Shown: in pieces, positions 1-62,770 of the stretch | Layout of the letters: every line of letters begins with the position of its first letter | How positions within the stretch are numbered: position 1 is the first letter of the stretch | DNA from: a virus | Direction: 5' to 3' (one strand) | DNA length: 62,770 nt | Virus record (IMG/VR): IMGVR_UViG_3300028423_000363 | Span: 1-62,770 of that record | Program-made: the position numbers and the translations under genes | The notes under the pieces: model-generated | Database searches by the model: none | What the model was told of the DNA's origin: nothing | Seen by the model: only the letters and a program-made list of their open reading frames with translations

Positions 1-819
1 GTTCATAAATGTAAGCCTATACATACTGATATGTACTTATACATTGTTGATTTATGGAATAGACTAGGTCAAAAAAACACCTTTGGTTTACCGACAACTA
101 TAACTATGGAGGTTTTAGGTATAGGATCTTATAATACTTATAAAAAAACTTATCAAGATTTAATAGACTTCGGTTTTATAAAAGAAATAAAGAAATCAAG
201 AAATCAACATCAATCCAGAATAGTTGCCCTGTCAAAAAATGACAAACCACTTGACAAATCACTTGATAAAGCTAGTGCAAAAGCAGTTGATAAATCACTT
301 GACAAAGTAATTAACATAATAATAGAACAATTAAACAAGGAACAACTAACCATTGAACAATATGTTGAATTTATTAAGGATATAGATTTTAGTAAGAATG
401 AAAAGGAAATTAATATAGATAATCAAACTACTTCAAGTTTTCAGGATAAGAAAAAATCAAAAGATTTTTCTGACGAAGTGATAAGAAGTTATAATAGCTT
501 AGTTAAATACTTTCCTGAAGAGTTAAGACCTGAAAAAAATAAGTCTTGGTTAGAAACGATTGATAAGCTTAATAGAATAGATGGTCATAGTTTCGACCTC
601 ATAGAAGAAGTAGTTAGAAAGACTAGAAATGACAACTTTTGGAGACAAAACTTTTTATCATTACCTAAGCTTCGAAATAAAAATAAAGACGGTGTGCAGT
701 ATTTCTTAGTTTTTAAAACTAAATTTGCTCAGAAGAAAGATAATCACTGGAAAGATAATCCAAATTCAAAAAACATAACTATGGAAGAATTAATTGAACA
801 GGACACGCATGGACATTAA
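1..819 (+). CDS. Replication initiator-like protein, 5' end outside or at the window edge
   Basis: Probable phage replication initiation protein of the Bacteroidota type. The frame is open from base 1 through an ATG at 31, so the true start is probably upstream of the window. Residues after that ATG (YIVDLWNRLGQ, then FGLPTTITMEVLGIGSYNTY) look like an N-terminal winged-helix domain. A Lys/Asp-rich linker with KSLDK repeats follows. The C-terminus (NFWRQNFLSLPKLRNKNKDG) resembles the DnaD-like C-terminal part of initiators. It lies directly upstream of the primase-helicase and overlaps it. The linker DNA contains iteron-like repeats. Family placement is from pattern recognition only; a role as a transcription regulator is the main alternative. 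Confidence 0.6.
   Translation, partial: VHKCKPIHTDMYLYIVDLWNRLGQKNTFGLPTTITMEVLGIGSYNTYKKTYQDLIDFGFIKEIKKSRNQHQSRIVALSKNDKPLDKSLDKASAKAVDKSLDKVINIIIEQLNKEQLTIEQYVEFIKDIDFSKNEKEINIDNQTTSSFQDKKKSKDFSDEVIRSYNSLVKYFPEELRPEKNKSWLETIDKLNRIDGHSFDLIEEVVRKTRNDNFWRQNFLSLPKLRNKNKDGVQYFLVFKTKFAQKKDNHWKDNPNSKNITMEELIEQDTHGH
241..307 (+). repeat. Iteron-like 12-bp repeats inside the initiator gene
   Basis: Units of the form AYAAAYCACTTG recur, giving TTGACAAATCACTTGATAAAG at about 252-271 and TTGATAAATCACTTGACAAAG (split here for reading as TTGATAAATCAC + TTGACAAAG) at 287-307. They encode the PLDK/SLDK repeats. In lambdoid phages the origin iterons lie inside the initiator gene O, so this is a possible origin by analogy. 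The repeats could instead be purely protein-coding. Confidence 0.45.
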
Positions 820-2635
820 TGGTTTCGAAATTAAAGACTACAATATCTATGATATCCCTAGCAAATCTAAATATCATACCTGCCCTAAATGCAGTAAAGA
901 TAGAAAGAAAAGCAATGACAAGTGTGCTTATGTTAATTGGGATAGTGGCATACTAAGTTGTCAGCATTGTGGAGAATCAACTCAAATGCACACATTTAAA
1001 TCAACTAAACAAAGAGAAAAAAACTATGTAAAACCAAAGATTAACCTTAGTAATCAAGGTAAGTATTCAGATAACTTCATTAAATACTTTTTAGACAGAG
1101 GTATTTCACAAACCACAATGTCAACCTTCGGAATAAGACAAGACAAAGAGTATATGCCTCAAGAGTCTAAAGAGATGAATGTGATTTGTTTTGATTATTT
1201 ATTAGACGGAGAAGTTATTAACGTTAAGTATCGTGACGGAAAGAAGAACTTTAAGATGTATAAGGGTGCTGAGAAAATCCTTTACAACTTAGACAAAGCT
1301 ATAAATGAAGATTATATTGTTGTTGTGGAAGGCGAGTTTGATTGTATGAGTTTTCACGAAGCAGGGATTGAAAGTTGTGTGTCTGTACCTAATGGCTTTA
1401 ATCTTAAAGGTAATATTAACTTAGATTACTTAAATGATTATACTGAATACTTCGAAAACAAAGAAACTGTTTACATTGCTGTAGATAACGACGATGCAGG
1501 TAGAAAAGGTCAAAAAGAATTAGTAAGACGAATAGGTGCTGACAAATGTAAAATAGTTGATTTCGGAGATTGTAAAGATGCTAATGACTATTTGATTAAG
1601 CACGGAAAGAAAGCTCTTCGTGAATTGCTTAAAGAAGCTAAGCAAGTCCAAATGGAAGGAATATTCACAGCTAACGACGTCAGGTCTTCGATGTATGATA
1701 AATACAGAAATGGTCAAGAAAGAGGTACGACAACTTACGTGGATAGCTTAGACCCTGCATGGACTTGGAGAGGCGGAGAAGTTAACCTTTGGACTGGATA
1801 TCAAAACGAAGGCAAGTCTTTATTTTTAAATCAACTTTGTGCTGTTAGAGCTTATTGGGAAGATGCTAAGGTTGCTGTTTTTAGTCCTGAAAACTTTCCT
1901 GTTGACGACTTTAATAATGATATTATAGAAATGTTTATAGGTAAGTCTGTTGATATTTACTATAAGAATATTTATATGAATGAGAAAGAGTTTGAACAAG
2001 GCTTTAATTTTGTTAATGATAATTTCTTTTTAATATATCCTGAGAATAACTTTAGCTTAGACTCTATTTTTGAAAGAACTAGATTTCTTATTAAAACTAA
2101 AGGAATAAGAACATTAATCTTAGATCCTTACAATACTATTGAACATAAAATGAATAGAGGAGAGCGAGAAGATTTATATATTAGTAGGTTTATGGCTAGA
2201 CTTAAAAGATTTGCTGTAGAGTATAATATAAGCGTAAACCTTGTTGCTCACCAAAATACAGCCAGGATAGATGTTGACAATGATGGAAGATACAGGAAAC
2301 CTGATGTTAATAATATTAAAGGAGGTGGTACTTTCGCTGATAAAGCTGATAATGTTATTTCCATATGGAGACCTAATAGAAAATTAGATTACAAAGACAC
2401 TACTGTGTGGTTTATGTCTCAGAAAATTAAAAAGCAGAAGTTAGTTGGTATACCTCAAGAGATACAAGACATTACTTTTAGTGTAAAAGAAAACAGATAT
2501 TACTTTAATGGGTTTAGCCCATTTCAGAAAATAGATAAACACAGAAAAGGAGAAAGCGTTGAGCAGATGACTATAGAAAACAAAAAAGATTATGAACTTC
2601 CTAAGTTAGACCCTAACGATGATTGCCCTTTTTAA
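809..2635 (+). CDS. DNA primase-helicase (T7 gp4 / Twinkle type)
   Basis: Bifunctional replication protein: primer synthesis and 5'-3' fork unwinding. The N-terminus has a zinc-ribbon with CPKC near residues 25-28 and CQHC near 51-54. A TOPRIM domain follows (VVVEGEFDCMSF, then IAVDNDDAGRKGQ, about 165-235). The C-terminal RecA/DnaB-like helicase has Walker A GYQNEGKS near residue 330 and a Walker B-type stretch TLILDPYN near 435. Length of about 608 residues fits the family. The frame could begin at TTG 794, but ATG 809 is preferred; it overlaps the initiator stop by 11 bases, implying translational coupling. No DNA polymerase is visible nearby, so host polymerase recruitment is likely (inference). 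Confidence 0.93.
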   Translation: MDINGFEIKDYNIYDIPSKSKYHTCPKCSKDRKKSNDKCAYVNWDSGILSCQHCGESTQMHTFKSTKQREKNYVKPKINLSNQGKYSDNFIKYFLDRGISQTTMSTFGIRQDKEYMPQESKEMNVICFDYLLDGEVINVKYRDGKKNFKMYKGAEKILYNLDKAINEDYIVVVEGEFDCMSFHEAGIESCVSVPNGFNLKGNINLDYLNDYTEYFENKETVYIAVDNDDAGRKGQKELVRRIGADKCKIVDFGDCKDANDYLIKHGKKALRELLKEAKQVQMEGIFTANDVRSSMYDKYRNGQERGTTTYVDSLDPAWTWRGGEVNLWTGYQNEGKSLFLNQLCAVRAYWEDAKVAVFSPENFPVDDFNNDIIEMFIGKSVDIYYKNIYMNEKEFEQGFNFVNDNFFLIYPENNFSLDSIFERTRFLIKTKGIRTLILDPYNTIEHKMNRGEREDLYISRFMARLKRFAVEYNISVNLVAHQNTARIDVDNDGRYRKPDVNNIKGGGTFADKADNVISIWRPNRKLDYKDTTVWFMSQKIKKQKLVGIPQEIQDITFSVKENRYYFNGFSPFQKIDKHRKGESVEQMTIENKKDYELPKLDPNDDCPF

Positions 2636-2660
2636 CATTTAAAGTGTTGTGTATATGAGT

Positions 2661-2750
2661 GTTATTAACTACTTTTGTCAAGTAAAATGATCAATAAACT
2701 TGACATTAATAACGGATTACGGCTATGAAGCGTTGCCGAGTAAAACGCTT
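2661..2750. repeat. attC-like palindromic site (array 1, site 1)
   Basis: Arms GTTATTAA (2661-2668) and TTAATAAC (2706-2713) are perfect inverted repeats. Inside them TGTCAAGT (2676-2683) pairs with ACTTGACA (2698-2705). The 5' side has seven extra unpaired bases, an asymmetry like the extrahelical bases of integron attC sites. A second short hairpin, AAGCGTT/AACGCTT, lies at 2728-2750. There is no T-run, so this is not an ordinary terminator. Confidence 0.6.
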
Positions 2751-2772
2751 GAACTTTTAAATTATAAACAAA

Positions 2773-3021
2773 ATGGATATACACCCGCAACACACAAATA
2801 TAGCACAGGGCAAAGGCAATGATTTTATAGCCGATGTTATAAACTGCCCTGATGAATTAGAGCCAGTTTTGGCACAAATAGAACATATAAACGATTTAGG
2901 TAAATCTAAATGGTACGAGGTAGTTTACTATGACGGGAACTGGCGTTCTTATAGTGGAAGCAATACTTTTGATGATGGTGAAAAGGTTTTAAAATGGAAA
3001 TACTGTAAGGGTTGTTTATAA
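2773..3021 (+). CDS. Small cassette protein, unknown function
   Basis: 82 residues, acidic, with no recognised domain. The C-terminal half (WYEVVYYDGNWRSYSG) looks like a small beta-rich fold. It starts after an A-rich leader (ATTATAAACAAAATG). Its stop lies at the start of the conserved cassette-end sequence at 3019-3044. Gene length, isolation and flanking palindromes fit an integron-type cassette gene; function cannot be given. Confidence 0.7.
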   Translation: MDIHPQHTNIAQGKGNDFIADVINCPDELEPVLAQIEHINDLGKSKWYEVVYYDGNWRSYSGSNTFDDGEKVLKWKYCKGCL

Positions 3022-3044
3022 CGTAAAAGTATAACAGTAGTAAC
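3019..3044. repeat. Cassette-end repeat, copy A (26 bp)
   Basis: This 26-bp sequence (begins TAACGTAAAAG, ends TAACAGTAGTAAC) is repeated exactly at 55274-55299. Its last 13 bases are complementary, with one mismatch, to GTTATTACTGTTA at 3291-3303, so the gene between them is framed by inverted repeats. Confidence 0.85.
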
Positions 3045-3072
3045 AGAATATAAACTTTAAAATTAAAATAAA

Positions 3073-3291
3073 ATGGCAAAACCAATTTTTATAGTAGAAT
3101 CACCAATTATGCAAACACAAGAAGAGTTTGTAAACACACAAAAAGTATTAGAAAATAAATTAAATGACTACCACGTTTTGATAGTACAAACCAATGTAGA
3201 TGATTTTAATTTTAAAGTTTTTTACGATAAAGACTTTACAGAAATTGAACTTAATGATTTAAGAAAATACATTAAAGAAAAATTAAAGTAG
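3073..3291 (+). CDS. Small cassette protein, unknown function
   Basis: 72 residues with no recognised domain; predicted mixed alpha/beta (VLIVQTNVDDFNFKVFYD, then a charged C-terminal helix). It starts at ATG after an A-rich leader (TTAAAATTAAAATAAAATGG). It is flanked by the same end sequences as the unrelated 70-residue gene at 55329-55541, which marks it as cassette cargo. Confidence 0.7.
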   Translation: MAKPIFIVESPIMQTQEEFVNTQKVLENKLNDYHVLIVQTNVDDFNFKVFYDKDFTEIELNDLRKYIKEKLK

Positions 3292-3362
3292 TTATTACTG
3301 TTATGCATTGTTACTTGCAGTGCGCCTATTAAGTGTAATTGTTTGGCGCATTGCTATGTAAC
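3289..3362. repeat. Cassette-end repeat plus attC-like hairpin (array 1, site 2)
   Basis: The first 25 bases (TAGTTATTACTGTTATGC... to 3313) are identical to 55539-55563. The hairpin that follows has arms GTTACTTGCAGTGCGCC (3310-3326) and GGCGCATTGCTATGTAAC (3345-3362), pairing over GTTAC, GCA and TGCGCC with bulges and an 18-nt loop. Bulged stems with GTTAC/GTAAC ends resemble attC sites. Confidence 0.7.
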
Positions 3363-3366
3363 ATTT

Positions 3367-3433
3367 CGGCGATATGATTTGCGCCTTTATGGATTGAGTG
3401 ATTAGCGTAAATTATATTGCGTGTTATATGCCG
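3367..3433. repeat. attC-like hairpin (array 1, site 3)
   Basis: Inner arms TTTGCGC and GCGTAAA pair around a 19-base loop (TTTATGGATTGAGTGATTA) that is nearly the same as the loop at 54581-54599 (16 of 19 bases). Outer arms CGATATGAT and ATTATATTGCG extend the stem. The right end CGTGTTATATGC (3420-3431) is the exact reverse complement of GCATATAACACG at 3712-3723, so the next gene is framed by 12-bp inverted repeats. Confidence 0.72.
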
Positions 3434-3460
3434 ATAGGGAACTGTAAAAATTAAGAAGAT

Positions 3461-3703
3461 ATGAAAACATTTAAAGTAAATACTGTGCAAGATATGATTG
3501 ACTGCACGAATGAAAACAACTTAGATAATTTTTTAGTAGATTTAAAAAAGATTATTGAAGCAGCTCATTATTTTAGAGAGTTAACTGATAATATGGCTGA
3601 GAAACAAAACATTTCTAAAAAATTAACGGAACTGAAAAGCAAAGGATTTGAATGGATTGACGATAGCAAACACGAAATAACTATCGAATTAAGCAGTAAG
3701 TAA
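3461..3703 (+). CDS. Small cassette protein, unknown function
   Basis: 80 residues, mostly helical and charged (NENNLDNFLVDLKKIIEAA), no recognised domain. ATG follows an A-rich leader (TTAAGAAGATATG). The gene is enclosed by perfect 12-bp inverted repeats at 3420-3431 and 3712-3723. A minus-strand frame across it is a shadow. Confidence 0.7.
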   Translation: MKTFKVNTVQDMIDCTNENNLDNFLVDLKKIIEAAHYFRELTDNMAEKQNISKKLTELKSKGFEWIDDSKHEITIELSSK

Positions 3704-3711
3704 TTTTTATT

Positions 3712-3841
3712 GCATATAACACGTGATAACATCATATATTGAACTAAAACATTATTAATCATGTAGTTACATAATATAAGTAGTTCGGAAGTGAACTTTT
3801 TATTTTTTAATTAAGTGATGAAGAGTTTGTTTTCGAACTAC
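3712..3841. repeat. Cassette end and attC-like hairpin (array 1, site 4)
   Basis: It begins with GCATATAACACG (3712-3723), partner of 3420-3431. The hairpin arms are GTAGTTCGGAAGTGAACT (3780-3797) and AGTTTGTTTTCGAACTAC (3824-3841), pairing over GTAGTTCG and GAACT/AGTTT-type ends around an AT-rich loop containing AAGTGATGA. It closes array 1 before the DUF3310 and ThyX genes. Confidence 0.6.
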
Positions 3842-3855
3842 ACTAAAATAAGATT

Positions 3856-4071
3856 ATGACGACATTTCAAGATTTACTAAAATTAAAAACAAAAAAAGGA
3901 GTTCCTTATAAAATAACTTCTATAGAGAAAATCAAAGACACAAAAAAATGGCATAAAAAAAAGAAAGATTATACTTATTCTTGGGAAATAATAACTAAAT
4001 TTGACGGAAATATAAGGTTTAAACTAACCTTAAACAACAACGACATAATAACAAATCAAGAGAAACTATGA
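3856..4071 (+). CDS. Small basic protein, unknown function
   Basis: 71 residues, Lys-rich, with a central KKWHKKKKDYTYSW stretch and a beta-rich C-terminus. No family recognised. It overlaps the next gene by 4 bases (ATGA), so it belongs to the operon that ends with thyX rather than to the cassette array, although the last palindrome lies just upstream. Confidence 0.7.
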   Translation: MTTFQDLLKLKTKKGVPYKITSIEKIKDTKKWHKKKKDYTYSWEIITKFDGNIRFKLTLNNNDIITNQEKL

Positions 4072-4394
4072 GTGATTCAGTAACTAAGTTTTATGATTCA
4101 TTAACATCCGAAACTATTAGTGGCGATTTAAAATTAGCACATGACATGAAAAACAGTATAAAGCCTAAACATTACGAATTAATGGGAGTAGAAGTTAAGG
4201 ATATTTTAGAAGAGGTTTTAGATAAAGTCGAAAAAAGCAATTTCAATATGTCTTTAAATGAGGCAGGATGGTATCAACAAGCTATGCAATACTTTCTAAG
4301 ATTCTACGCTAAGAATGGTTTAGAAGACTTAGAAAAAGGTATAGAAGCTATGAATATTTTAGTTAAAAGTATAAAAACAAAAAACAATGAGTAA
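4068..4394 (+). CDS. DUF3310-like protein (SaV-like)
   Basis: The sequence IKPKHYELMGVEVKDILEEV followed by WYQQAMQYFLRFYAKNGLED fits the short DUF3310 family: an N-terminal HY motif, then a Y/F-L-R-x-x-x-K-N-G-x-E-D-L helix. Members are common in phages and related to T7 gp1.7-type nucleotide metabolism proteins, but the reaction is not certain here. It overlaps both neighbours by a few bases and is two genes upstream of thyX, which supports a nucleotide-metabolism context. Confidence 0.65.
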   Translation: MSDSVTKFYDSLTSETISGDLKLAHDMKNSIKPKHYELMGVEVKDILEEVLDKVEKSNFNMSLNEAGWYQQAMQYFLRFYAKNGLEDLEKGIEAMNILVKSIKTKNNE

Positions 4395-4644
4395 GAAAAA
4401 AGATTTACCAAACCACAAGATTGCAGTATTAACAAGTTTGTTAGTAGATGAATTAGATAGTCTTAAACCAACATCTGATAAAGGACAAAAAGTATTGAGT
4501 CTTGGTCGTGAATTGCAGGAAGAGTTAATGCCTGTATTAGATAATTTATACACTCTCGAAGGAGTAAGCAAAACAACTTATCTCTCAGACCTTGCAAATA
4601 AGGTGGACACAGTAATCAGAAAAAACTATAGAAAAATAAATTAA
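4387..4644 (+). CDS. Small helical protein, unknown function
   Basis: 85 residues, predicted mostly helical (LDSLKPTSDKGQKVLSLGRE). No family recognised. The start overlaps the DUF3310-like gene by 8 bases and the stop overlaps the thyX start by 1 base (TAATG), so the three are translationally linked. Confidence 0.7.
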   Translation: MSKKKDLPNHKIAVLTSLLVDELDSLKPTSDKGQKVLSLGRELQEELMPVLDNLYTLEGVSKTTYLSDLANKVDTVIRKNYRKIN

Positions 4645-5276
4645 TGAAAGTAGAATTATTAGACGTATTCGGAAATGATCTAATGATAGCTAATGCAGCT
4701 AGAGTTAGTTACGGAAAATCAAAAAATTTCTTTGACGAAAAAGACGAGAAGCTTTTAAGGTTTTTAGTTAAACACAATCATATATCTCCGTTTTTTCACC
4801 CTAAGCTACAGTTTAGAATAACTTGCCCTATATATGTCGAAAGACAATTAAAGAAAACAACTATAGGTGTTGACGAAAATAGTATAAGCGGTAGATATGT
4901 AGACTTTAGTGATACTTACACTAGAATAGAAAATTGGAGGAAGCAATCAACATCAAGTAAACAGGGAAGTTTCGGTAGTGTCGAAAATCAACATAAATGC
5001 TCTCTAATAGAAGATAATATTATAGAGGTATGCAAGAAGGCTTACGAAGATTTAATTAACGAGGGCGTCTCTAAAGAGCAAGCAAGAAGTGTTTTGCCAT
5101 TAAGTTTAAACACAACAATGATATGGACAGGAAGTCTTCAGGCTTTTTTAAGGCTTTGTCAATTAAGATTAAAAGAAGATGCTCAAATAGAAACAGGAGA
5201 TGTTGTTCGTGAAATGTTGAACGAAGTCAAGAAGTCTGGTAGTTTTGATAAAACATTATTGATATATGATTTGTAA
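4644..5276 (+). CDS. thyX: Flavin-dependent thymidylate synthase ThyX
   Basis: ThyX makes dTMP from dUMP using FAD, NADPH and methylene-tetrahydrofolate. Visible signatures are the N-terminal ANAARVSYGKS, HNHISPFFHPKLQF, the ThyX core ENSISGRYVDF (equivalent to the NExSxRY half of the family motif), and the C-terminal QARSVLPLSLNTTMIWTG and FLRLCQLRLKEDAQIET block. The usual RHR start of the core motif is replaced by RQLKK, a deviation seen in some phage ThyX proteins. Length of 210 residues is normal. It is the last gene of the left plus-strand operon and runs into a strong terminator. Confidence 0.93.
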   Translation: MKVELLDVFGNDLMIANAARVSYGKSKNFFDEKDEKLLRFLVKHNHISPFFHPKLQFRITCPIYVERQLKKTTIGVDENSISGRYVDFSDTYTRIENWRKQSTSSKQGSFGSVENQHKCSLIEDNIIEVCKKAYEDLINEGVSKEQARSVLPLSLNTTMIWTGSLQAFLRLCQLRLKEDAQIETGDVVREMLNEVKKSGSFDKTLLIYDL

Positions 5277-5382
5277 AAGAAAAATATTAAAATGTATCGC
5301 TACAGTAACAGTGTTTTTTAGACGTTCAAGTTTGGCATATGATTATAGAATTGCCATAGCTAAATATTCAGTTCAAACATTT

Positions 5383-5408
5383 AAAACCCCCTTTGATTAG
5401 GGGGTTTT
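5383..5408. terminator. Bidirectional rho-independent terminator
   Basis: AAAACCCCC (5383-5391), loop TTTGATTA, GGGGGTTTT (5400-5408) followed by more T; preceded by A-rich bases on the other strand. It separates the convergent thyX operon and the late structural operon. Confidence 0.92.
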
Positions 5409-5410
5409 TT

Positions 5411-8400
5411 TTATTTAAAAATATCATTTAACTCGTCTTCACTTCTAAACAAATCAGAATTGATATCTTTACCTGTATTCTGTTCTACCGACTTGATTAT
5501 ATCTTTTATAGATTCAGCTCTTTTACTTGAGTTAGCAGCACTTCTAGCTTGTTGATAATTCAAGGCTTTCCTTATTAATCTTGGTGCAGGTATTCTTATT
5601 GTTGATAGTAAAAACTTAGTTAAGAATTCAGGCATCTTTTCCTTAGCCTTTCTTCTTGTTTCAAACTTTTTAGCAGATTTTACTCCAGGAATTTCACCTG
5701 TTTTAGAAGCGTTTTCTATGAGACCTATACTAGAGTTAGCAAACGAACTATAAGCTCCTAACAGTTTTGTACTTGATTTCAATATACTATAAGAACTAAG
5801 TATTAAATCTCCGTTTTCATCTCTAGGAATTATAGAGTAAGTTAACGAGTCTCTGAAATTGTAAGAGTTGTCATCTCTAAGACCTACATCTACACCGAAA
5901 CCTACGTTTAGTGATTCTATACCTGTTGAAGCTAAAACCTTTTGTAAGTTCCCAAGCCTTCTCATAACAAATACATTAGCAGCTAAAGACATCCCTTCGT
6001 TATAAAGCATTTTACCAAACTCTTTATCCTCTTCTTCGTCATACTCGCTTTCAAGACCAAACACACCCATTATAGTATCTAAAACAGTTCCGTATGCAAA
6101 TTGCATCCCAAAGTTATAAGCACTCATTCTAAATAAAGTAGCTCCTAATAATCTAGCACCTCTACCTCTAGACATATCTCCTCTTTTTCCTGCAAGTGCA
6201 TCAACACTTTTGACTATAGAAGAAAATTCAGCCATTTGAAACCTCGTCATATACTTATTAAACATTTTGAGTATATTCGCTCTTTCTTCAGGATTTAATT
6301 GAGAAAAAGGAGTGCTTTCAAAAGGGTTTAAAGACGAAAATCCTTGAGATAAAACTTCATCTGCATATCTAACCGATTCATTAAGAGGTTCTATTACAGA
6401 ATCATAATATATATTATCCTCTTTCATTCTGTTAACATCTAAAGCCTTACCTGTAAGTTCTTTAAATCTAGTTTTAAAACTACCCTCCCATAAAGGAATA
6501 GCTACAGCTCTATCTGGTGCTTCTAATAATATCGAGTTAACACTTTTTATTAACCTGCCGATACCTGGCTCTTTCTTAGAAGACGTTAACTCTCCTGCCT
6601 CAACTTCTTTATACAAACTTGTCGAAGCTACAAATATTCTTGATGATTGAGCAGAGTTACCTATCCTAGCTATAAACTCTAGGTCTTCATAACTATCTCT
6701 AGCCCCTTTACTGGTTCTGTTTTTTAGCCCATAAGCTAATTCTTTAGGGTTGTTAATTATAGCAAAAGACAAGTTACTCGTTAACTCCACTCCTGCCCTC
6801 ATAGGGTCTGCTAATTGATTGTAATAACCAATCTCATTTATCCGTTTAGCAAACTTTTCGGCAAAGCTATTACTTGTATAGTAAGATGAAGCAAACTCAT
6901 TCCTAAAAACCTTTGTAAATAACTCTTTAGATGCTTCGATAAATACTCTTCCGTTTTCATCTATATTTTCATTATTTAAAGCCCTATTCATAGTTGAATT
7001 AAACTCTTTTATAGCAGGCAACATATGATAACTTCTGTATATTTTGTCAACATTTCGGCTGAAATTTTCTACATAGTTGAAATCTAAAGGATTCACACCT
7101 GCTGTTCTTTCTATTAAAGAGCCTAACTCAGAAAAATAAGCACCTCCTTCTAAAAATGAATCAGCTTCTTTTATTATACTACTTAAGTCAACTTTCTCTT
7201 TAGTTCTCACATTTAAAGGTACATAATAGTCGAATATTTCAGGAGTTTTACCTTCCATAGTTGCAACATCTATAGACATTTGCTTCCCTTTATTATTGTT
7301 GAAATTCTCTATTATGTCAAAAACTTGCTTCTCATCTTTCTTTAGGCTTTTTATTGATGCCTCTACATCTATACTTCCATCGTTTTTCTTAGGCAACTCT
7401 CTGTAAATATCCTGAACATAAGTTAAGTTTTCTCTGTATCTGTCATCCCTATTGGACTTAGCGTAAACTTCAGATGCTTTAATATATTCTTCAGGTCTAA
7501 TTCTTTTTTTAGTGTCTATGTTTTTGTTTATTTCATAAAACTTCTGAAGCTGTATTAAGTATATCTTAGCATTAAACTTCATTTTGTTAACTCTAGACCT
7601 AGACGCTTGAAGATTAACCTTGAGTACCTTCTCTCTTTTTACATTGAATATATCTAAAGCAGCAACTCCTTCTCCTTTTTGTTTGTTAATAGAGTAAGAA
7701 CCAAAACCTTTAGCGACAGATTCCATTCCCATGTACTTATAAAGCTTACCACTTTTCTTTCCTTTCAAAATGTTATCTAAATCTCTTAATTGGTTTCTCT
7801 CGGCATACCTAAACATTCTGTTTTCAGCGTCATTTTTAATAGAATTTACAGCCGCATCATAAGAATCTCTAAGTAAATTTCTATATTTCACCCCGTCTAG
7901 CTCTTGCTGAATCCCTTTATTGTTTCTGTCAGCCTTTACACTATTCATAATACTCCTAACACGAGGAGTGATAGCACCTCCTTCAGAGATTATATCTATA
8001 TTATTATTTAATACTTCTAAATCTGTATTTGTAAACCCTTTAAGCTCATCTTTTGTTATAGACTTTATAAATGCAAAATCAGTTATTTTATCTTTAGCTA
8101 CATTCTCTATTGATGTTTTCTTTTTGGATTCAAACTCACTTAATAACCCTGCATCAACCTCTTTCTTATCTTCTTTAGTTGATACTTCTTTTTCTACACT
8201 AGGTTGATTATTAAATATTTTAGCAAACTTTCTTGTTGTAGGCTTAGATTTTATAGGATTAAATCTATTACCTTTAACATTGTTAACATACTCTTCAAAC
8301 TCTAATAAATCGTTCTCTGATAACAGTTCAGGGTTTATTTGTAAAGACCTCACAAGTTCTCCATTCTGAGGTATATATTTTCCACCTCTATTTTTTTTGT

Positions 8401-11083
8401 AAGAGTTGATAGCTGTCTTTGCGGATTTTTTAACTTCTTTTATTCTTTTAGATTTATCTTTAGGTTTAACCTCTTTGAAATCTTCAGGTTTGGCGTCTGG
8501 AGTTACTTTTTTTGAATTATCAATATCAGACTCTTCTATAATGTTAGCCTCATTAGGTATAACATCTTTTGACACTACTTTTTTATTGTCATTTTTAATT
8601 TCTAAAAAAACAGACTCTCCTTCACCTATATCCCTTCTAGCATAAGTAACATTTTCTTTTGTTTCTGATTCTTCTAAAACAACTTCATCTTCAACTATTT
8701 CTTGAGGTGCTTTATCTCTATCTTTAAGAGTTTTTAGTATTTCGTCTTTTTCTTTTATATCCTCTTCGGCTAATTTCTTTAAATCACTTAACTGCTTTTT
8801 CTTAACTTTAATATCTACCTCTGTATTTTCTCTTATTTCTTTAGCTTCTTTTCTATATGAAGATATATTCTTGTCTAAGACCTTTAAAGTTTCAAACTCG
8901 TCTTTAGTCGCTTTTTTTATATTTTGAGCATTAGAAAGTATAATATCTCTATTCTTAGTAGTTAAATCTATTATCTCGCTTTTATAAGCATCCATAGACT
9001 CTTCGCTTAAACCTCCTTTGGCTAATTCAGCTTCTACCTCTAACACACGCTCTGCATTCTTTTTTAAAGCTCTTTTTTCTTTGATAGTTGATATCGACCT
9101 TCCTGCCATACCTGTAACAGCTCCGAAGCCTGGAAGTAAAAAACCAACTAATCCTCCTGCCACTAAAGGGTCTGTAACATTGTCAAAAATATTTACATTT
9201 TCTTTTCTAAGTATTACAGCGTCATTAAAGTTTTCTAGCATTTGAACACCTCCTTCTTCTATAGACTCACTTGCGGCAGGCATCAGGTATTTTTTAGCTC
9301 CTTTTACCGTACTTCTCACAGCTTTATCTCTTACTGATTTAGGTGCTGATTTATAAACTCTAGAGAAACCTCTAAGTCTAGAAACAGTAGGTAGAAAACC
9401 TAAACCTGCTTCAGTTACACCTGTCATTAATGATGATGTTATTATCTGAGCTTTGTTGTACTCAACTCCTTGCTCTATCTCTTGCTGTATTTGTCTATAT
9501 TTGTTTCCTGTTGTAGAACCTCCTATTATAGTAGCACCAATTAAGGGGTTTGATGTAGCTGCTGCAACATAAGGTAGCGTTTCTCCTGTTGTTGTTAAAG
9601 TATAAGTAAGATAATCGTCAAAAGAATCAGCGTCTGTTATACTAAAATCTTTCTGAACTTCACCTCTTAAATCCTCAGACCATTCATTTAATTTATCTGA
9701 AAATTTCTGAGTAGCCCAAGCTCTAAATTTAACAACATTACCAACTAAAGGTACATCCTCCGTTATACTTCCTAATATTTCTTTATCATACATTACTTGC
9801 AGGTCTGCTAACCCACCTATTATATTCAGTCCTGCGGCTGTTGTTTTAGCTCCTGCTGTGGCAAACATATTATAAGACCTATTAAATAAGTCCATTTCCT
9901 CTGATAAAGTACCTATTTCTGCGTCTGTATTCTTTATTTTTTCCTGAATACTTTTAAGATCTTCTTGATACTCGTTAGAGGCTTGTATTTTAACGTCTCC
10001 TTCGTTTATAGAGAATAACACTCCTTCTTCTTTAGCATCGTTTAAAACGCCTGTAATTTGATTTGTTAGTTCTTCGTATTCTTTCTTTAAAGATAACCTT
10101 TGTTCTTCAGTAGAAGCCCACTCTTCATCAATAAAAGTCATAGACTCTATTTCTTTCTTTCTGTCAACTAAAGGCTTTACCTCTGTGAAATATGTATTGG
10201 CTTTTTCTTTAAACTCGTTTTGAAGTAAATTAGCAGACTCCACAGACTTAGATAACTCTTCATTTTTAGCTATTATACTGTTTTCTGAAAAATCAAATAA
10301 GTTTTCTCTATCCTCTACAGGTAACTCGTTAAGGAAGTTTCTTTGTTTTTTTTCAACTAACCCTTTCTTGAGTTTTTCTTTTTTTATCTCTATAGCTCTT
10401 TGACGAAGAATTTTATTATAGTCTTCAGGTTTGCTACCTTTAAGCTTTTCACGAAGTTCACTTTCAGCTTGGTCTAATTCCTCACTGATGTAATTGTAAG
10501 CATTTGTATCTCTTGGTAATAAATCTAAATCACCTGTTAAACCTCCTGTGCCTGCAACTGGGTCACTATTAAAGAAGTTCATAAAGCTATCAGCAACAGT
10601 GTTATAAGCTAAACCTATCTTATCAAAAGTATCAGGCTCTAACTCTTTAGCTATAGTTTCTTCTATAGTTTTTAAATCTTCATCTGTTACTTTAGTTGAC
10701 TCTTTCCAATTCCTGTAATTTCTTACCGTAGATGAATCCAAAGGTTGAGTAACGTCGTTTGTCGTTTTCAAATCTTCGGAATCCAAAGAAACAGTATTTA
10801 TTTTCGGAGGTGTACTCGAATCCTTTTCTGTTTGTTGAGTAGATAAGTCTGAATCGTCTTTTTTTTTTACATCGCTAACATCCCCAAAATATGCTTCTTT
10901 AAACTGATTAGGCGTAAGCGTTGTCATCTCGTTATTATTGAGATATGTAAAAAGCTCATTAAAGTTATCATCTTTAAGACCATACTCTCTGCTAAACTGG
11001 TCAAAAGACAAGTCAGTCATTTTATTTTGAGATAGGTAATCGTATAACTCTTTTCTTTTTATAGGATTATTTTGCTTAGCCAT
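5411..11083 (-). CDS. Giant internal virion / ejection protein
   Basis: About 1890 residues, the last gene of the late operon. The frame opens at 11134, but ATG 11083 (MAKQNNPIKRKELYDYL) overlaps the upstream stop by 8 bases and is preferred. The N-terminus has short repeated YDYLSQNKM / FTYLNNNEM units. Long coiled-coil regions (about 280-430 and 690-800) and hydrophobic Gly/Ala-rich stretches (VAAATSNPLIGATIIGGS; GLVGFLLPGFGAVTGMAG) follow. The C-terminal half is rich in Asn/Ser and helices. Size, position next to other internal proteins and membrane-compatible stretches suggest an ejected channel/inner-core protein, like T7 gp16 or the large crAss-like cargo proteins. I see no clear lysozyme motif. 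Confidence 0.75.
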   Translation of the reverse strand: MAKQNNPIKRKELYDYLSQNKMTDLSFDQFSREYGLKDDNFNELFTYLNNNEMTTLTPNQFKEAYFGDVSDVKKKDDSDLSTQQTEKDSSTPPKINTVSLDSEDLKTTNDVTQPLDSSTVRNYRNWKESTKVTDEDLKTIEETIAKELEPDTFDKIGLAYNTVADSFMNFFNSDPVAGTGGLTGDLDLLPRDTNAYNYISEELDQAESELREKLKGSKPEDYNKILRQRAIEIKKEKLKKGLVEKKQRNFLNELPVEDRENLFDFSENSIIAKNEELSKSVESANLLQNEFKEKANTYFTEVKPLVDRKKEIESMTFIDEEWASTEEQRLSLKKEYEELTNQITGVLNDAKEEGVLFSINEGDVKIQASNEYQEDLKSIQEKIKNTDAEIGTLSEEMDLFNRSYNMFATAGAKTTAAGLNIIGGLADLQVMYDKEILGSITEDVPLVGNVVKFRAWATQKFSDKLNEWSEDLRGEVQKDFSITDADSFDDYLTYTLTTTGETLPYVAAATSNPLIGATIIGGSTTGNKYRQIQQEIEQGVEYNKAQIITSSLMTGVTEAGLGFLPTVSRLRGFSRVYKSAPKSVRDKAVRSTVKGAKKYLMPAASESIEEGGVQMLENFNDAVILRKENVNIFDNVTDPLVAGGLVGFLLPGFGAVTGMAGRSISTIKEKRALKKNAERVLEVEAELAKGGLSEESMDAYKSEIIDLTTKNRDIILSNAQNIKKATKDEFETLKVLDKNISSYRKEAKEIRENTEVDIKVKKKQLSDLKKLAEEDIKEKDEILKTLKDRDKAPQEIVEDEVVLEESETKENVTYARRDIGEGESVFLEIKNDNKKVVSKDVIPNEANIIEESDIDNSKKVTPDAKPEDFKEVKPKDKSKRIKEVKKSAKTAINSYKKNRGGKYIPQNGELVRSLQINPELLSENDLLEFEEYVNNVKGNRFNPIKSKPTTRKFAKIFNNQPSVEKEVSTKEDKKEVDAGLLSEFESKKKTSIENVAKDKITDFAFIKSITKDELKGFTNTDLEVLNNNIDIISEGGAITPRVRSIMNSVKADRNNKGIQQELDGVKYRNLLRDSYDAAVNSIKNDAENRMFRYAERNQLRDLDNILKGKKSGKLYKYMGMESVAKGFGSYSINKQKGEGVAALDIFNVKREKVLKVNLQASRSRVNKMKFNAKIYLIQLQKFYEINKNIDTKKRIRPEEYIKASEVYAKSNRDDRYRENLTYVQDIYRELPKKNDGSIDVEASIKSLKKDEKQVFDIIENFNNNKGKQMSIDVATMEGKTPEIFDYYVPLNVRTKEKVDLSSIIKEADSFLEGGAYFSELGSLIERTAGVNPLDFNYVENFSRNVDKIYRSYHMLPAIKEFNSTMNRALNNENIDENGRVFIEASKELFTKVFRNEFASSYYTSNSFAEKFAKRINEIGYYNQLADPMRAGVELTSNLSFAIINNPKELAYGLKNRTSKGARDSYEDLEFIARIGNSAQSSRIFVASTSLYKEVEAGELTSSKKEPGIGRLIKSVNSILLEAPDRAVAIPLWEGSFKTRFKELTGKALDVNRMKEDNIYYDSVIEPLNESVRYADEVLSQGFSSLNPFESTPFSQLNPEERANILKMFNKYMTRFQMAEFSSIVKSVDALAGKRGDMSRGRGARLLGATLFRMSAYNFGMQFAYGTVLDTIMGVFGLESEYDEEEDKEFGKMLYNEGMSLAANVFVMRRLGNLQKVLASTGIESLNVGFGVDVGLRDDNSYNFRDSLTYSIIPRDENGDLILSSYSILKSSTKLLGAYSSFANSSIGLIENASKTGEIPGVKSAKKFETRRKAKEKMPEFLTKFLLSTIRIPAPRLIRKALNYQQARSAANSSKRAESIKDIIKSVEQNTGKDINSDLFRSEDELNDIFK

Positions 11084-12680
11084 TAAATTTAATTTTAGTT
11101 GATTTATTTTCAGACTCTGCTCTTTCAAACACATCTTCAGTTATACCTGCTCTATTGAATAATACTTGTTTTTCAGTTTCAGGTAAGACAAAAGATATAT
11201 CTTTTCTTTGCTCTGGAAGTCTTATACTTTGTTTTACAGTTTCTTGCGTTATTGTTTGGTCTTGACTAGATAAATCAGTTTCTAACATAATATCTTCAAT
11301 AACATCATCAACTTTATCTTCGCTTGCACTTTTTATTCTGTTCTTCTGTTCTTCAGAAAGCGCATTGTTTATTTTAGTAACAATCCTTTGAGGTGTCTTA
11401 GATACTGTTGTTCCTTCTGTTTCAAGAGAAGAACCTCTAACAACTATAACCCCATTAGGTAGCTTAGATACGCCTTTTAATGTGAAATTACTGAAAGTTT
11501 TAGGAGAACCTTTGGAAAAACCTTGTATGCTATCGAATTGAGGGTTATTTCTTGTTATAGGTATTTCAACTGCCCCTGCAAATTGAGCGTCTGTAACTTG
11601 AGTTCCTATATCAGAGCCTTCAGCTTCGTTTAAAGATACGATAGCATCTCTATATTGAGCGATATTAGCATTCTGAATATTACCTATTAAAGTCTCTGTT
11701 TCCCTTTGCTCATCCGCATATTTACGACCTGCTAAAGCATCGCTTCTTCCTAACTTCTCTTTTGCACTTTTCTTAGTTCTAGCTTCGACTTCTCTTACCA
11801 TTTTATCTTGAAGCTCGTTAGACAGCCTTTGAACTTCATCTTCGCTAAAATTATACTTACCTCTCTCTCCTGTTAACTGAAACCATAAATCATTTTGAAG
11901 TTTAGGATTTAAAGCAATAGACCTCGCTTTCTCTCTTATTAACTCTTTTTGATTATTGTCTAAGCCTTCTTGAGTGAAAGTCATGTAATAGTTCTTCTTG
12001 TCATTACGGTCTACACCTTCAAAAACGTCTATTCTTGATATAAACTCTTCGGCTAAACCTTTTGCTTCTCCTTGTAAATCGTAAGCTCTCGGAGCGTTAT
12101 TAATAGTATCTACTACTGATTTAAGGTACATTTTCTTATTTACACCTTTTTCAGAGTACATAGGATTACCATTTTCGTCTAATTCTACTTCTTCAATCTT
12201 ACCGTCAACTATATTAGTAACAAGACCTTGTTCTCCTATCCAATCATCGCCTAAACCTCTAGATATTTTACCTTCGGAATAGTCTGTAATAAAAGAATCT
12301 ACCGTAGGAGTTAATGTTTTTCTTAGGTCTGTGTATTCAGAAAGTTTTTTGTTATAGTTTGAAGCCATAGCACGACCTTCTGATATAGATATTTCGCCTG
12401 ACTGAACCTTCTTTTGAATATCATACTGCATATCTCTCATCTGAGAAACAATACTGTAATCTATTTCGTCAAAGGTTTTCTGACCTGTTCCTGCAACTGT
12501 AGGGTCTGCAAGTATATCTTTAATGCCTATCTTAGCTTTTTCTACTTGTTTTTTTCTTTCAAAGTCTTTCTCTTGAATATCTGATAAGTCTTCGAAACCA
12601 CCTTTAACCATACCTGCGACGTCTATAACGCCTGTGTTTGGTTGTACTGTTGCGAAAGAACCTTTATTACCTACTGCCAT
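11076..12680 (-). CDS. Putative internal virion protein
   Basis: 534 residues, highly charged and helical, without signal peptide. It begins MAVGNKGSFATVQPNTGVID and is rich in Glu/Lys/Gln. It lies between a T7 gp14-like protein and the giant internal protein and overlaps the latter, so a core or ejection protein is the best guess from context. No domain is recognised. Confidence 0.65.
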   Translation of the reverse strand: MAVGNKGSFATVQPNTGVIDVAGMVKGGFEDLSDIQEKDFERKKQVEKAKIGIKDILADPTVAGTGQKTFDEIDYSIVSQMRDMQYDIQKKVQSGEISISEGRAMASNYNKKLSEYTDLRKTLTPTVDSFITDYSEGKISRGLGDDWIGEQGLVTNIVDGKIEEVELDENGNPMYSEKGVNKKMYLKSVVDTINNAPRAYDLQGEAKGLAEEFISRIDVFEGVDRNDKKNYYMTFTQEGLDNNQKELIREKARSIALNPKLQNDLWFQLTGERGKYNFSEDEVQRLSNELQDKMVREVEARTKKSAKEKLGRSDALAGRKYADEQRETETLIGNIQNANIAQYRDAIVSLNEAEGSDIGTQVTDAQFAGAVEIPITRNNPQFDSIQGFSKGSPKTFSNFTLKGVSKLPNGVIVVRGSSLETEGTTVSKTPQRIVTKINNALSEEQKNRIKSASEDKVDDVIEDIMLETDLSSQDQTITQETVKQSIRLPEQRKDISFVLPETEKQVLFNRAGITEDVFERAESENKSTKIKFNG

Positions 12681-12692
12681 TTTTATTATTTA

Positions 12693-13238
12693 TTAACCGT
12701 ACATAGATGTTAAGAAATCTTGCTGAGATTCTTCTTCAGCTAACATTCCTGCAACGCCTATACCTGTTTGACCTAAACCTGCAACACCACTAGAAATTAA
12801 ATTACTTCCTTGTTGGTATTGAGAAGATAAAGCACTTATATCTTGCATTTCTCTCTGCTCTTGCATAGCTCTAATTCTCTGCTCGTCTTGTGCTCTTATT
12901 TGGTCAATACGTTGTTGTTGTTGCTCTAAGTTTTGAGTGATGCCAATGTTCTGTTGCTGTTGTGCTTGTCGTAATCTACCCATACCACCTATAACTCCTC
13001 TAGCACCACTTCTTGACAAAGCGTCAACACCTGAAGAACCTAGTCTAGCACTTTCTTGAAGTTGCATTTCAGTACCTCTAGTATAAACTGATAGATTGTC
13101 CGCAACATTAGAGAACTCTTGTCTTTGATAATTTTCTAAAGCCTGTTCTGCTTCTCTTTTTTGTTTAGCTCCTTGAAATAACTGAACTCCTGATGTAGCC
13201 AATCCTACTCCTGCTGTTATAGCTGTTGCTGCTGCCAT
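12693..13238 (-). CDS. Internal virion protein (T7 gp14-like)
   Basis: 181 residues. A small Ala/Gly/Thr-rich N-terminus (MAAATAITAGVGLATSGVQ) precedes KQKREAEQALENY and a long Gln/Arg-rich coiled coil (LRQAQQQQN; IRAQDEQRIRAMQEQRE). The C-terminus is again Gly/Ser-rich and hydrophobic. This arrangement is typical of the small internal or ejection proteins of podoviruses. Its stop overlaps the next gene by 1 base. Confidence 0.65.
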   Translation of the reverse strand: MAAATAITAGVGLATSGVQLFQGAKQKREAEQALENYQRQEFSNVADNLSVYTRGTEMQLQESARLGSSGVDALSRSGARGVIGGMGRLRQAQQQQNIGITQNLEQQQQRIDQIRAQDEQRIRAMQEQREMQDISALSSQYQQGSNLISSGVAGLGQTGIGVAGMLAEEESQQDFLTSMYG

Positions 13239-13642
13239 TATTCTATAATTTTTATTAATTCATTAGAACCTTGAGTTCCTAATTTATAACCTGACTTTAA
13301 GTATTTCTTTTCTAAGTTACTGTTTTTAACATAAGTAAATAAACATCTAACTCCGTTATTTTTAGCTTCATCAGTAATCTCATTAATCAAGAAAACCAAA
13401 GCATCTTCTCTTAACTTTCTATCTTTAACATTAGGATTGCTTACTACAAACTCACATAATGCAAAACCACTATTCGTGAAGTATAAAAACCCTGCTGCTA
13501 TATCAACACCATTTTCCTCAACCATAAAACCTCCTAAGCCATTGTTAGGTAGTAAAGATTTATCTATAACAGGAAATCTCCACCATTTCCACCAATCAAC
13601 TAAGGTTTCGTAATCACTTTCTTTAAGAACTCTTGATGTCAT
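13238..13642 (-). CDS. GNAT-like acetyltransferase in the structural operon
   Basis: 134 residues with an N-acetyltransferase-like layout: N-terminal KESDYETLVDWWKWW, GGFMVEENGVDIAAGFLY (beta-hairpin core), LCEFVVSNPNVKDRKLREDA (the acetyl-CoA loop region, without a perfect Q/RxxGxG/A), and a C-terminal KKYLKSGYKLG. Similar proteins occur among the tail genes of T7-like and crAss-like phages; the substrate is unknown. A TATCTTTG box ends only about 6 bases before the start codon, so its own transcript would be nearly leaderless. Confidence 0.6.
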   Translation of the reverse strand: MTSRVLKESDYETLVDWWKWWRFPVIDKSLLPNNGLGGFMVEENGVDIAAGFLYFTNSGFALCEFVVSNPNVKDRKLREDALVFLINEITDEAKNNGVRCLFTYVKNSNLEKKYLKSGYKLGTQGSNELIKIIE

Positions 13643-13647
13643 ATATA

Positions 13648-13655
13648 CAAAGATA
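13648..13655 (-). promoter_or_regulatory. Late promoter -7 box TATCTTTG
   Basis: The minus strand reads TATCTTTGTATA, matching the Bacteroidota -7 consensus TAnnTTTG. It sits between the 1417-residue gene and the GNAT-like gene. A clear -33 TTG at the usual spacing is not seen. Confidence 0.55.
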
Positions 13656-13660
13656 CAAAA

Positions 13661-16600
13661 TTAAGTCTTAGGTGTGCTTAAAAACACTTCAGAACTAACA
13701 CTAAATAACTCTGTCTTGTTTTCTGTGTCTAATTCTGCCGATACTTCTAAATGATTACCGACTAAACCGCTTGTTTCTATAGATTGTGGTTTAAACGCTA
13801 ACACAAAGTCTCCGTCAGATAAATTAGTTATCCCTGAAGGGTCTAAAGTTCCCGAAACTGTAATCACATTGTCACTACTTATGTTTACTATTTGCCCTAC
13901 AACATCTAATTGGTCGTTGGCAATATAATCTCCTACAGAAACTTCTTCGTTTATCGGTTGGTCGAAAAATATATCAAAATCTACAACCCTATTATTAAGA
14001 CCTATCCCTTGAACGTGTAAAGATTCTGTGTTGATACTCTTAACATCTCTGTTACCTCTTATGAAAGCTCTATATATACCTTCTTCTTTGTCAAAGTCGT
14101 TAATATCAACGTGACCTTGAAATACACCGTCTACTGCTGTCGAAGATAAATTAGTTTTTAAATCTATCTTCCATTTGTCGCTTCCGTCTAATTCTATAGT
14201 CTTAAAGTTTTTCCTGTTGTTAGGAGTATTGTTAAGTGCTATAGTGAATTTAGAAGGCTCCTTAACGCTATAAAAAGTGTTATAAATACCAATATCTCTT
14301 GCATTGTGTCTGAATATGTTTCCGTCTTTAAAGGTATAAAAATTTCCGTTAATAGCAACCATATCTTCAGGATTGAATCTTTGATTACTAACCCAACCAC
14401 CTCCGTCCTGATTAATAGATTCTTTCCAAAACCAAGTTTCGTATTTTCCTTCGTCTAACTTTAAGTTAAGAACGTAAGTATTATAGAAATCATCGTAAGA
14501 GCCTGTAATTTGACCTACTTCCTTTTCATTAAATAGATTTCTAAAGTAACTTCTAAGACCTCTTGATGATATTTCGAAAACACCATTATTAGAAAGCCTA
14601 CATACAACACCTCTTTTTCTATCTGTAAAATACATTAAAGTACCATATTGAGCAAAGCTTTCACTGTCTTTAGATATGCCGTATTCTCCACTATAAGTTC
14701 TTTGATTACCTAAAACATTAACAATTCGTGATACGTTAGCAGTGCCATCAGCGTTGAATAATTCAGCCTCTCCTAAACCTATAAAGCTAACTTTATCTTC
14801 TTGAAATAGAACTAAATTAGTATCCCTGTTATAAAGCCTATATATACCTCCGTATCTTTTATCTATATCGTCTTTAAAGTTTGCTGTAGATAAGTTAAAT
14901 TCATTAAGTGCATTTACACCTGTGTTATCGTTAAACACCCCTGAATAGGTTATGTCTGCAAATCTTGTTAGTTTTTGATACTCGTCTGCACTTGTTGTAG
15001 TCGGTGTCGAAGAAACATCTAAGAAATTAGCGTTAAACTTATCTTTATACTGATAGCTTTCTGCACCATTACCCTGTGAGTAGCAGTTAAAATATCTACT
15101 GAGTAAATGTTCTGTTTGTTCGTATTCTCCGTTAACTATATCGTAAGTCTCAGGTGTTTCGAAAAATATATTATCACTAACAGGTTTTTCTTTTGTTTCA
15201 AAGACATAGTAGCCATCAACTACTCTAATATTTATTTTTATATCTAATTTACCTCTATTAAGATTATTTCCTGATTCACTACCCTTAATAACCATAACAT
15301 AAGGCTTTGTGTTATCAAGTCTTACTTTATGTATTGTAAAAGGATTGTCATCAAAATTATTATCTCCAACAAGCAAAGAATTTCCCAATTCATCAATTAA
15401 ATAACTTCCTCCAGTATCTGATTCTAGCACTACTTCCCCTCTAACTACCCAATATGGTATATAATCAGCATCATCATTTTCAGTTTCAAAAAAACCTGTT
15501 GGATATGGTGTTTCGGGTGTATCTGGAAATTGACTTGGGTCAGGTGCATTGTTAGGAACATATGTATTTATTCCTGTTATGAAATCATGGATATTAGCGT
15601 AATTAGCATTAGATACAAATGTTTTTTTGACTAAAGACTGGTCATCATCATTTCGAGATAGTATTTTAATTATATCGAATATCGTGCCTTGATTAAATGG
15701 TAAATCTTCAAATATAGTATTCCCTCCTGCGTCTGTCGTTTCTATTTTAAAATTATCTAAAATAGTATAAGGTCTTTCTGATCTAACATTAGATGCTTGC
15801 CCGTCTGCTCTATCTATATTAATAAATTCACTCTCATCGTAATCTAATGAAAATCCTTCTGGTCGTATCTTTATGTATTGCCCTTGTTCTTCTTCTAATA
15901 ATACACCTGTACCTTCAACTGTATTGTTAGGTATAAAATCCCTGTCTTGGTCAACTATATCTAAAACCTTAACTGTGCCTAACGTATTTTGTATTTCAGT
16001 AGAGTCTTTTTTAACTATTATCTCATCACCTACATTAACCTTATTAACATCTCCGCCCTCTAATTTAATCCATCTAAAACCTCCATCTATGTAAAATCTA
16101 TTAGAGTAAAACGTTTCCCATAAACCTACTTTCTTAACTGCAAACTTGTACCTGTCAGCCCACTCAGGTACTTTCTGAGTTTGAGGTATGGTTACTTTCA
16201 AAGTATTTTTCTTGTCAGATGCAGATATAGGTACGTGTACTGTGTTATCTATAGATGTTAAAGCTGTAGTCTTTCTTCCTTCTTTGTCTAAGAACAACAT
16301 AGCAACCTCGTAATCTCTATTGCTTTTCATAGATGCTGAAGACTCATTTGTAAACACATTAACTTGAGTGTTTTGCTCTTCAAATATATAAGATATACCA
16401 CCTCCATTAGTTAAAATAAACTTAACTCTAGGCAATGATATTCTTAGTGTGTTTTCATCAGGAGAAGCTACATTAAAGTTACTAGCGTTAAAACTAATAC
16501 TGTCTGTATTTAAAGGTTCACTAAAACCATTATCATTAAAAAAACTTTCGAAAGCACTTAACGCATTTTGAAAATCTTGATTACTTGCTATTTGAAGGGA

Positions 16601-17914
16601 TTTATTTAACCCTTCTAAGTTAGGTAAGGTTATATTAGCAGACAATAAACCTTCAAAAGAGTCTTGGTCTGTTCTTTCTTGTAAGTCAAAACCTATATCT
16701 ATTCTACCTCCGTTAACAAAAGCATCATCAGGAATATTCGTAAGGTCTATATCGACAAAGCCAAAACCTGGTTCGTTAAAAGCAGAAGTAGGTATATTAA
16801 TTCTGTTAAACTCTTCACTAACAACATCTACTGTATATTCTAGCTTGACTTTATCTCCGTCTTCGTTAACTAAGTCTCTTTGTTCTTCGTAGTTAGCGTA
16901 AAACAATCGACCTCCTGCATATTCTTGAGCTATTGCTTTTAAAGGAACATTGTCGAAACTTCTAAAATATTCTGCTTCAGGTAAGACTCTAAAGTTTTTG
17001 TTATTCTTAAAAGTAAAGGTAGCTTCAGTATCATTACTTAAACCCTCGTCTTCTTTGTTTATATCTTCAATTATATACCAATTAGATGAATTACTCTCTT
17101 TAAATAACACCTGAATATCTGTTACTACTTCATTTCCTGTATTATAAGTTATATCACAAGCATTAAATATATTAACCATTCCTTCATTTTCGAAGGTGTC
17201 GAAGTTAATTTCAAATGCTTTAGGAGTAAACATTGATTCAGAAGAAGAAGATATAGCAGAATAATAACCATCTTTATACTTATATCTATAAGCAAATGTT
17301 ATAAACTTATCCTCTAAACTATCTCCTCCGTCATTTAATCTTAAAGGAGTTAAGTCAGGTGCTTTTCTAGGAGCAGGCTTTATAACATTAATATCATCTT
17401 CTAAAAAGTTTCCAGAAGTGTATGTTTTACATCTCTCTATGTTTATTATTCTAGGAGGGTTATCATCACCACAAAATGCTAATAAGTCGCTATCTCTCTC
17501 TAAATCTCCTGAATCAGACGCTTTGTTTATAACATTAGCGTGAGTTATCCTCTTGTCGAAGTTTAATATATTGTTAGCAGTGTCTTGTAAAACCTGAACT
17601 AAAGTATTAGTCTTAGAGTTAAACTCAACTATAGTGTCATAGTCATCTCCTTTAACAAAGTAATATACTAAGTTTTTAGAGTCATTAGCCACACTACCTA
17701 TAACTTCAGGATTAGTTATTTCGTTTTCGACAACTAGATTAATATCGCTTTCCTTTACATTCCCTAGTACATTTTCAAGTGTACCAGAGTCATCACCTTC
17801 CGAAACATTAGTAATAGCATTACTTATATCTCTTACAGAACCATTAGGAATTAATCTTTCGTCAGCGTCTTTATTAACACCGCCTCTTATAAAGTTATTG
17901 GTTATTTTAGCCAT
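13661..17914 (-). CDS. Stabilisation / tail-tube-associated protein (crAss-like type)
   Basis: 1417 residues. The N-terminus (NNFIRGGVNKDADERLIPNG, then RDISNAITNVSEG and GTLENVLGN) is the hallmark of the long tail 'stabilisation protein' of crAss-like phages and resembles T7 gp12-type tail tubular B proteins. The remainder is beta-rich with many Asp/Asn/Phe residues and no signal peptide. It overlaps the upstream connector gene by 13 bases. The role in the short tail is inferred from this N-terminal match and position. Confidence 0.75.
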   Translation of the reverse strand: MAKITNNFIRGGVNKDADERLIPNGSVRDISNAITNVSEGDDSGTLENVLGNVKESDINLVVENEITNPEVIGSVANDSKNLVYYFVKGDDYDTIVEFNSKTNTLVQVLQDTANNILNFDKRITHANVINKASDSGDLERDSDLLAFCGDDNPPRIINIERCKTYTSGNFLEDDINVIKPAPRKAPDLTPLRLNDGGDSLEDKFITFAYRYKYKDGYYSAISSSSESMFTPKAFEINFDTFENEGMVNIFNACDITYNTGNEVVTDIQVLFKESNSSNWYIIEDINKEDEGLSNDTEATFTFKNNKNFRVLPEAEYFRSFDNVPLKAIAQEYAGGRLFYANYEEQRDLVNEDGDKVKLEYTVDVVSEEFNRINIPTSAFNEPGFGFVDIDLTNIPDDAFVNGGRIDIGFDLQERTDQDSFEGLLSANITLPNLEGLNKSLQIASNQDFQNALSAFESFFNDNGFSEPLNTDSISFNASNFNVASPDENTLRISLPRVKFILTNGGGISYIFEEQNTQVNVFTNESSASMKSNRDYEVAMLFLDKEGRKTTALTSIDNTVHVPISASDKKNTLKVTIPQTQKVPEWADRYKFAVKKVGLWETFYSNRFYIDGGFRWIKLEGGDVNKVNVGDEIIVKKDSTEIQNTLGTVKVLDIVDQDRDFIPNNTVEGTGVLLEEEQGQYIKIRPEGFSLDYDESEFINIDRADGQASNVRSERPYTILDNFKIETTDAGGNTIFEDLPFNQGTIFDIIKILSRNDDDQSLVKKTFVSNANYANIHDFITGINTYVPNNAPDPSQFPDTPETPYPTGFFETENDDADYIPYWVVRGEVVLESDTGGSYLIDELGNSLLVGDNNFDDNPFTIHKVRLDNTKPYVMVIKGSESGNNLNRGKLDIKINIRVVDGYYVFETKEKPVSDNIFFETPETYDIVNGEYEQTEHLLSRYFNCYSQGNGAESYQYKDKFNANFLDVSSTPTTTSADEYQKLTRFADITYSGVFNDNTGVNALNEFNLSTANFKDDIDKRYGGIYRLYNRDTNLVLFQEDKVSFIGLGEAELFNADGTANVSRIVNVLGNQRTYSGEYGISKDSESFAQYGTLMYFTDRKRGVVCRLSNNGVFEISSRGLRSYFRNLFNEKEVGQITGSYDDFYNTYVLNLKLDEGKYETWFWKESINQDGGGWVSNQRFNPEDMVAINGNFYTFKDGNIFRHNARDIGIYNTFYSVKEPSKFTIALNNTPNNRKNFKTIELDGSDKWKIDLKTNLSSTAVDGVFQGHVDINDFDKEEGIYRAFIRGNRDVKSINTESLHVQGIGLNNRVVDFDIFFDQPINEEVSVGDYIANDQLDVVGQIVNISSDNVITVSGTLDPSGITNLSDGDFVLAFKPQSIETSGLVGNHLEVSAELDTENKTELFSVSSEVFLSTPKT

Positions 17915-18786
17915 TTACGTCTACCTTTAATTCTCTGAATAAATTGATGAGGTTTCAAGTTAGCTAATCTTATCTTAGCGTTTTGTCTCTCTTTTAAATA
18001 ATCTTTTTTAGCACGTCTTATTCTATACTCGGTAGTATCTATTCTGTTGTTAAGTATTTCGTACTTTATGAACGCATATAAAGCTCTCTCTGCGAACTTA
18101 TGTATTTTTACGTCTTTAGGGTCGGCATACTCTAAACCATCGCTTATATACTCTAATACTATTGTCTTCTTAGGTAAATCAGAGCTAAATCTCATCACTT
18201 TTTTTGAAACAGAAAAAGTACCATTAGTGTTTGCTCTCGAAGTGTCTAAGCCATATTGAGCAGAAGGTCTTTCTCCGAAACCATTAAATTCACTAGGCTC
18301 TCCTGATATATTGTAAGCATTAACGTATTGTTGAGATAGGTTTTCTTGATTTTCAGTAACACTAGAAGTTCCCTCTAAAGGAAAACCATCGTTGTCGAAG
18401 AGTACATTATACTTGTTATCTTGTAAGTATGCATTTATAATACCTGTATCTCTGCTTTCTAAGATAGGTCTTAAATTACCGACATCATCAACCCAACTTA
18501 CTCTAGCGTAATTCACATAATCGTGAGGTAATATTATCTCTAAGTTATCCCCTAAATCTAATTCAACTTTTTTGATCTCTTTCAAGGCATCGTAATTAAG
18601 CTCCTTTAAACCTCTTTTAGCTTCAAACAAAACACGATGTCTAGCAACATTGTTTATCTCTTCATTATCTCCGACATATCTAACCATAAAGGAGTTAATT
18701 ATATCTTTTAAAGTAATATATTGATATCCTCCGTGAAGGTCAGAGTCGTTGTAGTATTCTTCGGGTGTTTGTTCTAAACCTGCCAT
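17902..18786 (-). CDS. Head-tail connector / tail tubular protein A-like
   Basis: 294 residues. Segments ITLKDIINSFMVRYVGD and FEAKRGLKELNYDALKEIKK followed by LPHDYVNYARVSWVD match the common pattern of podovirus tail tubular A/connector proteins. Lys/Arg-rich helices end the protein (QRIKGRRKWLK). It sits between another connector and the stabilisation protein, with 1- and 13-base overlaps, so the three are probably made together and assemble at the portal. Confidence 0.7.
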   Translation of the reverse strand: MAGLEQTPEEYYNDSDLHGGYQYITLKDIINSFMVRYVGDNEEINNVARHRVLFEAKRGLKELNYDALKEIKKVELDLGDNLEIILPHDYVNYARVSWVDDVGNLRPILESRDTGIINAYLQDNKYNVLFDNDGFPLEGTSSVTENQENLSQQYVNAYNISGEPSEFNGFGERPSAQYGLDTSRANTNGTFSVSKKVMRFSSDLPKKTIVLEYISDGLEYADPKDVKIHKFAERALYAFIKYEILNNRIDTTEYRIRRAKKDYLKERQNAKIRLANLKPHQFIQRIKGRRKWLK

Positions 18787-19478
18787 TATTGCTCTTTATT
18801 ATCTTTTACTGTTTCTTTATTCATAGCGACTTGAATAACTTCAGGGTCTCTTATTGTAATACCACAATAGCCTAAAATCTTTATAATTAATCGTGTTTCG
18901 TCGCTAGGATGCAACTCTATATCTTGAAAATCTGAAGCTGAAGGATTGTAAACAGGATTTCCTGCTACCTCTAAAAATGTCCATTTAGGTTGCTTAGGCT
19001 CTCTTATATATGTGGCATTTACATTATCCTCTATTGTTGTTGGATATACTTCAAACTTACTTCCAAACCTTGTGTATAAAGGATAGGTTTCTGTCGGAGA
19101 AGCATAATGGTCATTTTTCAACATAGCAATAATAGACTTAGGTGTTTCTTCTATAATAGCGTCTTTATAGGTTAACTGAATAACCCTATAAACATCTGTT
19201 GCGTTTATCTCAAAAACACCTGTAGCTGTGTTAGTCAAAGCAGAAAAGTCTGCAAAAACATCTATTTTTTCTCTTATGTTTTTAGGTATATCACTATATT
19301 CAGAGTTAGTCATACGCTGATTTTGCATATTAATATATCTGTTATAGTGATAGAAATTATCTTCGAATATACTTCTCTGTGCTAAACCTGCTAAACGATT
19401 AAACTCCGCAGGAGGTATAGTACCTCTATTTTCCTTATTTAATAGGGTTAATACGGTGTTTCGTACTCTATCTATCAT
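18786..19478 (-). CDS. Head-tail adaptor / ring protein
   Basis: About 230 residues. It opens MIDRVRNTVLTLLNKENRG and GTIPPAEFNRLAGLAQRSIF, like the adaptor proteins located directly after the capsid gene in crAss-like phages. The frame could start at GTG 19484, but ATG 19478 is preferred. A TATCTTTG box just upstream gives a leader of roughly a dozen bases. It overlaps the next connector by 1 base. Confidence 0.68.
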   Translation of the reverse strand: MIDRVRNTVLTLLNKENRGTIPPAEFNRLAGLAQRSIFEDNFYHYNRYINMQNQRMTNSEYSDIPKNIREKIDVFADFSALTNTATGVFEINATDVYRVIQLTYKDAIIEETPKSIIAMLKNDHYASPTETYPLYTRFGSKFEVYPTTIEDNVNATYIREPKQPKWTFLEVAGNPVYNPSASDFQDIELHPSDETRLIIKILGYCGITIRDPEVIQVAMNKETVKDNKEQ

Positions 19479-19495
19479 GCTCACTTGAATTTATA

Positions 19496-19503
19496 CAAAG
19501 ATA
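19496..19503 (-). promoter_or_regulatory. Late promoter -7 box TATCTTTG
   Basis: The minus strand reads CGTATCTTTGTATAAA, about 12-18 bases upstream of the adaptor gene and directly after the capsid terminator. This lets the tail genes be transcribed separately from the capsid. Confidence 0.65.
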
Positions 19504-19510
19504 CGAATAA

Positions 19511-19538
19511 AAAAAGAGGTCGATTAAGACCCCTTTTT
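19511..19538 (-). terminator. Terminator after the major capsid gene
   Basis: AAAAAGAGGTC, loop GATTAA, GACCCCTTTTT; one non-Watson-Crick pair in the stem. Reading on the minus strand it ends with a U-run just after the capsid stop. Confidence 0.8.
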
Positions 19539-19576
19539 ATCAAACATATATTATGTTTTGCCTATCTAATTATCAG

Positions 19577-20905
19577 TTAGCTTCGGAAGACAACAAAGTT
19601 GTTTCTACCCATAGTACATAAAGCTCTCTCTGATAAGAAATGCAATTCGTTTGCATCTTTATCACTTGTACGAGCACCACCTGCTGAACCTGTCATCCAA
19701 GTTTTGTAACGTCTATCCTCTCCTTGAGCGGCACGATATTTAACGTGTAAGAATGGAAGTGTTGCGTTTTCACCCATTACTTCATCATATACGTTAGTTG
19801 TACCTGCTGGCACTAATACAGCGTTAACTTTACCATTACCTGTGAAAGCTCCACGAGTAGTTGGGTCGTTTAAGTATTTCCAAGAAGTCTTGTAGAAATC
19901 ATACTCACCTCTACGGAAACCTGTAAATCCTAAGTTAAGAGCAGTTTCTTCATCACCGAATACACCGTAAGAAGTACCACCTGCACCATAACTGTTCTGA
20001 GCAGCTAACATATCGTCAATAGCTAAAGATTGAGTACGATTGTTGAAAATCATGTTCTCTTCAATAGCAGCTTGTTGATCTAATCGGTCAAGGATTCCGT
20101 CAAAGTCAGATAAAGTATCAGCTACACCTGTAAATACGTTACCCTCTTCTACAGCCTCAAAGAAACCTTCTGTACCTTTCTTGCCTGCACCTCCAGCATC
20201 AGAACCTGACTCTACGTTTCTGTTTTCAATCATAGCTGTTTCCAATACATCATCAAAGCGCATTCTTGTCTGAGAACGTGATTTTAAGTACCATAAGAAA
20301 CCACCGCCTTCTTCAGCGTTTAATTCAATCCAACCTACTTGAGTCATATCAGAGCCGTTAACAACGTCAACGTCTTTGATAATCACAGGTGAGTTTTCAT
20401 AAATATCTACAGGAGCTTCCTTACTCTCTGTCATACCGTTAGTTCCTTTTGCAAATTCAGAACCGATAACGAAAAGGTTAAGACCTGTTGTTCCTACGTC
20501 AAATCCACCTGACTTACTTGATACAGCAGTAAAGGTGTCATCAGTTACAGCAGTAACGTGAGCCACGTCTTCGCTAGTCCCGTCATTGATGAGTAAAACT
20601 TCGTTTACTCGGAATGGGTGTCCTACTAAATCAAATACATTAGCAGTACGCTCAACGCCTGTAGCTACATTACGTAGACGAGTTTCTTCAGACCATTTGA
20701 TAAGGTCAGATGAACTTGGCATTTCACTTGATGTTCGCTCTAAGAAACCTTTAATAGATTGGTTTCCGTAACGTTGAAATTCTTCAGTAACTAAATCTGG
20801 AAGATACTGATTGTCGAAGTTAAATACATCTAAATAATTAGTTGTTAAAACTTCTTTCGTTGGTGAAGGAGTTAATGATACTCCTGGACTTGCTTCTATA
20901 GCCAT
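19577..20905 (-). CDS. Major capsid protein
   Basis: 442 residues. The capsid call rests on its position directly after the scaffold and portal genes, its size, its GC-richer and codon-biased sequence, and its own terminator, which is typical of the most highly expressed phage gene. The N-terminus (NYLDVFNFDNQYLPDLVTEE, then FQRYGNQSIKGFL) and C-terminus (FLSERALCTMGRNNFVVFRS) look like capsid proteins of crAss-like/podovirus relatives with an HK97 fold, but the fold is not visible directly. It starts 4 bases after the scaffold stop. Confidence 0.8.
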   Translation of the reverse strand: MAIEASPGVSLTPSPTKEVLTTNYLDVFNFDNQYLPDLVTEEFQRYGNQSIKGFLERTSSEMPSSSDLIKWSEETRLRNVATGVERTANVFDLVGHPFRVNEVLLINDGTSEDVAHVTAVTDDTFTAVSSKSGGFDVGTTGLNLFVIGSEFAKGTNGMTESKEAPVDIYENSPVIIKDVDVVNGSDMTQVGWIELNAEEGGGFLWYLKSRSQTRMRFDDVLETAMIENRNVESGSDAGGAGKKGTEGFFEAVEEGNVFTGVADTLSDFDGILDRLDQQAAIEENMIFNNRTQSLAIDDMLAAQNSYGAGGTSYGVFGDEETALNLGFTGFRRGEYDFYKTSWKYLNDPTTRGAFTGNGKVNAVLVPAGTTNVYDEVMGENATLPFLHVKYRAAQGEDRRYKTWMTGSAGGARTSDKDANELHFLSERALCTMGRNNFVVFRS

Positions 20906-20908
20906 TTT

Positions 20909-22084
20909 TTACTGTTTTTTTCTAAAATTAAACTTAATACCTGGCTGACCTGGATTAATAGCTTTCATTGTGAAACCCTTTTTAGGATTACTTTCAGAAG
21001 ATTTATGACCTGAGAAATTAATATTCTTACTTTCTTTAGTCTCTTCTGCGATAGCTTCAGACTTTCCTAACTCATAAAAATGCTTAGCCATAGCGTCTGC
21101 ATTCATAGCTGCGTTTAGCGCTTTATGATACCCTTTCACATCTTTGATAGCACCATTTTCATCGGTAAACTTTCCTATAAAGTTATTTACATCTGATTGC
21201 ATCTTTGCTAAAGACTGTGAATCACCACTTTTAAAGACCTTCTTTTGTCCACCTAGCTCGAACTCGAAACCTTCGAAATCTTGACTAAAAACAGACTGAG
21301 TTTCTTTAAGGAAATTCTCGTGTCTTTGCTTTATCACATTTTGCTGTTCTTCCTGCAACCTTTGAACTTCGCTTAGCTTTGTCTTAGCCTCTTTGTACTC
21401 TTCAGGAATCTGCACTTCACTTGTAGAAGACCCTTCCACAGGTGCTTTATACTTCTCCTTCTGAGACTCAAGATAAGATACCGCTTCGCTTAGTAACTTT
21501 TTCTTATTTCTATTCTTTTTACGGACTTCAGAATCGTCGTCAATGTCTTCGTCAACTTTAAACTCATTCAACTCATCTTTAATGTCCTCGTCTGAGAAAA
21601 AAGGATTTTTATCCTTGATGTAGCGTTTTAATGTCGCTTCTTCACTTTCCTTAGACCAATCTTTCTGTAATTCTAAAAAGTCTTGATAACTCCTATTAGT
21701 TTCTTTTTTGTAATCTAAATAAGACTGTAACTCTTGAGGTATTTCTGTTTCTTGTTTTGGTTTAGATAAATCTTCTAAACTTTCAGCTTCAATACCTTTG
21801 TCTTTAAGAAACTTTAGTACGTCATCATCTTTTAGACCTATTTCTTCTTGTACGTCTTGCTTTTGCTCTTCATTTTGCTCTTGCCCTTCGGCTTGCTGCA
21901 ACTCTTCTTCTTTCTCATCTTTATTGTTTGTTTGAGGTTGTTCCTCTGTTGTTACTTGTTCTTCTTGAGTAGTTTCACTAACTTCCTCTTGTTTTACATC
22001 TTCTTTTTGCTCTTGCTTTGGCTCAACTTTTACTTTGTCTTCCTCGCCAACAACCTTAGCATTTTTCAAAAAACTCAATTCCAT
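20909..22084 (-). CDS. Capsid scaffolding protein
   Basis: 391 residues, extremely Glu/Gln/Lys-rich in the first 100 residues (KVEPKQEQKEDVKQEEV; QQAEGQEQNEEQKQD) and helical throughout, with a basic C-terminus ending in NPGQPGIKFNFRKKQ that could bind the capsid. Highly charged helical protein immediately upstream of the capsid gene is the usual scaffold arrangement. Hydrophobic plus-strand frames over it are shadows of the Glu/Gln codons. A TATCTTTG box precedes it. Confidence 0.75.
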   Translation of the reverse strand: MELSFLKNAKVVGEEDKVKVEPKQEQKEDVKQEEVSETTQEEQVTTEEQPQTNNKDEKEEELQQAEGQEQNEEQKQDVQEEIGLKDDDVLKFLKDKGIEAESLEDLSKPKQETEIPQELQSYLDYKKETNRSYQDFLELQKDWSKESEEATLKRYIKDKNPFFSDEDIKDELNEFKVDEDIDDDSEVRKKNRNKKKLLSEAVSYLESQKEKYKAPVEGSSTSEVQIPEEYKEAKTKLSEVQRLQEEQQNVIKQRHENFLKETQSVFSQDFEGFEFELGGQKKVFKSGDSQSLAKMQSDVNNFIGKFTDENGAIKDVKGYHKALNAAMNADAMAKHFYELGKSEAIAEETKESKNINFSGHKSSESNPKKGFTMKAINPGQPGIKFNFRKKQ

Positions 22085-22108
22085 AGATTATATTTATTTA
22101 GATTAATA

Positions 22109-22116
22109 CAAAGATA
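22109..22116 (-). promoter_or_regulatory. Late promoter -7 box TATCTTTG
   Basis: The minus strand reads TATCTTTGTATTAA, about 25 bases upstream of the scaffold ATG, between the portal and scaffold genes. It would give strong scaffold-capsid expression. Confidence 0.65.
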
Positions 22117-22128
22117 ATAATTATTTAT

Positions 22129-24576
22129 CTATTGATTTTCATTTTCAAATTCAGTAAGGTCAAACTCGCTAAGTTCTATATCTTGTTCTTCGAAGTCAAT
22201 AGCATCAAGCTCTTTTTGTCTTTGCTCTGTCAATTTAGACTCCATAGACTTTTCCTTTACTGTTCTTTGGTCTTTTCTATCCTCTTTCATTCTATCTCTT
22301 TCGGTCTGAGACTGAACTTCCATTTGCTTTTTAGGTATGTCGTACTCTCCACGAATCTTCTCTATCTGCATTTTATAGTTGTACTCTCTATCCATTTTAG
22401 CCATATCCTGCTCGAATTTCATCTTAGAAAGCTGACTTTCCCCTTGCAGTTCCGCTTGTTTCTTTTGAAGTTCTGCTTGCGACGAAGCCTGAGAAGATTG
22501 AATGTTTGCTTGTTTTTGAGCCTCAATCTCTTGCATTTTCTGTTGCTGTTTCTGCTTAGCATATTTCTTCTTGCGTATCTTGAGTATCTCATTGGCATAT
22601 TTTAAATTTGATATGTTTAATATATCTATCTTATCTTCTACACCTAAGTTTCCATTCTGTATCTCAATCTGTATATCCTGCTCTAACCTTGCTTTATCTT
22701 CATCGTCAGGCTCTAACTCTAAGTGTATGGCGAAATCCCTTAAATGCATATCCTTGAAGTACTCTAAGTTTCTTACACTTCCTGAACCAATCTTCTGAAT
22801 GAAATCATCTTTAGTTTCTGAAAACTCTAGTATGTCTGATATACGAATACTCGTTAGTTGCGCTAATCTCTTTGTGATAAAGTTAGAGCCAATAAGGACT
22901 TGTTTAGTTGCTTCATTTGAGTTGTAGGCAGCCATTTTCTGAAGACCAACTAATGCATCTTTATCAGGTTGATTCCCGTCCATTCTAGTTAAGCCTGTAA
23001 CATCTTTAATCATCTGTATGTTAAAAGCATATTGTCTTTCAAAAGCAGCTAGTTTATTAGCAGAACTGCTAGACCTTATTTCCTGAATAGGAACTTTAGC
23101 ATTGTTAAACTCACCTCCGTAAGTAGAACTCCTACCGAAAATACTACCTGTAGTCATAAACATATCAAATGCTTCTGTCGGAGTATATTTATTACCATTA
23201 CCTAAGTCTATTTCCATTAATCCGTCAACATCTATAAACTGACCATCAGGTAACGTCATTTGAAGTGTTTGTTGTATTTTAAGGTCTATCATTTTAATTT
23301 TGTCGGAGAATGGTATCATTCTATCGACTAAGCTATCAATATGACCTCTACCTATACCTGGAGCACAAATAGCGTAAGGAGGTAATACTTTATTAGAATT
23401 AGACTTAGGTCTCATTTGATTTTCCATAACTTCCCACTGAAGTAATATGTCTGTGCCTAAAACATAAGCACCCTCAAACCAAATCTCCTCAGACTTAATT
23501 CTCTTTTTAAAATCTCTATCTCCGTTTCCTTTAACTTCGAAATCCTTATCTCTCTTTAATACTTTTCGACCTCCTGTCTTATTAGACTTCTCTTTCCAAA
23601 TCTTTTTTCTTACGGTTTTGTAGGCAAATTTAAGTATAGCTATTTTACCGTCTAAGTTATCATCATAAACAGAGTAACTGTCAAGTCCGTGATATTCTCC
23701 CCAAGTTGTCGAAGCTTCTTGGATTTTATCCTTTTCTTCTTCTGTTAATTGTGGGTTTTCTCTAATCACGTTAGATATAAGCTCGCTACTAAATTCTCCG
23801 AAGTAAAAACAATCTTTAAAGAAAGGGTCTTCTGTGTAACTATAGATAAAGTTTTCAGGGTCTACATAATTATAAACAATTCCGTCACTATAAGAGTATT
23901 CATTTTTAACACCACCTATACCTATTTCAACTAAATCACTTATTATTCTAAACCTTAAATCATCATCATAGTCATTATCCTCCATAACAGACTTAATAGC
24001 TAATTCTTGAGCTATTTCCGAAGAAGGTTTAAACTTCATATTAGCGTGTATGTCTAACTCTTCTTGACTGTCAGGCAATTCATCAGGATTCATTGTAAAT
24101 AAGTCTACACCTAATTCTTGTTTAGCTTTCATCGTAAAGTCTTTAGTAAGCATATCTTTTTCTATAGCCTCACGATACTTAGCTCTTTCCTCTTGACTTT
24201 CTCTATCTATAGACATCGCTGTAATAGAATAATTTCTATCCATCATTCCATTTACAACCCAATCTTTAAATTTAGGTATGATAGGTATCGGTTCGTAGTC
24301 TAAGTTTAAATAAGAAACATCACCATCTACATTGATATAGTCTTTGTATTTTCTAGTAGACTGTTTCCCTTTAGCATACAGACGTCTTCTTATGAATTCA
24401 TTTTTGCTATCATAAAACCTAGAGCTACTGTTCCCTTCTCTTTTGAACCATTCTCCTTGAATAGCCTTAGCAACCTGTTTTCCGTATTCAGGTTGTTTCT
24501 GTTTAGAAAAGTCGTCTGTGTGTTTAGGGAAAGAAACTCTTTCAATACTCATTCTGTTTTTCTGCTTACCTCTCAT
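22129..24576 (-). CDS. Portal protein
   Basis: 815 residues, immediately downstream of the terminase gene and overlapping it by 1 base. Features fit the crAss-like portal: N-terminal SFPKHTDDFSKQKQPEYGKQ, then FKDWVVNGMMDRNY, VDPENFIYSYTEDPFF, a central Arg/Lys-rich core, and a long Gln-rich coiled coil (KQQQKMQEIEAQKQ; QAELQKKQAELQGE) near the C-terminus that may form the barrel/crown. It forms the dodecameric DNA channel at one capsid vertex. The assignment uses position, size and overall pattern. Confidence 0.78.
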   Translation of the reverse strand: MRGKQKNRMSIERVSFPKHTDDFSKQKQPEYGKQVAKAIQGEWFKREGNSSSRFYDSKNEFIRRRLYAKGKQSTRKYKDYINVDGDVSYLNLDYEPIPIIPKFKDWVVNGMMDRNYSITAMSIDRESQEERAKYREAIEKDMLTKDFTMKAKQELGVDLFTMNPDELPDSQEELDIHANMKFKPSSEIAQELAIKSVMEDNDYDDDLRFRIISDLVEIGIGGVKNEYSYSDGIVYNYVDPENFIYSYTEDPFFKDCFYFGEFSSELISNVIRENPQLTEEEKDKIQEASTTWGEYHGLDSYSVYDDNLDGKIAILKFAYKTVRKKIWKEKSNKTGGRKVLKRDKDFEVKGNGDRDFKKRIKSEEIWFEGAYVLGTDILLQWEVMENQMRPKSNSNKVLPPYAICAPGIGRGHIDSLVDRMIPFSDKIKMIDLKIQQTLQMTLPDGQFIDVDGLMEIDLGNGNKYTPTEAFDMFMTTGSIFGRSSTYGGEFNNAKVPIQEIRSSSSANKLAAFERQYAFNIQMIKDVTGLTRMDGNQPDKDALVGLQKMAAYNSNEATKQVLIGSNFITKRLAQLTSIRISDILEFSETKDDFIQKIGSGSVRNLEYFKDMHLRDFAIHLELEPDDEDKARLEQDIQIEIQNGNLGVEDKIDILNISNLKYANEILKIRKKKYAKQKQQQKMQEIEAQKQANIQSSQASSQAELQKKQAELQGESQLSKMKFEQDMAKMDREYNYKMQIEKIRGEYDIPKKQMEVQSQTERDRMKEDRKDQRTVKEKSMESKLTEQRQKELDAIDFEEQDIELSEFDLTEFENENQ

Positions 24577-27191
24577 TACCTCTTAATGTTTATTTTAATA
24601 GTGCTTGGCTTTTGATTTCTAGCACTATATTTTTCTATATTTTTAGCCATTAATGCTAGTCCTGAACTAATCGTAGCATCATACTTTGTCCTCTTATTTA
24701 TATCAAACTTTAACCAATCTCTTAAAGTTCTTTCAAAATACATTCTTCCATAATCACCCTCTTCTTCGTTATACCCTATATGCTCATCTATATAAGACTC
24801 TATGGCAGATGCGTGCATTTGTTTCATATCTTCCGAAGAGTTAGGAACTCCACCTATTTCTTTTTCTGCTTTTGACAGCATATTCATCGGTTTGTCAAAC
24901 CTCGTTATTGCAAAGTTACGATATCCTCTGTTCTTGAAATGATAAAGTAGTCTAGGCTTATTATTCTCAATTAATACGGGCATTCCATAAAAAACGGACG
25001 CCATAAGCACATTTTCAAAAAATTTATCGGCTGTACTCTCTCTAGCTATATATTCTAAAAAGAAATGTTCACTTGGTACATCTCCTATAGAGAACCTAGT
25101 CACTCCATGTAAAGCACCTTTAGAACCACCACTTTCATTATCTCCATTTCCGTATTTACTAACACCCTCAACAGTACCTGATATATCATAGCTATCACAA
25201 CCAAACACACCTATATGACCGTTTAAAGGCGATTTACTATAACCTCCGTAGCCTATTTTATTTTCCCAACGGTTACGAAGCTCTAATGGAGGAATCCACG
25301 TCACTCTAAAATGTCCGTTTTTAGAAGGTGTCCAAACTACTTCTGTATCAGGAATACCACCTTTCCAAGAGAAATTACCTTCCATAACCACTTCTCCTAC
25401 TTTAGATTGGTCTACGTAATCTAACTGCTCATTTATTTTCTCTATATTAAATATACAATTTACAGCTTCATCTCTAAACGCCTCTTCAGGTGTCATAGGG
25501 AACGCTCTTAACTCTTCGTTATAAGCAATCTCACTTTCTTTACGTTTAGCCTTTCTTCTAGCTTCTAGATAATCTATAGAACCTACTTTCTTAATATTAC
25601 CATGAACATTCTCGAAATATTCTCCGTCAACTACAACTTCGTGACATTTACCATACTTATCTGTAAACTCTGTCATATTCTTATGAGCAGGCAAAAAGTA
25701 TCTGTAAAGACCTGTGGGTGTTCTCTCTGTAACTTTATCTCTCTTCTCTACGTCTGAAGATTTCCAAAGCTTATGAAACGCTTCTCCACCTTTGTTTCTA
25801 GCAGCAACAGTAGAGCCTAAAAAAGCCTTACCTACAACCTTACCACCCTCATCAAACGTAGGAGAAACTTGTCCCCAATGATTTTCAAAAGACGCTCTTT
25901 CCCATTTACTAGCTTCGTCTCCTAAGTACCTAAACATCTTGTAACTATCATAACTACCCTCACTTGTAGGTTTAAAGTTTATGTAAGTGTTTAAGTAATC
26001 ATCTGTGTTTGTATCTTTACTTTTTTTAGCTTTCTTACTTCTGTCAGGTGGTTTAGCGAAGTGTAAATACTTAGTGTTATCTACACTATTCTTTGTTACA
26101 GGCTGAAAGAAGAATGGTAGGTTTTGAAACGCATAAGATAATTTACTAAACGCCTCCTGAGCATCTTTATCTGTTTTCGAAGTAATACCAAAGTTTGCGT
26201 TATTAGTTGATGTGGCTTCGTCTAAGAATGAAAAAACCTTCTCATAAGTAAAACCTGTACGCCTTGATTTAACAAACAACTCCCCTAAACTTCTAGGGTC
26301 TAGCTTACAAGCCTCTCTGTGATATGTTAAATATAATTGAGCGTACCTGAAATCCATATAACCACCGTCATCTTTCATCTTACACCATTGCAGTGCAAAG
26401 TAAAAAGAGCCAGGCAACCATACAGCATCTCCGTTATTGTAAAACCATATACCTTCACGTCTTTTTCTAAACTCTTCAGCAATATACTCTGCGTAGGCTT
26501 CTTCTGTATCTACAGTTAGTCCTTTAGGTAATTCGCTTCTACGCCAATACTGCTCCTCTTTAGGTAAGTCGTGATATAGTATTTTAGTTTTGTCTTTAGG
26601 CTCTTCAGGCAGAGTAATATTTAAACCCTCTAAGTTTATAATTTTGCCTTTAGTTCCTTTAGGACAAATAAGTATAGAGTCTGTTTCCATATCATACCAC
26701 TCTTTGTGATAATTACTTAAAGGAAATAACTCTTGATTTGCAAACTTTTCAGGATAACCTCTTTTAAACTCTTTGTCGGAGAGATTAAACTTATCTGCAT
26801 CTAACTGAAGTCTAAGCTCAATTAAGTTCGAGTCTATATTTACTATTGCTTGGTGTAAAACAGATTTACCCTCTGTAACTAAGTGATGCTTATCTTCATC
26901 TATCTCACTGTAATCTATTTGTTCTCTCAGAAATTGACGAAGAGTTATTAAAGCTTTGTCACCTGCATCTACAAGTCTTTCTATATAAGCCTTTAGTTTG
27001 TCAGGGTTAGGTTGATTTTGTGAGTTTTCCCACTTATGAATCATATCCTTAGCATACTTAAAAGAGTTTTCTTTACTCTTCATAAGTGTTTTCAGCTTTG
27101 TAGGGTCTAACGAGTCTACATCTATACTATACTCTAAACCTTGAATAATAGTATCAATAGCAGCCTCTATGTCTTTTCCGAAACCAATCAT
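24576..27191 (-). CDS. terL: Terminase large subunit
   Basis: 871 residues, larger than the usual 500-700 because of an N-terminal helical extension of about 200 residues. The ATPase part has an adenine-binding/Walker A region LGELFVKSRRTGFTYEKVF and a Walker B-type RYLGDEASKWER. The nuclease part shows IGVFGCDSYDISG, matching the first catalytic Asp of RNase H-like TerL nucleases, then LLYHFKNRGYRNFAI. The canonical Walker Lys is not in its normal GKT/S place (SRRTGFT). Located before the portal, as in most tailed phages. It packages DNA into the prohead. Confidence 0.85.
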   Translation of the reverse strand: MIGFGKDIEAAIDTIIQGLEYSIDVDSLDPTKLKTLMKSKENSFKYAKDMIHKWENSQNQPNPDKLKAYIERLVDAGDKALITLRQFLREQIDYSEIDEDKHHLVTEGKSVLHQAIVNIDSNLIELRLQLDADKFNLSDKEFKRGYPEKFANQELFPLSNYHKEWYDMETDSILICPKGTKGKIINLEGLNITLPEEPKDKTKILYHDLPKEEQYWRRSELPKGLTVDTEEAYAEYIAEEFRKRREGIWFYNNGDAVWLPGSFYFALQWCKMKDDGGYMDFRYAQLYLTYHREACKLDPRSLGELFVKSRRTGFTYEKVFSFLDEATSTNNANFGITSKTDKDAQEAFSKLSYAFQNLPFFFQPVTKNSVDNTKYLHFAKPPDRSKKAKKSKDTNTDDYLNTYINFKPTSEGSYDSYKMFRYLGDEASKWERASFENHWGQVSPTFDEGGKVVGKAFLGSTVAARNKGGEAFHKLWKSSDVEKRDKVTERTPTGLYRYFLPAHKNMTEFTDKYGKCHEVVVDGEYFENVHGNIKKVGSIDYLEARRKAKRKESEIAYNEELRAFPMTPEEAFRDEAVNCIFNIEKINEQLDYVDQSKVGEVVMEGNFSWKGGIPDTEVVWTPSKNGHFRVTWIPPLELRNRWENKIGYGGYSKSPLNGHIGVFGCDSYDISGTVEGVSKYGNGDNESGGSKGALHGVTRFSIGDVPSEHFFLEYIARESTADKFFENVLMASVFYGMPVLIENNKPRLLYHFKNRGYRNFAITRFDKPMNMLSKAEKEIGGVPNSSEDMKQMHASAIESYIDEHIGYNEEEGDYGRMYFERTLRDWLKFDINKRTKYDATISSGLALMAKNIEKYSARNQKPSTIKINIKR

Positions 27192-27742
27192 ATTTCAGTA
27201 AGTAGGTCTTTGTATTTCATTCTATAATAAACCTCGCCATTAATCTTATAGGTTGCATTCTTAAAGTCTTTAAACGTATATCTCTTTCCGTTTACAAGAC
27301 CTAAATCGTTAAGTTCTTTGTTATCGAAAACCAACTCACCTATATTGTCTTGTTCTCTATTTCCGTGTATAAAGTCATCTTGAACTACAGGCTTTAAAAA
27401 CACATAAGGAAATCTAGAACTTTTGTTTCCGTTTTTATCGATTCTAAGGTAATAATCTTCTGTGTAAAATAAATCGTCTTTGATATGCTTCATAGAGTTA
27501 ACCATCTCTCTTCGTTGATTTCTCATCAATCTAAAAGTATTATGATGCACTATAAGCGTATCTCCTTTTTTTACATCACCTTGATAACCTATAGGTGTTT
27601 CTACAACAACTCCTTCTCTGTTTGTGTCGTGTCCATCTTCTATACTGTTAGAAATAACTAAATCAACGTCTCCGACTTTCTTAGTGTTATTGTATCTTTT
27701 GTTGTCTTTAGGTGTTATTATGAAATAATTAGGGCTTTTCAT
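27188..27742 (-). CDS. Putative GroES-like (Cpn10-fold) phage protein
   Basis: 184 residues. The middle contains EGVVVETPIGYQGDVKKGDT followed by LIVHHNTFRL and later LFYTEDYYLRIDKNG, a pattern like the Cpn10 beta-barrel (G-x-V, G-D-x-V-L-V-H-H) seen in proteins near terminases of marine phages. The identification is tentative. It overlaps the terminase gene by 4 bases and starts just after the 70-residue gene. A structural or assembly role is as likely as co-chaperonin activity. Confidence 0.45.
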   Translation of the reverse strand: MKSPNYFIITPKDNKRYNNTKKVGDVDLVISNSIEDGHDTNREGVVVETPIGYQGDVKKGDTLIVHHNTFRLMRNQRREMVNSMKHIKDDLFYTEDYYLRIDKNGNKSSRFPYVFLKPVVQDDFIHGNREQDNIGELVFDNKELNDLGLVNGKRYTFKDFKNATYKINGEVYYRMKYKDLLTEI

Positions 27743-27743
27743 A

Positions 27744-27956
27744 CTACTCGATTATTTGATGTTCTTTAACAGTAACTATGCTTTCTTTGAAAGACTTCCA
27801 TTCCTGAACTTCATCTCCTTTCCTGAGATAAACAACAAACCAACCGTCTTTAAGTATAATGTTTGAGACAACTTGGTCTCTGAATTTAGACCCTACGACA
27901 TAAAACAGACCATTTTTAAGGTCTTCACCTATTCCTATTTTTCTATAACTATCCAT
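27744..27956 (-). CDS. Small beta-rich protein, first gene of the terminase operon
   Basis: 70 residues (GLFYVVGSKFRDQVVSNIIL, then GWFVVYLRKGDEVQEWKSF), no family recognised. It starts the terminase transcription unit behind a TATCTTTG box. Too small and without a helix-turn-helix, so there is no good reason to call it a small terminase. Confidence 0.65.
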   Translation of the reverse strand: MDSYRKIGIGEDLKNGLFYVVGSKFRDQVVSNIILKDGWFVVYLRKGDEVQEWKSFKESIVTVKEHQIIE

Positions 27957-27978
27957 TGTATTAAATTTAACTATAATA

Positions 27979-27986
27979 CAAAGATA
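27979..27986 (-). promoter_or_regulatory. Late promoter -7 box TATCTTTG
   Basis: The minus strand reads CTATCTTTGTATTATAG, about 23 bases upstream of the ATG at 27956. It heads the packaging genes. Confidence 0.65.
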
Positions 27987-28010
27987 GAGAATTATTTACA
28001 GATGTAGGTT

Positions 28011-29225
28011 TTATCGAGAGTTACACTTGACTACAGCAAGATGATTCACTTGAGTTGCGTTAACTCCAAACAAAACAGGAAGTAATAATGCTAAGAAGTC
28101 CAATACACCACCGCCTGTACTTTGTGTAAAAGCTCTAGCGTCAACTATATCTCCTGATGTTAAATTTATTTGAGTAGATAGCGTGTGTGCTCTTTGACTG
28201 TTTAATGCTAAAGGATTTTCATTTGCATCTATAGATATTAAATTTCCATTTACAAATATACCTAATGCTGTAGCTTGAGATGCAGAAACAAGACCCGACC
28301 TTACAACAACACCAGCACTTATGTCGTAAATTCCTGTAGTATTTACAGTTATTCTCCCGTCAGTACCTATGGTAAAGTTAGATGTAGCGTTGTTAAAAAC
28401 AGCCGTGTCATAATCTAATATCGTAAACTGACCGTCTGTAAGTGTTTGGTCTGCTGCTGTTGTAGACCTTACTGCTTCTTCTTCAGAGTCTAATCTACCC
28501 TCTAATCCATTTAATTCTGATTGAGTAGCTGTAGATATAGGCTTGTTTAAATCCGAAGTATTATCAACATTATTTAACCCTACATCAGATTTATCTAAAT
28601 CTATATTACCACTTCCTTCCAAAGATTGACCTTCTACAGTTTTAAGAGGTCTTTTAGATTGTATTGATGATGTTGTTTCGTCACCTGTATTTACTCCGCT
28701 TTGATTGTCTAAGTTAGATTTATCTCCTGTCACAAAGTTAGACGCTTCACTAGCAGAAAATATAGGATCTGATTCAGAAGTTAAATAACCCTGATTATTT
28801 GATAGCTGTGATATATCATCTTCAGGTTGTAGAGAAGTGTCAGCTAAATCTCCTTGAGCAGAAGTCGCATAATCACTTTCGTTAAAATCTGTTATATCAG
28901 ACTTAACGTGAGTATGTGTTAAACTTGCTTTTTGGTCTAATGCGGATTGAGTAGCTGTAGATATTGGCTTTTCTAAGTCTGAAGTGTTATTGACTTTAGA
29001 TAATCCTAAATCTTCTTTTGTAGTACCGTGAGGGTTTGTTCCGTCATTCAAATCTAATTCACTATGATCCTTATTAAACGTGTCAAGTATAGCTTCACTT
29101 TGAAGATACTCAACGAGTTTAGATACTGTAAAGTTTTTAGTAACATCACCTTCAGCATCAGAGCCTATCCACTTGTCTTGAGGTTGTATATTACTGTCTT
29201 GCTGATATGTTGATATTCTAGCCAT
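28011..29225 (-). CDS. Tail fibre / adhesin with shared N-terminal anchor
   Basis: 404 residues. The N-terminus (MARISTYQQDSNIQPQDKWI, GSDAEGDVTKNFTV) is shared with the fibres at 36075-37685 and 38354-40396 and is probably the virion-binding domain. The middle carries two copies of a tail-fibre repeat, VNNTSDLEKPISTATQSALD and VDNTSDLNKPISTATQSELN, separated by low-complexity Asp/Ser/Gly. The C-terminus is a compact beta domain, like a C1q/TNF-like trimer head (FTIGTDGRITVNTTGIYDIS). It would trimerise and bind the host surface. Confidence 0.75.
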   Translation of the reverse strand: MARISTYQQDSNIQPQDKWIGSDAEGDVTKNFTVSKLVEYLQSEAILDTFNKDHSELDLNDGTNPHGTTKEDLGLSKVNNTSDLEKPISTATQSALDQKASLTHTHVKSDITDFNESDYATSAQGDLADTSLQPEDDISQLSNNQGYLTSESDPIFSASEASNFVTGDKSNLDNQSGVNTGDETTSSIQSKRPLKTVEGQSLEGSGNIDLDKSDVGLNNVDNTSDLNKPISTATQSELNGLEGRLDSEEEAVRSTTAADQTLTDGQFTILDYDTAVFNNATSNFTIGTDGRITVNTTGIYDISAGVVVRSGLVSASQATALGIFVNGNLISIDANENPLALNSQRAHTLSTQINLTSGDIVDARAFTQSTGGGVLDFLALLLPVLFGVNATQVNHLAVVKCNSR

Positions 29226-29710
29226 TATTTAGATATTTTCTTGAATTTCTCGAAGCCACGACTGCCGAAGTACGCTAAATACACAGTAATAAGTAGGTTT
29301 TTTAAAAGACTTACCCAAACTTCGTCTACATTAAAAGGACTGTCCGAGCTATCAGCAACAATTAATATAACTGTTGACAAAGTAAGAAACACAATAGTTA
29401 GAGGTCTTACGTTTTTAGACAACCAAGAGTCTGAAGTCATATCCGCTTCCCATCGTTTAGATATAGCTATAAACTCTTCTTTATCTAACTGTAGTTGTTC
29501 TACGAGCATTTTTTTATCAAACTCCGTTAATTCCTTAGAACCTTTTATCTTATCGCTAAGACGTTCTAACGCTTCTACGCCCGTAATACTACCTGCTATG
29601 TCTAAAAGTTCAGGAGCGACGTTCTTTCCTTGTTCAACGAGCCAACGCAAAGCATCTCCAACTCTTGTCGTGCCGTTTCTTTCTTTGTATGTAGGCTTTC
29701 TGTCTGGCAT
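29225..29710 (-). CDS. Holin of the 3-TM family candidate
   Basis: 161 residues. A cytoplasmic helical N-terminus (ERLSDKIKGSKELTEFDKKM) is followed by RWEADMTSDSWLSKNVRPLT, then two membrane segments (IVFLTLSTVILIVAD; LLKNLLITVYLAYFGSRGF) and a basic tail. The SKNVRPLT...YFGSRGFEK pattern is that of phage 3TM-type holins. It overlaps the fibre stop/start by 1 base and is near another membrane protein, forming a lysis cluster. Confidence 0.65.
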   Translation of the reverse strand: MPDRKPTYKERNGTTRVGDALRWLVEQGKNVAPELLDIAGSITGVEALERLSDKIKGSKELTEFDKKMLVEQLQLDKEEFIAISKRWEADMTSDSWLSKNVRPLTIVFLTLSTVILIVADSSDSPFNVDEVWVSLLKNLLITVYLAYFGSRGFEKFKKISK

Positions 29711-29716
29711 AGAGGT

Positions 29717-29956
29717 TTATAAAATAAAATACATTAGTATAACAGGAAGTATAGTCATAAAGAAGTCTAAAGGTTCAGGTGTGCCTTTTTTAAGGTACAT
29801 ATCCCAAACAGCTTCTTTAGCACCTGCTATAACAATAGTAGATGCTAACGCCCATTCTAAAGACATAAATAAGGCTAAGAATAAATAAATTAACGTTCCT
29901 GCTATAAAATGTAGTAGTTTGTCTTTTGCTGTTATTCTACTCAATAGTTGTTTCAT
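29717..29956 (-). CDS. Small membrane protein of the lysis cluster
   Basis: 79 residues, with KDKLLHFIAGTLIYLFLALF and two further hydrophobic segments. The KDKxxHF...G and AKEAVWD motifs resemble phage/bacterial YfiM-like integral membrane proteins. It lies immediately upstream of the holin candidate. A second holin, antiholin or spanin-like role cannot be decided. Confidence 0.6.
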   Translation of the reverse strand: MKQLLSRITAKDKLLHFIAGTLIYLFLALFMSLEWALASTIVIAGAKEAVWDMYLKKGTPEPLDFFMTILPVILMYFIL

Positions 29957-30107
29957 AATCTACGCCTTTAGTTGTTAGAAAATCAATTAGTTCTTGCTCT
30001 GTTTCAAATTCCTCGAAGTAAGGCTGACCACTGTTAACTTGTTGTCCTTCTTCTATTTTTCCATAATGGAAAACATCCTTGTCATTGTGTGCTACATAAT
30101 ATTTCAT
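29937..30107 (-). CDS. Small conserved phage protein
   Basis: 56 residues (MKYYVAHNDKDVFHYGKIEE ... YFEEFETEQELIDFLTTKG), found by reading below the usual length cut-off. It overlaps the membrane protein by 20 bases and the pattern is common in fibre-adjacent phage ORFs. Function unknown; soluble and acidic. Confidence 0.6.
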   Translation of the reverse strand: MKYYVAHNDKDVFHYGKIEEGQQVNSGQPYFEEFETEQELIDFLTTKGVDYETTIE

Positions 30108-30117
30108 ATCTATTTTT

Positions 30118-31116
30118 TTATATTTCTAATCCGCCATCTGTGATTGTCCAACCTCTAGCAATTAAAGCGTTTCTTGCTGTTTGCCCTGCTGCGTTGTATT
30201 GTGAGTTACCACCATCAAAGGCTACGTTGTTGTTAGGGTTGTTTGCTTCTAAGTCTATCAATAATTGTGAGTAGCGTTCTGTGTTTATGGTGTTTTCTAA
30301 GAACATAGAACCGCCGTTAGTTAATGAAGGTAACTCCATCCCTGTTGGTAATGAAGTAAGGGAGTTATCCATAAACATAAAACGACCATCAGTCAACAAT
30401 GGCAAATCCATACCACTTGGTAACGATGTTAAATTATTGCCTAAAAACATAGAAATACCTTCAGTCAACAACGGTAACTCCATCCCTGTTGGTAATGAAG
30501 TTAAATTGTTTCGCACAAACATTTGTACACCTTCATTCAACAATGGCAACTCCATTCCTGCTGGTAATGATGTAATAGCATTATCTCTAAACATTCTACC
30601 AGCAACAATTAACAAAGGCATTTTCATATCGCTTGGTAATGAAGTAAGGGAGTTATCCATAAACATAAAACTTCCAATCTCTACAACTTCAAACCAAGCA
30701 CCACCACCTGCTATTTCTGATAAATTTGAGCATCCGAAAAACGCATTACTTTGATTAGGCTCATTAACTCCATACAATCCCCATTGAAGGACTTTAAGCA
30801 GTTTATTTTTATCTCCACCATCACTAAACGTTAACTTATCAAGCCCTGCTTCTTTTGGAATAACTCTTAACTCATATATACCTGCGCTAGGTAAGGTAAT
30901 TGTTTGCTCGTTAACTAAGTCGCTAAAACTTGCAACTAAGCTGTTATTTTGATAGGCTTCTACATCGTACTCGCCAACCGCACCTGTAAATTGGAATTGG
31001 TCTGCATTGCTTACCCCTGCGATAGATGTATCTACCTCAATAATGAAGTTAGGGTCGAATTTAGAATAAGACCGACCTGTTATATCAATACTGTTAGATA
31101 TCGACAATCCTACCAT
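30118..31116 (-). CDS. BspA-like leucine-rich-repeat adhesin
   Basis: 332 residues. At least five tandem units of about 23 residues (for example SMFLGNNLTSLPSGMDLPLL) lie at about residues 150-275. This is the BspA/DUF285-type LRR used in surface adhesion. The N-terminal 110 residues are beta-rich. The C-terminus SQYNAAGQTARNALIARGWT recurs in Bacteroidota LRR proteins. It is likely a receptor-binding accessory protein of the tail. The repeats are encoded by 69-bp DNA repeats, which could recombine to change binding. Confidence 0.75.
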   Translation of the reverse strand: MVGLSISNSIDITGRSYSKFDPNFIIEVDTSIAGVSNADQFQFTGAVGEYDVEAYQNNSLVASFSDLVNEQTITLPSAGIYELRVIPKEAGLDKLTFSDGGDKNKLLKVLQWGLYGVNEPNQSNAFFGCSNLSEIAGGGAWFEVVEIGSFMFMDNSLTSLPSDMKMPLLIVAGRMFRDNAITSLPAGMELPLLNEGVQMFVRNNLTSLPTGMELPLLTEGISMFLGNNLTSLPSGMDLPLLTDGRFMFMDNSLTSLPTGMELPSLTNGGSMFLENTINTERYSQLLIDLEANNPNNNVAFDGGNSQYNAAGQTARNALIARGWTITDGGLEI

Positions 31117-31364
31117 AGTGCAAGAATATCGCTAGCTGTCGTGTTTGTACTAAAAACTCTAACAACCTGAACAGGTAAAAAACTTCCGTCAGCAACATTT
31201 TTAAAGACTACGTCGTCTCCACTAGATGTTAAAACTCTTAAATCTCCTCCTGTACCCACAAATAATACAGCACCTCTGTTGTTTTGTGTTTCATACTGAA
31301 AGTTTTCTGTATCACTAGCGGTAATACTCTTAACTTGTGAACTTTGTAATTTCTGATAACTCAT
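31110..31364 (-). CDS. Small conserved virion-associated protein
   Basis: 84 residues. NRGAVLFVGTGGDLRVLTSS followed by VVFKNVADGSFLPVQVVRVF and TASDILALW is a well conserved small phage protein pattern, probably beta-rich and part of the tail or head decoration. It overlaps the LRR gene by 7 bases. Confidence 0.65.
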   Translation of the reverse strand: MSYQKLQSSQVKSITASDTENFQYETQNNRGAVLFVGTGGDLRVLTSSGDDVVFKNVADGSFLPVQVVRVFSTNTTASDILALW

Positions 31365-31367
31365 ATC

Positions 31368-31625
31368 TTATTTCTTTTTTCTTTTAATACTTTTTGCTCT
31401 CTTACCCATTCCGACTTTCTTTTTATCTCTTACGGCTTTTTTCTTTTCCGAAGAAGACATTTCTCCCCAAGTCTTAGGAGTTTTTGACGAAACACGTTTT
31501 GTAGGTCTACACTTCTTTACAGCTTTGTTTTTACTAGAACCACACTTATTTCCTTTTTCATCTCTCCAATCTTCTTTAAACCATCTTTTCAGTGATAAGC
31601 CTTTTTTAGTTTTCCTTATAGCCAT
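31368..31625 (-). CDS. DUF5872-like basic protein
   Basis: 85 residues, very basic. LSLKRWFKEDWRDEKGNKCG, then KKCRPTKRVSSKTPKTWGEM and a Lys-rich tail, matches the DUF5872-type proteins of marine phages. It is part of a run of three small Cys/Lys-rich genes. DNA or virion association is plausible from charge, function unknown. Confidence 0.7.
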   Translation of the reverse strand: MAIRKTKKGLSLKRWFKEDWRDEKGNKCGSSKNKAVKKCRPTKRVSSKTPKTWGEMSSSEKKKAVRDKKKVGMGKRAKSIKRKKK

Positions 31626-31744
31626 TACTTTTTCTTTTTAGCTTGTTTCTTTCTACACTTAGCAATAGCACCGCCTGCGTAGGCACTTGGAAAAACTTTA
31701 TATTTTTTCTTTACTTTATAGTAACAATAATCTTTCTTACTCAT
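31625..31744 (-). CDS. 39-residue basic protein (YYKVK...SAYA type)
   Basis: Too short for ordinary gene callers: MSKKDYCYYKVKKKYKVFPS then AYAGGAIAKCRKKQAKKKK. The YYKVKxxYKVxPSAYAxGxxxKCRKK pattern is a recurrent small phage/giant-virus protein, usually next to DUF5872. Its ATG is followed by a frame that ends within the start codon of the next gene (1-base overlap), which supports it being real. Confidence 0.75.
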   Translation of the reverse strand: MSKKDYCYYKVKKKYKVFPSAYAGGAIAKCRKKQAKKKK

Positions 31745-31761
31745 AAACCTCTATAAATCAA

Positions 31762-32019
31762 TTAGTTACAGTTCCAAGCCTTTCTCGACCAATAATTTGC
31801 CGAAAGTTTATTATTCTTTCCTTTTATTCCACCGCTTCTAGCACAGTAACTCTTTTTGCGCTTAGGGTTGTCTTTCTTAATACGCATATTAGGGTCTCCG
31901 AAATGTATAAGTTTCTCTTTACCTCCTGAACAAGCCTTAACCATTTTAGTCTTATTCTTCTTAGGAGACTTAGTAGGTTTATTACATTTCATCTTAGATT
32001 TATCAACTCTTTTTCCCAT
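31762..32019 (-). CDS. Small Cys/Lys-rich protein (FGDPNM family)
   Basis: 85 residues. KVDKxKMKCNKP-like N-terminus (KRVDKSKMKCNKPTKSPKK), then KEKLIHFGDPNMRIKKDNP, YCARSGG and NKLSANYWSRKAWNC. The FGDPNM...AR...SAxYWS+KxW pattern belongs to small proteins found in many marine phages. Function unknown. It starts a transcription unit just behind a TATCTTTG box. Confidence 0.7.
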   Translation of the reverse strand: MGKRVDKSKMKCNKPTKSPKKNKTKMVKACSGGKEKLIHFGDPNMRIKKDNPKRKKSYCARSGGIKGKNNKLSANYWSRKAWNCN

Positions 32020-32033
32020 AGCGTTATTTTATA

Positions 32034-32041
32034 CAAAGATA
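32034..32041 (-). promoter_or_regulatory. Late promoter -7 box TATCTTTG
   Basis: The minus strand reads TGTATCTTTGTATAAAA, only about 15 bases upstream of the ATG at 32019. It drives the basic small-gene cluster and perhaps the LRR and lysis genes downstream. Confidence 0.65.
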
Positions 32042-32110
32042 CAAAAAAAGCCAAAGTCGAAACTTCAGCTTTTAATGATGGTTAAATTTAAAAGAATATT
32101 CTACAAAAGA

Positions 32111-32581
32111 CTACCTTCTAGCACTTGAACAGTTTTCAGAAAAAGTAACCCACCTTATGTTTCCTTTTTCGTATCCCTTATCTGCATCTATTCTGTCTAT
32201 TGAAGGGCTCTTTTTTAAATCGTATCCGCTTTCTTTCCACTTTTTAAATATATATTTATAATCATCATTATTTAATGACCACTCATAAAAATCTTCTTTA
32301 TCTAAAATAGAAAGACCTTTGTATAAATGATTTTTATTTTTCAAAACACCGCCTACTCTTGATTTCATATTTCTGTAAGTTCTAACCAACTTTCCTTTAA
32401 TTGTTTTTTCATATTTTTTAGTAATTATATTATCATTATTCAATCTTCTTTTTCTTTGCTTGTCATTATTACATTTTCTGCAATAATAATCATAGCCTCT
32501 TTTGTTTTTAGGTCTTTTTAAAAACTCAGAAACCTCCTTTTCTTTTAAGCAACAGTTGCACTTCATCTTTATTTTTTCCAT
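32111..32581 (-). CDS. HNH endonuclease-like protein with N-terminal zinc finger
   Basis: 156 residues. MKCNCCLKEKEVSEF and YYCRKCNNDKQRKRR form a Cys4 zinc finger. The C-terminal PSIDRIDADKGYEKGNIRWV and TFSENCSS match the phage HNH/homing-endonuclease-like motif (SIDRIDxxKGYxxGNxRWVT). Classic catalytic His residues are few, so activity is uncertain. Start may be ATG 32581 or the internal ATG 32566, just after the upstream stop. It stands alone between a nuclease-like gene and the small basic genes, as a homing insertion would. Confidence 0.7.
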   Translation of the reverse strand: MEKIKMKCNCCLKEKEVSEFLKRPKNKRGYDYYCRKCNNDKQRKRRLNNDNIITKKYEKTIKGKLVRTYRNMKSRVGGVLKNKNHLYKGLSILDKEDFYEWSLNNDDYKYIFKKWKESGYDLKKSPSIDRIDADKGYEKGNIRWVTFSENCSSARR

Positions 32582-33864
32582 TTGAAATAATAAGGGTTTA
32601 ATGTGTATGTATTCTCTTTGAAATTTATAGTATAAAAACCTGATATACCTTTTTTAAAATTAGTCTGAACCCAATTTGAAGAAGGACTAAAAGCAGGAAA
32701 ATTCCAATATTTAAACTTTTGAGATGTAGAATTGTCAAAAATATCTTGATGACTATCTCCTTTTATAAAGTATATATCGTATTTGTGTAAATCATGCTCG
32801 CTTATATAATTGTCTATCTTTTCTATTTGTTTGTTATCTAAAATAGGCTTAAAACCAAACTTCAAATTAACGCCGTCTTTTCCGTGAGTAGCAATAAAAC
32901 ATTTATCGTTATATATGTAGTGATTTATAAACTTCCTTTGTATCTTAAACTCTACATTACCTAACACGTGTTCTAAGTATGTTTTTAAAGGTTTGTTTAC
33001 TACATAGGCAAAACTCCCAGAGTGATTATCATCCACTATATTTACAACGTCAATTTGCTTATAAACAGAAGACAACTCAGAGAACAGCCAAACCTTAAAG
33101 TCAAAAGCAACATCAAAAGCTTCTTCGTTTGTCATATTCTGTGGCAGGTGATGTCCTTTTCTGACAGTTTCTCCATCCCAACCATCTAAATAATCTCCTA
33201 AATCAAAAAATACTAAATTATCATTTGTTTTTGTATTTATAATATGATTCAATAATATTTGACCTCTCCTGAATAATTCATCCTTGTTCCACTCTCCACC
33301 AAAAAGAGAGAAGCCATTAGGATTAGGGTTCATTCCGATATGAACATCTGTAATACAACATAAATCAAAATCACTTTTTTCAATATCTTTTTTTTCAAAC
33401 TTAGGAAGATTTGATTTTTCAGATATAAGTTCTTTTACTTTTTCTACAACTTTGTTTTCGTAATCTAAATCTCCTTCGACCACATTCTCCTTAAAAACTA
33501 TATTATAAAAAGGAGTTCCTGTATGAGACACTAATTTATAAGATGATATATCTTTTCTAGGTAAGGTGTAATGTTCGCAATATTCGTCAATATCCATCAT
33601 GTGTCCTTGTTCATTCCAGGCACTTAATACAAATGTTTTATCTTGTTTGTAATTATTTGACGAAGTATCTGATTTAACTTCTTCTTCATTTACAGGTATT
33701 TCTTTTACGTCAACGCTGTCTAAAGACTCTAATACTCCGCTAATTTTTCTTCTTATAGTATCAGTGTACTTAATTCCGTGAAGTTTACAGTAAGCTCTAG
33801 CGGTTTGACTTTTGTTCTTCTCTTCTTCGTAAAGATTTGATAACTGCTTTAAATTGTAATTCAT
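32569..33864 (-). CDS. Calcineurin-like metallophosphoesterase
   Basis: 431 residues. The metal-binding motifs are present in order: ITDVHIG (D-x-H), FDLGDYLDG (GDxxD), IVDDNHSG (degenerate GNHD/E), IATHGKDG (GH-type) and FIKGDSHQD. The N-terminal 100 residues contain a helical LYEEEKNKSQTARAYCKLHG segment, which may bind DNA. Proteins like this act as nucleases or phosphodiesterases; the substrate is not known. Located between the lysis gene and the HNH gene. Confidence 0.78.
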   Translation of the reverse strand: MNYNLKQLSNLYEEEKNKSQTARAYCKLHGIKYTDTIRRKISGVLESLDSVDVKEIPVNEEEVKSDTSSNNYKQDKTFVLSAWNEQGHMMDIDEYCEHYTLPRKDISSYKLVSHTGTPFYNIVFKENVVEGDLDYENKVVEKVKELISEKSNLPKFEKKDIEKSDFDLCCITDVHIGMNPNPNGFSLFGGEWNKDELFRRGQILLNHIINTKTNDNLVFFDLGDYLDGWDGETVRKGHHLPQNMTNEEAFDVAFDFKVWLFSELSSVYKQIDVVNIVDDNHSGSFAYVVNKPLKTYLEHVLGNVEFKIQRKFINHYIYNDKCFIATHGKDGVNLKFGFKPILDNKQIEKIDNYISEHDLHKYDIYFIKGDSHQDIFDNSTSQKFKYWNFPAFSPSSNWVQTNFKKGISGFYTINFKENTYTLNPYYFKWKK

Positions 33865-33890
33865 CGTTTAGTTTTTGAATTATTATATAA

Positions 33891-33898
33891 CAAATATA
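33891..33898 (-). promoter_or_regulatory. -7 box TATATTTG
   Basis: The minus strand reads TATATTTGTTATATAAT, about 30 bases upstream of the phosphoesterase ATG, in the only gap before it. It matches TAnnTTTG. Confidence 0.5.
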
Positions 33899-33923
33899 TA
33901 CAATAATCTTAAAAAACAAAGAA

Positions 33924-34406
33924 TTAGACATTAAAAAGATAAACCTTTGGGTTTTTAGGCTCATCACAAACATCTAAATGAACCCAAGATATAGGTTTTC
34001 CGTTTAGCTTGTTTTCTAATCTTATTTTATGTGGAAGTAATTCTGAGATACTAAGTAAGTATTCTCTAACGTGGACAGAAGACATATCTTTTACATTAAA
34101 GTCGAAAGCCTTTCCTAATACGTGTGCAGATAAATAAGGGTAATCTTTTGACGAAACTATTCGAGAAGTGTTTTCTCTTAGACCTCTTTGGTGCATATCT
34201 CCTCCGAAAAGCCAATTATTAACTGTAATAGACTTTCCTAAGTCCTTCCTTATAAATGTTATAACTTCTAATAATCTAGGGTCGAAACGTGATAAAAAAA
34301 AGTAATCACCTCTCTCTTTAAATTGGTTATAAACATCTTCGCTTACTATTTCTCGTATATCGAAGTATTCAAGGAATTCGTCGTAAAGTTTATTGGTTTT
34401 TGTCAT
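33924..34406 (-). CDS. M15-like peptidase, candidate endolysin
   Basis: 160 residues. YPYLSAHVLGKAFDFNVK gives the S-x-H-x-x-G-x-A-x-D zinc/active-site motif of M15 (VanY/D-Ala-D-Ala carboxypeptidase-like) enzymes, and ISWVHLDVCDEP supplies the second His in a WxH-like position. No signal peptide is visible, so a holin is needed for access to peptidoglycan. It overlaps a small membrane gene by 17 bases. The family also includes non-lytic carboxypeptidases. Confidence 0.75.
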   Translation of the reverse strand: MTKTNKLYDEFLEYFDIREIVSEDVYNQFKERGDYFFLSRFDPRLLEVITFIRKDLGKSITVNNWLFGGDMHQRGLRENTSRIVSSKDYPYLSAHVLGKAFDFNVKDMSSVHVREYLLSISELLPHKIRLENKLNGKPISWVHLDVCDEPKNPKVYLFNV

Positions 34407-34569
34407 TTTGTTTTTGTTTTCGCCTTTTTTCTATTATCTCTATTGTCTTGTAAACTGTATAAATTATAGAAACTACTAGTAGTATGATTTTTAATACAGC
34501 TTCTAAACTAGAAAAACTAACTATAAATGTTACCAAATTTAAAATCCCGACTTTGTATTCGTTATGCAT
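34390..34569 (-). CDS. Small membrane protein next to the lysin
   Basis: 59 residues, too short for the usual cut-off: MHNEYKVGILNLVTFIVSFS, SLEAVLKIILLVVSIIYTVY, then a KR-rich tail. Two hydrophobic helices and a charged C-terminus make it a holin-like candidate. It overlaps the peptidase by 17 bases and the next gene by 8. Confidence 0.65.
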   Translation of the reverse strand: MHNEYKVGILNLVTFIVSFSSLEAVLKIILLVVSIIYTVYKTIEIIEKRRKQKQNDKNQ

Positions 34570-34948
34570 CTTTTTTATCTTTTATTGAGTTTAAACAGTG
34601 ACCACCTTTAAACCAATATTGTACGTCTATGATATATAACAAAGATACTAAAATCCAACCACATACTGTGAGACGCTTATCTCTCTGATTCTTACCTAAT
34701 ACACTTGAAGTTGTTTCGTTTTTATCGCCATGTAAAGTGCCGTTTTCTTTGCGTAACGTCATATTAAATAAAGTTGCAAAATGGTAATTTCCAAACTTAT
34801 CTAACTCAATAGCGTTAACTTTCCAAAAGTTATTGACACGACTTATAAAACTACTTCGTTTTTTATTCTTAATTAGTACCGCTATAAAGTTAGGGAATAC
34901 TAAAATAAAGAAAATAACGTATGCTATAATGCTTAATATAAATCCCAT
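34562..34948 (-). CDS. Conserved membrane protein
   Basis: 128 residues. An N-terminal membrane helix (ILSIIAYVIFFILVFPNFIA), a soluble part with GNYHFATLFNMTLRKENGTL and HGDKNETTSSVLGKNQRDKR, then a second helix (VCGWILVSLLYIIDVQYWF) and WFKGGHC. This pattern is found in Bacteroidota phages near lysis genes; function unknown. Confidence 0.65.
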   Translation of the reverse strand: MGFILSIIAYVIFFILVFPNFIAVLIKNKKRSSFISRVNNFWKVNAIELDKFGNYHFATLFNMTLRKENGTLHGDKNETTSSVLGKNQRDKRLTVCGWILVSLLYIIDVQYWFKGGHCLNSIKDKKDA

Positions 34949-34950
34949 AT

Positions 34951-35388
34951 CTATTCTATTATGTAATCATCAGCAATTAAACCTCCAAAAGTATTTTTAC
35001 TTACTATTTGCTGTAACACACCTTGCTTAATTATCCAATCTTGAATATCTAAGTAAGCCGTTAATTCACTAGGTATAGCATCTGTAAATTGGCTAATCAT
35101 AACATTTACCATATCTCTAGGAATGCGCTCGTAATAGTCTACAACTACGTGCTGTGCATCTGTTGTTGTTTCGCCTACAGGCTTTTCAAAATGCTGAATA
35201 TACTTTACTTGTGCCTTAAATCCTTTACTTAAAGGCTGTAAAATCTCAACTTGAATTTCAGCGTGTAAATTGTTAATGCCTGTTTTTGGAAATGTCAGTT
35301 TATTAACTTTATCAGTTATTTTGCTGAAGCGTTCCGCTTGTTCTTTCCATTGATCGCTTGTGATGTTTACTTTTGTCTTTAATTTCAT
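34951..35388 (-). CDS. Unknown protein of the tail/lysis region
   Basis: 145 residues. It opens MKLKTKVNITSDQWKEQAER and continues with a beta-rich middle (AEIQVEILQPLSKGFKAQVK). No family recognised. It lies between the lectin-like tail gene and the membrane protein. Confidence 0.65.
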   Translation of the reverse strand: MKLKTKVNITSDQWKEQAERFSKITDKVNKLTFPKTGINNLHAEIQVEILQPLSKGFKAQVKYIQHFEKPVGETTTDAQHVVVDYYERIPRDMVNVMISQFTDAIPSELTAYLDIQDWIIKQGVLQQIVSKNTFGGLIADDYIIE

Positions 35389-35394
35389 AATTTA

Positions 35395-36075
35395 TTAAAT
35401 TGTTATAAAAGTTGCTTGTTGTTCTTCTTCTGTCAATGCTCTATTCCATACAATTAATTCATCAAAATCAATTTTTCCAGTTAAACTCGAATTTAATTGA
35501 CCTAACCTATATTCTGATGAAGTGTTTAAAACACCTGTTTGTGCAAAGGTTTGCATTGCTTGTAAATTAGTTTGCATTGTCATTTGCGAACCATTATAAG
35601 TAACTATGTATTCATTCCAATCTGAAGAAATCGTATTACTAATACCATTAAGATTAACCCTGCCGTTATTTGTTACGGTTGTGAAAGCAGGAATTACTTC
35701 ATTATTAGATGAAACTTGTCGAATTAAAAAAGAATTAGACCCAAGCCACCCAGTAAAGATTTCATTTTTTAAATCAGTTAAATCATTGTTTTTAAATCTC
35801 ACGTAGATTGTAAAGTTATTACTACCACCTAAAAAAGAATTATAACTTACATAGGAATTCGTATTTCCGTCAAAACCATACGCTAAATCTCCTGATTCAA
35901 AACCTGAAACACCTAAAGTAACCCCTGATTTTATAATTCCGTTTTCAGCACCCACTGAATCATTTGAAACTGTTCCGCTTATTTCATTACAGAAATACCT
36001 GTGTATTATACCATTAGAAGGAAATGGTGGTGCAACCGCCCTTAACCTACTCGCTGCTATTATTGACATACTCAT
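35395..36075 (-). CDS. LamG/concanavalin-like lectin tail protein
   Basis: 226 residues. HRYFCNEISGTVSNDSVGAE, YGFDGNTNSYVSYNSFLG, NFTIYVRFKNNDL, then DWNEYIVTYNGSQMTM and KIDFDELIVWNRALTEEE are the characteristic strand and end motifs of LamG/laminin-G-3 carbohydrate-binding domains. It follows the fibre gene and overlaps it by 1 base. A likely saccharide-binding host-recognition module of the tail. Confidence 0.75.
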   Translation of the reverse strand: MSMSIIAASRLRAVAPPFPSNGIIHRYFCNEISGTVSNDSVGAENGIIKSGVTLGVSGFESGDLAYGFDGNTNSYVSYNSFLGGSNNFTIYVRFKNNDLTDLKNEIFTGWLGSNSFLIRQVSSNNEVIPAFTTVTNNGRVNLNGISNTISSDWNEYIVTYNGSQMTMQTNLQAMQTFAQTGVLNTSSEYRLGQLNSSLTGKIDFDELIVWNRALTEEEQQATFITI

Positions 36076-37685
36076 TACTCAGCTAATTTTAAAGTTCCAT
36101 ATAAAGTTGCTACATCGCTACCGTGTGTTCTGATTCCAAACACACTAAACTCATTATCTGTTTTGTTTTGAAAGGCTGCGGTTACGTTTAAAGTACCGCC
36201 ACTTTCAGCTACAAAAGTAATTACATCAGTATCATCGCCACCAACTTGCTCGCCTTGAAATTCTAAATCACTAGCTAAACTATTAGGCACTAAAAATGTG
36301 CAAGGTGCGGTTATCATTAAGTGTTTATCTACATCGCTTGGTATTAGTGTGTAAGTGCCACTCGCTACGGGTTTGTCTGTTTTTTTGTCTACTTTATTAT
36401 TTTGTAAATCTGTTATATCACTAGCATTTGTAGAGATACCACTTATATCTTGGTCGCCTGTGTTTGTACCGCTAGTGTTAGCTAACCTATCAATATCTGT
36501 TTGAGAAGTAAATTTATTGTTTGTCGAGGTATCATCTATGTCATCTGCATCTAAAACAACATCTCCTATTTTAGTGTTTACAGAATTAACATCGTTAACC
36601 TCTGCGCCTGATTCTATGTTATCTAACTTTGTCTTATCTCCGTCAACGAAAGCACCTTCTAATAATATATCTTGTTTGTCTGATACTAAAACAGATAAAT
36701 CAATAGATGTCTTAATTACTCCGTCTTCTAATATATTTAAAGAGTTTCCTGTAAGTTCTAAGTCGTAAACAGAGCCACCTCCTGAACTACCACTTGAAAT
36801 ACCCGATATATCAATAGTCGTATTATCGTCTCTAGTTAATGTTATAGTGCTGGTAGAAGGATTGTAAGAACCACTTATTATTCTAGGCAAATTAGTGTCA
36901 TCTAAATATTTAGATAAATCAATATTAGATACTTCAACATTATCTTTTGATAAAATCAAATTATCATCTACAAGTTCTAATAGATATTCAGGAATAGGGT
37001 CTCCTGTTTCAAAACCTGTTTGATCTACTAAATTAAAGTCAGCTAAATCTGTTTGTTGTTCTCCGAAACCTGTAAGACCACTATCTCCTTGAAATAAATA
37101 AGACTTAACAACTCCGTTTTCTGTTATTGTAAAAACTGTAAAACCCTCTGATAAAGGTTGTATTTCAATAGGAGGATTAATATTATTTACAGCTTCAGAA
37201 ATATTTAAAGGTTGTATCTCTCCTAAACTAAAAACATCAGTCGTAGAGTCTTGTGTTATATTCTCTACAACTAATGCTTTCTCTGATATAACTTGTATGT
37301 TGTCTTTAGTTATAGGTGTTTCGTTAGCTCCATAAGAACCTTTACCTAAATCTTTCAGAGCTAAAACATAAAACCTATTACCTCTTTTTAATTTAAAAAA
37401 ATATATCTCATCAGCACTTATTGTTAATGACGGAGATAAATTGTTTATTAGTATAGCAGCATCTTCTAAGACAGTAATGCTTGCACTAGGGTTGTCTATA
37501 GATGGTAAAGTAAAAGATTTAATAAGATTGTTTTGCTCTGAAGCTTCGAAATCTTGAGTTATAAAAGTTTTAAGACCTTGAACCGTATAGTTTTTAGTCT
37601 TATTATTTTGGTCTCCGTCACTACCTAAAACAATATCTTTATTCGTTATATTGTCGTCTTGTATGTATGTTTTTATTCTTGCCAT
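36075..37685 (-). CDS. Tail fibre / adhesin with shared N-terminal anchor
   Basis: 536 residues. The N-terminus MARIKTYIQDDNITNKDIVL, GSDGDQNNKTKNYTVQGL is shared with the other two fibres. The rest is Asp/Ser/Gly/Thr-rich and repetitive (NTSGTNTGDQDISGISTNAS), typical of trimeric tail fibres, with a beta-rich C-terminus (FSVFGIRTHGSDVATLYGTL). Confidence 0.75.
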   Translation of the reverse strand: MARIKTYIQDDNITNKDIVLGSDGDQNNKTKNYTVQGLKTFITQDFEASEQNNLIKSFTLPSIDNPSASITVLEDAAILINNLSPSLTISADEIYFFKLKRGNRFYVLALKDLGKGSYGANETPITKDNIQVISEKALVVENITQDSTTDVFSLGEIQPLNISEAVNNINPPIEIQPLSEGFTVFTITENGVVKSYLFQGDSGLTGFGEQQTDLADFNLVDQTGFETGDPIPEYLLELVDDNLILSKDNVEVSNIDLSKYLDDTNLPRIISGSYNPSTSTITLTRDDNTTIDISGISSGSSGGGSVYDLELTGNSLNILEDGVIKTSIDLSVLVSDKQDILLEGAFVDGDKTKLDNIESGAEVNDVNSVNTKIGDVVLDADDIDDTSTNNKFTSQTDIDRLANTSGTNTGDQDISGISTNASDITDLQNNKVDKKTDKPVASGTYTLIPSDVDKHLMITAPCTFLVPNSLASDLEFQGEQVGGDDTDVITFVAESGGTLNVTAAFQNKTDNEFSVFGIRTHGSDVATLYGTLKLAE

Positions 37686-37693
37686 ATTAAATA

Positions 37694-38353
37694 TTAGTTT
37701 AAAACTGTTACCCCTTTATTTTCTAAGGTAGTTACAAAGGCATCTGACGCTGAACTTCTAACTTCATTAACTCCTGTTATTTGAACTCGTTTCAAGCCAA
37801 CCCATGTCGCTTCAGATAAATCCTCTAACAAATTATCAACCTCTGATGTCGTAAGACCTACACCTGATGACGTGCTTAATATAAATCTATCCATAGGCAC
37901 ATAAGTAAAACTTCTCCTCGTTTGGTAATCTTCTATAGTGCTAAAACCTTGCAGAGAAACAAACTCACTTACCGAAAAAGGAATATTTGATATTTTCCCT
38001 GTTGCTTTTTCCGTAATATATAAGCCTTTTAAATTAGACATTCCAAATAAATCAGACAAAAGAAAGTCATGACTTGTTGCTTTTGTTACTTTCAATTCCT
38101 CGACGTTATCTCTACTAACATATATCTTAGTGCTTCCGTCAAAAGATAAAGGAAGATTGTAACTTTGTGGTGTTGAACTACTCTGTCTTGTTATAATATT
38201 ACCATCTCCATAATCTATTTGATAATCAGAACCATCAACAGTTTTAACACCTATGAAAACTTCCTCTTCTCTCCTAACACTGTTAAGGCTTAAGATAATA
38301 GGGTCTTGCTCTTGCTCTTCAAAATACGAGTAAACTAACTTCCTTATAGACAT
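37694..38353 (-). CDS. Tail-associated protein, possible LRR-like
   Basis: 219 residues. The middle (LFGMSNLKGLYITEKATGK) and C-terminus (VDNLLEDLSEATWVGLKRVQ and the end TLENKGVTVLN) resemble BspA-like surface proteins of the Bacteroidota. It sits between two fibre genes. Binding partner unknown. Confidence 0.6.
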   Translation of the reverse strand: MSIRKLVYSYFEEQEQDPIILSLNSVRREEEVFIGVKTVDGSDYQIDYGDGNIITRQSSSTPQSYNLPLSFDGSTKIYVSRDNVEELKVTKATSHDFLLSDLFGMSNLKGLYITEKATGKISNIPFSVSEFVSLQGFSTIEDYQTRRSFTYVPMDRFILSTSSGVGLTTSEVDNLLEDLSEATWVGLKRVQITGVNEVRSSASDAFVTTLENKGVTVLN

Positions 38354-40396
38354 TTAACTTCTTTTTACTACTCTAACATAAAAACCATTAACATCTACAT
38401 CATCAGCTGCCGTACTTCTAACTCTTATAAACGCAGGATTATCCTTAGTTAAGTTATTTCCTATATATATTTCTCTTTCCTCTACTATTCTGTAGGTGTC
38501 TGCATCTCTGAAGTACATAGAAGAAAAGAAAGGTATTATATATTCGCCTGTTTGACCTTCGCCTAAAACTAATTCAGCATCAAAATTTTCTCCTGTTGTT
38601 GTAGTAGTCAAATCTAAATCTAAACGTATTCTTACAATATCATTAATATTTAGACCTGTAAAATCAAACCTATCAGTAGCTATATTGTATATATTAGGAA
38701 CTCCAGGTGCAGGTGCTAAATAAGTATTACCTCCTGCGCCATTATTACTTATGTTTTGATATGTGTTAGCAACTAAGGTTTGAGCAGCTTGAGTATCTTC
38801 GTAATCGTAAATACCCATATTAATATTCTCGCTTACATCAGAGCTTGTAGTGTCTACAATATATTCTGTACCACTAAGAATAACAGTGCCTAAGTTATTA
38901 GTAGGTAAAGTTGTCTCTGTTGCTGTATTAGCACCTGTCAAATTGAATGTTAATGTTCCTCCTGAAAAGTTTCTTATATTAAACTCTAAACCATCTATCA
39001 ATCCATCAGGTAAGTCTAAATTAATATTTCCTGTGGTAACATTTATAGTTGCTTTGTGAAAGTCATTTGTCAAAGTAGTATTCGAAGATATATCAACTAC
39101 ATAAGGCTTAGCACTTTCTAATATCCATTCAGTATCTTGATACACCCATAATTGATTAGCATCTCCGTTAGATAATGTAGCGTAATCTCCGTTACTACCT
39201 GATAAAGCAATTATGTTAGAACTATTTGTGAAATTACCTCTATATCTTTTTAGACTATCCACATAAAACTTATTTGCAGCGTCTTGATCGTTATTCGGCA
39301 AACCTAGATTAGTAATATTATTATTTGACATATCGAGATTACCTGTCATGGTATCACCTGACTTACTAACCTTTAAATCATCAGCGTTGTCAACATAAGT
39401 CTCTGTCGCAAAACCTGCGTCATTATTAAAAGAAGAAAGATTTTCGTTGATTTTCTCACCTCTTATTTTTATAACATTACTAGATGTTATTTGTTTACTT
39501 CCACTTCCATACACACCTTTACCCGAGTTTATGATATATACCGAGTTATAAGATGCCCCTGCATCGTTTTCTAAGTTGCCATTTGAAAAAGCAATAAACA
39601 ATTCTTTATCGCTTATTTCCACATTAGGCGATAATCCATTTATTTGAGAAACAACACCTGCTATCTCTTGAGATTCATCACTATAACTATTATTTAAAGT
39701 TACTTGTACGTATTTTGCTTTGACATTATCGTCATCTACTGTGTTGTCACTAAAAGATAAGAAGTCAGAAACTGTTGATTGAAGGTCATTAGAACCATAA
39801 AGACCATTAGTACCGACAAACTTGAATAGAAACGATGTTCCTCCGTCTATAAAAGTAAAAAAATATTGTGTTTCTGTACTTGATAAATTTAAAGAAGGAA
39901 CAGAGGTGTTGACTTCATCAACGAGACTACTCCCTGTAATATCCCCTAAATCTATTGTGACTGTGTTTCCTAATCCTGAAACATCATCAGCAGTAGGATT
40001 AGTAACGTTTAACAGAACTAAGTCATCTAAAGATACTGTATCTGATAAAGGATTGTAAGTTCCGTTACCTAAAGGGAATAAATACAAAAACTTACGAACA
40101 ATATTGTTACCTGTGCTTTCGTCTATATCTTCTTTTAGGAAAGAAAGTAACACAGGACTATCTTCTCCTGTTACTGTTAAATTAATACCAGATAATTTAC
40201 TTTCAATAGTTTCGTTGACACCTACACTTGTAGTTACAATTTTAGCGACATTGTTTGTAGCGACGCTTTCCACAAATTGAGTTAACGCAGAAACTTTAAA
40301 GTTTTTAGTCTTATTTAGGTTATCACCATCAGTACCTATAACTATATCATTTTCAGTCACCAAATTGTCGGTAACATACGTCTCTATTCTCGCCAT
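38354..40396 (-). CDS. Tail fibre / adhesin with shared N-terminal anchor
   Basis: 680 residues, the longest of the three fibres and the first gene of the late operon. The N-terminus MARIETYVTDNLVTENDIVI, GTDGDNLNKTKNFKVSAL is shared. A chaperone-like or collar repeat follows (GDTMTGNLDMSNNNITNLGL and PNNDQDAANKFYVDSL), which is the classic phage-fibre 'GNLDMxxNxIxNLGxPxxxxDAANKxYVD' repeat. The C-terminus is a beta-rich head. Starts behind a TATCTTTG box divergent from groEL. Confidence 0.8.
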   Translation of the reverse strand: MARIETYVTDNLVTENDIVIGTDGDNLNKTKNFKVSALTQFVESVATNNVAKIVTTSVGVNETIESKLSGINLTVTGEDSPVLLSFLKEDIDESTGNNIVRKFLYLFPLGNGTYNPLSDTVSLDDLVLLNVTNPTADDVSGLGNTVTIDLGDITGSSLVDEVNTSVPSLNLSSTETQYFFTFIDGGTSFLFKFVGTNGLYGSNDLQSTVSDFLSFSDNTVDDDNVKAKYVQVTLNNSYSDESQEIAGVVSQINGLSPNVEISDKELFIAFSNGNLENDAGASYNSVYIINSGKGVYGSGSKQITSSNVIKIRGEKINENLSSFNNDAGFATETYVDNADDLKVSKSGDTMTGNLDMSNNNITNLGLPNNDQDAANKFYVDSLKRYRGNFTNSSNIIALSGSNGDYATLSNGDANQLWVYQDTEWILESAKPYVVDISSNTTLTNDFHKATINVTTGNINLDLPDGLIDGLEFNIRNFSGGTLTFNLTGANTATETTLPTNNLGTVILSGTEYIVDTTSSDVSENINMGIYDYEDTQAAQTLVANTYQNISNNGAGGNTYLAPAPGVPNIYNIATDRFDFTGLNINDIVRIRLDLDLTTTTTGENFDAELVLGEGQTGEYIIPFFSSMYFRDADTYRIVEEREIYIGNNLTKDNPAFIRVRSTAADDVDVNGFYVRVVKRS

Positions 40397-40418
40397 ACTG
40401 TTTTTTTATTATTATTTA

Positions 40419-40426
40419 CAAAGATA
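40419..40426 (-). promoter_or_regulatory. Late promoter -7 box TATCTTTG
   Basis: The minus strand reads CGTATCTTTGTAAATAA, about 23 bases before the 680-residue fibre gene. Half of the divergent promoter region 40397-40494. Confidence 0.65.
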
Positions 40427-40462
40427 CGAAGAATAAAAATTAGTTTAATTCATTGAAAAATG

Positions 40463-40470
40463 TATATTTG
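40463..40470 (+). promoter_or_regulatory. groEL promoter -7 box TATATTTG
   Basis: TATATTTG matches TAnnTTTG, about 25 bases upstream of the groEL ATG. The TTG at 40453 is too close to be a -33 element and is not the start codon. Confidence 0.6.
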
Positions 40471-40494
40471 CTATATAATCTTAAATTTATAATA

Positions 40495-42120
40495 ATGAAA
40501 CACATTAAAGAAATTAACTTTGGAGATTATTCTCGAAGTGAATTAATGAAAGGTGTAGACATCGTTGCAGACGCTGTTTCCTCAACTATGGGAGCACAAG
40601 GTCGTAATGTAATCTATGAAACACAATTTGGTAAGCCGAAGTCAACTAAAGATGGTGTGACTGTTGCTAATCAGGTATTCTTAGAAAAACCACTTCAAAG
40701 TCTAGGTGCGGAACTAGTTAAAGAAGCTGCCGAAAAAACTGTAAATGAATGTGGTGATAGCACGACAAACACAACAGTATTAGCTCGTGAGATAATGAAA
40801 TTATCGAACAACGAAGTTGATAAAGGAGCGCATCCTATCGAACTCAAAAGAGGCATCGAGTCTGCGACTCAAGAAATCCTAAGTATAATTAACAAAAAAC
40901 GTGTTAAGTTAAAAAAGAAGGATTACTTCAATGTCGCTAACATTTCAGCTAACAATGACAGAGAGTTAGGTAAGGTTATTTCAGACGCTTTCAAAAAAGC
41001 AGGGAAGAACGGAGTAGTGCTTCACGATAAGTCAGCTACTAACGAGACACATATCAAGATGTCTGAAGGGATGCTTATTGAGAGAGGATTTTCTAATAAG
41101 ACTATGATTACTGATACAGGTGCTGCAACAATGGAACTCGATAAGCCTTATCTATTCATTTGTGATAAACCGATAGATAATATCAATGAGATAATGTTCT
41201 TGTATGAGCATCTTCACGAATTAAAGAAGCAAGGTAAAAACGCGAGTGTTTTAATTATCGGAGAACTTAGTCAAAAGGTCGAAGAAATTATAAGTGTTAA
41301 TCGTTATAAGCATAATGCTAATCTGTTCTATGTTAAAGCTCCTGCTCACGCAAGTAAGCGTACAGACTTTTTAGAGGATATTGCTATTGCTACAGGAGCT
41401 AAGATGATGCGTAAAGATTCGACAGACAGCTACGCTTCGTTAGGTGTCGGAATATTAGGTCAGTGTAAAAGTGTGAAGAGCACAGAAAGAGAAACTGTTC
41501 TTGACATATTCGAAGAAAGTTTTAGAGACGATATAGATGCTCAAATAAAGACCTTAGAGCAACTTAAATCTAAAGCGAGTAGTACAAGGCATAAATTACA
41601 GAAAAGCTTCTTAGAAGAGAGAATAGCTAAGTTATCGTGTTCTGTGGCAACTATTATGGTAGGTGCTAATAGTGAGGTTGAGTTAGACGAAAAGATAGAT
41701 AGAGTTGACGATGCTGTGAATGCGTTGAGGTCTGCTGTCGAAGAAGGTATTTTGTTAGGTGGTGGCTTAGCTTTATTTAACGCTTCCTTTGAATTAAGTA
41801 GAGATTCTAAGAACACAGAAGACTTTAATAAGGGTTACTGCATTATTCAGGAATCTATCAGAAAGCCTTTTATACAAATATTAGATAATGCAGGGGTTAA
41901 AGATATCGAAGAGGTTGAATCTTCCGTGTTTACTTCTGAGTCTGAGTATTTAGGATATAATGTTTCTACTTTTGAATATTGTGATTTTTACAAAGAAGGA
42001 ATTATAGACCCTCACAAAGCTATTAGATGTGCTTTACAAAACGCTTCATCTGTAGCTTCGACATTTTTATTAACTAACACAACTATATCAATAAAGAGAG
42101 ATGAAAGCAATACTAAATAA
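40495..42120 (+). CDS. groEL: Phage chaperonin GroEL
   Basis: 541 residues, full length for the family (about 545). The start is ATG 40495 rather than TTG 40453. Chaperonin signatures are VSSTMGAQGRNVIYE, TKDGVTVANQVFLE (equatorial ATP-binding), CGDSTTNTTVLAREI (GDGTTT equivalent with the catalytic Asp kept and Gly replaced by Ser), and VDDAVNALRSAVEEGILLGGG (shortened here as VDDAVNALRSAVEEG then LLGGG; the Asp-398 region). Apical and intermediate domains are present. The GGM-rich C-terminal tail is missing (ends SIKRDESNTK). It folds phage proteins, presumably capsid or tail, in the host cytoplasm, with the GroES encoded downstream. Confidence 0.93.
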   Translation: MKHIKEINFGDYSRSELMKGVDIVADAVSSTMGAQGRNVIYETQFGKPKSTKDGVTVANQVFLEKPLQSLGAELVKEAAEKTVNECGDSTTNTTVLAREIMKLSNNEVDKGAHPIELKRGIESATQEILSIINKKRVKLKKKDYFNVANISANNDRELGKVISDAFKKAGKNGVVLHDKSATNETHIKMSEGMLIERGFSNKTMITDTGAATMELDKPYLFICDKPIDNINEIMFLYEHLHELKKQGKNASVLIIGELSQKVEEIISVNRYKHNANLFYVKAPAHASKRTDFLEDIAIATGAKMMRKDSTDSYASLGVGILGQCKSVKSTERETVLDIFEESFRDDIDAQIKTLEQLKSKASSTRHKLQKSFLEERIAKLSCSVATIMVGANSEVELDEKIDRVDDAVNALRSAVEEGILLGGGLALFNASFELSRDSKNTEDFNKGYCIIQESIRKPFIQILDNAGVKDIEEVESSVFTSESEYLGYNVSTFEYCDFYKEGIIDPHKAIRCALQNASSVASTFLLTNTTISIKRDESNTK

Positions 42121-42355
42121 AGTAGTAGTAGAACCTATTCACGCAGAGAATATCAATAAACTTGGGATTGAAGTTGGAAAACAAGAGTCTGAGAAGTTTG
42201 CTAAAGGAATCGTGAAGAGTGTCGGAGAAGATGTTGAAAACATCAAAGAAGGTGAAACTGCTTGGTACGATAAACATCGTGCATCAGATTTACTAATAAA
42301 TGGAGAACGACTTGTCGTTATGGATAATTTTAATATCTTTGTAATAGAAGATTAG
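42101..42355 (+). CDS. groES: Phage co-chaperonin GroES (Cpn10)
   Basis: 84 residues, slightly shorter than the usual 95. Start MKAILNKVVVEPIHAE, then KFAKGIVKSVGEDVENIKEG and TAWYDKHRASDLLINGERLV follow the Cpn10 beta-barrel (G-x-V, V-x-x-G-D-x-V). The mobile loop region (NINKLGIEVGKQE) lacks the canonical GGIVL tripeptide. It overlaps the end of groEL by 20 bases, with groEL first, opposite to the bacterial groES-groEL order. It would cap the phage or host chaperonin. Confidence 0.85.
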   Translation: MKAILNKVVVEPIHAENINKLGIEVGKQESEKFAKGIVKSVGEDVENIKEGETAWYDKHRASDLLINGERLVVMDNFNIFVIED

Positions 42356-42384
42356 TTTTTTCATTGTTTTAGTTTTTTGGTTTT

Positions 42385-42414
42385 AAGAGGGCTGTTAATT
42401 CAGTCCTCTTTTTT
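42385..42414. terminator. Bidirectional terminator after groES
   Basis: AAGAGGGCTG (42385-42394), loop TTAATT, CAGTCCTCTT (42401-42410), then T-run. It separates groES from the convergent minus-strand gene ending at 42400, overlapping that gene's last codons. Confidence 0.85.
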
Positions 42415-43119
42415 ATTTAATTCTTTTTTGATTTCTTTAGGCGTATTAATGGTTTCGTAGTTCGTTTTGTTATGCTCCTTCACAAATTCACTAAAACTTA
42501 GGTTGTTTAAATCGTCATAGTCTTCTTCCGTCTTTCTTTCGTTAAACTTACCACTATTCATTTGCTTTATCTTCTTAGCAAATCTTTTATCGACGTAAGA
42601 CCTAGACTTTTCACGCATTAAAGGATTGTGCGTATTGTATTCGCTAAACTTATATCTAAGCATTAACTTATCATAAAACGCTCTTATAACGTTTTTAGTC
42701 TTTTTACTAAGTGTGTAAAGTTTTGTTTTAGTCCCTCTTCCTTTATGTTTCTTGGTAACTTCATATTTGACGATATACCCTTTTTCTAAATACTTATTCA
42801 ATCTTCCAGAATCCCACGCTAACATCTCTTCGTAGTCTTTAAAATCTTGTCTAGTGAATGGTGGTTCGGAGTATAAAAAAAGAAAGAACTCTATCTCTCT
42901 GTCTTGCAAGTCTTTAAACTCTGTTCGCTTGTAGAAGTATTTAACGATTATAAAATACTTTAAGAAATCAAATTCTTTCTCAGTGGTATAGGTAATACTC
43001 TTTTTCCTACGCTTAGGTCTTTTAATGTTTTTCCTTACAATACTCGTGACAACATCTTTTGACCTAACGTTATAATTACCCTTTTCCTCTTTTTCGAGAA
43101 AGTCTTTAAATTCTGACAT
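42400..43119 (-). CDS. Winged-helix-like DNA-binding protein, unknown role
   Basis: 239 residues, basic (Lys/Arg-rich). The region FLYSEPPFTRQDFKDYEEML, WDSGRLNKYLEKGYIVKYEV and GRGTKTKLYTLSKKTKNVIR reads as a MarR-type winged helix with a beta-wing. It is the last gene of the small minus-strand operon. Phages of this type carry such proteins near structural genes; terminase small subunit or transcription regulator are both possible. Confidence 0.6.
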   Translation of the reverse strand: MSEFKDFLEKEEKGNYNVRSKDVVTSIVRKNIKRPKRRKKSITYTTEKEFDFLKYFIIVKYFYKRTEFKDLQDREIEFFLFLYSEPPFTRQDFKDYEEMLAWDSGRLNKYLEKGYIVKYEVTKKHKGRGTKTKLYTLSKKTKNVIRAFYDKLMLRYKFSEYNTHNPLMREKSRSYVDKRFAKKIKQMNSGKFNERKTEEDYDDLNNLSFSEFVKEHNKTNYETINTPKEIKKELNKKED

Positions 43120-43156
43120 AGTATTTAATTAAATTAAAAATCGTGAATTGTGGAGA

Positions 43157-43468
43157 TTATTTTTTTGAAGAGCCTTTTCCTCTAGCGTTTCTATCTCCTT
43201 TTGTATCAGAGCTACTACCTCTATTTGCTTTAATGCTTTTTCTTACAAGACCATTTTTAGTATGGCTCAAATCTGTCTTGCTTGTGTCAACCCCACGTTT
43301 CTTAGCAGCTCTTCTCTTCTTTTCAAGCTCAGACCTCTTTTTACGCTGTTCAGGTCTAGCATTTACTTTCTTAGAAATAGCGTTTTTTCTGTCTCTAGCC
43401 TTTTTATTTTTTCTAAAATATTTAGCAGAGTCTGAAAGTTGACTGTATGGTTTCTTTTTCGGAGCCAA
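43157..43468 (-). CDS. Highly basic conserved phage protein
   Basis: 103 residues beginning at TTG 43468, because no ATG is available near the conserved N-terminus (KKKPYSQLSDSAKYFRKNKK). The middle RSELEKKRRAAKKRGVDTSK, and TDLSHTKNGLVRKSIKANRG, form the known pattern (KPYSxLSxSAKYxR ... DxSHTKxGLxxKSxxxNRG) of a marine-phage basic protein family. Likely nucleic-acid-binding from charge; sometimes called virion-associated, but function unproven. Confidence 0.65.
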   Translation of the reverse strand: MAPKKKPYSQLSDSAKYFRKNKKARDRKNAISKKVNARPEQRKKRSELEKKRRAAKKRGVDTSKTDLSHTKNGLVRKSIKANRGSSSDTKGDRNARGKGSSKK

Positions 43469-43469
43469 A

Positions 43470-43748
43470 CTATTTCTTTTTAAAGTTTCTCACTACTTTT
43501 CTTAAAGAATCTCTTTCCTTTGTTTTTCTGTAAAGACGTCTTTCTAAGTTATTTCTAACATCTTTAGGACTTCCTATAATGTTTTTATTAAAGTGTCCTT
43601 TAGGTTCGGAGTCTAGTTTTTTGATGTCTTGTCTAGTTTTTAAAACAGAAGCACCTGCTTTAGCCATTTGTTTTTTAGCTTTAGCTAGTTTACTAGAATT
43701 ACCTTTAGTCTTTTTGACTTTCTTTTTATCTTTTTCGTTGCCGTACAT
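43470..43748 (-). CDS. Small basic protein
   Basis: 92 residues, about one-third Lys/Arg, with helical KLAKAKKQMAKAGASVLKTR and a C-terminal RRLYRKTKERDSLRKVVRNF. No family recognised. It starts behind a TATCTTTG box and precedes two further basic genes, so a DNA- or virion-binding role is a reasonable guess. Confidence 0.6.
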   Translation of the reverse strand: MYGNEKDKKKVKKTKGNSSKLAKAKKQMAKAGASVLKTRQDIKKLDSEPKGHFNKNIIGSPKDVRNNLERRLYRKTKERDSLRKVVRNFKKK

Positions 43749-43765
43749 AGTGTATATATTTAATA

Positions 43766-43773
43766 CAAAGATA
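43766..43773 (-). promoter_or_regulatory. Late promoter -7 box TATCTTTG
   Basis: The minus strand reads TGTATCTTTGTATTAAA, about 20 bases upstream of the ATG at 43748. It starts the basic-protein operon inside the minus-strand small-gene block. Confidence 0.65.
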
Positions 43774-43784
43774 CAAAATATCGG

Positions 43785-44018
43785 CTATAATATATTTAAT
43801 AGTTTTTCTTCTGATATGTCTTTGTTAATAAAGTCAATCAAAGCTCTGTATTCGTCTGAATGTTTATGAAAGAAATAATCTCTTTCTATTCCGTCACTAA
43901 GAGTTACTATTACCTTACCATAATTAGTGAAATCTGTTTTGGTTTTTTCTACATAATCTTTTCTATTTAAAACCTCTCCATCTAATACAAACTTTTCTTT
44001 ACGAGTTATTTTTATCAT
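43785..44018 (-). CDS. Small protein, unknown function
   Basis: 77 residues (MIKITRKEKFVLDGEVLNRK, YFFHKHSDEYRALIDFINKD), charged, mixed alpha/beta. No family recognised. Its stop lies just above the TATCTTTG box, so it ends the upstream unit. Confidence 0.6.
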   Translation of the reverse strand: MIKITRKEKFVLDGEVLNRKDYVEKTKTDFTNYGKVIVTLSDGIERDYFFHKHSDEYRALIDFINKDISEEKLLNIL

Positions 44019-44074
44019 ATTATCTTAATTTTATCTCTTCTACCTTTACATAATTATTATGGTTAAAATAAAAA

Positions 44075-44254
44075 CTAATCAACACTACAATAATAATCTA
44101 TTAAGGAGTATATTATAACTGTACTAATTGCAGACAATAATGTAACCCAAATAGAAGTCCAAATATTAAAAATCACCCATATAAATACAAAAAGAGCTAT
44201 AGAAAGCACAGGGATTACTTTTAACTCTTCTGGTAATTTTTTTAAAATTTTCAT
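44075..44254 (-). CDS. Small two-helix membrane protein
   Basis: 59 residues: a short basic start MKILKKLPEELKVIPVLSI, a hydrophobic hairpin LFVFIWVIFNIWTSIWVTLL, LSAISTVIIYSLIDYYC. Positive inside and two membrane segments. It follows the next gene by 8 bases. Function unknown. Confidence 0.6.
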   Translation of the reverse strand: MKILKKLPEELKVIPVLSIALFVFIWVIFNIWTSIWVTLLSAISTVIIYSLIDYYCSVD

Positions 44255-44262
44255 ATTCTCAT

Positions 44263-44493
44263 TTACTTGTCGGAGGTTCGTAATAATAAATCTCCAGTTT
44301 CTTTGTCTAAGCTTTTAACAGCTTTATAAATAATACGACTCATTGTGTATATTTCTTTCTTTTCGTCTTTAGATGTCTCTAAACCTATTTCAGCGTGATT
44401 AGCCTTATCTAGCTCTAAAAGACTATCTATTCTTTCTTTGACAGTTCGTGAAGTGTCCTCTGCGATTGACGAAACTAAATTGTTTATTTCCAT
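44263..44493 (-). CDS. Small acidic protein
   Basis: 76 residues, predicted helical (SSIAEDTSRTVKERIDSLLE). No family recognised; compact operon gene placed between two membrane-protein genes. Confidence 0.6.
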   Translation of the reverse strand: MEINNLVSSIAEDTSRTVKERIDSLLELDKANHAEIGLETSKDEKKEIYTMSRIIYKAVKSLDKETGDLLLRTSDK

Positions 44494-44497
44494 ATTT

Positions 44498-44686
44498 CTA
44501 TTTATTTAATTTATAAGCTGTTATTAAAACTATTAATGCAACAATAATATAAACTATTGCAGTAGGCTCTATATTCATAGGAATTAAATCCTGACAAGCC
44601 TCACAATAATCACACTTTTTAGGTTGACAAGCCGAAGCTATACAACCATTACAATTATTCGGTGGTGGTGGCGGTATCTGTTTCAT
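44498..44686 (-). CDS. Cysteine-rich single-pass membrane protein
   Basis: 62 residues: a proline run (IPPPPPNN), then CNGCIASACQPKKCDYCEAC with seven Cys in about 20 residues, and a C-terminal membrane helix (TAIVYIIVALIVLITAYKL). This could bind metal or form disulfides facing the periplasm, anchored by the C-terminal helix. No family recognised. Confidence 0.65.
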   Translation of the reverse strand: MKQIPPPPPNNCNGCIASACQPKKCDYCEACQDLIPMNIEPTAIVYIIVALIVLITAYKLNK

Positions 44687-44823
44687 TTTTCAAATCTAAT
44701 ACATTTTCTTGTTTTTCGACCATACCAAATGAATAAATAATCATCTGAAGAGTTATCTATATTTAGTCTAAATAAATATTGACAATACACGATTGCCAAA
44801 GCTATAATTAATAGTATAAGCAT
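44683..44823 (-). CDS. Tiny membrane protein
   Basis: 46 residues below the usual cut-off: MLILLIIALAIVYCQYLFRL, then NIDNSSDDYLFIWYGRKTRK and CIRFEK. It overlaps the cysteine-rich gene start by 4 bases and the upstream gene by 16. One N-terminal membrane segment, basic tail inside or outside undecided. Confidence 0.55.
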   Translation of the reverse strand: MLILLIIALAIVYCQYLFRLNIDNSSDDYLFIWYGRKTRKCIRFEK

Positions 44824-45032
44824 AATATTTGTTTTGGAGAGACTACTAAGTCTGTCATTGATTTATTAAATATAGTATGTTCGCCTTGAATGTCTATAAA
44901 CTCTTCGATGTCTGAGTCTAAGATTTTACCAACAAACATATTTTGTTCGAAGTCATAAATAGACTCCATTAAGACAAACCCTTCTTCGTCTTGGTAGATA
45001 TGTAACTTGTTTTTTGAATATAAATCTATCAT
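44808..45032 (-). CDS. Small acidic protein, unknown function
   Basis: 74 residues (MIDLYSKNKLHIYQDEEGFV, EEFIDIQGEHTIFNKSMTDL). No family recognised. It overlaps the following membrane gene and abuts the HTH gene by 1 base, so it is translationally coupled in the operon. Confidence 0.6.
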   Translation of the reverse strand: MIDLYSKNKLHIYQDEEGFVLMESIYDFEQNMFVGKILDSDIEEFIDIQGEHTIFNKSMTDLVVSPKQILCLYY

Positions 45033-45208
45033 TATACGTTTATGTTTTTAAGTGCCTTTTGAATATCTTCGTCAATCCAAAGATTATGTATTACGTGTAT
45101 ATTTATACCTGTTTCATTTATGATATCTTTTTTCTTTAAAATACCTTTATTAAAACATTCGATTAATGATTTTTTTCTTGATTTTCTAAGTTGTTGTGCT
45201 GAAGTCAT
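45032..45208 (-). CDS. Small helix-turn-helix protein
   Basis: 58 residues, missed by length cut-off: MTSAQQLRKSRKKSLIECFN, then KGILKKKDIINETGINIHVI, whose GxxKxxIxxxTGxxxxxI pattern reads as a helix-turn-helix. First gene of the minus operon, directly divergent from the 307-residue gene. A regulator of the divergent region is plausible. Confidence 0.55.
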   Translation of the reverse strand: MTSAQQLRKSRKKSLIECFNKGILKKKDIINETGINIHVIHNLWIDEDIQKALKNINV

Positions 45209-45228
45209 ATTATTTCTTTTTAATTATG

Positions 45229-45236
45229 CAAATATA
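45229..45236 (-). promoter_or_regulatory. -7 box TATATTTG (minus)
   Basis: The minus strand reads CTTATATTTGCATAATT, about 25 bases upstream of the HTH gene at 45208. Confidence 0.55.
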
Positions 45237-45259
45237 AGTAAAAATTATTTAACACACAT

Positions 45260-45292
45260 TGTTTTTATGATGTTTGTTTTTTGTATATTTGT
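45260..45292 (+). promoter_or_regulatory. Bacteroidota promoter TTG-N22-TATATTTG
   Basis: TTG (45260-45262), 22 bases, TATATTTG (45285-45292), then the ATG at 45307. It forms a divergent pair with the minus box at 45229-45236 across a 98-bp region. Confidence 0.6.
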
Positions 45293-45306
45293 AAAAATTA
45301 ATAATT

Positions 45307-46230
45307 ATGAAAGAAGATTTAAAAATTATACACGATTTAGCTAAAAAATATAAAATAACAATATACAAGGAGTATATAAAAGAAAACCAAGAGTACGACA
45401 ATGTTTATATACCTGTTTTTAGATTGAAAAATGTGTGTGATGATAATTATCTTAAAAATGTTTTAAATATTAACCTAAATCAAAATGAAATCTTAGCTGC
45501 GAGGATCTATAAGGAAAAATTCAATGTCATTGACGCAAAGCCTTTCTTTTTTAGGTATTCTAAGAGAAATGGAACTTCTAACGACTTGTCTAAGATAATA
45601 AACAATAACAAGAAAGCTATATCAAAATTAGTTTTAATGACTTCTTTTTTGAATAAAGACAAAAGTGATGATGTTTTTGATAAATATTTCAATACTGTAT
45701 GTGATTTACTTTATGATTTTAATGGCTATGAAATAGATAGAGAGATGTTGGCTGACCTTACTATAAAAGGGAGGAATATGTCAGAAAAAGATATAGTGTT
45801 TCAACAGAAAAAGTTTAAATTTGTAAATGGTTTTGACAAAGCACCTAAAAAAGTAAAAATGAAAATAGTTAATCAAGGATTATACTGGGATGATTATGAC
45901 GAAATACATTCTAGAATAAAGAAAGCAATATATTATCTTTTAGAAACAGATGAGTTTATTCACTCTGGAAATATATCTAAAATAGCAAAAGTAAAAACAA
46001 AAGATGCTATGAAATATAGAAGCGTATTTAAAGATTTAATAGATGCTCACAATAAATCAAAATACGAAACTGATAACTACAAGAAATATATTAACAACGC
46101 TACTAAGAAAATAATAAATTCTACTATTGCTGAACTTGAAAGAGAAGGTAAAAAAACTACTAATGTAAACATTGCTAAGAAATCTAATCTTCATATTAAT
46201 ACCGTATCTAAAAATAGATGTAGATTGTAA
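45307..46230 (+). CDS. Putative regulator or replication protein with C-terminal HTH
   Basis: 307 residues, Lys/Asn-rich, no recognised N-terminal domain. The C-terminal GKKTTNVNIAKKSNLHINTV, SKNRCRL reads as a helix-turn-helix like those that close plasmid or phage initiators and regulators. A second helical stretch HSGNISKIAKVKTKDAMKY may be another HTH. It heads the rightward accessory region and is followed by a structured non-coding region that could be its target. Its role is inferred. Confidence 0.6.
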   Translation: MKEDLKIIHDLAKKYKITIYKEYIKENQEYDNVYIPVFRLKNVCDDNYLKNVLNINLNQNEILAARIYKEKFNVIDAKPFFFRYSKRNGTSNDLSKIINNNKKAISKLVLMTSFLNKDKSDDVFDKYFNTVCDLLYDFNGYEIDREMLADLTIKGRNMSEKDIVFQQKKFKFVNGFDKAPKKVKMKIVNQGLYWDDYDEIHSRIKKAIYYLLETDEFIHSGNISKIAKVKTKDAMKYRSVFKDLIDAHNKSKYETDNYKKYINNATKKIINSTIAELEREGKKTTNVNIAKKSNLHINTVSKNRCRL

Positions 46231-46242
46231 AAAAAACACACG

Positions 46243-46284
46243 GACTTATACCCTCTATAATATAAATATAATAAGGGTCATAGT
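46243..46284. repeat. Hairpin after the putative regulator
   Basis: GACTTATACCCT and AGGGTCATAGTT pair imperfectly around an AT-rich centre. No long T-run follows, so terminator function is uncertain. Confidence 0.5.
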
Positions 46285-46852
46285 TGATGTGTGAAAATTC
46301 TCAAACAGTTCACGAAATGTCCCAAGCTACAAAATGTAAAATTTTGCAGGAGAAGATTTTTGTTTTGATTAGGTTTAGAAAAAGCTCTGTATATGAGTTA
46401 GGTTTTAATAAGTTTAGTATATGAGTTAGGTTATACCCCAATACACATCAACCCTCACCCTTCCGAAAATCATTTCAAATCGCATAGGGGGGATCTTACA
46501 TTTTGCACTTCATTTTGAAACTTTTTAACCCTTTAACCTATCTTTTTATTGATATAGTCCAAACTTATAACCAATATTACTTTGATAAGGTTTGTTTATT
46601 TGTTGTTTGTGGTTGGTTTGTTGTTGTTGTTATCCCCTCACTTTAATAACCTACTTTATTTAATTGGTTTAAATTGTTTTGATGTTTACAGTTCGTGAAT
46701 TGTGATCTATTATTTAAGGGGCTTTAAAGGTGGTTTAAACGGTCCTTATATATATGTATGTCTTTTGTAATTGTGAATAGTTGAATAATAGTGTTAATTG
46801 TTAAAATTATGTTAAACTAATTTAATTGTATTGTGTAACTAAATTGTTGACT
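46283..46852. other. Non-coding region with repeats, possible origin or operator region
   Basis: No credible gene in about 670 bp. GTTGATGTGT (46283-46292) and ACACATCAAC (46443-46452) are exact inverted repeats. AAAATGTAA (46331-46339) and TTACATTTT (46497-46505) are another inverted pair. A G-run (ATAGGGGGGATC, near 46485) and several TTG-rich tracts follow. This could bind the adjacent HTH protein or carry a structured RNA. Confidence 0.45.
46389..46432 (+). repeat. 16-bp direct repeat
   Basis: GTATATGAGTTAGGTT occurs at 46389-46404 and 46417-46432, a 28-bp period. It is a possible binding site pair for the adjacent DNA-binding protein. Confidence 0.75.
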
Positions 46853-46860
46853 TATATTTG
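46831..46860 (+). promoter_or_regulatory. Bacteroidota promoter TTG-N19-TATATTTG
   Basis: TTG (46831-46833), 19 bases, TATATTTG (46853-46860). Spacing fits the -33/-7 consensus. It drives the accessory gene row starting at 46900, with a leader of about 35 bases. Confidence 0.75.
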
Positions 46861-46899
46861 TCCATGTAAACAAATTATTAATATTAAAACATTTGAATT

Positions 46900-47016
46900 A
46901 TGTCAAAGTATGTAACCTATTTAACTAGCAATGAAGTTGATGATGTCTTTAAATTTAACAACGGTATGCACATACGTTTCCCTAAAATTATGAATATGTC
47001 TGAAAAGGATGTTTAA
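46900..47016 (+). CDS. 38-residue small protein
   Basis: MSKYVTYLTSNEVDDVFKFN ... RFPKIMNMSEKDV. Preceded by the promoter above and an A-rich leader (CAAATTATTAATATTAAAAC). Short and unrecognised; it could be a leader peptide for the next gene. Confidence 0.45.
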   Translation: MSKYVTYLTSNEVDDVFKFNNGMHIRFPKIMNMSEKDV

Positions 47017-47073
47017 AATTGGTACTCAAAAAATCAAACAATTTAATAAATAATAACCTTTAAAACTAAAACT

Positions 47074-47673
47074 ATGGAAACTTTAAAAATGCCATTAAGT
47101 CAAGCAAAACAAAACACAAAACAAGCTAACAAGTCAGAAAAACAAAAGCTTAAAAAGATTAACGATCAATTAAAGCAAAGTAAATTAACTATAAAAAATA
47201 ATTGGTTAGAAGATACGCAAAGTGTATCGGCGCTGGTTAAATATGTTAGAAAAAATACTGAGATTGTTAAGCCATTAATCGACGCAATAAATAAAAAATA
47301 TGATGTTAATTTCAACGTTGGTAGCCTTAACGCTTCTGTTTTAAAGTTCGGTTACTTACATGAATTAAACCAAGTCAATTTAGATGGCGAAATCATTAAG
47401 CCTAAAAAATACTTTAATATTTCGTTCATGCTAAAATGTTTAGAACGTAAAGCAAAATTTGACTCAGACCTAGACAAATTTGCACCAGTAAGTAAAAAAG
47501 CAACTGAAAAAAATCTCTTAAGAAAATACTCGAATATTATACATAAAACGAGTTTAATTTTTGGGGATGATGTTCACACTTTTGTTGATCAACTAATTGA
47601 CCAGGATAAAACAATGCAGCAAATAGTTAACCGAGTTAAAACAGAATTTAAAACCCCACAATTAAACAAATAA
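47074..47673 (+). CDS. Unknown protein, first sizeable gene of the accessory row
   Basis: 199 residues, Lys/Asn-rich and helical (MPLSQAKQNTKQANKSEKQK; NAINKKYDVNFNVGSLNASV is part of a more conserved middle). No family recognised. It uses the local leader type (TTTAAAACTAAAACTATGG) and is followed by a structured non-coding stretch. Confidence 0.65.
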   Translation: METLKMPLSQAKQNTKQANKSEKQKLKKINDQLKQSKLTIKNNWLEDTQSVSALVKYVRKNTEIVKPLIDAINKKYDVNFNVGSLNASVLKFGYLHELNQVNLDGEIIKPKKYFNISFMLKCLERKAKFDSDLDKFAPVSKKATEKNLLRKYSNIIHKTSLIFGDDVHTFVDQLIDQDKTMQQIVNRVKTEFKTPQLNK

Positions 47674-47684
47674 ACCAACATTTT

Positions 47685-47739
47685 AGGCTTAATCAATAGC
47701 TTTAAAGCGTATTGCGTAGGTTCGCGACCTGTTAAGCCT
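47685..47739. ncRNA. Structured element, tRNA-like but too short
   Basis: AGGCTTAA (47685-47692) pairs exactly with TTAAGCCT (47732-47739). Inside are the palindrome GCTTTAAAGC and a hairpin AGGTTCGCGACCT with a T-arm-like TTCG loop. The 55-base length rules out a normal tRNA. Could be an attC-like end, an operator or part of a small RNA. Confidence 0.4.
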
Positions 47740-47785
47740 CAATAAATTATAAAAGTTTAACATCACGTTAACAATTTAACTGAAA

Positions 47786-47793
47786 TACTTTTG
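47786..47793 (+). promoter_or_regulatory. Possible -7 box TACTTTTG
   Basis: TACTTTTG fits TAnnTTTG inside the 670-bp gap 47674-48348. If active, the transcript would include the three-way junction at 48115-48170 before the 48349 gene. Confidence 0.35.
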
Positions 47794-48114
47794 TAATTTT
47801 ACCAAAACAAAACAAGATCTTTGAATTTTTAGATAGTTATAATTTTAAGTTACTTTAAAACGGTATTCAAGGCACGGCATGACCCTACTTTTTTACCAGG
47901 TTAATACAAAATTTGTTTTTTGTTTATACCTTAAAGCCTTAAGCGTTAACTATACTAATTTGCCTACACTATACACAAATAAAAAATATTAATATAGCTT
48001 TTTAAATTGCTTTATTACTTACTAGGATAAAGATTTTAAAGTACTTTTTAGGCTTTAATTATTTAATAAGCATTATTATATTAATAGATTTTACTTGTTG
48101 AATTGTAGGAGCTT

Positions 48115-48170
48115 GCATTATTATTTTGGCGGCTAAAATAGTCAAGCGTCGTTTGTTAGCGGCGTAATGC
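48115..48170 (+). ncRNA. Putative structured RNA with three-way junction
   Basis: GCATTA (48115-48120) pairs with TAATGC (48165-48170). Inside, ATTTT (48123-48127) pairs with AAAAT (48135-48139), and CGTCG (48147-48151) with CGGCG (48160-48164, one G-T pair). The sequence is locally GC-richer than its surroundings. The flanks include GTGCAAG/CTTGCAT near 48281-48306. Strand and function are inferred from the direction of flanking genes. Confidence 0.4.
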
Positions 48171-48348
48171 GTAGACCTTGTAGGCCAGGGCGGATCCGAA
48201 TTTATATTTTATATATTATAAACTAGGTAATAGGTTTACATGATCCTAAAGACAAACAAAGTCTTGAAAAATATTAACAGGTGCAAGTTATTGAGTTAGC
48301 TTGCATCATCTATTTTAAAACAAATACTAACTTTTAAAAAAAATAAAA

Positions 48349-48489
48349 ATGGAAAATCTAAAAAAACAATATCGCAAAAAATATGGTTATTCACCATCTG
48401 ATAATGAAATTTTAAATCTTTATTTTCAAGGTAACTTAAACCTAACAAACAAGCAGGAAAATGAAATAATAAAACATTTTAATCTTTAA
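48349..48489 (+). CDS. 46-residue small protein
   Basis: MENLKKQYRKKYGYSPSDNE then a helical tail (NKQENEIIKHF). It follows a 5' leader with an A-run (CTTTTAAAAAAAATAAAAAT) and precedes the next gene by 11 bases. The KKYGYSPSDxExL pattern is a recurrent small phage protein start; function unknown. Confidence 0.5.
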   Translation: MENLKKQYRKKYGYSPSDNEILNLYFQGNLNLTNKQENEIIKHFNL

Positions 48490-48500
48490 AAATAAAAAAC

Positions 48501-48860
48501 ATGAGTGAGTTAATAGACAAAATAAATCAAAAAATAGACTTGGGTGGTTTAATATCTAGAGGTAGATATTATAAAAGATTTTGTGATGACAAAAATTATG
48601 TAGATTTTTATCATAACTACAAACCAAACGAAAAAAAATTAAGAGAAAATTACATAGACTTAATAAAATACTTTTTAGAAGACAAAGAGTTAACTAAAAA
48701 TATTGAGAGTTATCTAAAGTATAAAGAACCTTATTTTAAAGAGCAAAGAAAAAAAACAACAAACAATATGTACACTTATATTGTTGTAGATGAATTGCTA
48801 ACAATTATAAGAAAATTCAAATCTAAACAGATAGATAAAAACCTAAACTTTTGTAACTAA
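48501..48860 (+). CDS. Unknown protein
   Basis: 119 residues, basic and helical (DLGGLISRGRYYKRFCDDKN; a Lys-rich C-terminus). No family recognised. Part of the small-gene row. Confidence 0.55.
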   Translation: MSELIDKINQKIDLGGLISRGRYYKRFCDDKNYVDFYHNYKPNEKKLRENYIDLIKYFLEDKELTKNIESYLKYKEPYFKEQRKKTTNNMYTYIVVDELLTIIRKFKSKQIDKNLNFCN

Positions 48861-48907
48861 AATACACTAAACAAGTTACAAAAAACAACAACTTTAAAAC
48901 TAAAATT

Positions 48908-49102
48908 ATGCATAATTCAGAAGTAAGCAAAAAAGCATTTTACAAATTGTTTGACAGCTCAGACGATTTACAATTAACAGAAAATAAAGAAACTTATATA
49001 ATGGAGAGTTATTATAATGTTGACTTAGACGTGAGCGGAGAGGCTATTTATAACCATGTCAGCTCAGTATGGCAATATTATATCGTAGATATTAACCTTT
49101 AA
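48908..49102 (+). CDS. Small acidic protein
   Basis: 64 residues (KAFYKLFDSSDDLQLTENKE; VSSVWQYYIVDINL), no family recognised. Leader TTTAAAACTAAAATTATG is nearly the same as before 47074. Confidence 0.6.
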   Translation: MHNSEVSKKAFYKLFDSSDDLQLTENKETYIMESYYNVDLDVSGEAIYNHVSSVWQYYIVDINL

Positions 49103-49114
49103 AACATTTAAGTT

Positions 49115-49375
49115 ATGAAAGTAGAATTTTATAAAATAGCAACTCACAAAGGAATTGATAAACAAGGTATTGAAAGCCCATTTAAAGAATATATTTATAA
49201 TATTAGATTGGTAGGTAAAGACTATTTTAATAAGCCATATGAGTCCGATTTTTATCAATATTGTACAGTACAAAAAAACGCAAAAGACGCTAAAAAAGAT
49301 ATTGAACAAAGATTAATTAATAACGGCGTATTTGATGCTGCACTTGATGGCCAGGATATAAACCATTTAATGTAA
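49115..49375 (+). CDS. Small protein, unknown function
   Basis: 86 residues, with an N-terminal half of beta character (EFYKIATHKGIDKQGIESPF) and a helical C-terminus (KNAKDAKKDIEQRLINNGVF). The leader is CATTTAAGTTATG. No family recognised. Confidence 0.6.
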   Translation: MKVEFYKIATHKGIDKQGIESPFKEYIYNIRLVGKDYFNKPYESDFYQYCTVQKNAKDAKKDIEQRLINNGVFDAALDGQDINHLM

Positions 49376-49397
49376 AAAAAATATTAACTTTAAAACC

Positions 49398-49408
49398 TTA
49401 GACAAATG
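49398..49408 (+). promoter_or_regulatory. Recurrent translation leader TTAGACAAATG
   Basis: This exact 11-mer containing the start codon recurs at 51145-51155, 51953-51963 and 52249-52259, with CTAGACAAATG at 51425-51435, always at an ATG and usually after TTTAAAA/CC or ATC. Related forms (CTAAAACAAATG, CATAAAACAAATG, CTAAAACAATG) precede other genes in this row. It appears to be the local ribosome-binding signal, which lacks a Shine-Dalgarno core. Confidence 0.6.
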
Positions 49409-49582
49409 ACAATTTACGATTTCAACCAGTATGATAATGACGTTGTAGAATATTTCAGAGAAAATTATCCTGACTGGGATAATGTTAAAAAACAAGACTT
49501 GCAAATTTGCTGCAATGGTACTCTTTTTGTGGGTAATACAGAATTTAAAACACCTATCAAACTCAGTGATTACGAAATTTAA
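49406..49582 (+). CDS. 58-residue small protein
   Basis: MTIYDFNQYDNDVVEYFREN, YPDWDNVKKQDLQICCNGTL, then a beta-like tail. It carries the recurrent leader and ends 13 bases before the next gene. No family recognised. Confidence 0.5.
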   Translation: MTIYDFNQYDNDVVEYFRENYPDWDNVKKQDLQICCNGTLFVGNTEFKTPIKLSDYEI

Positions 49583-49595
49583 AACCTAAAACAAA

Positions 49596-49823
49596 ATGGA
49601 AATAACAAAATGCACACATGTAACAGCTACAGAAAAGAAACATTTAAAAGCATTTTTAAATAGCGGAAAAACAGACGCAAAAATAAATAGAAAATTTTAT
49701 TCTATTATCTCAGGAACACCTCAAGCAGATAAATTTCTATATAAAATTAGAATAACCACACCAATGAAGGATGATTATGGCAATAAGAAATTAGACACGC
49801 AAACAATAGAAGTTTTAAATTAA
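49596..49823 (+). CDS. Small basic protein
   Basis: 75 residues (CTHVTATEKKHLKAFLNSGK; NKKLDTQTIEVLN), no family recognised. It follows leader CCTAAAACAAAATGG. Confidence 0.55.
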   Translation: MEITKCTHVTATEKKHLKAFLNSGKTDAKINRKFYSIISGTPQADKFLYKIRITTPMKDDYGNKKLDTQTIEVLN

Positions 49824-49836
49824 AAACATAAAACAA

Positions 49837-50055
49837 ATGAAAATGAATACTGAAAAAATAATTTACAATAATTTAAGCATAAGAAAAATCATATATCGTT
49901 TACCTATAAACATGAGTAAAATACATAAAAAAAGATACATAAATAATTGCATTGAAGTTTATAAAAATGAATCTAAAAATTTTAATTTAGACTTATGTCA
50001 ATCATTAAGAAACGAGAATTTTAATTTAATTAAAAATTATTTATATAATAAATAA
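49837..50055 (+). CDS. Small protein, unknown function
   Basis: 72 residues, Asn/Lys-rich and helical (YRLPINMSKIHKKRYINNCI). Start codon ATG 49837; an ATG lies 2 codons downstream. No family recognised. Confidence 0.5.
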   Translation: MKMNTEKIIYNNLSIRKIIYRLPINMSKIHKKRYINNCIEVYKNESKNFNLDLCQSLRNENFNLIKNYLYNK

Positions 50056-50067
50056 AAACCTAAAACA

Positions 50068-50229
50068 ATGAGCAAACGAAAAAGAATAATAAAGACATTT
50101 AAAAGCCACAATAATAAAATGATGGCTTTGACAAAAAAAATAAACGACCGACGCAAATTGCTAACAAAACAAGAGCAAGTAAAGTTTAATATAAAACTAG
50201 AGTTTAAACACCCTGAAATATTTTCGTAA
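50068..50229 (+). CDS. 53-residue basic protein
   Basis: MSKRKRIIKTFKSHNNKMMA, LTKKINDRRKLLTKQEQVKF. Highly basic. It ends inside the start codon of the next gene (TAATG). Length below the usual cut-off; context supports it. Confidence 0.5.
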   Translation: MSKRKRIIKTFKSHNNKMMALTKKINDRRKLLTKQEQVKFNIKLEFKHPEIFS

Positions 50230-50441
50230 TGAAACCAGAAGAAAAAGATTTATTTTTTAATCAAGAACAATTACCTCAAAACGTAAAGCAAATAGTTTTC
50301 GAAATGAGTGAAGTAGAAATTAACGAGGGATTTGATTATAAAAAATGTAACAAATATCAATCACAACTAGAAAAACTAGGCTACACTTTTGACTATGAAC
50401 TAGACGCAACGCCTTACAATTTACAAAAAATAAAACAATGA
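50229..50441 (+). CDS. Small acidic protein
   Basis: 70 residues (MKPEEKDLFFNQEQLPQNVK; LEKLGYTFDYELDATPYNLQ), no family recognised. The stop overlaps the next start (ATGA). Confidence 0.55.
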   Translation: MKPEEKDLFFNQEQLPQNVKQIVFEMSEVEINEGFDYKKCNKYQSQLEKLGYTFDYELDATPYNLQKIKQ

Positions 50442-50533
50442 AACCAGTAACAAAAACACTTAACACAGGTTTAAAAGTAACACAAACCTACTGCAAGAAG
50501 AAACAAACCGTAATAATAACCGTAAATAAATAA
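50438..50533 (+). CDS. 31-residue micro-protein
   Basis: MKPVTKTLNTGLKVTQTYCK, KKQTVIITVNK. Overlaps the stop of the previous gene and ends 4 bases before the next start, consistent with a real tiny gene in a compact operon, though unproven. Confidence 0.35.
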   Translation: MKPVTKTLNTGLKVTQTYCKKKQTVIITVNK

Positions 50534-50537
50534 ACAA

Positions 50538-50885
50538 ATGGAAACTTTTTTAAACACACTACACACAGACATAGACTTAACTTACATCTATAATCAAGAC
50601 ATGACCTTCGAAGAGTTTGAAGAGGCTGTCACAGAATACATAAGAGGTGAAGAAATTATATATTATTATAAAGCTATGGAGTTATTGCAAGAGCACGACC
50701 CAAGCCTTAATCATAGCTTAGAATTAGCCAACGAATTAGGTTACACAACGGACAATATAAATAGTGAATTGTTAGCAACCTTATTATATCAAGACATATT
50801 ACAAGATGAATGGTTTGAAATAAGAGACGAAGTACAAGAAAAGTTTGAAGAACTTGAAGAAGAAGAACTAAACGAAACATTTTAA
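50538..50885 (+). CDS. Acidic helical protein, unknown function
   Basis: 115 residues, Glu-rich with DMTFEEFEEAVTEYIRGEEI and ELANELGYTTDNINSELLAT. Predicted entirely helical, possibly a DNA mimic or anti-host protein by charge alone; no family recognised. Confidence 0.55.
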   Translation: METFLNTLHTDIDLTYIYNQDMTFEEFEEAVTEYIRGEEIIYYYKAMELLQEHDPSLNHSLELANELGYTTDNINSELLATLLYQDILQDEWFEIRDEVQEKFEELEEEELNETF

Positions 50886-50896
50886 AAGACAAGACA

Positions 50897-51148
50897 ATGA
50901 AAACATTTGAATTACAACCACTAAAAAGAAAATCCTTTTATGGCAAAGCTCAAGTATTACAAACGCCTGAAGGACATTTATACTTAGACAGCTACAACAC
51001 TAGAGTAGCAACCTACACAAAGGAAGGACATTTCGAGGTAACAAAAGACGAAAGCCTTTTAACTAATACAACACTTCGACATATAAGAGCTTTTCAGAAC
51101 TATGTAGGACTAAAACCACAAACAAAACAAGAACTTTTAAAATCTTAG
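50897..51148 (+). CDS. Small conserved phage protein (possibly DUF8033-like)
   Basis: 83 residues. KRKSFYGKAQVLQTPEGHLY, LDSYNTRVATYTKEGHFEV and NTTLRHIRAFQNYVG follow the pattern of a small phage/plasmid family (FYGKAxVxE ... SYxTxV ... TTLRHIxEF). Function unknown. The leader is GACAAGACAATG. Confidence 0.6.
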   Translation: MKTFELQPLKRKSFYGKAQVLQTPEGHLYLDSYNTRVATYTKEGHFEVTKDESLLTNTTLRHIRAFQNYVGLKPQTKQELLKS

Positions 51149-51152
51149 ACAA

Positions 51153-51395
51153 ATGACAATACAATTAGCAAAAACAAACAAAGAAACAATAGGAGTTTAT
51201 AGAGACCACTCCGAAAAAATAGGACATATAAAGCCTAGCGATGTTGCTCAGGCTTTTGATTGGAATGGTGCAGACGTACTCAACTTCTTTGCCGAAACAT
51301 TAGTTGAATGTAACTACCATACAGAAGCTATACAAATAAAAGAAATGATAAAGTTAAATAACAAAACACAATTTGATTTTAGACCATCACTTTAA
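51153..51395 (+). CDS. Small protein, unknown function
   Basis: 80 residues (VYRDHSEKIGHIKPSDVAQA, FDWNGADVLNFFAETLVECN), helical; no family recognised. Recurrent leader TTAGACAAATG. Confidence 0.6.
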   Translation: MTIQLAKTNKETIGVYRDHSEKIGHIKPSDVAQAFDWNGADVLNFFAETLVECNYHTEAIQIKEMIKLNNKTQFDFRPSL

Positions 51396-51432
51396 ACTTA
51401 AACATTTTAACATAAACTAAAAACCTAGACAA

Positions 51433-51942
51433 ATGAAAAAATTATTTTTAATCTCAGTAATATTAATTACTGCAATCGCAAAAGGACAAACACAAACCAA
51501 CAGACTAGATTTAATCTTACTACAAGATATTAAACTAGCTATGCAAGGACACGAAAAAACTAGTAAAGATAGTTTTACTACAGATATTAGACTTTCTGCA
51601 AGGCTAAACAGTACACAAAATTACACAGGTCATTGGTTCTTAGCTCCAGAGATAGAATACGCAGATCTCAACATTAGATTTATTAGATATAGCGCAAACA
51701 TAGGTTATAAGTTTAATAGATTTCATGATGAAATATCTTTAAGTATATCAGGTGGTTATGGTTTAATTGATAGAGAGGGACAAGCTTATCAATCAATAGG
51801 TATAGATGTTTTCTTAGAATACGAAATAACTAAACGATTATCTTTAACATTAAATAACCAAACACTAGAGAGAAAAGATGTTAAGAGTAAAGACATTGTT
51901 AATTCTTTTTTCTTAGGTGTAAACATTAAACTATTCAATTAA
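51433..51942 (+). CDS. Secreted outer-membrane beta-barrel-like protein
   Basis: 169 residues. A clear signal peptide is present (MKKLFLISVILITAIAKGQ, cleavage near Ala15-Gly18). The mature part has alternating strands typical of small OMP beta-barrels: TDIRLSARLNSTQNYTGHWF, LNIRFIRYSANIGYKFNRF, SLSISGGYGLI, KRLSLTLNNQTLE and a C-terminal SFFLGVNIKLFN ending in a Phe-rich strand. A phage-encoded outer-membrane protein could block receptors or adsorption of other phages. Not a lipoprotein (no lipobox Cys). Confidence 0.75.
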   Translation: MKKLFLISVILITAIAKGQTQTNRLDLILLQDIKLAMQGHEKTSKDSFTTDIRLSARLNSTQNYTGHWFLAPEIEYADLNIRFIRYSANIGYKFNRFHDEISLSISGGYGLIDREGQAYQSIGIDVFLEYEITKRLSLTLNNQTLERKDVKSKDIVNSFFLGVNIKLFN

Positions 51943-51960
51943 TAATTAAATCTTAGACAA

Positions 51961-52245
51961 ATGGCAATTTTAGAATTAAACAAAGAACAATTAAACAACT
52001 ACTTAGAGAAATTAGTATTAACAAGATTCGAATATCTACATAACTTAGAAAGTTTTATATCTGAAGATATAGGTCTAAGTATAAAGTTACAAAGAAAAGA
52101 AGCAGACCTTGACACTTTAAGTGACTTTTGCTTAATAGGTAATATTAATATAAATGGTGCTGACTTAGCTTTTATAGATATATACTACTTGATAGATAAT
52201 AAATTAAACTATTTAATTACAGAAGTAAACGTAGAATATACTTAA
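51961..52245 (+). CDS. Small protein, unknown function
   Basis: 94 residues, with an alpha-helical start (MAILELNKEQLNNYLEKLVL) and a beta-like C-terminus (INGADLAFIDIYYLIDNKLN). No family recognised. Recurrent leader TTAGACAAATG. Confidence 0.6.
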   Translation: MAILELNKEQLNNYLEKLVLTRFEYLHNLESFISEDIGLSIKLQRKEADLDTLSDFCLIGNININGADLAFIDIYYLIDNKLNYLITEVNVEYT

Positions 52246-52256
52246 ATCTTAGACAA

Positions 52257-52448
52257 ATGAAATTAGACTATTCAAAAATCGAAAATGTAGAAGTAGACGG
52301 AATAAATGGTTGGGATTATCCTGACTTTTCAGACGCATACATAGCAAGTGCTGACTACAACGGCAGAGGAATGACCGAAGAAGAGTTAAACATTATTAAC
52401 GAAGACTCTCAGTTTGTTTTTGAGCAAGTAGAAAGCCATCTATTTTAG
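52257..52448 (+). CDS. Small acidic conserved protein
   Basis: 63 residues (VEVDGINGWDYPDFSDAYIA, NGRGMTEEELNIINEDSQFV). The 'D..GI..WDYPDFSDAYI..A.Y.GR.MTEEEL..INED..FV' pattern is a recurring small Bacteroidota protein; function unknown. Recurrent leader. Confidence 0.6.
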   Translation: MKLDYSKIENVEVDGINGWDYPDFSDAYIASADYNGRGMTEEELNIINEDSQFVFEQVESHLF

Positions 52449-52449
52449 T

Positions 52450-52644
52450 ATGCAAGACAATAAAAAGTTTAGGTTAGCAGTAGCAATAATATACTTAACT
52501 GTGTTTTTATTGTTACTGTCTATAACCTTATCGCAATTCAAGCTAACATCTAATATCAACATAACAATGTTATTAGGTTCTCTGACAATAATATCATTTA
52601 TCCTTTTTAGGAAAGCAGTATATCAATATTTAAACAAAGATTAA
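52450..52644 (+). CDS. Small two-helix membrane protein
   Basis: 64 residues with IIYLTVFLLLLSITLSQF and NITMLLGSLTIISFILF as membrane segments and a charged N-terminus. It begins 1 base after the previous stop. Function unknown. Confidence 0.6.
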   Translation: MQDNKKFRLAVAIIYLTVFLLLLSITLSQFKLTSNINITMLLGSLTIISFILFRKAVYQYLNKD

Positions 52645-52646
52645 TT

Positions 52647-52847
52647 ATGGATTTAGACGTAACACATAATATTAAAATATGCGACTTCAAGCATATTAAT
52701 GAAGCCATCTATGAAATAGAGATAGGCGAGACAATTCACGATTGTAGAAAATTTACAGGCTTCGTCAATAATCAAAAAGTAAGAGGTTTAATAACTAAAG
52801 ACAATAAAAAATTACACTCAATAACTTATGAGCAGTCATATAGATAA
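52647..52847 (+). CDS. Small protein, unknown function
   Basis: 66 residues (MDLDVTHNIKICDFKHINEA), beta-rich; no family recognised. It overlaps the next gene by 20 bases. Confidence 0.5.
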   Translation: MDLDVTHNIKICDFKHINEAIYEIEIGETIHDCRKFTGFVNNQKVRGLITKDNKKLHSITYEQSYR

Positions 52848-53307
52848 CGTACTAAGACTCGTTAATAAAACAAAATCAAAAATAAAAGTTGATAGTAATA
52901 AACGCTTACAATGGAAGTTATCAGCGTATAAAGTTTTACTTGAATTAACGACGTGGGACATAAAGTGTGAAGAGCTTAACTATTTACTTGACGGAGACTT
53001 CGACAATTTACACGAAGCAAAAACAATATCAATAGGTAAGATAAGTTACACAGATTCAGTGTTATATTTCAAAACATTCTTGTATGAAGGAGAACTTTTC
53101 GTTATATTTACCACCTCAAGAAATGATTTAGGTGTGATATTTAAACCAAATAGCGATAAATATTATAACCTGCCTTTGGTTTACTGTTTAGTAGATGACA
53201 AAGTTTACGATAATATATACGACTTTGAACACATTACAGATCACAAAGGAAACAATATAGATATTAAAAACTCAAAACTAATTATTACAGACTTTACTTA
53301 TGGATAG
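52828..53307 (+). CDS. Unknown protein
   Basis: 159 residues. Helical start (MSSHIDNVLRLVNKTKSKIK), then a beta-rich C-terminal half (SVLYFKTFLYEGELFVIFTT). No family recognised. It overlaps both neighbours. Confidence 0.6.
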   Translation: MSSHIDNVLRLVNKTKSKIKVDSNKRLQWKLSAYKVLLELTTWDIKCEELNYLLDGDFDNLHEAKTISIGKISYTDSVLYFKTFLYEGELFVIFTTSRNDLGVIFKPNSDKYYNLPLVYCLVDDKVYDNIYDFEHITDHKGNNIDIKNSKLIITDFTYG

Positions 53308-53452
53308 AGACGAATATTTCGAAGAAGAATACAGAAATAAAGAACAAGACCTTAGACTTAAAGAAATGGAATTAGAAGAGCAAATGTACTTTCACGAATT
53401 TAAAAACGAAGGCAATTTCTTTGGAAGACAAAAGTTCACTAAAAAATACTAA
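53300..53452 (+). CDS. 50-residue acidic protein
   Basis: MDRDEYFEEEYRNKEQDLRL, KEMELEEQMYFHEFKNEGNF, then FGRQKFTKKY. A short helical charged protein overlapping the previous stop by 8 bases and ending 3 bases before the next start. Confidence 0.5.
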   Translation: MDRDEYFEEEYRNKEQDLRLKEMELEEQMYFHEFKNEGNFFGRQKFTKKY

Positions 53453-53455
53453 AAA

Positions 53456-53803
53456 ATGGAACTATTTAAGAACACAATTAAACAGGCGATCGAGAAGTAC
53501 GACTTTACCAATCAAATTGAGCATTACGACCAGAAAATATTTGAGTTAAGCATCGGTGATATGCCAATGGAAATCTTAAACGAATCTGTAGGTAACGACA
53601 CGCTTATTTTGGAGTTGATATTTGACTTCAGAGGAGAAATAGAGGGCGATGATGTTAGGGTTTGTGAAGACTTATATTTAAGAGCTGTTAGCCTGTTTTT
53701 ATTTAACAATGGCGAAGAGCTTAAATTTGACACTGACTTGTTTTATGATGATGTCAAAGATTCTTTAATTCAATCTATGAATGATTTTGTAATGTGGCAA
53801 TAA
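53456..53803 (+). CDS. Unknown acidic protein
   Basis: 115 residues (ELFKNTIKQAIEKYDFTNQI; FDFRGEIEGDDVRVCEDLYL). No family recognised. Last gene of the compact row before array 2. Confidence 0.55.
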   Translation: MELFKNTIKQAIEKYDFTNQIEHYDQKIFELSIGDMPMEILNESVGNDTLILELIFDFRGEIEGDDVRVCEDLYLRAVSLFLFNNGEELKFDTDLFYDDVKDSLIQSMNDFVMWQ

Positions 53804-53814
53804 AAAATAAAAAA

Positions 53815-54135
53815 ATGACAGAAGCAGATAAAATATTAAATAAGCATTTAACTGATAATGAAGCTAAATATATAGCTGATAAAAGATTTCTTTACGACAG
53901 TTTGATAAACGCAATAAATGAAGCATTAGCTACATCTCGTGTTAGCAGTAGCTTATTAGAAATAACACTTGAAGAATGGGAACACACTTGTGACGATGGC
54001 TGCTGTTATTCTTACGGTGAAGATATATATCTAAATGGTGAGAAATTAGACGAGCAAAATGCTGAAGATAGTAGGAATGCATTAACAGCAGTACTTACAA
54101 GGTTAGGTTATGACGTTGAAATAAATTACCGCTAA
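53815..54135 (+). CDS. Small conserved protein, possible first cassette of array 2
   Basis: 106 residues. The frame could begin at GTG 53794, but ATG 53815 is preferred. The core LEITLEEWEHTCDDGCCYSY, GEDIYLNGEKLD is a small accessory protein pattern often seen in cassettes. Its stop TAA is part of the first palindrome end (GCTAAC). Confidence 0.65.
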   Translation: MTEADKILNKHLTDNEAKYIADKRFLYDSLINAINEALATSRVSSSLLEITLEEWEHTCDDGCCYSYGEDIYLNGEKLDEQNAEDSRNALTAVLTRLGYDVEINYR

Positions 54136-54206
54136 CTGGTGGCGTATAAGATTTGCGCCTTTTCAGCCGAGTAAGTTCAGCGTAAATTTTATGCGCTGTT
54201 ATGCAC
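54131..54206. repeat. attC-like site (array 2, site 1)
   Basis: Arms GGCGTATAAGATTTGCGCC (54141-54159) and GCGTAAATTTTATGCGC (54180-54196) pair with small asymmetry around a 20-base loop. Ends GCTAAC and GTTATGCAC are like attC R boxes. The 5' arm TAACTGGTGGCGTATAA (54133-54149) is identical to 55670-55686, and the 3' TTTTATGCGCTGTT to 55721-55734. Confidence 0.78.
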
Positions 54207-54249
54207 TGGCACGGATTAATAAATAATAACTTAAATTCAACTTAATAAA

Positions 54250-54543
54250 ATGAAAAAGCCTACAACAGAGTGTTCAATTTCGGTACAAAAAAAATCAGAA
54301 ATAACTCGTGTATTTTTAGAAAGTCAAGGATGGAAATTGATTGAAGAAAAACCACTATTTGAATCTTTTGAGCATACTAAAAATCCTTACTTAAAATGCT
54401 CTATTGGATTGTACGGTGGTTTTTCTGTAGTAGAATTACACTGGTGCAACAAAACGCCTGAAAGAGAATTTTCGACAATCAATAACGAACTAACTATTAA
54501 TGATTATCACACAATCATTCGCCTGTTAAATGTACGGGTGTAG
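54250..54543 (+). CDS. Cassette protein, unknown function
   Basis: 97 residues (RVFLESQGWKLIEEKPLFES, FEHTKNPYLKCSIGLYGGFS), a mixed alpha/beta protein found in Bacteroidota accessory DNA; no family recognised. It is enclosed by GTTATGCAC (54198-54206) and GTGCATAAC (54549-54557), exact inverted 9-mers. Confidence 0.68.
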   Translation: MKKPTTECSISVQKKSEITRVFLESQGWKLIEEKPLFESFEHTKNPYLKCSIGLYGGFSVVELHWCNKTPEREFSTINNELTINDYHTIIRLLNVRV

Positions 54544-54548
54544 TGCTT

Positions 54549-54625
54549 GTGCATAACATTCCAGTGCTATGAAAAGTGCCTTTAGGGAATAAGTGATTAG
54601 CATTTTTTATAGCACGTGTTAGCTG
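54549..54625. repeat. attC-like site (array 2, site 2)
   Basis: GTGCTATGAAAAGTGCC (54564-54580) pairs with GCATTTTTTATAGCAC (54600-54615) around a loop (TTTAGGGAATAAGTGATTA) nearly identical to that at 3386-3404. Left end GTGCATAAC; right end GTTAGCTG (54618-54625). Confidence 0.78.
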
Positions 54626-54667
54626 ACGAAGTGAACAGTAAAATATTAATGGATTAAAAAAAGAATT

Positions 54668-55258
54668 ATGAAAAATTGGACTGGAAATAAAAACAGTATT
54701 TATAAAACTTTAGGTTCGAGTAACCACACAGAAAAAAGCCGTGAGCAACATGACTATTATGCAACCGACCCAAAAGCAGCCGAATTACTTTTGGAATTAG
54801 AAAGCTTTGAAAATGTATTAGAGCCTTCTTGTGGTGAGGGACATTTAAGTAAAGTTTTTGTTGATGCAGGAATTAATGTTACAAGTAGCGACTTAATTGA
54901 TAGAAATTACGGAACTCAAAAAAGTTTTTTTGACTACGAAAAATGGAATGGCGATATAGTTACAAACCCACCTTACAAATATGGGCTTGAATTTGTAGAA
55001 CACGCTTTGAAAATAATACCTAATGGAAATAAAGTTGCGATGTTTTTAAAACTGCAATTTCTTGAAGGTAAGAAACGAAAAAAACTTTTTGTAGATAAAC
55101 CACCTAAAAAACTTTACGTATCTAGTAGTAGGCTGCTTTGTGCAAAAAACGCTGATTTTGAAGGTATGCGAAAAGGTGGCGGTAGTGCCGTTGCTTACGG
55201 CTGGTTTGTTTGGCAAAAAGGTTTTAAAGGACTTTCGCAAATAGAATGGTTTAATTAA
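54668..55258 (+). CDS. DNA adenine methyltransferase-like cassette gene
   Basis: 196 residues. SREQHDYYATDPKAAELLLE, LEPSCGEGHLSKVF (motif I, SAM binding) and DIVTNPPYKYGLEFVEHALK (motif IV NPPY) identify a DNA N6-adenine methyltransferase-like fold; GGGSAVAYGWFVWQKG follows. It is smaller than a typical type II methyltransferase and has no separate target-recognition domain. No restriction endonuclease is adjacent, so it is an orphan, perhaps for protection from host restriction. It is framed by GTTAGCTG and CAGGCTAAC. Confidence 0.82.
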   Translation: MKNWTGNKNSIYKTLGSSNHTEKSREQHDYYATDPKAAELLLELESFENVLEPSCGEGHLSKVFVDAGINVTSSDLIDRNYGTQKSFFDYEKWNGDIVTNPPYKYGLEFVEHALKIIPNGNKVAMFLKLQFLEGKKRKKLFVDKPPKKLYVSSSRLLCAKNADFEGMRKGGGSAVAYGWFVWQKGFKGLSQIEWFN

Positions 55259-55268
55259 TATTTTATTG

Positions 55269-55299
55269 CAGGCTAACGTAAAAGTATAACAGTAGTAAC
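55269..55299. repeat. Cassette-end repeat, copy B (array 2, site 3)
   Basis: CAGGCTAAC (55269-55277) ends the methyltransferase cassette. Bases 55274-55299 are identical to 3019-3044 (26 bp). The last 13 (TAACAGTAGTAAC) are complementary to GTTATTACTGTTA at 55541-55553. No long hairpin is present here. Confidence 0.82.
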
Positions 55300-55328
55300 G
55301 GAAATATTAATAACTAAATTTTTTAAAT

Positions 55329-55541
55329 ATGAAAGCAAAACTAATATATAATGGTGAAGAAACTGCAGAAACACAAGAAGTTGATTTACCACAAATACCA
55401 AGGGTAGGCGACGGTTTTTGTGTTTTAATAGACAATGTAGAAAAGCGAGTATTTGCTTCTTGTGTGGTGGAAAGCATAGACTGGTGGATTGAAAATGGTA
55501 AACTGCGAAATGTAGAAATTTATTTAAAAGACGAAGAATAG
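55329..55541 (+). CDS. Small cassette protein, unknown function
   Basis: 70 residues, beta-rich (KAKLIYNGEETAETQEVDLP; VFASCVVESIDWWIENGKLR). It sits between exactly the same end sequences as the unrelated gene 3073-3291. No family recognised. Confidence 0.7.
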   Translation: MKAKLIYNGEETAETQEVDLPQIPRVGDGFCVLIDNVEKRVFASCVVESIDWWIENGKLRNVEIYLKDEE

Positions 55542-55673
55542 TTATTACTGTTATGCATTGTTATATATCTGGTGGTGGCTAGTAAGACCTTAGCGGATGA
55601 TGAATGCACTTGATGCGATTCTGGTTTGGCGAAAATATGGGTTTATTAACCTGTGCCACCACTTGTATATAAC
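55539..55673. repeat. Cassette-end repeat plus large hairpin (array 2, site 4)
   Basis: Bases 55539-55563 equal 3289-3313. GTTATATATCTGGTGGTGGC (55560-55579) pairs with GCCACCACTTGTATATAAC (55655-55673), enclosing a 75-base loop with no gene. The stem ends GTTATATA/TATATAAC. Confidence 0.72.
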
Positions 55674-55741
55674 TGGTGGCGTATAAAATAAGCCAGCGCA
55701 ACACTGGTTAATTCGGCTTGTTTTATGCGCTGTTGTAAAGC
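55670..55741. repeat. attC-like site (array 2, site 5)
   Basis: GGCGTATAAAATAAGCC (55678-55694) pairs with GGCTTGTTTTATGCGC (55715-55730). Shares its arms with 54131-54206 but not its loop. The right end GTTGTAAAGC (55732-55741) is the exact reverse complement of GCTTTACAAC at 56371-56380. Confidence 0.78.
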
Positions 55742-55796
55742 GTTTTTCAATTCAAATTTTTTAAATTCAAATATTAATCAATTAAATAAAATAAAA

Positions 55797-56369
55797 ATGA
55801 AAAAATTATTAAAATCATTAGACAAAAAAATATCAGTTAGACAAGCTGGTACAGGAACAATTTATGTTTCTTTTGACGGTAAAAAAATAAGAATTGCTAA
55901 TCATGAACCTAATAGATCAATGAAAAGACAAAGAGGTTCAGCAGATCTTGAAATCTACACTCACGATTTAGTAGGTAAAGAAATAAATTCTAAGTATGAT
56001 GTTGTAGAAAAAGTAGCAGATTTTTTAAATATTGAAATTAAAGGACCTACAAAGTCAGCTATTACACGTTTTAGAAATAAAGAATTAGAAAAATCAAAAA
56101 AACTTGCTAGAATAGAAATTGAAAATGAAAAGGAAATGAAAGAAATACAAGATCGAATTAAAAAGTTTTATTCTAAAATAAAAAAGCTGACTAAAGGCAA
56201 AGAAAAAGAACTTAAACAATTATATGCTGAAGCTGAAAAATATGGCGATTTAGGCTCTAATGGATCAAAAAGAAGAAAAAGACGTACATCATATTTTAAA
56301 AGAGAATTCAAAAATAGGTTTGGAATAGAAGCAACGCCTTCAGATGTTAAAAATGCAATTAATTCTTAA
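55797..56369 (+). CDS. Lys-rich cassette protein with coiled coil
   Basis: 190 residues from ATG 55797 (a longer frame begins at ATG 55725, inside the palindrome). N-terminal TGTIYVSFDGKKIRIANHEP and EIYTHDLVGKEINSKYDVVE, then a long Lys/Glu coiled coil (KSKKLARIEIENEKEMKEIQ) and a basic C-terminus (KRRKRRTSYFKREFKNRFGI). Could bind nucleic acid; no family recognised. Exact 10-bp inverted repeats frame it. Confidence 0.65.
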   Translation: MKKLLKSLDKKISVRQAGTGTIYVSFDGKKIRIANHEPNRSMKRQRGSADLEIYTHDLVGKEINSKYDVVEKVADFLNIEIKGPTKSAITRFRNKELEKSKKLARIEIENEKEMKEIQDRIKKFYSKIKKLTKGKEKELKQLYAEAEKYGDLGSNGSKRRKRRTSYFKREFKNRFGIEATPSDVKNAINS

Positions 56370-56370
56370 T

Positions 56371-56380
56371 GCTTTACAAC
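56371..56380. repeat. Cassette-end inverted repeat, end of array 2
   Basis: GCTTTACAAC, partner of 55732-55741. No hairpin follows, so the array ends here. Confidence 0.75.
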
Positions 56381-56413
56381 ACGTAATAACAACACATAAA
56401 CACTTAAACCCTT

Positions 56414-56686
56414 ATGAATACTACAAAACAAAAAAATAAAGAGTTTGAAAATGAACTATTTTATGATAGTTTCAAAACAAAAAAGTTAAGAAGTGAACTA
56501 TCAAAGGAAGCTAAGACTGCTATTGAAATCAGGAAAGAAAACACAACTCAAAAAGATGTAGCCGATACCTTAGAAATACCACTAACAAAGATTAAACAAG
56601 TTGAGAATGGCACTTGCAAAGATATAGATGCTATTCTTAATTACATAGGTTATCTCAATTACAAATCAATAATAATTATTAACTGA
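56414..56686 (+). CDS. XRE-type helix-turn-helix regulator
   Basis: 90 residues. AIEIRKENTTQKDVADTLEI, PLTKIKQVENGTCKDIDAIL is an XRE-type helix-turn-helix (TQKDVADxLxIxxxxIxxxExG). N-terminal Lys/Glu-rich extension. It ends just before a bidirectional terminator. It could regulate the array 2 region or the divergent genes. Confidence 0.72.
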   Translation: MNTTKQKNKEFENELFYDSFKTKKLRSELSKEAKTAIEIRKENTTQKDVADTLEIPLTKIKQVENGTCKDIDAILNYIGYLNYKSIIIIN

Positions 56687-56696
56687 TTTTTAAAAA

Positions 56697-56722
56697 AAAG
56701 AGAGGCGTTTAAACCTCTCTTT
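56697..56722. terminator. Bidirectional terminator
   Basis: AAAGAGAGG (56697-56705), loop CGTTTAAA, CCTCTCTTT (56714-56722), with A- and T-runs on both sides. It separates the HTH gene from the convergent minus gene. Confidence 0.92.
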
Positions 56723-56728
56723 AAATAT

Positions 56729-57463
56729 TTATTTTAACTTAGTCTTCAGAAACTTAGCCAACTTTTGACCTTCTTTGGTTTTCATATAAGACTTTAAAGT
56801 TTCTTCGACATCACTGTTAAAAGGAACTTCTAAAACTAAATCTTCACCTGCATAAATTTTATCAGACTTCTTAGTTAACAGTCCGTGAGACAAGGCATCA
56901 CTAGCTAAAGCTAACAAACTTAAATCTTCGTCATTAGCTAATTCAATTATAGTCTCAGGGTCTTTCTTAGCTTCAACTAATAAATCTCTTTTAAGTTCTG
57001 TCGATGTAAGTTTCTTAGACTTACCTCCGAATACAGCTAAACCTAATGCGGATAATTCATCTGTAGAACAATCGAAGATACATTTCTTAGCGTTAAATTC
57101 TAACTCTTCACGATCAAACTCTTCCGAAGCTTTTGCTTCAGGGTCAAACTCTTCAAACAACAATCCGTTGTGAGGATGCTTAGACAAGAACTCTTGAAGA
57201 ACCATGTTGGTTTTCGGAACTTTTAAAACTCCGTCAATCATAGCAACACGACCTAATATAGACTCGCCTTGTTGCTCATCCATAAAAATTGATTGTTGAT
57301 TAGTACAATAGCGAAGACTTCTAGGATTACCTTTACTGTCAACCCATTGCAAAGGATTGTTTTGAGTGTGTGCTGTTCTAATTGTTAAGGAAGCACTTCT
57401 TTTCCCTTTCTGAACGTATGTGCGATCTTTACGCTCTACGCTCGTTTTCTTTTTTACTGGCAT
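56729..57463 (-). CDS. Conserved phage protein, unknown function
   Basis: 244 residues. The N-terminus is basic (MPVKKKTSVERKDRTYVQKG), then SLTIRTAHTQNNPLQWVDSK, FMDEQQGESILGRVAMIDG and FLSKHPHNGLLFEEFDPE. The SIFxDEQ...FLxxHPxN pattern recurs in marine phage proteins that I cannot assign. It stands alone on the minus strand with its own TATCTTTG box and a terminator, in a block of plus-strand replication genes; this isolation suggests strong late expression, perhaps a virion or DNA-binding protein. Confidence 0.65.
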   Translation of the reverse strand: MPVKKKTSVERKDRTYVQKGKRSASLTIRTAHTQNNPLQWVDSKGNPRSLRYCTNQQSIFMDEQQGESILGRVAMIDGVLKVPKTNMVLQEFLSKHPHNGLLFEEFDPEAKASEEFDREELEFNAKKCIFDCSTDELSALGLAVFGGKSKKLTSTELKRDLLVEAKKDPETIIELANDEDLSLLALASDALSHGLLTKKSDKIYAGEDLVLEVPFNSDVEETLKSYMKTKEGQKLAKFLKTKLK

Positions 57464-57491
57464 AATTAATTTAATTTATTTAATATAAATA

Positions 57492-57499
57492 CAAAGATA
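57492..57499 (-). promoter_or_regulatory. Late promoter -7 box TATCTTTG
   Basis: The minus strand reads TGTATCTTTGTATTTAT, about 29 bases upstream of the ATG at 57463; divergent from the 57507 gene. Confidence 0.65.
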
Positions 57500-57506
57500 C
57501 AAAATA

Positions 57507-57722
57507 ATGAAAACAAAAATCAGAACACCAGAGCAACAAAAGATTGCTCAATTAAATCAACAAAACGTAATAATTAAAAACGAAAACAAAAAACTAATAA
57601 AAATTGCACTTCACTATAAGCATAAATCAGAAAAATTGCATAACGAGTTAATCAAATATAAATCTATAAGTGGTTTTTATAAGTTTTTTAACATAAAATC
57701 TTGGTTTAACAAGTATAAATAA
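57507..57722 (+). CDS. Small coiled-coil protein
   Basis: 71 residues (QQKIAQLNQQNVIIKNENKK), with a heptad-like Leu/Ile/Asn pattern and a basic C-terminus. First gene of the plus-strand DNA metabolism block, 8 bases after the minus box region. No family recognised. Confidence 0.55.
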   Translation: MKTKIRTPEQQKIAQLNQQNVIIKNENKKLIKIALHYKHKSEKLHNELIKYKSISGFYKFFNIKSWFNKYK

Positions 57723-57754
57723 TTATTTTTGTAATCAATTAAATACATATATAT

Positions 57755-58048
57755 ATGCAAATTTTAAATTTTAGTATCAATTTAGACAAGATTGACAAAA
57801 GTAAAATCGTGAAAGGTCAAAAAGGTAAGTATTACAATATTACTGCCTTTGTATCTGACGAGGAAGATCAATTCGGAAACAACGTTTCTGTAATTACATC
57901 TCAAACTAAAGAAGAGAGAGAGGCTAAAGAAGAGAGAACTTACTTAGGTAATGGTAAGGTGGCTTACGATTCTAACGGAGGAGGCCCTACTTCTAATGAT
58001 TCAAACTCTTCAAACGAGGAAGATGAAGATGATGATTTACCTTTTTAG
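57755..58048 (+). CDS. ssb: Single-stranded DNA-binding protein
   Basis: 97 residues. The short OB-like front (NFSINLDKIDKSKIVKGQKG; YYNITAFVSDEEDQFGNNVS) is followed by a Ser/Asn/Asp linker and an acidic C-terminal tip EEDEDDDLPF, the hallmark of SSB proteins (the tip recruits replication partners). Shorter than E. coli SSB (178), similar to T7 gp2.5-type phage SSBs. It is the first gene of the recombination block and ends before a terminator. Confidence 0.85.
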   Translation: MQILNFSINLDKIDKSKIVKGQKGKYYNITAFVSDEEDQFGNNVSVITSQTKEEREAKEERTYLGNGKVAYDSNGGGPTSNDSNSSNEEDEDDDLPF

Positions 58049-58067
58049 TCAAAGAGAAACAACAACT

Positions 58068-58093
58068 AAGGAGGTGTAATAGCCTCCTTTTTT
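58068..58093 (+). terminator. Rho-independent terminator after ssb
   Basis: AAGGAGG, loop TGTAATA, GCCTCCTT followed by a T-run to 58093. Reduces read-through into the ERF gene. Confidence 0.88.
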
Positions 58094-58116
58094 ATTAATC
58101 TTTAAAACAAATAACA

Positions 58117-58740
58117 ATGGCAAAAGAAAAAATGAATCTTAGACAAAAATTATCAGCTATACAAAATGAGCTGAAAGCACCTAAAAATCAAAGAAACAAT
58201 TTCGGGAAGTACAACTATCGTTCAGCAGAAGATATATTAGAGGCTGCTAAACCTTTGTGCTACAAATACAATACGTGCTTAGTAGTTAGTGATGAGTTAG
58301 TTAATATAGGCGAAAGGTATTATATAAACGCAGAAGCTGTTCTTTTCGATAATGAATCTGATAACACTATTTCTGCCAATGGATATGCCAGAGAGGAAGA
58401 AAATAAGAAGGGTATGGACGGTAGCCAAATAACAGGTGCTTCGTCATCGTACTCACGAAAATACGCTCTTAATGGTCTGTTTAATATTGACGACACTAAA
58501 GATAGTGATGCGACAAATGACGGTAGTAAAGAAGTAAAGAAGCCTTCGAGTAAACCAAAACAAAAGACAGCTACAGAAGATGATAAAAAACAGAAGTTAA
58601 TCAAGGCTTTCTCAGACAATAAAGAAAAGACCATATCGGCTATGAAGTCTAAAGGTCAGAAGTTGTCAAGAGCTCAAGCTAACGTCTTAGTTTCGGAAAA
58701 TATTGTAACTAAAGAAGAGATTGCTGATGTGGTCAAGTAA
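58117..58740 (+). CDS. ERF-family single-strand annealing protein
   Basis: 207 residues. NLRQKLSAIQNELKAPKNQR, NNFGKYNYRSAEDILEAAKP, then GSQITGASSSYSRKYALNGL and FNIDDTKDSDATNDG is the ERF/Sak-type motif set (KxxxNxFGxYxYRxxEDILE ... GxxxTGxxSYxRKYAL...DTxDxD). These proteins anneal complementary strands during phage recombination. A Lys-rich C-terminus follows. Located between SSB and nuclease genes, as expected. Confidence 0.9.
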   Translation: MAKEKMNLRQKLSAIQNELKAPKNQRNNFGKYNYRSAEDILEAAKPLCYKYNTCLVVSDELVNIGERYYINAEAVLFDNESDNTISANGYAREEENKKGMDGSQITGASSSYSRKYALNGLFNIDDTKDSDATNDGSKEVKKPSSKPKQKTATEDDKKQKLIKAFSDNKEKTISAMKSKGQKLSRAQANVLVSENIVTKEEIADVVK

Positions 58741-58951
58741 GAATATAAGAGGTTTGTTCTGTATAATAGAACTACTACTTACGGCAGTTAGCGTAACTAT
58801 CGGAATGATAGGAATAATATTAAGTTCGAAATCCTTGCTAATCATTGCAGGGATTTCTTTTTTAACTTCATTATTAATAAACACTATAATTAAAAGATAT
58901 GACGAAAGACAAGAAAGAGTACAACGTGAGAGAAAAGTTAAACAATGGTAG
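58727..58951 (+). CDS. Small membrane protein
   Basis: 74 residues from ATG 58727 (TTG 58721 is possible but inside ERF). Two membrane segments (LFCIIELLLTAVSVTIGMIG; SLLIIAGISFLTSLLINTII) and a basic C-terminus (RYDERQERVQRERKV). It overlaps ERF by 14 bases. Function unknown. Confidence 0.6.
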   Translation: MWSSKNIRGLFCIIELLLTAVSVTIGMIGIILSSKSLLIIAGISFLTSLLINTIIKRYDERQERVQRERKVKQW

Positions 58952-59111
58952 AAAATATGTTCACGTTAAAATAGAATATAATGGCGAAACTTACCTTGAT
59001 AAAGGTTTTAAAACAGTAGAGGAAGCGACTAAAATTGCAGATATTACTATTCTTAAAAACATGTTACCTTATGAAACGAAGAGATTTAAACCTGTAAACA
59101 AAAACAAGTAG
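58899..59111 (+). CDS. Small basic protein
   Basis: 70 residues (VREKLNNGRKYVHVKIEYNG; ETYLDKGFKTVEEATKIAD), beta then helix, overlapping the previous gene by 53 bases. No family recognised. Confidence 0.55.
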   Translation: MTKDKKEYNVREKLNNGRKYVHVKIEYNGETYLDKGFKTVEEATKIADITILKNMLPYETKRFKPVNKNK

Positions 59112-59169
59112 TAAAGTATTACTTTACAACTGAAATCAAGTTATTAAGTATTACTTAAATACTGAAATT

Positions 59170-59343
59170 ATGATATATTGGATAAGCAAAGAAAAAGTTA
59201 GTGAAACAAAAGAAAATCTTTGGCACGTTTGGGAGTCAGGCATAACTCATTCAAAATGCATAGATGCTTTTAAAGACGAGTCTTGTGCAGAAGACTATTG
59301 TAAATTTTTAAACGAAAATGCAATAAGTAAAGCCTTAGTGTAA
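59170..59343 (+). CDS. 57-residue small protein
   Basis: MIYWISKEKVSETKENLWHV, WESGITHSKCIDAFKDESCA, EDYCKFLNENAISKALV. Four Cys. It follows a TTATTAAGTATTACTT repeat-rich 5' gap. Length below the usual cut-off; leader AAATTATG. Confidence 0.5.
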   Translation: MIYWISKEKVSETKENLWHVWESGITHSKCIDAFKDESCAEDYCKFLNENAISKALV

Positions 59344-59372
59344 ATAAGTAAATATAGAAAAAACTTAAAACA

Positions 59373-60098
59373 ATGGATAGATTAGTATTAATAGATTGTG
59401 ATGGTCTTCTGTACAAGAACATAGAGGACTTAGACGAATACAAAGATAGGATTGACGAAACAATATCAGCTATTATAAACAAGGTAAACGCTACGCATTA
59501 CAAATGTTTCTTAGAAGTTAGAGGTAATCAAACTTTCAGAAAGGTTATGTATAATGACTACAAGGCAAAAAGACCAAGTAGAAATTATCATAATAAAGAA
59601 GAGATTAGAGAGTATTTAATGGAGTGTTATGACCCTTATATCAGTGCAGGTGTTGAATCAGATGATAGTATCATATCTACATATAAGTATGTTTCTGAAG
59701 AGCATCCCTTTACAGATTGCTATGTTGCAGGAAACGATAAAGACTATCTTACACATCCTATAAAATATATAGACTTATATCATGGTCGTTGGCTTTTGAC
59801 AGAGAATATAAGTGAAGAAGATGCTAAATACAACTTCGTTTATCAAATGCTTCGAGGAGATGTTTCTGATAATGTTCCTGGACTAAAGGGAATAGGAGAC
59901 GCTAAAGCTAAAACTTTATTAAAAGATTTACCTGTTAATAATTTCAGTTATAAACGTTTATTGTTATCTTTGTATAAGAAGCAATATAAAAGCTATTTAA
60001 GAGCTAAAAAAGAGATTGAGGTAAGTTATAACCTTTTACGAATTAGAAACAATGTAAGGTTCTGCAAATCCTTCAACGAAGTAGTTTTCGAAGATTAG
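59373..60098 (+). CDS. 5'-3' exonuclease (FEN/T7 gp6-like)
   Basis: 241 residues. RLVLIDCDGLLYKNIED (first catalytic Asp), FRKVMYNDYKAKRPSRN (the Arg/Lys arch), AGVESDDSIISTYKYVSEEH and DCYVAGNDKDYLTH (metal-binding Asp residues), then YQMLRGDVSDNVPGLKGIGD, AKAKTLLKDL (H3TH) are the full motif set of the flap/5' nuclease family. It removes 5' strands during replication and recombination. A TATCTTTG sequence inside (59965-59972) is coding. Confidence 0.9.
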   Translation: MDRLVLIDCDGLLYKNIEDLDEYKDRIDETISAIINKVNATHYKCFLEVRGNQTFRKVMYNDYKAKRPSRNYHNKEEIREYLMECYDPYISAGVESDDSIISTYKYVSEEHPFTDCYVAGNDKDYLTHPIKYIDLYHGRWLLTENISEEDAKYNFVYQMLRGDVSDNVPGLKGIGDAKAKTLLKDLPVNNFSYKRLLLSLYKKQYKSYLRAKKEIEVSYNLLRIRNNVRFCKSFNEVVFED

Positions 60099-60115
60099 CT
60101 TTTAAAGTTTAAGTT

Positions 60116-60589
60116 ATGAGAAGAAGAAATAATAAATATGTTAATGTTTCAACTAACAAAAAAGACTTAACCTATAAAGGTGTTAAGTATAAGTCAAGAC
60201 TTGAAAAAGAAATGGCTAAAATGTTGGATGAAGCAGGTCTTCCTCTTAACTACGAAACGAGAACTTTTGTCATCTTTAAAAAAGAAAATGATAGCATAGG
60301 CAGTATAAGAAAAACTGTTAAAAATACAGGAGATTATAAGCTTAGAGACACTAAACTAAACTCTTTGAAATATACTCCTGACTTTATTGATGATGACTTA
60401 AAACAAAACAACGCATTTATAATCGAAACAAAAGGTAGACCAGACACTGCTTTTATGTTGAGATTTAAACTCTTCCAAAGATATTGTAATAAATATTATC
60501 CGAAGATTAAAATATATATGCCAAGAAACTTAAAACAATGCCGAGAAACTATTAAATTAATACTTAATAATAGAGAAAATGAAGAGTAA
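60116..60589 (+). CDS. Phage endonuclease, T7 gp3 / DUF1064-like resolvase
   Basis: 157 residues. KGVKYKSRLEKEMAKMLDEA, NYETRTFVIFKK, SLKYTPDFIDDDLKQNNAFI and IETKGRPDTAFMLRFKLFQR match the PD-(D/E)XK-like Holliday-junction endonuclease fold of DUF1064 (E, PDF, ETKG). It would resolve branched DNA before packaging. It overlaps the next gene by 11 bases. T7 has a similar exonuclease/resolvase pair. Confidence 0.85.
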   Translation: MRRRNNKYVNVSTNKKDLTYKGVKYKSRLEKEMAKMLDEAGLPLNYETRTFVIFKKENDSIGSIRKTVKNTGDYKLRDTKLNSLKYTPDFIDDDLKQNNAFIIETKGRPDTAFMLRFKLFQRYCNKYYPKIKIYMPRNLKQCRETIKLILNNRENEE

Positions 60590-60788
60590 AACTCAGCAAG
60601 GCAAAGTTAAAATGAGAATGCTTCACGAAGAAAGAGTGGAGTTAATCAATGGTCTTTTTGGCAACATCAATGATTTAGTATCAGATCTTTATGAAAAGCT
60701 ATTTGATATGGAAGATATTGACAAGACTAAGGAAGAACTGATAACAATAATTAAAAAAACAAAACTAAATGACTTTAAAGCAGATTAG
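60579..60788 (+). CDS. Small protein, unknown function
   Basis: 69 residues, helical with KMRMLHEERVELINGLFGNI and EELITIIKKTKL. It overlaps both neighbours (11 and 20 bases). No family recognised. Confidence 0.55.
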   Translation: MKSKTQQGKVKMRMLHEERVELINGLFGNINDLVSDLYEKLFDMEDIDKTKEELITIIKKTKLNDFKAD

Positions 60789-61419
60789 AGAAACAGTTGA
60801 CAAGACTTTAAGTAAGTACGATTTTAAAGATATTGAGAAAGACAGAATATTTGTTCTTGTTGCAAGAGATAGAAAACCTAATGTAACAATGAAAGATTTG
60901 GAGGAGTTTGGTATTAACAGTAATAACTTTTCAGTCCATTACAAGAAAGCTAAGATACTTTGTCGAAACAATTCAGAATATAACAGAGCAGTCCAGGAAG
61001 TACTGACTAAGTATGACAATATCCCTATTGTTGATAGTAAGTCAATTTCAGGAATGATTGATAAGGTTCGTGAATTTCGGAAAGCATTTGAATTAAAGAT
61101 TAAAGATAAGCCATCTCTAATCACTAAAAGTGAGTATGATTTACATTACAAACTTCTCAAAGAAGAGATGAATGAATATTTTGACGCTTGTGAAGAAGGA
61201 GATAAGGTTGAGGTTTTAGATGCTCAGGTTGATATTTTATATATCCTTTTAGGAAGTGTTCTTCATCACGGAATGGATAAGGTGTTTGAGAAGGCTTTTA
61301 ACGAGGTTCACGCAAGTAATATGTCTAAGCTTCAAGACGGAGAAGTTTTGAAGAGAGAAGACGGTAAAGTGCTTAAAGGAGACAAATATTTCAAACCTAA
61401 CTTAGAAGATTTGGTATAA
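60769..61419 (+). CDS. MazG/HAM1-like NTP pyrophosphohydrolase (C-terminal domain)
   Basis: 216 residues. The N-terminal 100 residues are not recognised. The C-terminus KLLKEEMNEYFDACEEGDKV, EVLDAQVDILYILLGSVLHH, GMDKVFEKAFNEVHASNMSK is the all-helical MazG-type motif (EExxE ... DxxxDxLYxxxG). Such enzymes hydrolyse NTPs or ppGpp and may counter host starvation signalling. It follows the resolvase operon and overlaps the next start (TAATG). Confidence 0.82.
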   Translation: MTLKQIRETVDKTLSKYDFKDIEKDRIFVLVARDRKPNVTMKDLEEFGINSNNFSVHYKKAKILCRNNSEYNRAVQEVLTKYDNIPIVDSKSISGMIDKVREFRKAFELKIKDKPSLITKSEYDLHYKLLKEEMNEYFDACEEGDKVEVLDAQVDILYILLGSVLHHGMDKVFEKAFNEVHASNMSKLQDGEVLKREDGKVLKGDKYFKPNLEDLV

Positions 61420-61601
61420 TGTGGATATCTAAAGGAATAGACGACGAAAGTTTCTATTATTTGTTTGACGGAAATGGTAATGAGTTTCAGTTTCAGATAT
61501 TAGGTGATAAGATTATTCACGAAAAATATATATCTCCAAAATACAAATCACACATATCTAAAATGACAGGAATAAATTTTGATGACATAAAAAAATTGTA
61601 G
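61419..61601 (+). CDS. Small conserved protein
   Basis: 60 residues (GIDDESFYYLFDGNGNEFQF; IISHxxx-free tail ISKMTGINFDDIKKL). No family recognised. Coupled to the MazG-like gene by a 1-base overlap. Confidence 0.55.
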   Translation: MWISKGIDDESFYYLFDGNGNEFQFQILGDKIIHEKYISPKYKSHISKMTGINFDDIKKL

Positions 61602-61647
61602 ATTACAACAATTATATATATCTTTACAAAAATTAAATTCAAATATT

Positions 61648-61854
61648 ATGAGCAAAAAATCAATTAAAATAACAAAAGATTTAATGTCCTTTACTCTAGG
61701 AGTTCTATTGATTACATTCCCTGAGAAAGTGACAGATGGTGTTATTATTGCTATTGGAATACTATTTATAATTAGTAGCCTAAAACCATTCATCCAGTTT
61801 TTAGAAGCTAAAATTGAATATGAAATCAAGAAAATAGATAATGATTTAACTTAA
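61648..61854 (+). CDS. Small two-helix membrane protein
   Basis: 68 residues: LMSFTLGVLLITFPEKVTDG and VIIAIGILFIISSLKPFI, then a charged helix FLEAKIEYEIKKIDND. The 5' gap contains TATCTTTA, a near-miss -7 box. Function unknown. Confidence 0.6.
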   Translation: MSKKSIKITKDLMSFTLGVLLITFPEKVTDGVIIAIGILFIISSLKPFIQFLEAKIEYEIKKIDNDLT

Positions 61855-61869
61855 ATGAAATAATTTTAT

Positions 61870-61877
61870 TATCTTTG
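61870..61877 (+). promoter_or_regulatory. -7 box TATCTTTG for the ncRNA/GIY-YIG region
   Basis: TTATTATCTTTGTACATA; TAnnTTTG. Predicted start near 61882-61884, so the transcript begins just before the first stem of the pseudoknot. Confidence 0.6.
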
Positions 61878-61890
61878 TACATATATAGAA

Positions 61891-61976
61891 GTAGGTGCAT
61901 TGCTTTTATTATATAAAAAATTTTTAATAGCTTTTGCTTAGTAGGTATGCACCACTGAACGGCAAGAGCTTTTTTT
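61891..61976 (+). ncRNA. Putative small RNA with H-type pseudoknot and terminator-like end
   Basis: GGTGCAT (61894-61900) pairs with ATGCACC (61947-61953). AGCTTTTGC (61929-61937) pairs with GCAAGAGCT (61962-61970, one G-T pair), followed by a run of T to 61976. The pairs interleave, so both at once make an H-type pseudoknot; alternatively they are mutually exclusive forms. A promoter sits just upstream and the GIY-YIG gene starts 14 bases downstream. No known riboswitch or RNA family was recognised. Confidence 0.5.
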
Positions 61977-61989
61977 ATACCAATACCTT

Positions 61990-62745
61990 ATGTATGTATA
62001 CCTTATGAAATGTTCTATTTATTATAAAATAGGATATTCAAAAAATCCAAAAAACAGACTAAAAACTGTAAAAACACACAATCCTTTAGATGTTAAACTT
62101 CTCGCGACGTTAAAAACTAAAAAAAGTAGGAGTTTAGAAAAAGAACTTCACAATTTGTTTTTGCCGAAAAACTCAAGGAGAGAATGGTTTGAGTTGCATT
62201 ATCAAGATTTATTAAAGTTGAAGATTGATTATGGATTTAATTTTCTTGAACCAATAGAATACATTACCGACGACTACAAAGAAGACGAATATACTTTAGG
62301 TAAGATAAAGGAGATAAGAATTGATAACGCTAAATTAGACGCTCTTAAAACATATTTCGAGAATTTATTCGAAACGGAAATAGTCGATAACATACCTATG
62401 AAAAAATGTTCTTTGAACTTTGATTCAGAGTTAATAATAAAAGCTATTGATAATCTTTTTGAACAAGGTAAGGATGCTGATACCTGTTATAAACTTATAT
62501 ACACGGTTTGCTGCAATCTTCAGGAATCAAAAGAAAATCCAGGCAGGTATTTTGCGAAAGTAGTTAGAGCTTTGCTTTACAAGCAATATGGATATGAGTT
62601 AATGGATAAGGATTTTGACTACATATCTAATAATTTCAACAAAGACTCAAATGTTAGTAAAGCTATAAGGGAGATCAACTCAAGAAAGTTTTATCTAAAT
62701 ATTACTGAGTTTCTTATTTTTATTAATGATAAATTTATTATATAA
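61990..62745 (+). CDS. GIY-YIG (Mug113/T5orf172-like) protein
   Basis: 251 residues. MYVYLMKCSIYYKIGYSKNP, KNRLKTVKTHNPLDVKLLAT, SLEKELHNLFLPKNSRREWF is the GIY-YIG-like nuclease core (Y-V-Y-L / YKIGxSKNPxxRL) of the Mug113/T5orf172 group, with the RREWFEL motif. The C-terminal half is unassigned and helical. It lies right after the pseudoknot element, within whose leader the ATG occurs. Could act as an RNA/DNA endonuclease or homing-like gene. Confidence 0.8.
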   Translation: MYVYLMKCSIYYKIGYSKNPKNRLKTVKTHNPLDVKLLATLKTKKSRSLEKELHNLFLPKNSRREWFELHYQDLLKLKIDYGFNFLEPIEYITDDYKEDEYTLGKIKEIRIDNAKLDALKTYFENLFETEIVDNIPMKKCSLNFDSELIIKAIDNLFEQGKDADTCYKLIYTVCCNLQESKENPGRYFAKVVRALLYKQYGYELMDKDFDYISNNFNKDSNVSKAIREINSRKFYLNITEFLIFINDKFII

Positions 62746-62747
62746 TT

Positions 62748-62770
62748 ATGAGTGATTCTAAAAATAAAAT
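62748..62770 (+). CDS. Start of a gene cut by the window end
   Basis: ATG AGT GAT TCT AAA AAT AAA AT, giving MSDSKNK. It begins 3 bases after the previous stop with an A-rich leader (ATAATTATG). If the window is circular, this start could join the gene at base 1 with a one-base shift. Confidence 0.45.

Follow-up and report, generated by a model that had tools for sequence, protein, structure and literature searches.

Two integron-like cassette arrays with wobble-type hairpins and a leader-encoding site in a probable flavobacterial phage

Does a short run of small genes spaced by palindromes, found near one end of a viral record, belong to an integron, and if so, of which kind? The window analysed here is the whole IMG/VR record of 62,770 bases. 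It encodes a primase-helicase 62% identical to its homologue in Tenacibaculum phage JQ, together with portal and virion proteins and a GroEL-like protein, and therefore most likely derives from a flavobacterial tailed phage. A stretch of ~2 kb at 46231-48348 is AT-rich and has few ORFs, which is unusual for so tightly packed a genome. An earlier note, made from the sequence alone, had read the run of genes as an integron-type cassette array with attC sites. We consider it likely that the run is one of two integron-like arrays in this phage (array 1 at 2.7-3.7 kb, array 2 at 54.1-56.4 kb; Table 1), with hairpins of a wobble type, tagging of proteins by a leader and a XerC-like enzyme that probably moves the cassettes. 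The integron reading is thereby supported in part: 'integron-like' is warranted, 'integron' is not yet.

All three ORFs of the run (2773-3021, 3073-3291 and 3461-3703) are present as claimed; their description as genes separated by palindromes needs correction, as the start of gene 1 lies within the hairpin 2707-2842 and the second ORF within the loop of the hairpin 3016-3316. Array 1 is an alternating chain of GTT...AAC units and AAC...GTT hairpins, and array 2 (54130-56394) is built in the same way. The inverted repeat said to frame a gene was recovered, 3420-3431 reading CGTGTTATATGC and 3712-3723 being its exact reverse complement, the core GTTATATGC being confined to this pair of positions within the window. 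Palindromes between the genes were evident from folding, with z = -3.2 for 3286-3370 and z = -3.1 for 2655-2720. A hairpin with the reported GTTAC/GTAAC-like ends exists at 3310-3362, but its polarity is opposite to that of attC, and the attC-like site (AAC...GTT) is 3356-3429 instead. Gene-less GTT...AAC hairpins, all of polarity opposite to attC, adjoin each of the three long-loop hairpins (2661-2713, 3310-3362 and 55560-55673). The gene 1 core (2839-3021) has relatives among the small proteins of jumbo phages of Gammaproteobacteria, and its relative in Cronobacter phage GAP32 adjoins a methyltransferase gene.

Table 1. Positions of the features assigned to the two arrays in the window.
Feature	Position	Strand	Evidence
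Array 1
Gene-less GTT...AAC hairpin unit, 53 bp	2661..2713	+	ends GTTATTAA/TTAATAAC; fold z -3.1 (over 2655-2720)
attC_a, leader-encoding attC-like AAC...GTT hairpin, R'' TAATAAC ... R' GTTATAA	2707..2842	+	best match of strict scan; type recurs in phi17:1 and 17 viral loci
N-terminal leader MDIHPQHTNIAQGKGNDFIADV, within attC_a, in frame with gene 1	2773..2838	+	
Cassette 1 (GTT...AAC unit), gene 1 core, stop codon within R''	2836..3022	+	9-nt match of the ends; homologues of the core in Vibrio and jumbo phages
attC_c, attC-like AAC...GTT hairpin, loop holds complete ORF 3073-3291	3016..3316	+	arms nearly identical to attC_d
Gene-less GTT...AAC hairpin unit	3310..3362	+	fold; complementary ends
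attC_b, attC-like AAC...GTT hairpin, R'' ATGTAAC ... R' GTTATAT, three G.T pairs	3356..3429	+	R1 42.8 bits, but an R1 training sequence
Cassette (GTT...AAC unit) with gene 3 (3461-3703)	3423..3720	+	ends GTTATATGC/GCATATAAC
Terminal sequence AACACGTGATAACATCA	3718..3736	+	resembles array 2 end
Array 2
attC-like hairpin over stop codon of phage gene 53794-54135	54130..54204	+	untrained R1 match, 27.1 bits, E 0.006
Cassette with ORF 54250-54543	54198..54557	+	ends GTTATGCAC/GTGCATAAC
attC-like hairpin	54551..54624	+	fold z -2.1; R1; stem analysis
Cassette with DNA methyltransferase-like gene 54668-55258	54618..55277	+	phrog_799, E 1.2e-60; complementary ends
attC_d, attC-like hairpin, loop holds another ORF 55329-55541	55271..55566	+	arms as in attC_c
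Gene-less GTT...AAC hairpin unit	55560..55673	+	complementary ends
attC-like hairpin	55667..55738	+	fold; energy-based scan; stem analysis
Cassette with ORF 55797-56369	55732..56380	+	ends match over 10 nt
Terminal sequence AACACGTAATAACAACA	56378..56394	+	compared with array 1 end

For the eight GTT...AAC units of both arrays, the seven bases following GTT were compared with the opposite end, and 42 of the 56 end positions were found to be complementary. GTT/AAC pairs spaced 50-700 bases apart average 1.96 of seven, and none of 400,000 simulated sets of units exceeded 32 matches; the exact P value is optimistic, because the units were picked by eye before the test. The ends vary between units, yet stay complementary within each unit. 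Complementary ends were also seen in most of the inspected cassettes of Cellulophaga phage phi17:1, L101, L102 and Polaribacter phage Leef_1, and in many units of other contigs. An excised circle whose end site folds would be expected to need ends of this kind. At the corresponding place, relatives carry other genes (Tenacibaculum phage JQ, L005); from sequence comparison, the units would be exchangeable single-gene units with complementary ends. A BLAST search of array 1 against phages, plasmids and Bacteroidota genomes returned phi17:1 only, the remainder being AT-rich noise, and the match is limited to 2707-2842 because the two phages have the leader hairpin in common with a different gene behind it.

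The hairpins attC_c (3016-3316) and attC_d (55271-55566) have arms that are common at 29 of 30 and 25 of 25 bases; the ORFs in their loops are unrelated to each other, and both look coding. Exact 23-mers of the attC_c arms were absent from the viral contigs. An origin of ORF 3073-3291 as a transposon-like insert was considered and set aside, the arms lying exactly between the AAC and the GTT box in both arrays. ORF-bearing loops are consistent with the published tolerance of attC for a variable terminal structure (PMC2727003).

In attC_a, the start codon of gene 1 is located in the loop, and the right arm encodes GNDFIADV in frame with the remaining gene 1. A pattern scan (ATGAGTAAAGA plus ATAGCCGATGTTA, with wide ATG-GTT spacing permitted) revealed this hairpin type, MSKEN...GNDFIADV, at 17 viral loci including phi17:1, where it is continued in frame by small proteins that, compared by eye, are of 16 different kinds, one of them resembling acyl carrier protein. 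Despite the range permitted, the distance from ATG to GTT (R') is 60 nt at every leader locus, and the reading frame is open into the downstream ORF in all 17, L131 and L139 carrying the same ORF. A loop ATG in frame across the GTT box into an ORF was found in the window, phi17:1, the 17 viral loci and the host locus L124. A matching end box (at least 6 of 8 positions) was present in 12 of the 16 testable leader loci, the window included, compared with 4.8% for swapped boxes; these end boxes lie close to the stop codon and usually contain it. An in-frame ATG close to the junction, within 12 codons, was seen in no more than 4 of 16 cassettes, and the Vibrio phage homologue of gene 1 begins at the end point of the leader. 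The acyl-carrier-like cassette occurs both in a phage contig (L136) and on a Bacteroidota chromosome (L124), with 82% identity over 345 nt, leader and cassette included. Chromosomal matches of the short right-arm pattern were mostly leaderless or due to chance. The Leef_1 array has a leader-type hairpin of its own, MEEIKEAV...IPV. The leader motif was found neither in the literature searched nor in plasmids. Cassette arrays in cultured flavobacterial phages were observed in phi17:1 (L004, 3998-5338) and in Leef_1 (L148, 3450-5582), both without mention in the literature consulted.

AAC...GTT boxes are present at all seven window sites, so that R' and R'' boxes flank a hairpin as in integrons and CALINs; their variable positions often deviate from RYYYAAC ... 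GTTRRRY. The bulged stems of the earlier description were not confirmed. Regular extrahelical bases on one arm are absent, a single-base gap occurs in one of the seven sites (attC_a), and the irregularities are mostly 1x1 positions, G.T on the gene strand and A.C on the other, in a typical order of 6 bp, G.T, 4 bp, G.T. Sixteen sites listed by hand (window, phi17:1, P12002L and two viral contigs), those of common descent not being independent, have 30 G.T, 2 A.C and 7 other mismatches in their gene-strand stems (p 2.5e-7), with a concentration at 13-14 and 18-19 bases behind AAC. When 14 stretches with arrays were surveyed automatically, the count, noisier and with spurious hairpins included, was 101 G.T versus 34 A.C (p 7e-9), the 6 bp, G.T, 4 bp, G.T pattern recurring across unrelated stem sequences. 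Folded as single bottom strands, the check proposed in the earlier note, the short window sites do form hairpins of modest energy, but the gene strand pairs better. Spacers in window-type sites are ~6 next to R'' and ~2 next to R', whereas sites adjoining true Bacteroidota IntI genes have bulged bases and a spacer of mostly 2-3 bases at R'' and 4-6 at R'. Since the asymmetry is reversed, the gene strand here has the geometry of the classical bottom strand, which suggests that window-type sites are inverted relative to their genes.

A simple attC scan of the window, weaker evidence by itself, returned array sites as its best two matches (23.8 and 21.3), above the top score of 100 shuffles (20.2), followed by a coding region (20.1); energy-based attC scans gave an excess of chance matches in AT-rich DNA. 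A missing covariance hit had been named beforehand as counting against attC sites, and this was the outcome with R2, a stand-in classical attC model trained on class 1 and IntI-linked Bacteroidota attCs: R2 recovered dozens of classical sites in classical arrays, many of them untrained, and gave 0 matches in the window, phi17:1, P12002L and JQ. The model R1, built from nine phage sites including three window sites, found untrained matches at 54130 in the window, at 32220 in P12002L and in one further phi17:1 copy, and none in 340 kb of classical loci with IntI-linked arrays. Applied to Bacteroidota chromosomes, R1 matched 11 of 296 genomes at E ≤ 0.05 against ~15 chance matches expected; only its best seven places, at E ≤ 0.0025 against 0.7 expected, clearly exceed chance. 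The chromosomal matches do not follow IntI presence, R1-type genomes being mostly without IntI, and the presence of a host IntI as a predictor of R1-type sites was unsupported by genome comparison. Rfam contained no match for the hairpins. Judged from sequence, we conclude that the hairpin family is real but not classical, and that it spans flavobacterial phages and a few Bacteroidota chromosomes.

In agreement with the earlier note, a tyrosine recombinase was found in the window neither with PF00589 nor with TIGR02249, and the window plus six related phage records gave no IntI-type integrase (TIGR02249). Among 15 leader-carrying viral records, three have a tyrosine recombinase, all below the IntI cut-off, and a protein search added a fourth, which shares 75% identity with the L143 enzyme and belongs to Leef_1, a cultured Polaribacter phage. 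In L143, Leef_1, L132 and G405, the XerC-like gene comes after the last AAC box, ~40-60 nt further 3', in the same orientation; the relatives' enzymes score 76-125 bits against an IntI cut-off of 265. An alignment of the L143, Leef_1 and L132 proteins with two IntI proteins, G405 being left out, revealed the conserved motifs to be kept and the ~42-residue IntI insertion to be absent. L143 and Leef_1 have in common an attI-like sequence, AAC[A/G]CCCCTATATAC, which resembles the left arm of the hairpins. A search of 375 Bacteroidota genomes for the L143-type recombinase at E ≤ 1e-70 was negative and, being without a positive control, carries little weight. In G405, a viral contig of 265,845 bases, leader hairpins occupy one end and an array with recombinase the other, which suggests one array across the contig ends. 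Leef_1 has a second gene annotated as integrase (17391-17864); the main text of its paper mentions neither integron nor cassette.

We propose that a cassette is a unit that runs from a GTT box to an AAC box complementary to it, the latter often containing the stop codon, and that cassettes are joined by attC-like hairpins, the single-stranded form of which is probably the recombination substrate. These hairpins would form a Bacteroidota and flavophage family with paired stems broken by G.T wobbles on the gene strand and not by bulges. A leader-type site would supply a start codon and ~21 residues, translated in frame into the next cassette, which would let a cassette without its own start yield a tagged protein. 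Movement of the cassettes is probably the work of a XerC-like tyrosine recombinase provided in trans, by the host or by phages that are resident or co-infecting. The units, boxes, hairpins, wobble rule and in-frame leader fusions, as well as the recombinase beside the relatives' arrays, are features of the DNA itself; recombination at the sites, its enzyme and strand, and expression of the fusions we infer from them. That all this constitutes a separate integron-like system of Bacteroidota phages, with a 3' XerC-type recombinase, an adjoining attI-like site, wobble sites and a leader giving start-less genes tagged fusions, has about even chances in our view.

The array-side recombinase could instead be the lysogeny integrase of those phages, with the array at the attachment site and the cassettes moved by another enzyme. 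Integrases usually adjoin attP, and the Leef_1 enzyme is annotated 'integrase', taken as a sign of potentially temperate life; we regard this reading as possible but doubtful, given that the gene follows directly behind the last AAC box in the same orientation in all four contigs, that L143 and Leef_1 have their attI-like sequence in common, and that Leef_1 has a second annotated integrase. Somewhat unlikely is an ordinary CALIN, the sites being true classical attCs and a host IntI having placed the cassettes into the phage. IntI1 recombined one site of P12002L, a virulent Polaribacter phage with R1-type sites (PMC9892861); moreover, 105 of 395 sampled Bacteroidota genomes have a tyrosine integrase above the curated TIGR02249 cut-off (loci L039-L053 and L066-L085), classical attC arrays being clear in several of them, and Bacteroidota integrons repeatedly show R boxes such as GCATAAC/GTTATGC. 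However, the classical model misses all window sites and R1 misses the IntI-linked arrays, regular bulges are lacking, the spacer asymmetry is reversed, and R1-type genomes mostly have no IntI. The earlier label 'CALIN-like' fits insofar as the cassette array has no integrase and phage CALINs have been published (PMC9892861), but the array recombinase of the relatives is not IntI.

Nearly identical arms around unrelated ORFs in attC_c and attC_d would suit small elements of transposon type bounded by terminal inverted repeats, or mosaics from homologous recombination at short repeats; this is very improbable, as the ends differ between units and are complementary within each, where transposon ends behave otherwise, and no transposase was seen within or beside the arrays. 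The better pairing of the gene strand through G.T pairs is what RNA selection predicts, so that the hairpins might be terminators or processing sites between phage genes with no role in recombination. Such RNA elements would leave the complementary boxes, the swapped unrelated genes and the phage-host cassette unexplained, and with no Rfam match we consider them most improbable.

Compared with classical integrons, the arrays are alike in unit organisation, AAC/GTT boxes, folded hairpins with a variable loop, the CALIN form and an array beside a tyrosine recombinase. The phage sites differ in having no regular bulges and spacers of ~6/2 versus 2/6 relative to the gene; the phage-array genes point towards the recombinase, which is a XerC-like enzyme without the IntI insertion, and the classical attC model is blind to the sites. 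Of the proposed cassette organisation with attC sites, the units with complementary ends are retained, but the sites are not classical attCs. With ORF-11/attI1 and fused cassettes (PMC4670013), the phage leader shares the contribution of a recombination site to cassette translation; it differs in lying within the preceding hairpin, in having ~21 conserved residues and in being fused to many proteins. Cassette arrays in phages, called unusual in the earlier note, were already published in 2023 for virulent phages including Polaribacter phage P12002L (Qi et al., PMC9892861). These CALINs are likewise integrase-less cassette clusters of flavobacterial phages with methyltransferase cassettes and R1-type sites in P12002L; the main text is without leader sites, a wobble rule, ORF-bearing loops or an associated non-IntI recombinase. 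Within the literature searched, site type, leader and probable enzyme appear to be new.

That a phage and a host chromosome have a cassette in common indicates that genes pass between the two. Complete integrons have been reported as very rare in Bacteroidetes (PMC9024848), and this rarity may partly reflect a second hairpin type in this group that models of classical attC sites overlook. Should the XerC-like enzyme prove to be the recombinase, a natural system with neither bulges nor the IntI insertion would be at hand in which to test how the two are linked. How promoterless, start-less cassettes are expressed would find a new answer in a site that gives every captured gene its start codon and a common tag.

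Follow-up and report, generated by a model that had tools for sequence, protein, structure and literature searches.

Integron-like cassette arrays in the phage genome

The two repeat pairs analysed here, each enclosing a small gene, probably mark integron-like cassettes of the Flavobacteriia type, which are carried in CALIN-like arrays of phages with their genes flipped and would be moved by a helper recombinase. The anatomy of the sites is well supported; we infer their mobility and the enzyme responsible.

The window, i.e., the whole stretch of DNA that was analysed, is the whole of one IMG/VR record of 62,770 bp, so that the 52 kb between the repeat pairs is distance along the contig. It was recognized as a phage because this complete record encodes a phage primase/helicase (phrog_239, E 1e-85) and has a long run of genes on the minus strand; the virus infects Flavobacteriia-type bacteria. 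The 26-bp sequence at 3019-3044 (TAACGTAAAAGTATAACAGTAGTAAC) was identical to 55274-55299, and the 25-bp sequence at 3289-3313 (TAGTTATTACTGTTATGCATTGTTA) to 55539-55563, confirming the exact recurrence reported in the preliminary description. When array A was compared by BLAST with the whole 62,770-bp record, exactly two extra matches were obtained, at 55274-55303 (97% over 30 nt, E 3.6e-8) and 55539-55563 (100%, E 8e-7). The enclosed ORFs of 72 and 70 codons were unrelated, with no similarity between the proteins by BLASTP or phmmer, and the earlier view that different genes lie between the ends and that gene duplication does not account for them was upheld.

The preliminary description did not include three features: the ends are inverted relative to each other (a 16-bp stem), the stop codon of each gene adjoins the right arm, and the layout recurs at four further places in the two arrays. 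Each repeat end is one half of a single attC-like stem-loop, YAAC-N6-L''...L'-N2-TGTTR. The left end reads TAAC-GTAAAA-GTATAACAGTAGTAAC and the right end GTTATTACTGTTATGC-AT-TGTTA; because they are mutually inverted, L'' (GTATAACAGTAGTAAC) pairs with L' (GTTATTACTGTTATGC) over 16 nt and the 72- and 70-aa genes lie in the loop. A TAG stop codon abuts L' in both gene-in-loop elements. The general layout was YAAC, about 6 nt, a 16-nt arm, a loop, the complementary arm, 0-2 nt and TGTTR. The features, all on the plus strand, were as follows.

3019-3044, plus: 5' half-site A (gene-in-loop); TAAC (R'' end), GTAAAA (N6) and L'' at 3029-3044
3073-3291, plus: ORF of the 72-aa loop gene, MAKPIFIV... family
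3291-3313, plus: 3' half-site A; L' at 3291-3306, AT and TGTTA; stop TAG at 3289-3291
3310-3362, plus: geneless arc from site A to the next site
3359-3426, plus: short-loop attC-like site (loop about 20 nt), TAAC-N6-GCGATATGATTTGCGC / GCGTAAATTATATTGC-N-TGTTA
3461-3703, plus: 80-aa gene in the arc after site 3359-3426; complementary arc ends GTTATATGC...GCATATAAC
3717-3731, plus: 3' end of array A, TAACACGTGATAACA, common to array B; possible attI-like junction
54133-54201, plus: short-loop attC-like site B1 (about 20 nt)
54250-54543, plus: 97-aa cassette gene; arc ends GTTATGCAC...GTGCATAAC
54554-54621, plus: short-loop attC-like site B2 (about 20 nt)
54668-55258, plus: 196-aa DNA methyltransferase cassette gene (phrog_799, E 1e-60)
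55274-55299, plus: 5' half-site B3 (gene-in-loop), identical to 3019-3044
55329-55541, plus: ORF of the 70-aa loop gene, unrelated to the 72-aa gene
55541-55563, plus: 3' half-site B3; L', AT and TGTTA, identical to 3291-3313
55560-55673, plus: geneless arc; complementary ends GTTATATA...TATATAAC
55670-55735, plus: short-loop attC-like site B4 (about 20 nt)
55797-56369, plus: cassette gene of about 190 aa; arc ends GTTGTAAAGC...GCTTTACAAC
56377-56391, plus: array B 3' end, CAACACGTAATAACA, which matches that of array A

A strict scan with our own site scanner and thresholds found six sites in the window, all on the plus strand and in two clusters, compared with a total of three in 150 Markov-1 shuffles. 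When single-stranded DNA was folded, the L''/L' stem was present in the minimum-energy structure of all six sites; the long-loop fold of the 70-aa element was no more stable than shuffles (z 0.0). The two ends of each arc between window sites are reverse complements of each other (e.g., GTTATGCAC...GTGCATAAC and GTTGTAAAGC...GCTTTACAAC), and the observed sum of complementarity was reached by only 4 of 720 permutations of the arc-end assignment. Integron cassettes show complementary arc ends because the circular cassette rebuilds attC from its own two ends. The window carries integron-like cassette arrays without an integrase, at about 2.7-3.7 kb (array A) and 54.1-56.4 kb (array B), with no PF00589 match in the record. 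The ends of the two arrays, TAACACGTGATAACA and CAACACGTAATAACA, were the two best matches to their motif in the genome.

YAAC and TGTTR, the inverted R''/R' boxes with AAC...GTT, were present at all six sites. Only GTTR was constant in the core, and most R' boxes (GTTACTT, GTTATAT, GTTATGC, GTTAGCT, GTTATAT and GTTGTAA) did not fit the full GTTRRRY. The folded stems had the unpaired, asymmetric features of attC sites, with 16-bp stems, unequal spacers and strand-biased G-T wobbles. The four short-loop sites measured 65-70 bp; the two gene-in-loop sites, at about 290 bp, exceeded the published attC range of 57-141 bp, in which the loop is the variable part (PMC5371416).

Three other places in the window were recorded. 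A lone sequence at 2710-2735 that resembles a 5' half-site (TAAC-N6/7-GGCTATGAAGCG) and lacks a clear partner precedes an 82-aa gene; the structural gene block contains, at 30297-30656, 72-nt units repeated in tandem with 65-73% identity; and 46240-48500 is AT-rich and sparsely coding, a candidate replication or regulatory region.

Related arrays in Flavobacteriia chromosomes

A related right-half motif was found in genomes that, among the matches listed, were mostly Flavobacteriia. Among the viral and chromosomal loci fetched, most of which had been picked by one site motif, 279 sites had the same geometry, against none in shuffled loci. Chromosomal loops were about 78 nt long, 221 of the 249 measuring 70-89 nt, and only one of them contained a gene, a doubtful one. 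When 217 chromosomal sites were compared, core, spacer and loop went with the L'-side arc in 41 pairs and with the other arc in 6. The N6 spacer matched at 5.2-5.3 of 6 positions when the core matched and at 3.3, the background level, when only the upstream arc did. The spacer and core therefore move with the L'-side arc, and the cassette boundary on chromosomes lies at YAA|C, equivalent to the integron G|TT; duplicates there break at YAA|C-N6. Viral duplicates provided a single clean pair, in L223. Complementarity of cognate arc ends was 4.59 versus 2.07 (of 7) in chromosomes and 2.95 versus 1.92 in viruses, exceeding all 2000 shuffles.

In most of 13 loci holding the best integron-integrase-like gene, array sites lay within a few kb of it, and the array-side recombinase was the best TIGR02249 match in its genome. 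That of Tenacibaculum piscium (395 aa, Phage_int_SAM_4 and Phage_integrase domains) scored below the TIGR02249 cut-off and passed NF040815 marginally. TIGR02249 matches in array genomes covered only about 2-179 and 238-315 of the model. From this profile alignment, we read the array recombinase as integron-type, apparently lacking the IntI-specific additional domain. Tyrosine recombinases without the IntI-specific segment occur beside cassette arrays in many Flavobacteriia (L183:6856-8043 and L184-L195), and these pairs are possibly an undescribed integron-type platform.

Polarity of the cassettes and genes within the sites

Cassette genes ran opposite to site polarity in 118 of 125 chromosomal arcs (same in 7), whereas 36 of 37 viral genes ran with it and 1 opposite (Fisher p 8e-28, with sites within a contig not independent). 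The polarity of viral cassettes is thus flipped. A strand-symmetric second scan, in which Watson-Crick pairs alone were counted, agreed with this split: on the gene strand, viral stems contained 145 G-T wobbles and 19 A-C mismatches, compared with 19 and 93 in chromosomal stems, indicating that in viruses the coding strand is the better-folding strand.

The gene started within the loop at 29 of 66 viral sites, and at 15 of 249 chromosomal ones; it lay wholly within the loop at 4 and 1, respectively. These 66 viral sites lie outside the window and come from a set not chosen by the window's stem. The 3' half-site fell inside predicted coding sequence at 25 of 68 viral sites, and the median distance between the start of L'' and the start codon was 43 nt. 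In the annotated record of Polaribacter phage P12002L (L057), several CDSs, including an HNH endonuclease, contain the L'-R' half in their coding sequence, and the 44-aa CDS 0057 lies wholly inside a loop. The half is embedded in CDS 0037, 0058, 0059 and 0060, giving peptides like LNGVG, and recombination there could make chimeric proteins. The two P12002L arrays, at two places on the minus strand, share a 66-nt 3' end. The chromosomal counterpart of this shared end is the recombinase-proximal end, where attI would be, and the shared array 3' ends may be attI-like junctions. They were initially read as degenerate sites; an array junction fits better.

One stem around different genes in viruses

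The exact full left end followed by RGAA and the exact full right end had no match in viral contigs. When IMG/VR was searched with the 16-bp stem, the inverted pair was found around a small gene in seven other contigs, which together held five genes (in L027, L034, L036 and L043, and one gene common to L020, L028 and L047). With the window, one stem surrounds six different genes. The proposal of the preliminary description, that cassettes had entered equivalent sites, is therefore sustained in so far as cassette-type arrays are present and the same ends enclose six genes across phages. It needs revision in that the ends are the two strands of one recombination-site stem rather than two insertion sites, with the gene inside the site, in its loop, and not between sites. 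None of the 84,980 bacterial and archaeal genomes scanned contained the exact right-half pattern, nor did any of 16 array-bearing genomes, and DNA similarity searches of phage and plasmid collections returned no match.

The loop protein of L027 was a relative of the 72-aa protein at 90% identity. Window 3029-3306 and L027 1177-1454 had 95% DNA identity over exactly the span that opens with L'' and closes with L', against the chance level (33-35%) outside it; the boundaries of the 72-aa block are thus at L'' and L'. Neither the N6 spacer nor the neighbouring arc was kept in L027, so this is not the boundary expected from a YAA^C cut, and homologous or other exchange may have taken place. The comparison points to an additional exchange of stem-loop blocks at the L boundaries, which may be homologous, and shows that the whole stem-loop can be the conserved block. 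Similar geneless outer arcs of about 190 bp flank the loop gene in L027 (985-1170 and 1459-1650), so that in this contig the genes reside in loops and the arcs act as spacers. A leader of about 30 nt was common to window array B, L036 and L043. Geneless mini-hairpins with loops repeating GTTTTAATG adjoin cassette sites in L036 (7660-7750), L043 (minus strand, near 5440-5520) and L057.

The 72-aa family had more distant relatives at 14 further viral loci (a fifteenth, L228, is L027's contig); no sites were detected around these 14, which are plain operon genes. A single relative of the 70-aa protein was found, on a viral contig that lacks the stem. No match to either protein was obtained by tblastn against annotated phages, and Pfam, PHROGs and PADLOC assigned no function to them. 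Structure prediction gave a beta-alpha-beta-beta-alpha fold of moderate confidence for the 72-aa protein (pLDDT 76) and an unusable model for the 70-aa protein (pLDDT 47). The match of the 80-aa gene to AbiI was weak (17 bits) and was taken as noise.

Proposed mechanism and alternative explanations

Each cassette comprises one folded site, YAAC-N6-L''-loop-L'-N2-TGTTR, and an outer arc with its own complementary R'/R'' ends. On host chromosomes the gene sits in the outer arc against the hairpin polarity, with the loop as a spacer of about 78 nt. In phages it is flipped and reads out of the site: the leader and start codon may lie in the loop, the L'-R' half may fall within coding sequence, and a small enough gene may fit wholly in the loop. 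Recombination of the VCR site was affected only slightly when its loop (VTS) was replaced (PMC2727003), so that the loop might accommodate a small gene. The single coding strand would fold, a helper tyrosine recombinase, either the host array recombinase or another integron integrase, would cut it at YAA^C, and phages would thereby exchange cassette genes among themselves. A tyrosine recombinase match was found in 2 of 38 phage records, one of them above the cut-off, and none in the window; because nearly all phage records and the window have no such match, the helper is a guess. More tentatively, Flavobacteriia phages may keep a separate pool of inside-out cassettes, with genes flipped, some of them entirely in the loop, and the coding strand as substrate; these could be moved by a tyrosine recombinase of integron type that the host encodes and that lacks the IntI-specific domain.

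The scarcity of recombinases in the window and nearly all phage records would also suit stems that serve as homology handles, through which homologous recombination or single-strand annealing swaps genes while the arrays persist as relics with no current site-specific recombinase. The shared 25-26 bp and the leader of about 30 nt in window B, L036 and L043 could serve annealing, and the exchange boundaries fit the arms. However, the arms diverge between sites yet stay complementary, and viral arcs keep cognate R'/R'' complementarity with near-uniform polarity, which points to selection on the folded site; we consider this explanation fairly unlikely. The sharing between window and L027 of exactly L'' to L', with nothing outside, together with the six genes enclosed by one stem, could reflect a small element resembling a transposon, in which 16-bp terminal inverted repeats enclose a variable cargo and whose insertion targets are attC-like sites. 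Yet the gene-in-loop sites of P12002L CDS 0057, L206, L214, L219 and L205 have quite different stems, which fit the general attC arm pattern and are again flanked by YAAC-N6 and N2-TGTTR; on chromosomes, similar arms occur with no cargo between them, and neither a transposase nor a target duplication was seen. Such an element is unlikely. IS200/IS605-type hairpins and MITE-like elements were dropped, as there was no transposase and the stems were many and different.

It is highly improbable that the inverted arms act as RNA, as terminators, attenuators or mRNA-stability hairpins. Stems do flank each small gene on the transcribed strand, and attC sites are believed to include weak terminators (PMC9892861), but no Rfam match or U-run was found, chromosomal sites have the opposite strand orientation, and the 3' half often lies inside predicted coding sequence, as given above. 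Duplication of a gene-containing segment with later divergence, which would leave both ends identical at two loci, is almost certainly wrong and already contradicted by the data: homology between the two loop proteins was not detectable, the flanking genes differ, and the 72-aa family has conventional relatives elsewhere. The integron-like cassette, with its gene in or through the folded site, is the reading that we retain.

Significance

The findings suggest that phages maintain a gene pool of their own, from which genes can be swapped. The polarity flip predicts two cassette pools, viral and chromosomal, with genes facing the wrong way in the other's arrays, which is a simple testable rule for phage-host gene flow. 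De novo formation of integron cassettes has been described as largely unknown (PMC5371416); the same stem around six phage genes, with the 72-aa family also present as ordinary operon genes, allows gene capture into a site to be studied by comparison. Gene-containing sites of about 290 bp fall outside the published attC lengths and may escape current attC searches. The presence beside such arrays of an integron-type recombinase that lacks the IntI-specific domain would bear on the origin of integrons.

Comparison with known systems

CALINs (attC clusters without an integron integrase) are known in phages, including P12002L; two P12002L attC sites were tested, and attC2 recombined with IntI1 in E. 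coli (PMC9892861). The text of that paper describes neither genes inside the attC loop nor a polarity flip, and no description of genes inside attC loops, flipped attC sites or a viral polarity flip was found in open-access full text, preprints excluded. Like the window, P12002L is a phage without an integrase whose arrays of attC-like hairpins include small genes and DNA methyltransferases; it shares the site layout and a gene-in-loop case, and also has genes running through the site. Compared with the P12002L paper, the window presents two arrays in which some sites have short loops and others loops of 240 nt.

Integron attC sites (class 1, Vibrio VCR) share with the window the order R''-L''-loop-L'-R', the conserved AAC/GTT and a single-stranded DNA stem, and with these cassettes the ends that restore R''/R' pairing and the boundary at the GTT/AAC box. 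They differ in that the spacers here are unequal (about 6 versus 2 nt) and the arms pair without extra-helical bases, strand asymmetry coming from G-T wobbles. Two window sites carry a gene in the loop at about 290 bp. In integrons the non-coding (bottom) strand is the one that recombines and folds better, whereas viral genes here lie on the best-folding strand. The chromosomal arrays of Flavobacteriia (Tenacibaculum, Lacinutrix, Winogradskyella and Psychroserpens) have the same spacers, R boxes and arm pattern as the window; unlike the window, they have an outer-arc gene opposite to the hairpin polarity, a geneless loop of about 78 nt and a recombinase nearby.

The IntI-specific domain is held to be necessary for integron recombination, in a statement cited in PMC9668308. 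No IntI with this additional domain was found beside the arrays in the window phage. The chromosomal array recombinases, with a SAM-like and a catalytic domain, resemble IntI in giving the best TIGR02249 matches of their genomes. The array recombinases lack the model stretch of about 180-238, the IntI-specific segment, score below the TIGR02249 cut-off and pass NF040815 ('site-specific tyrosine recombinase/integron integrase') marginally.
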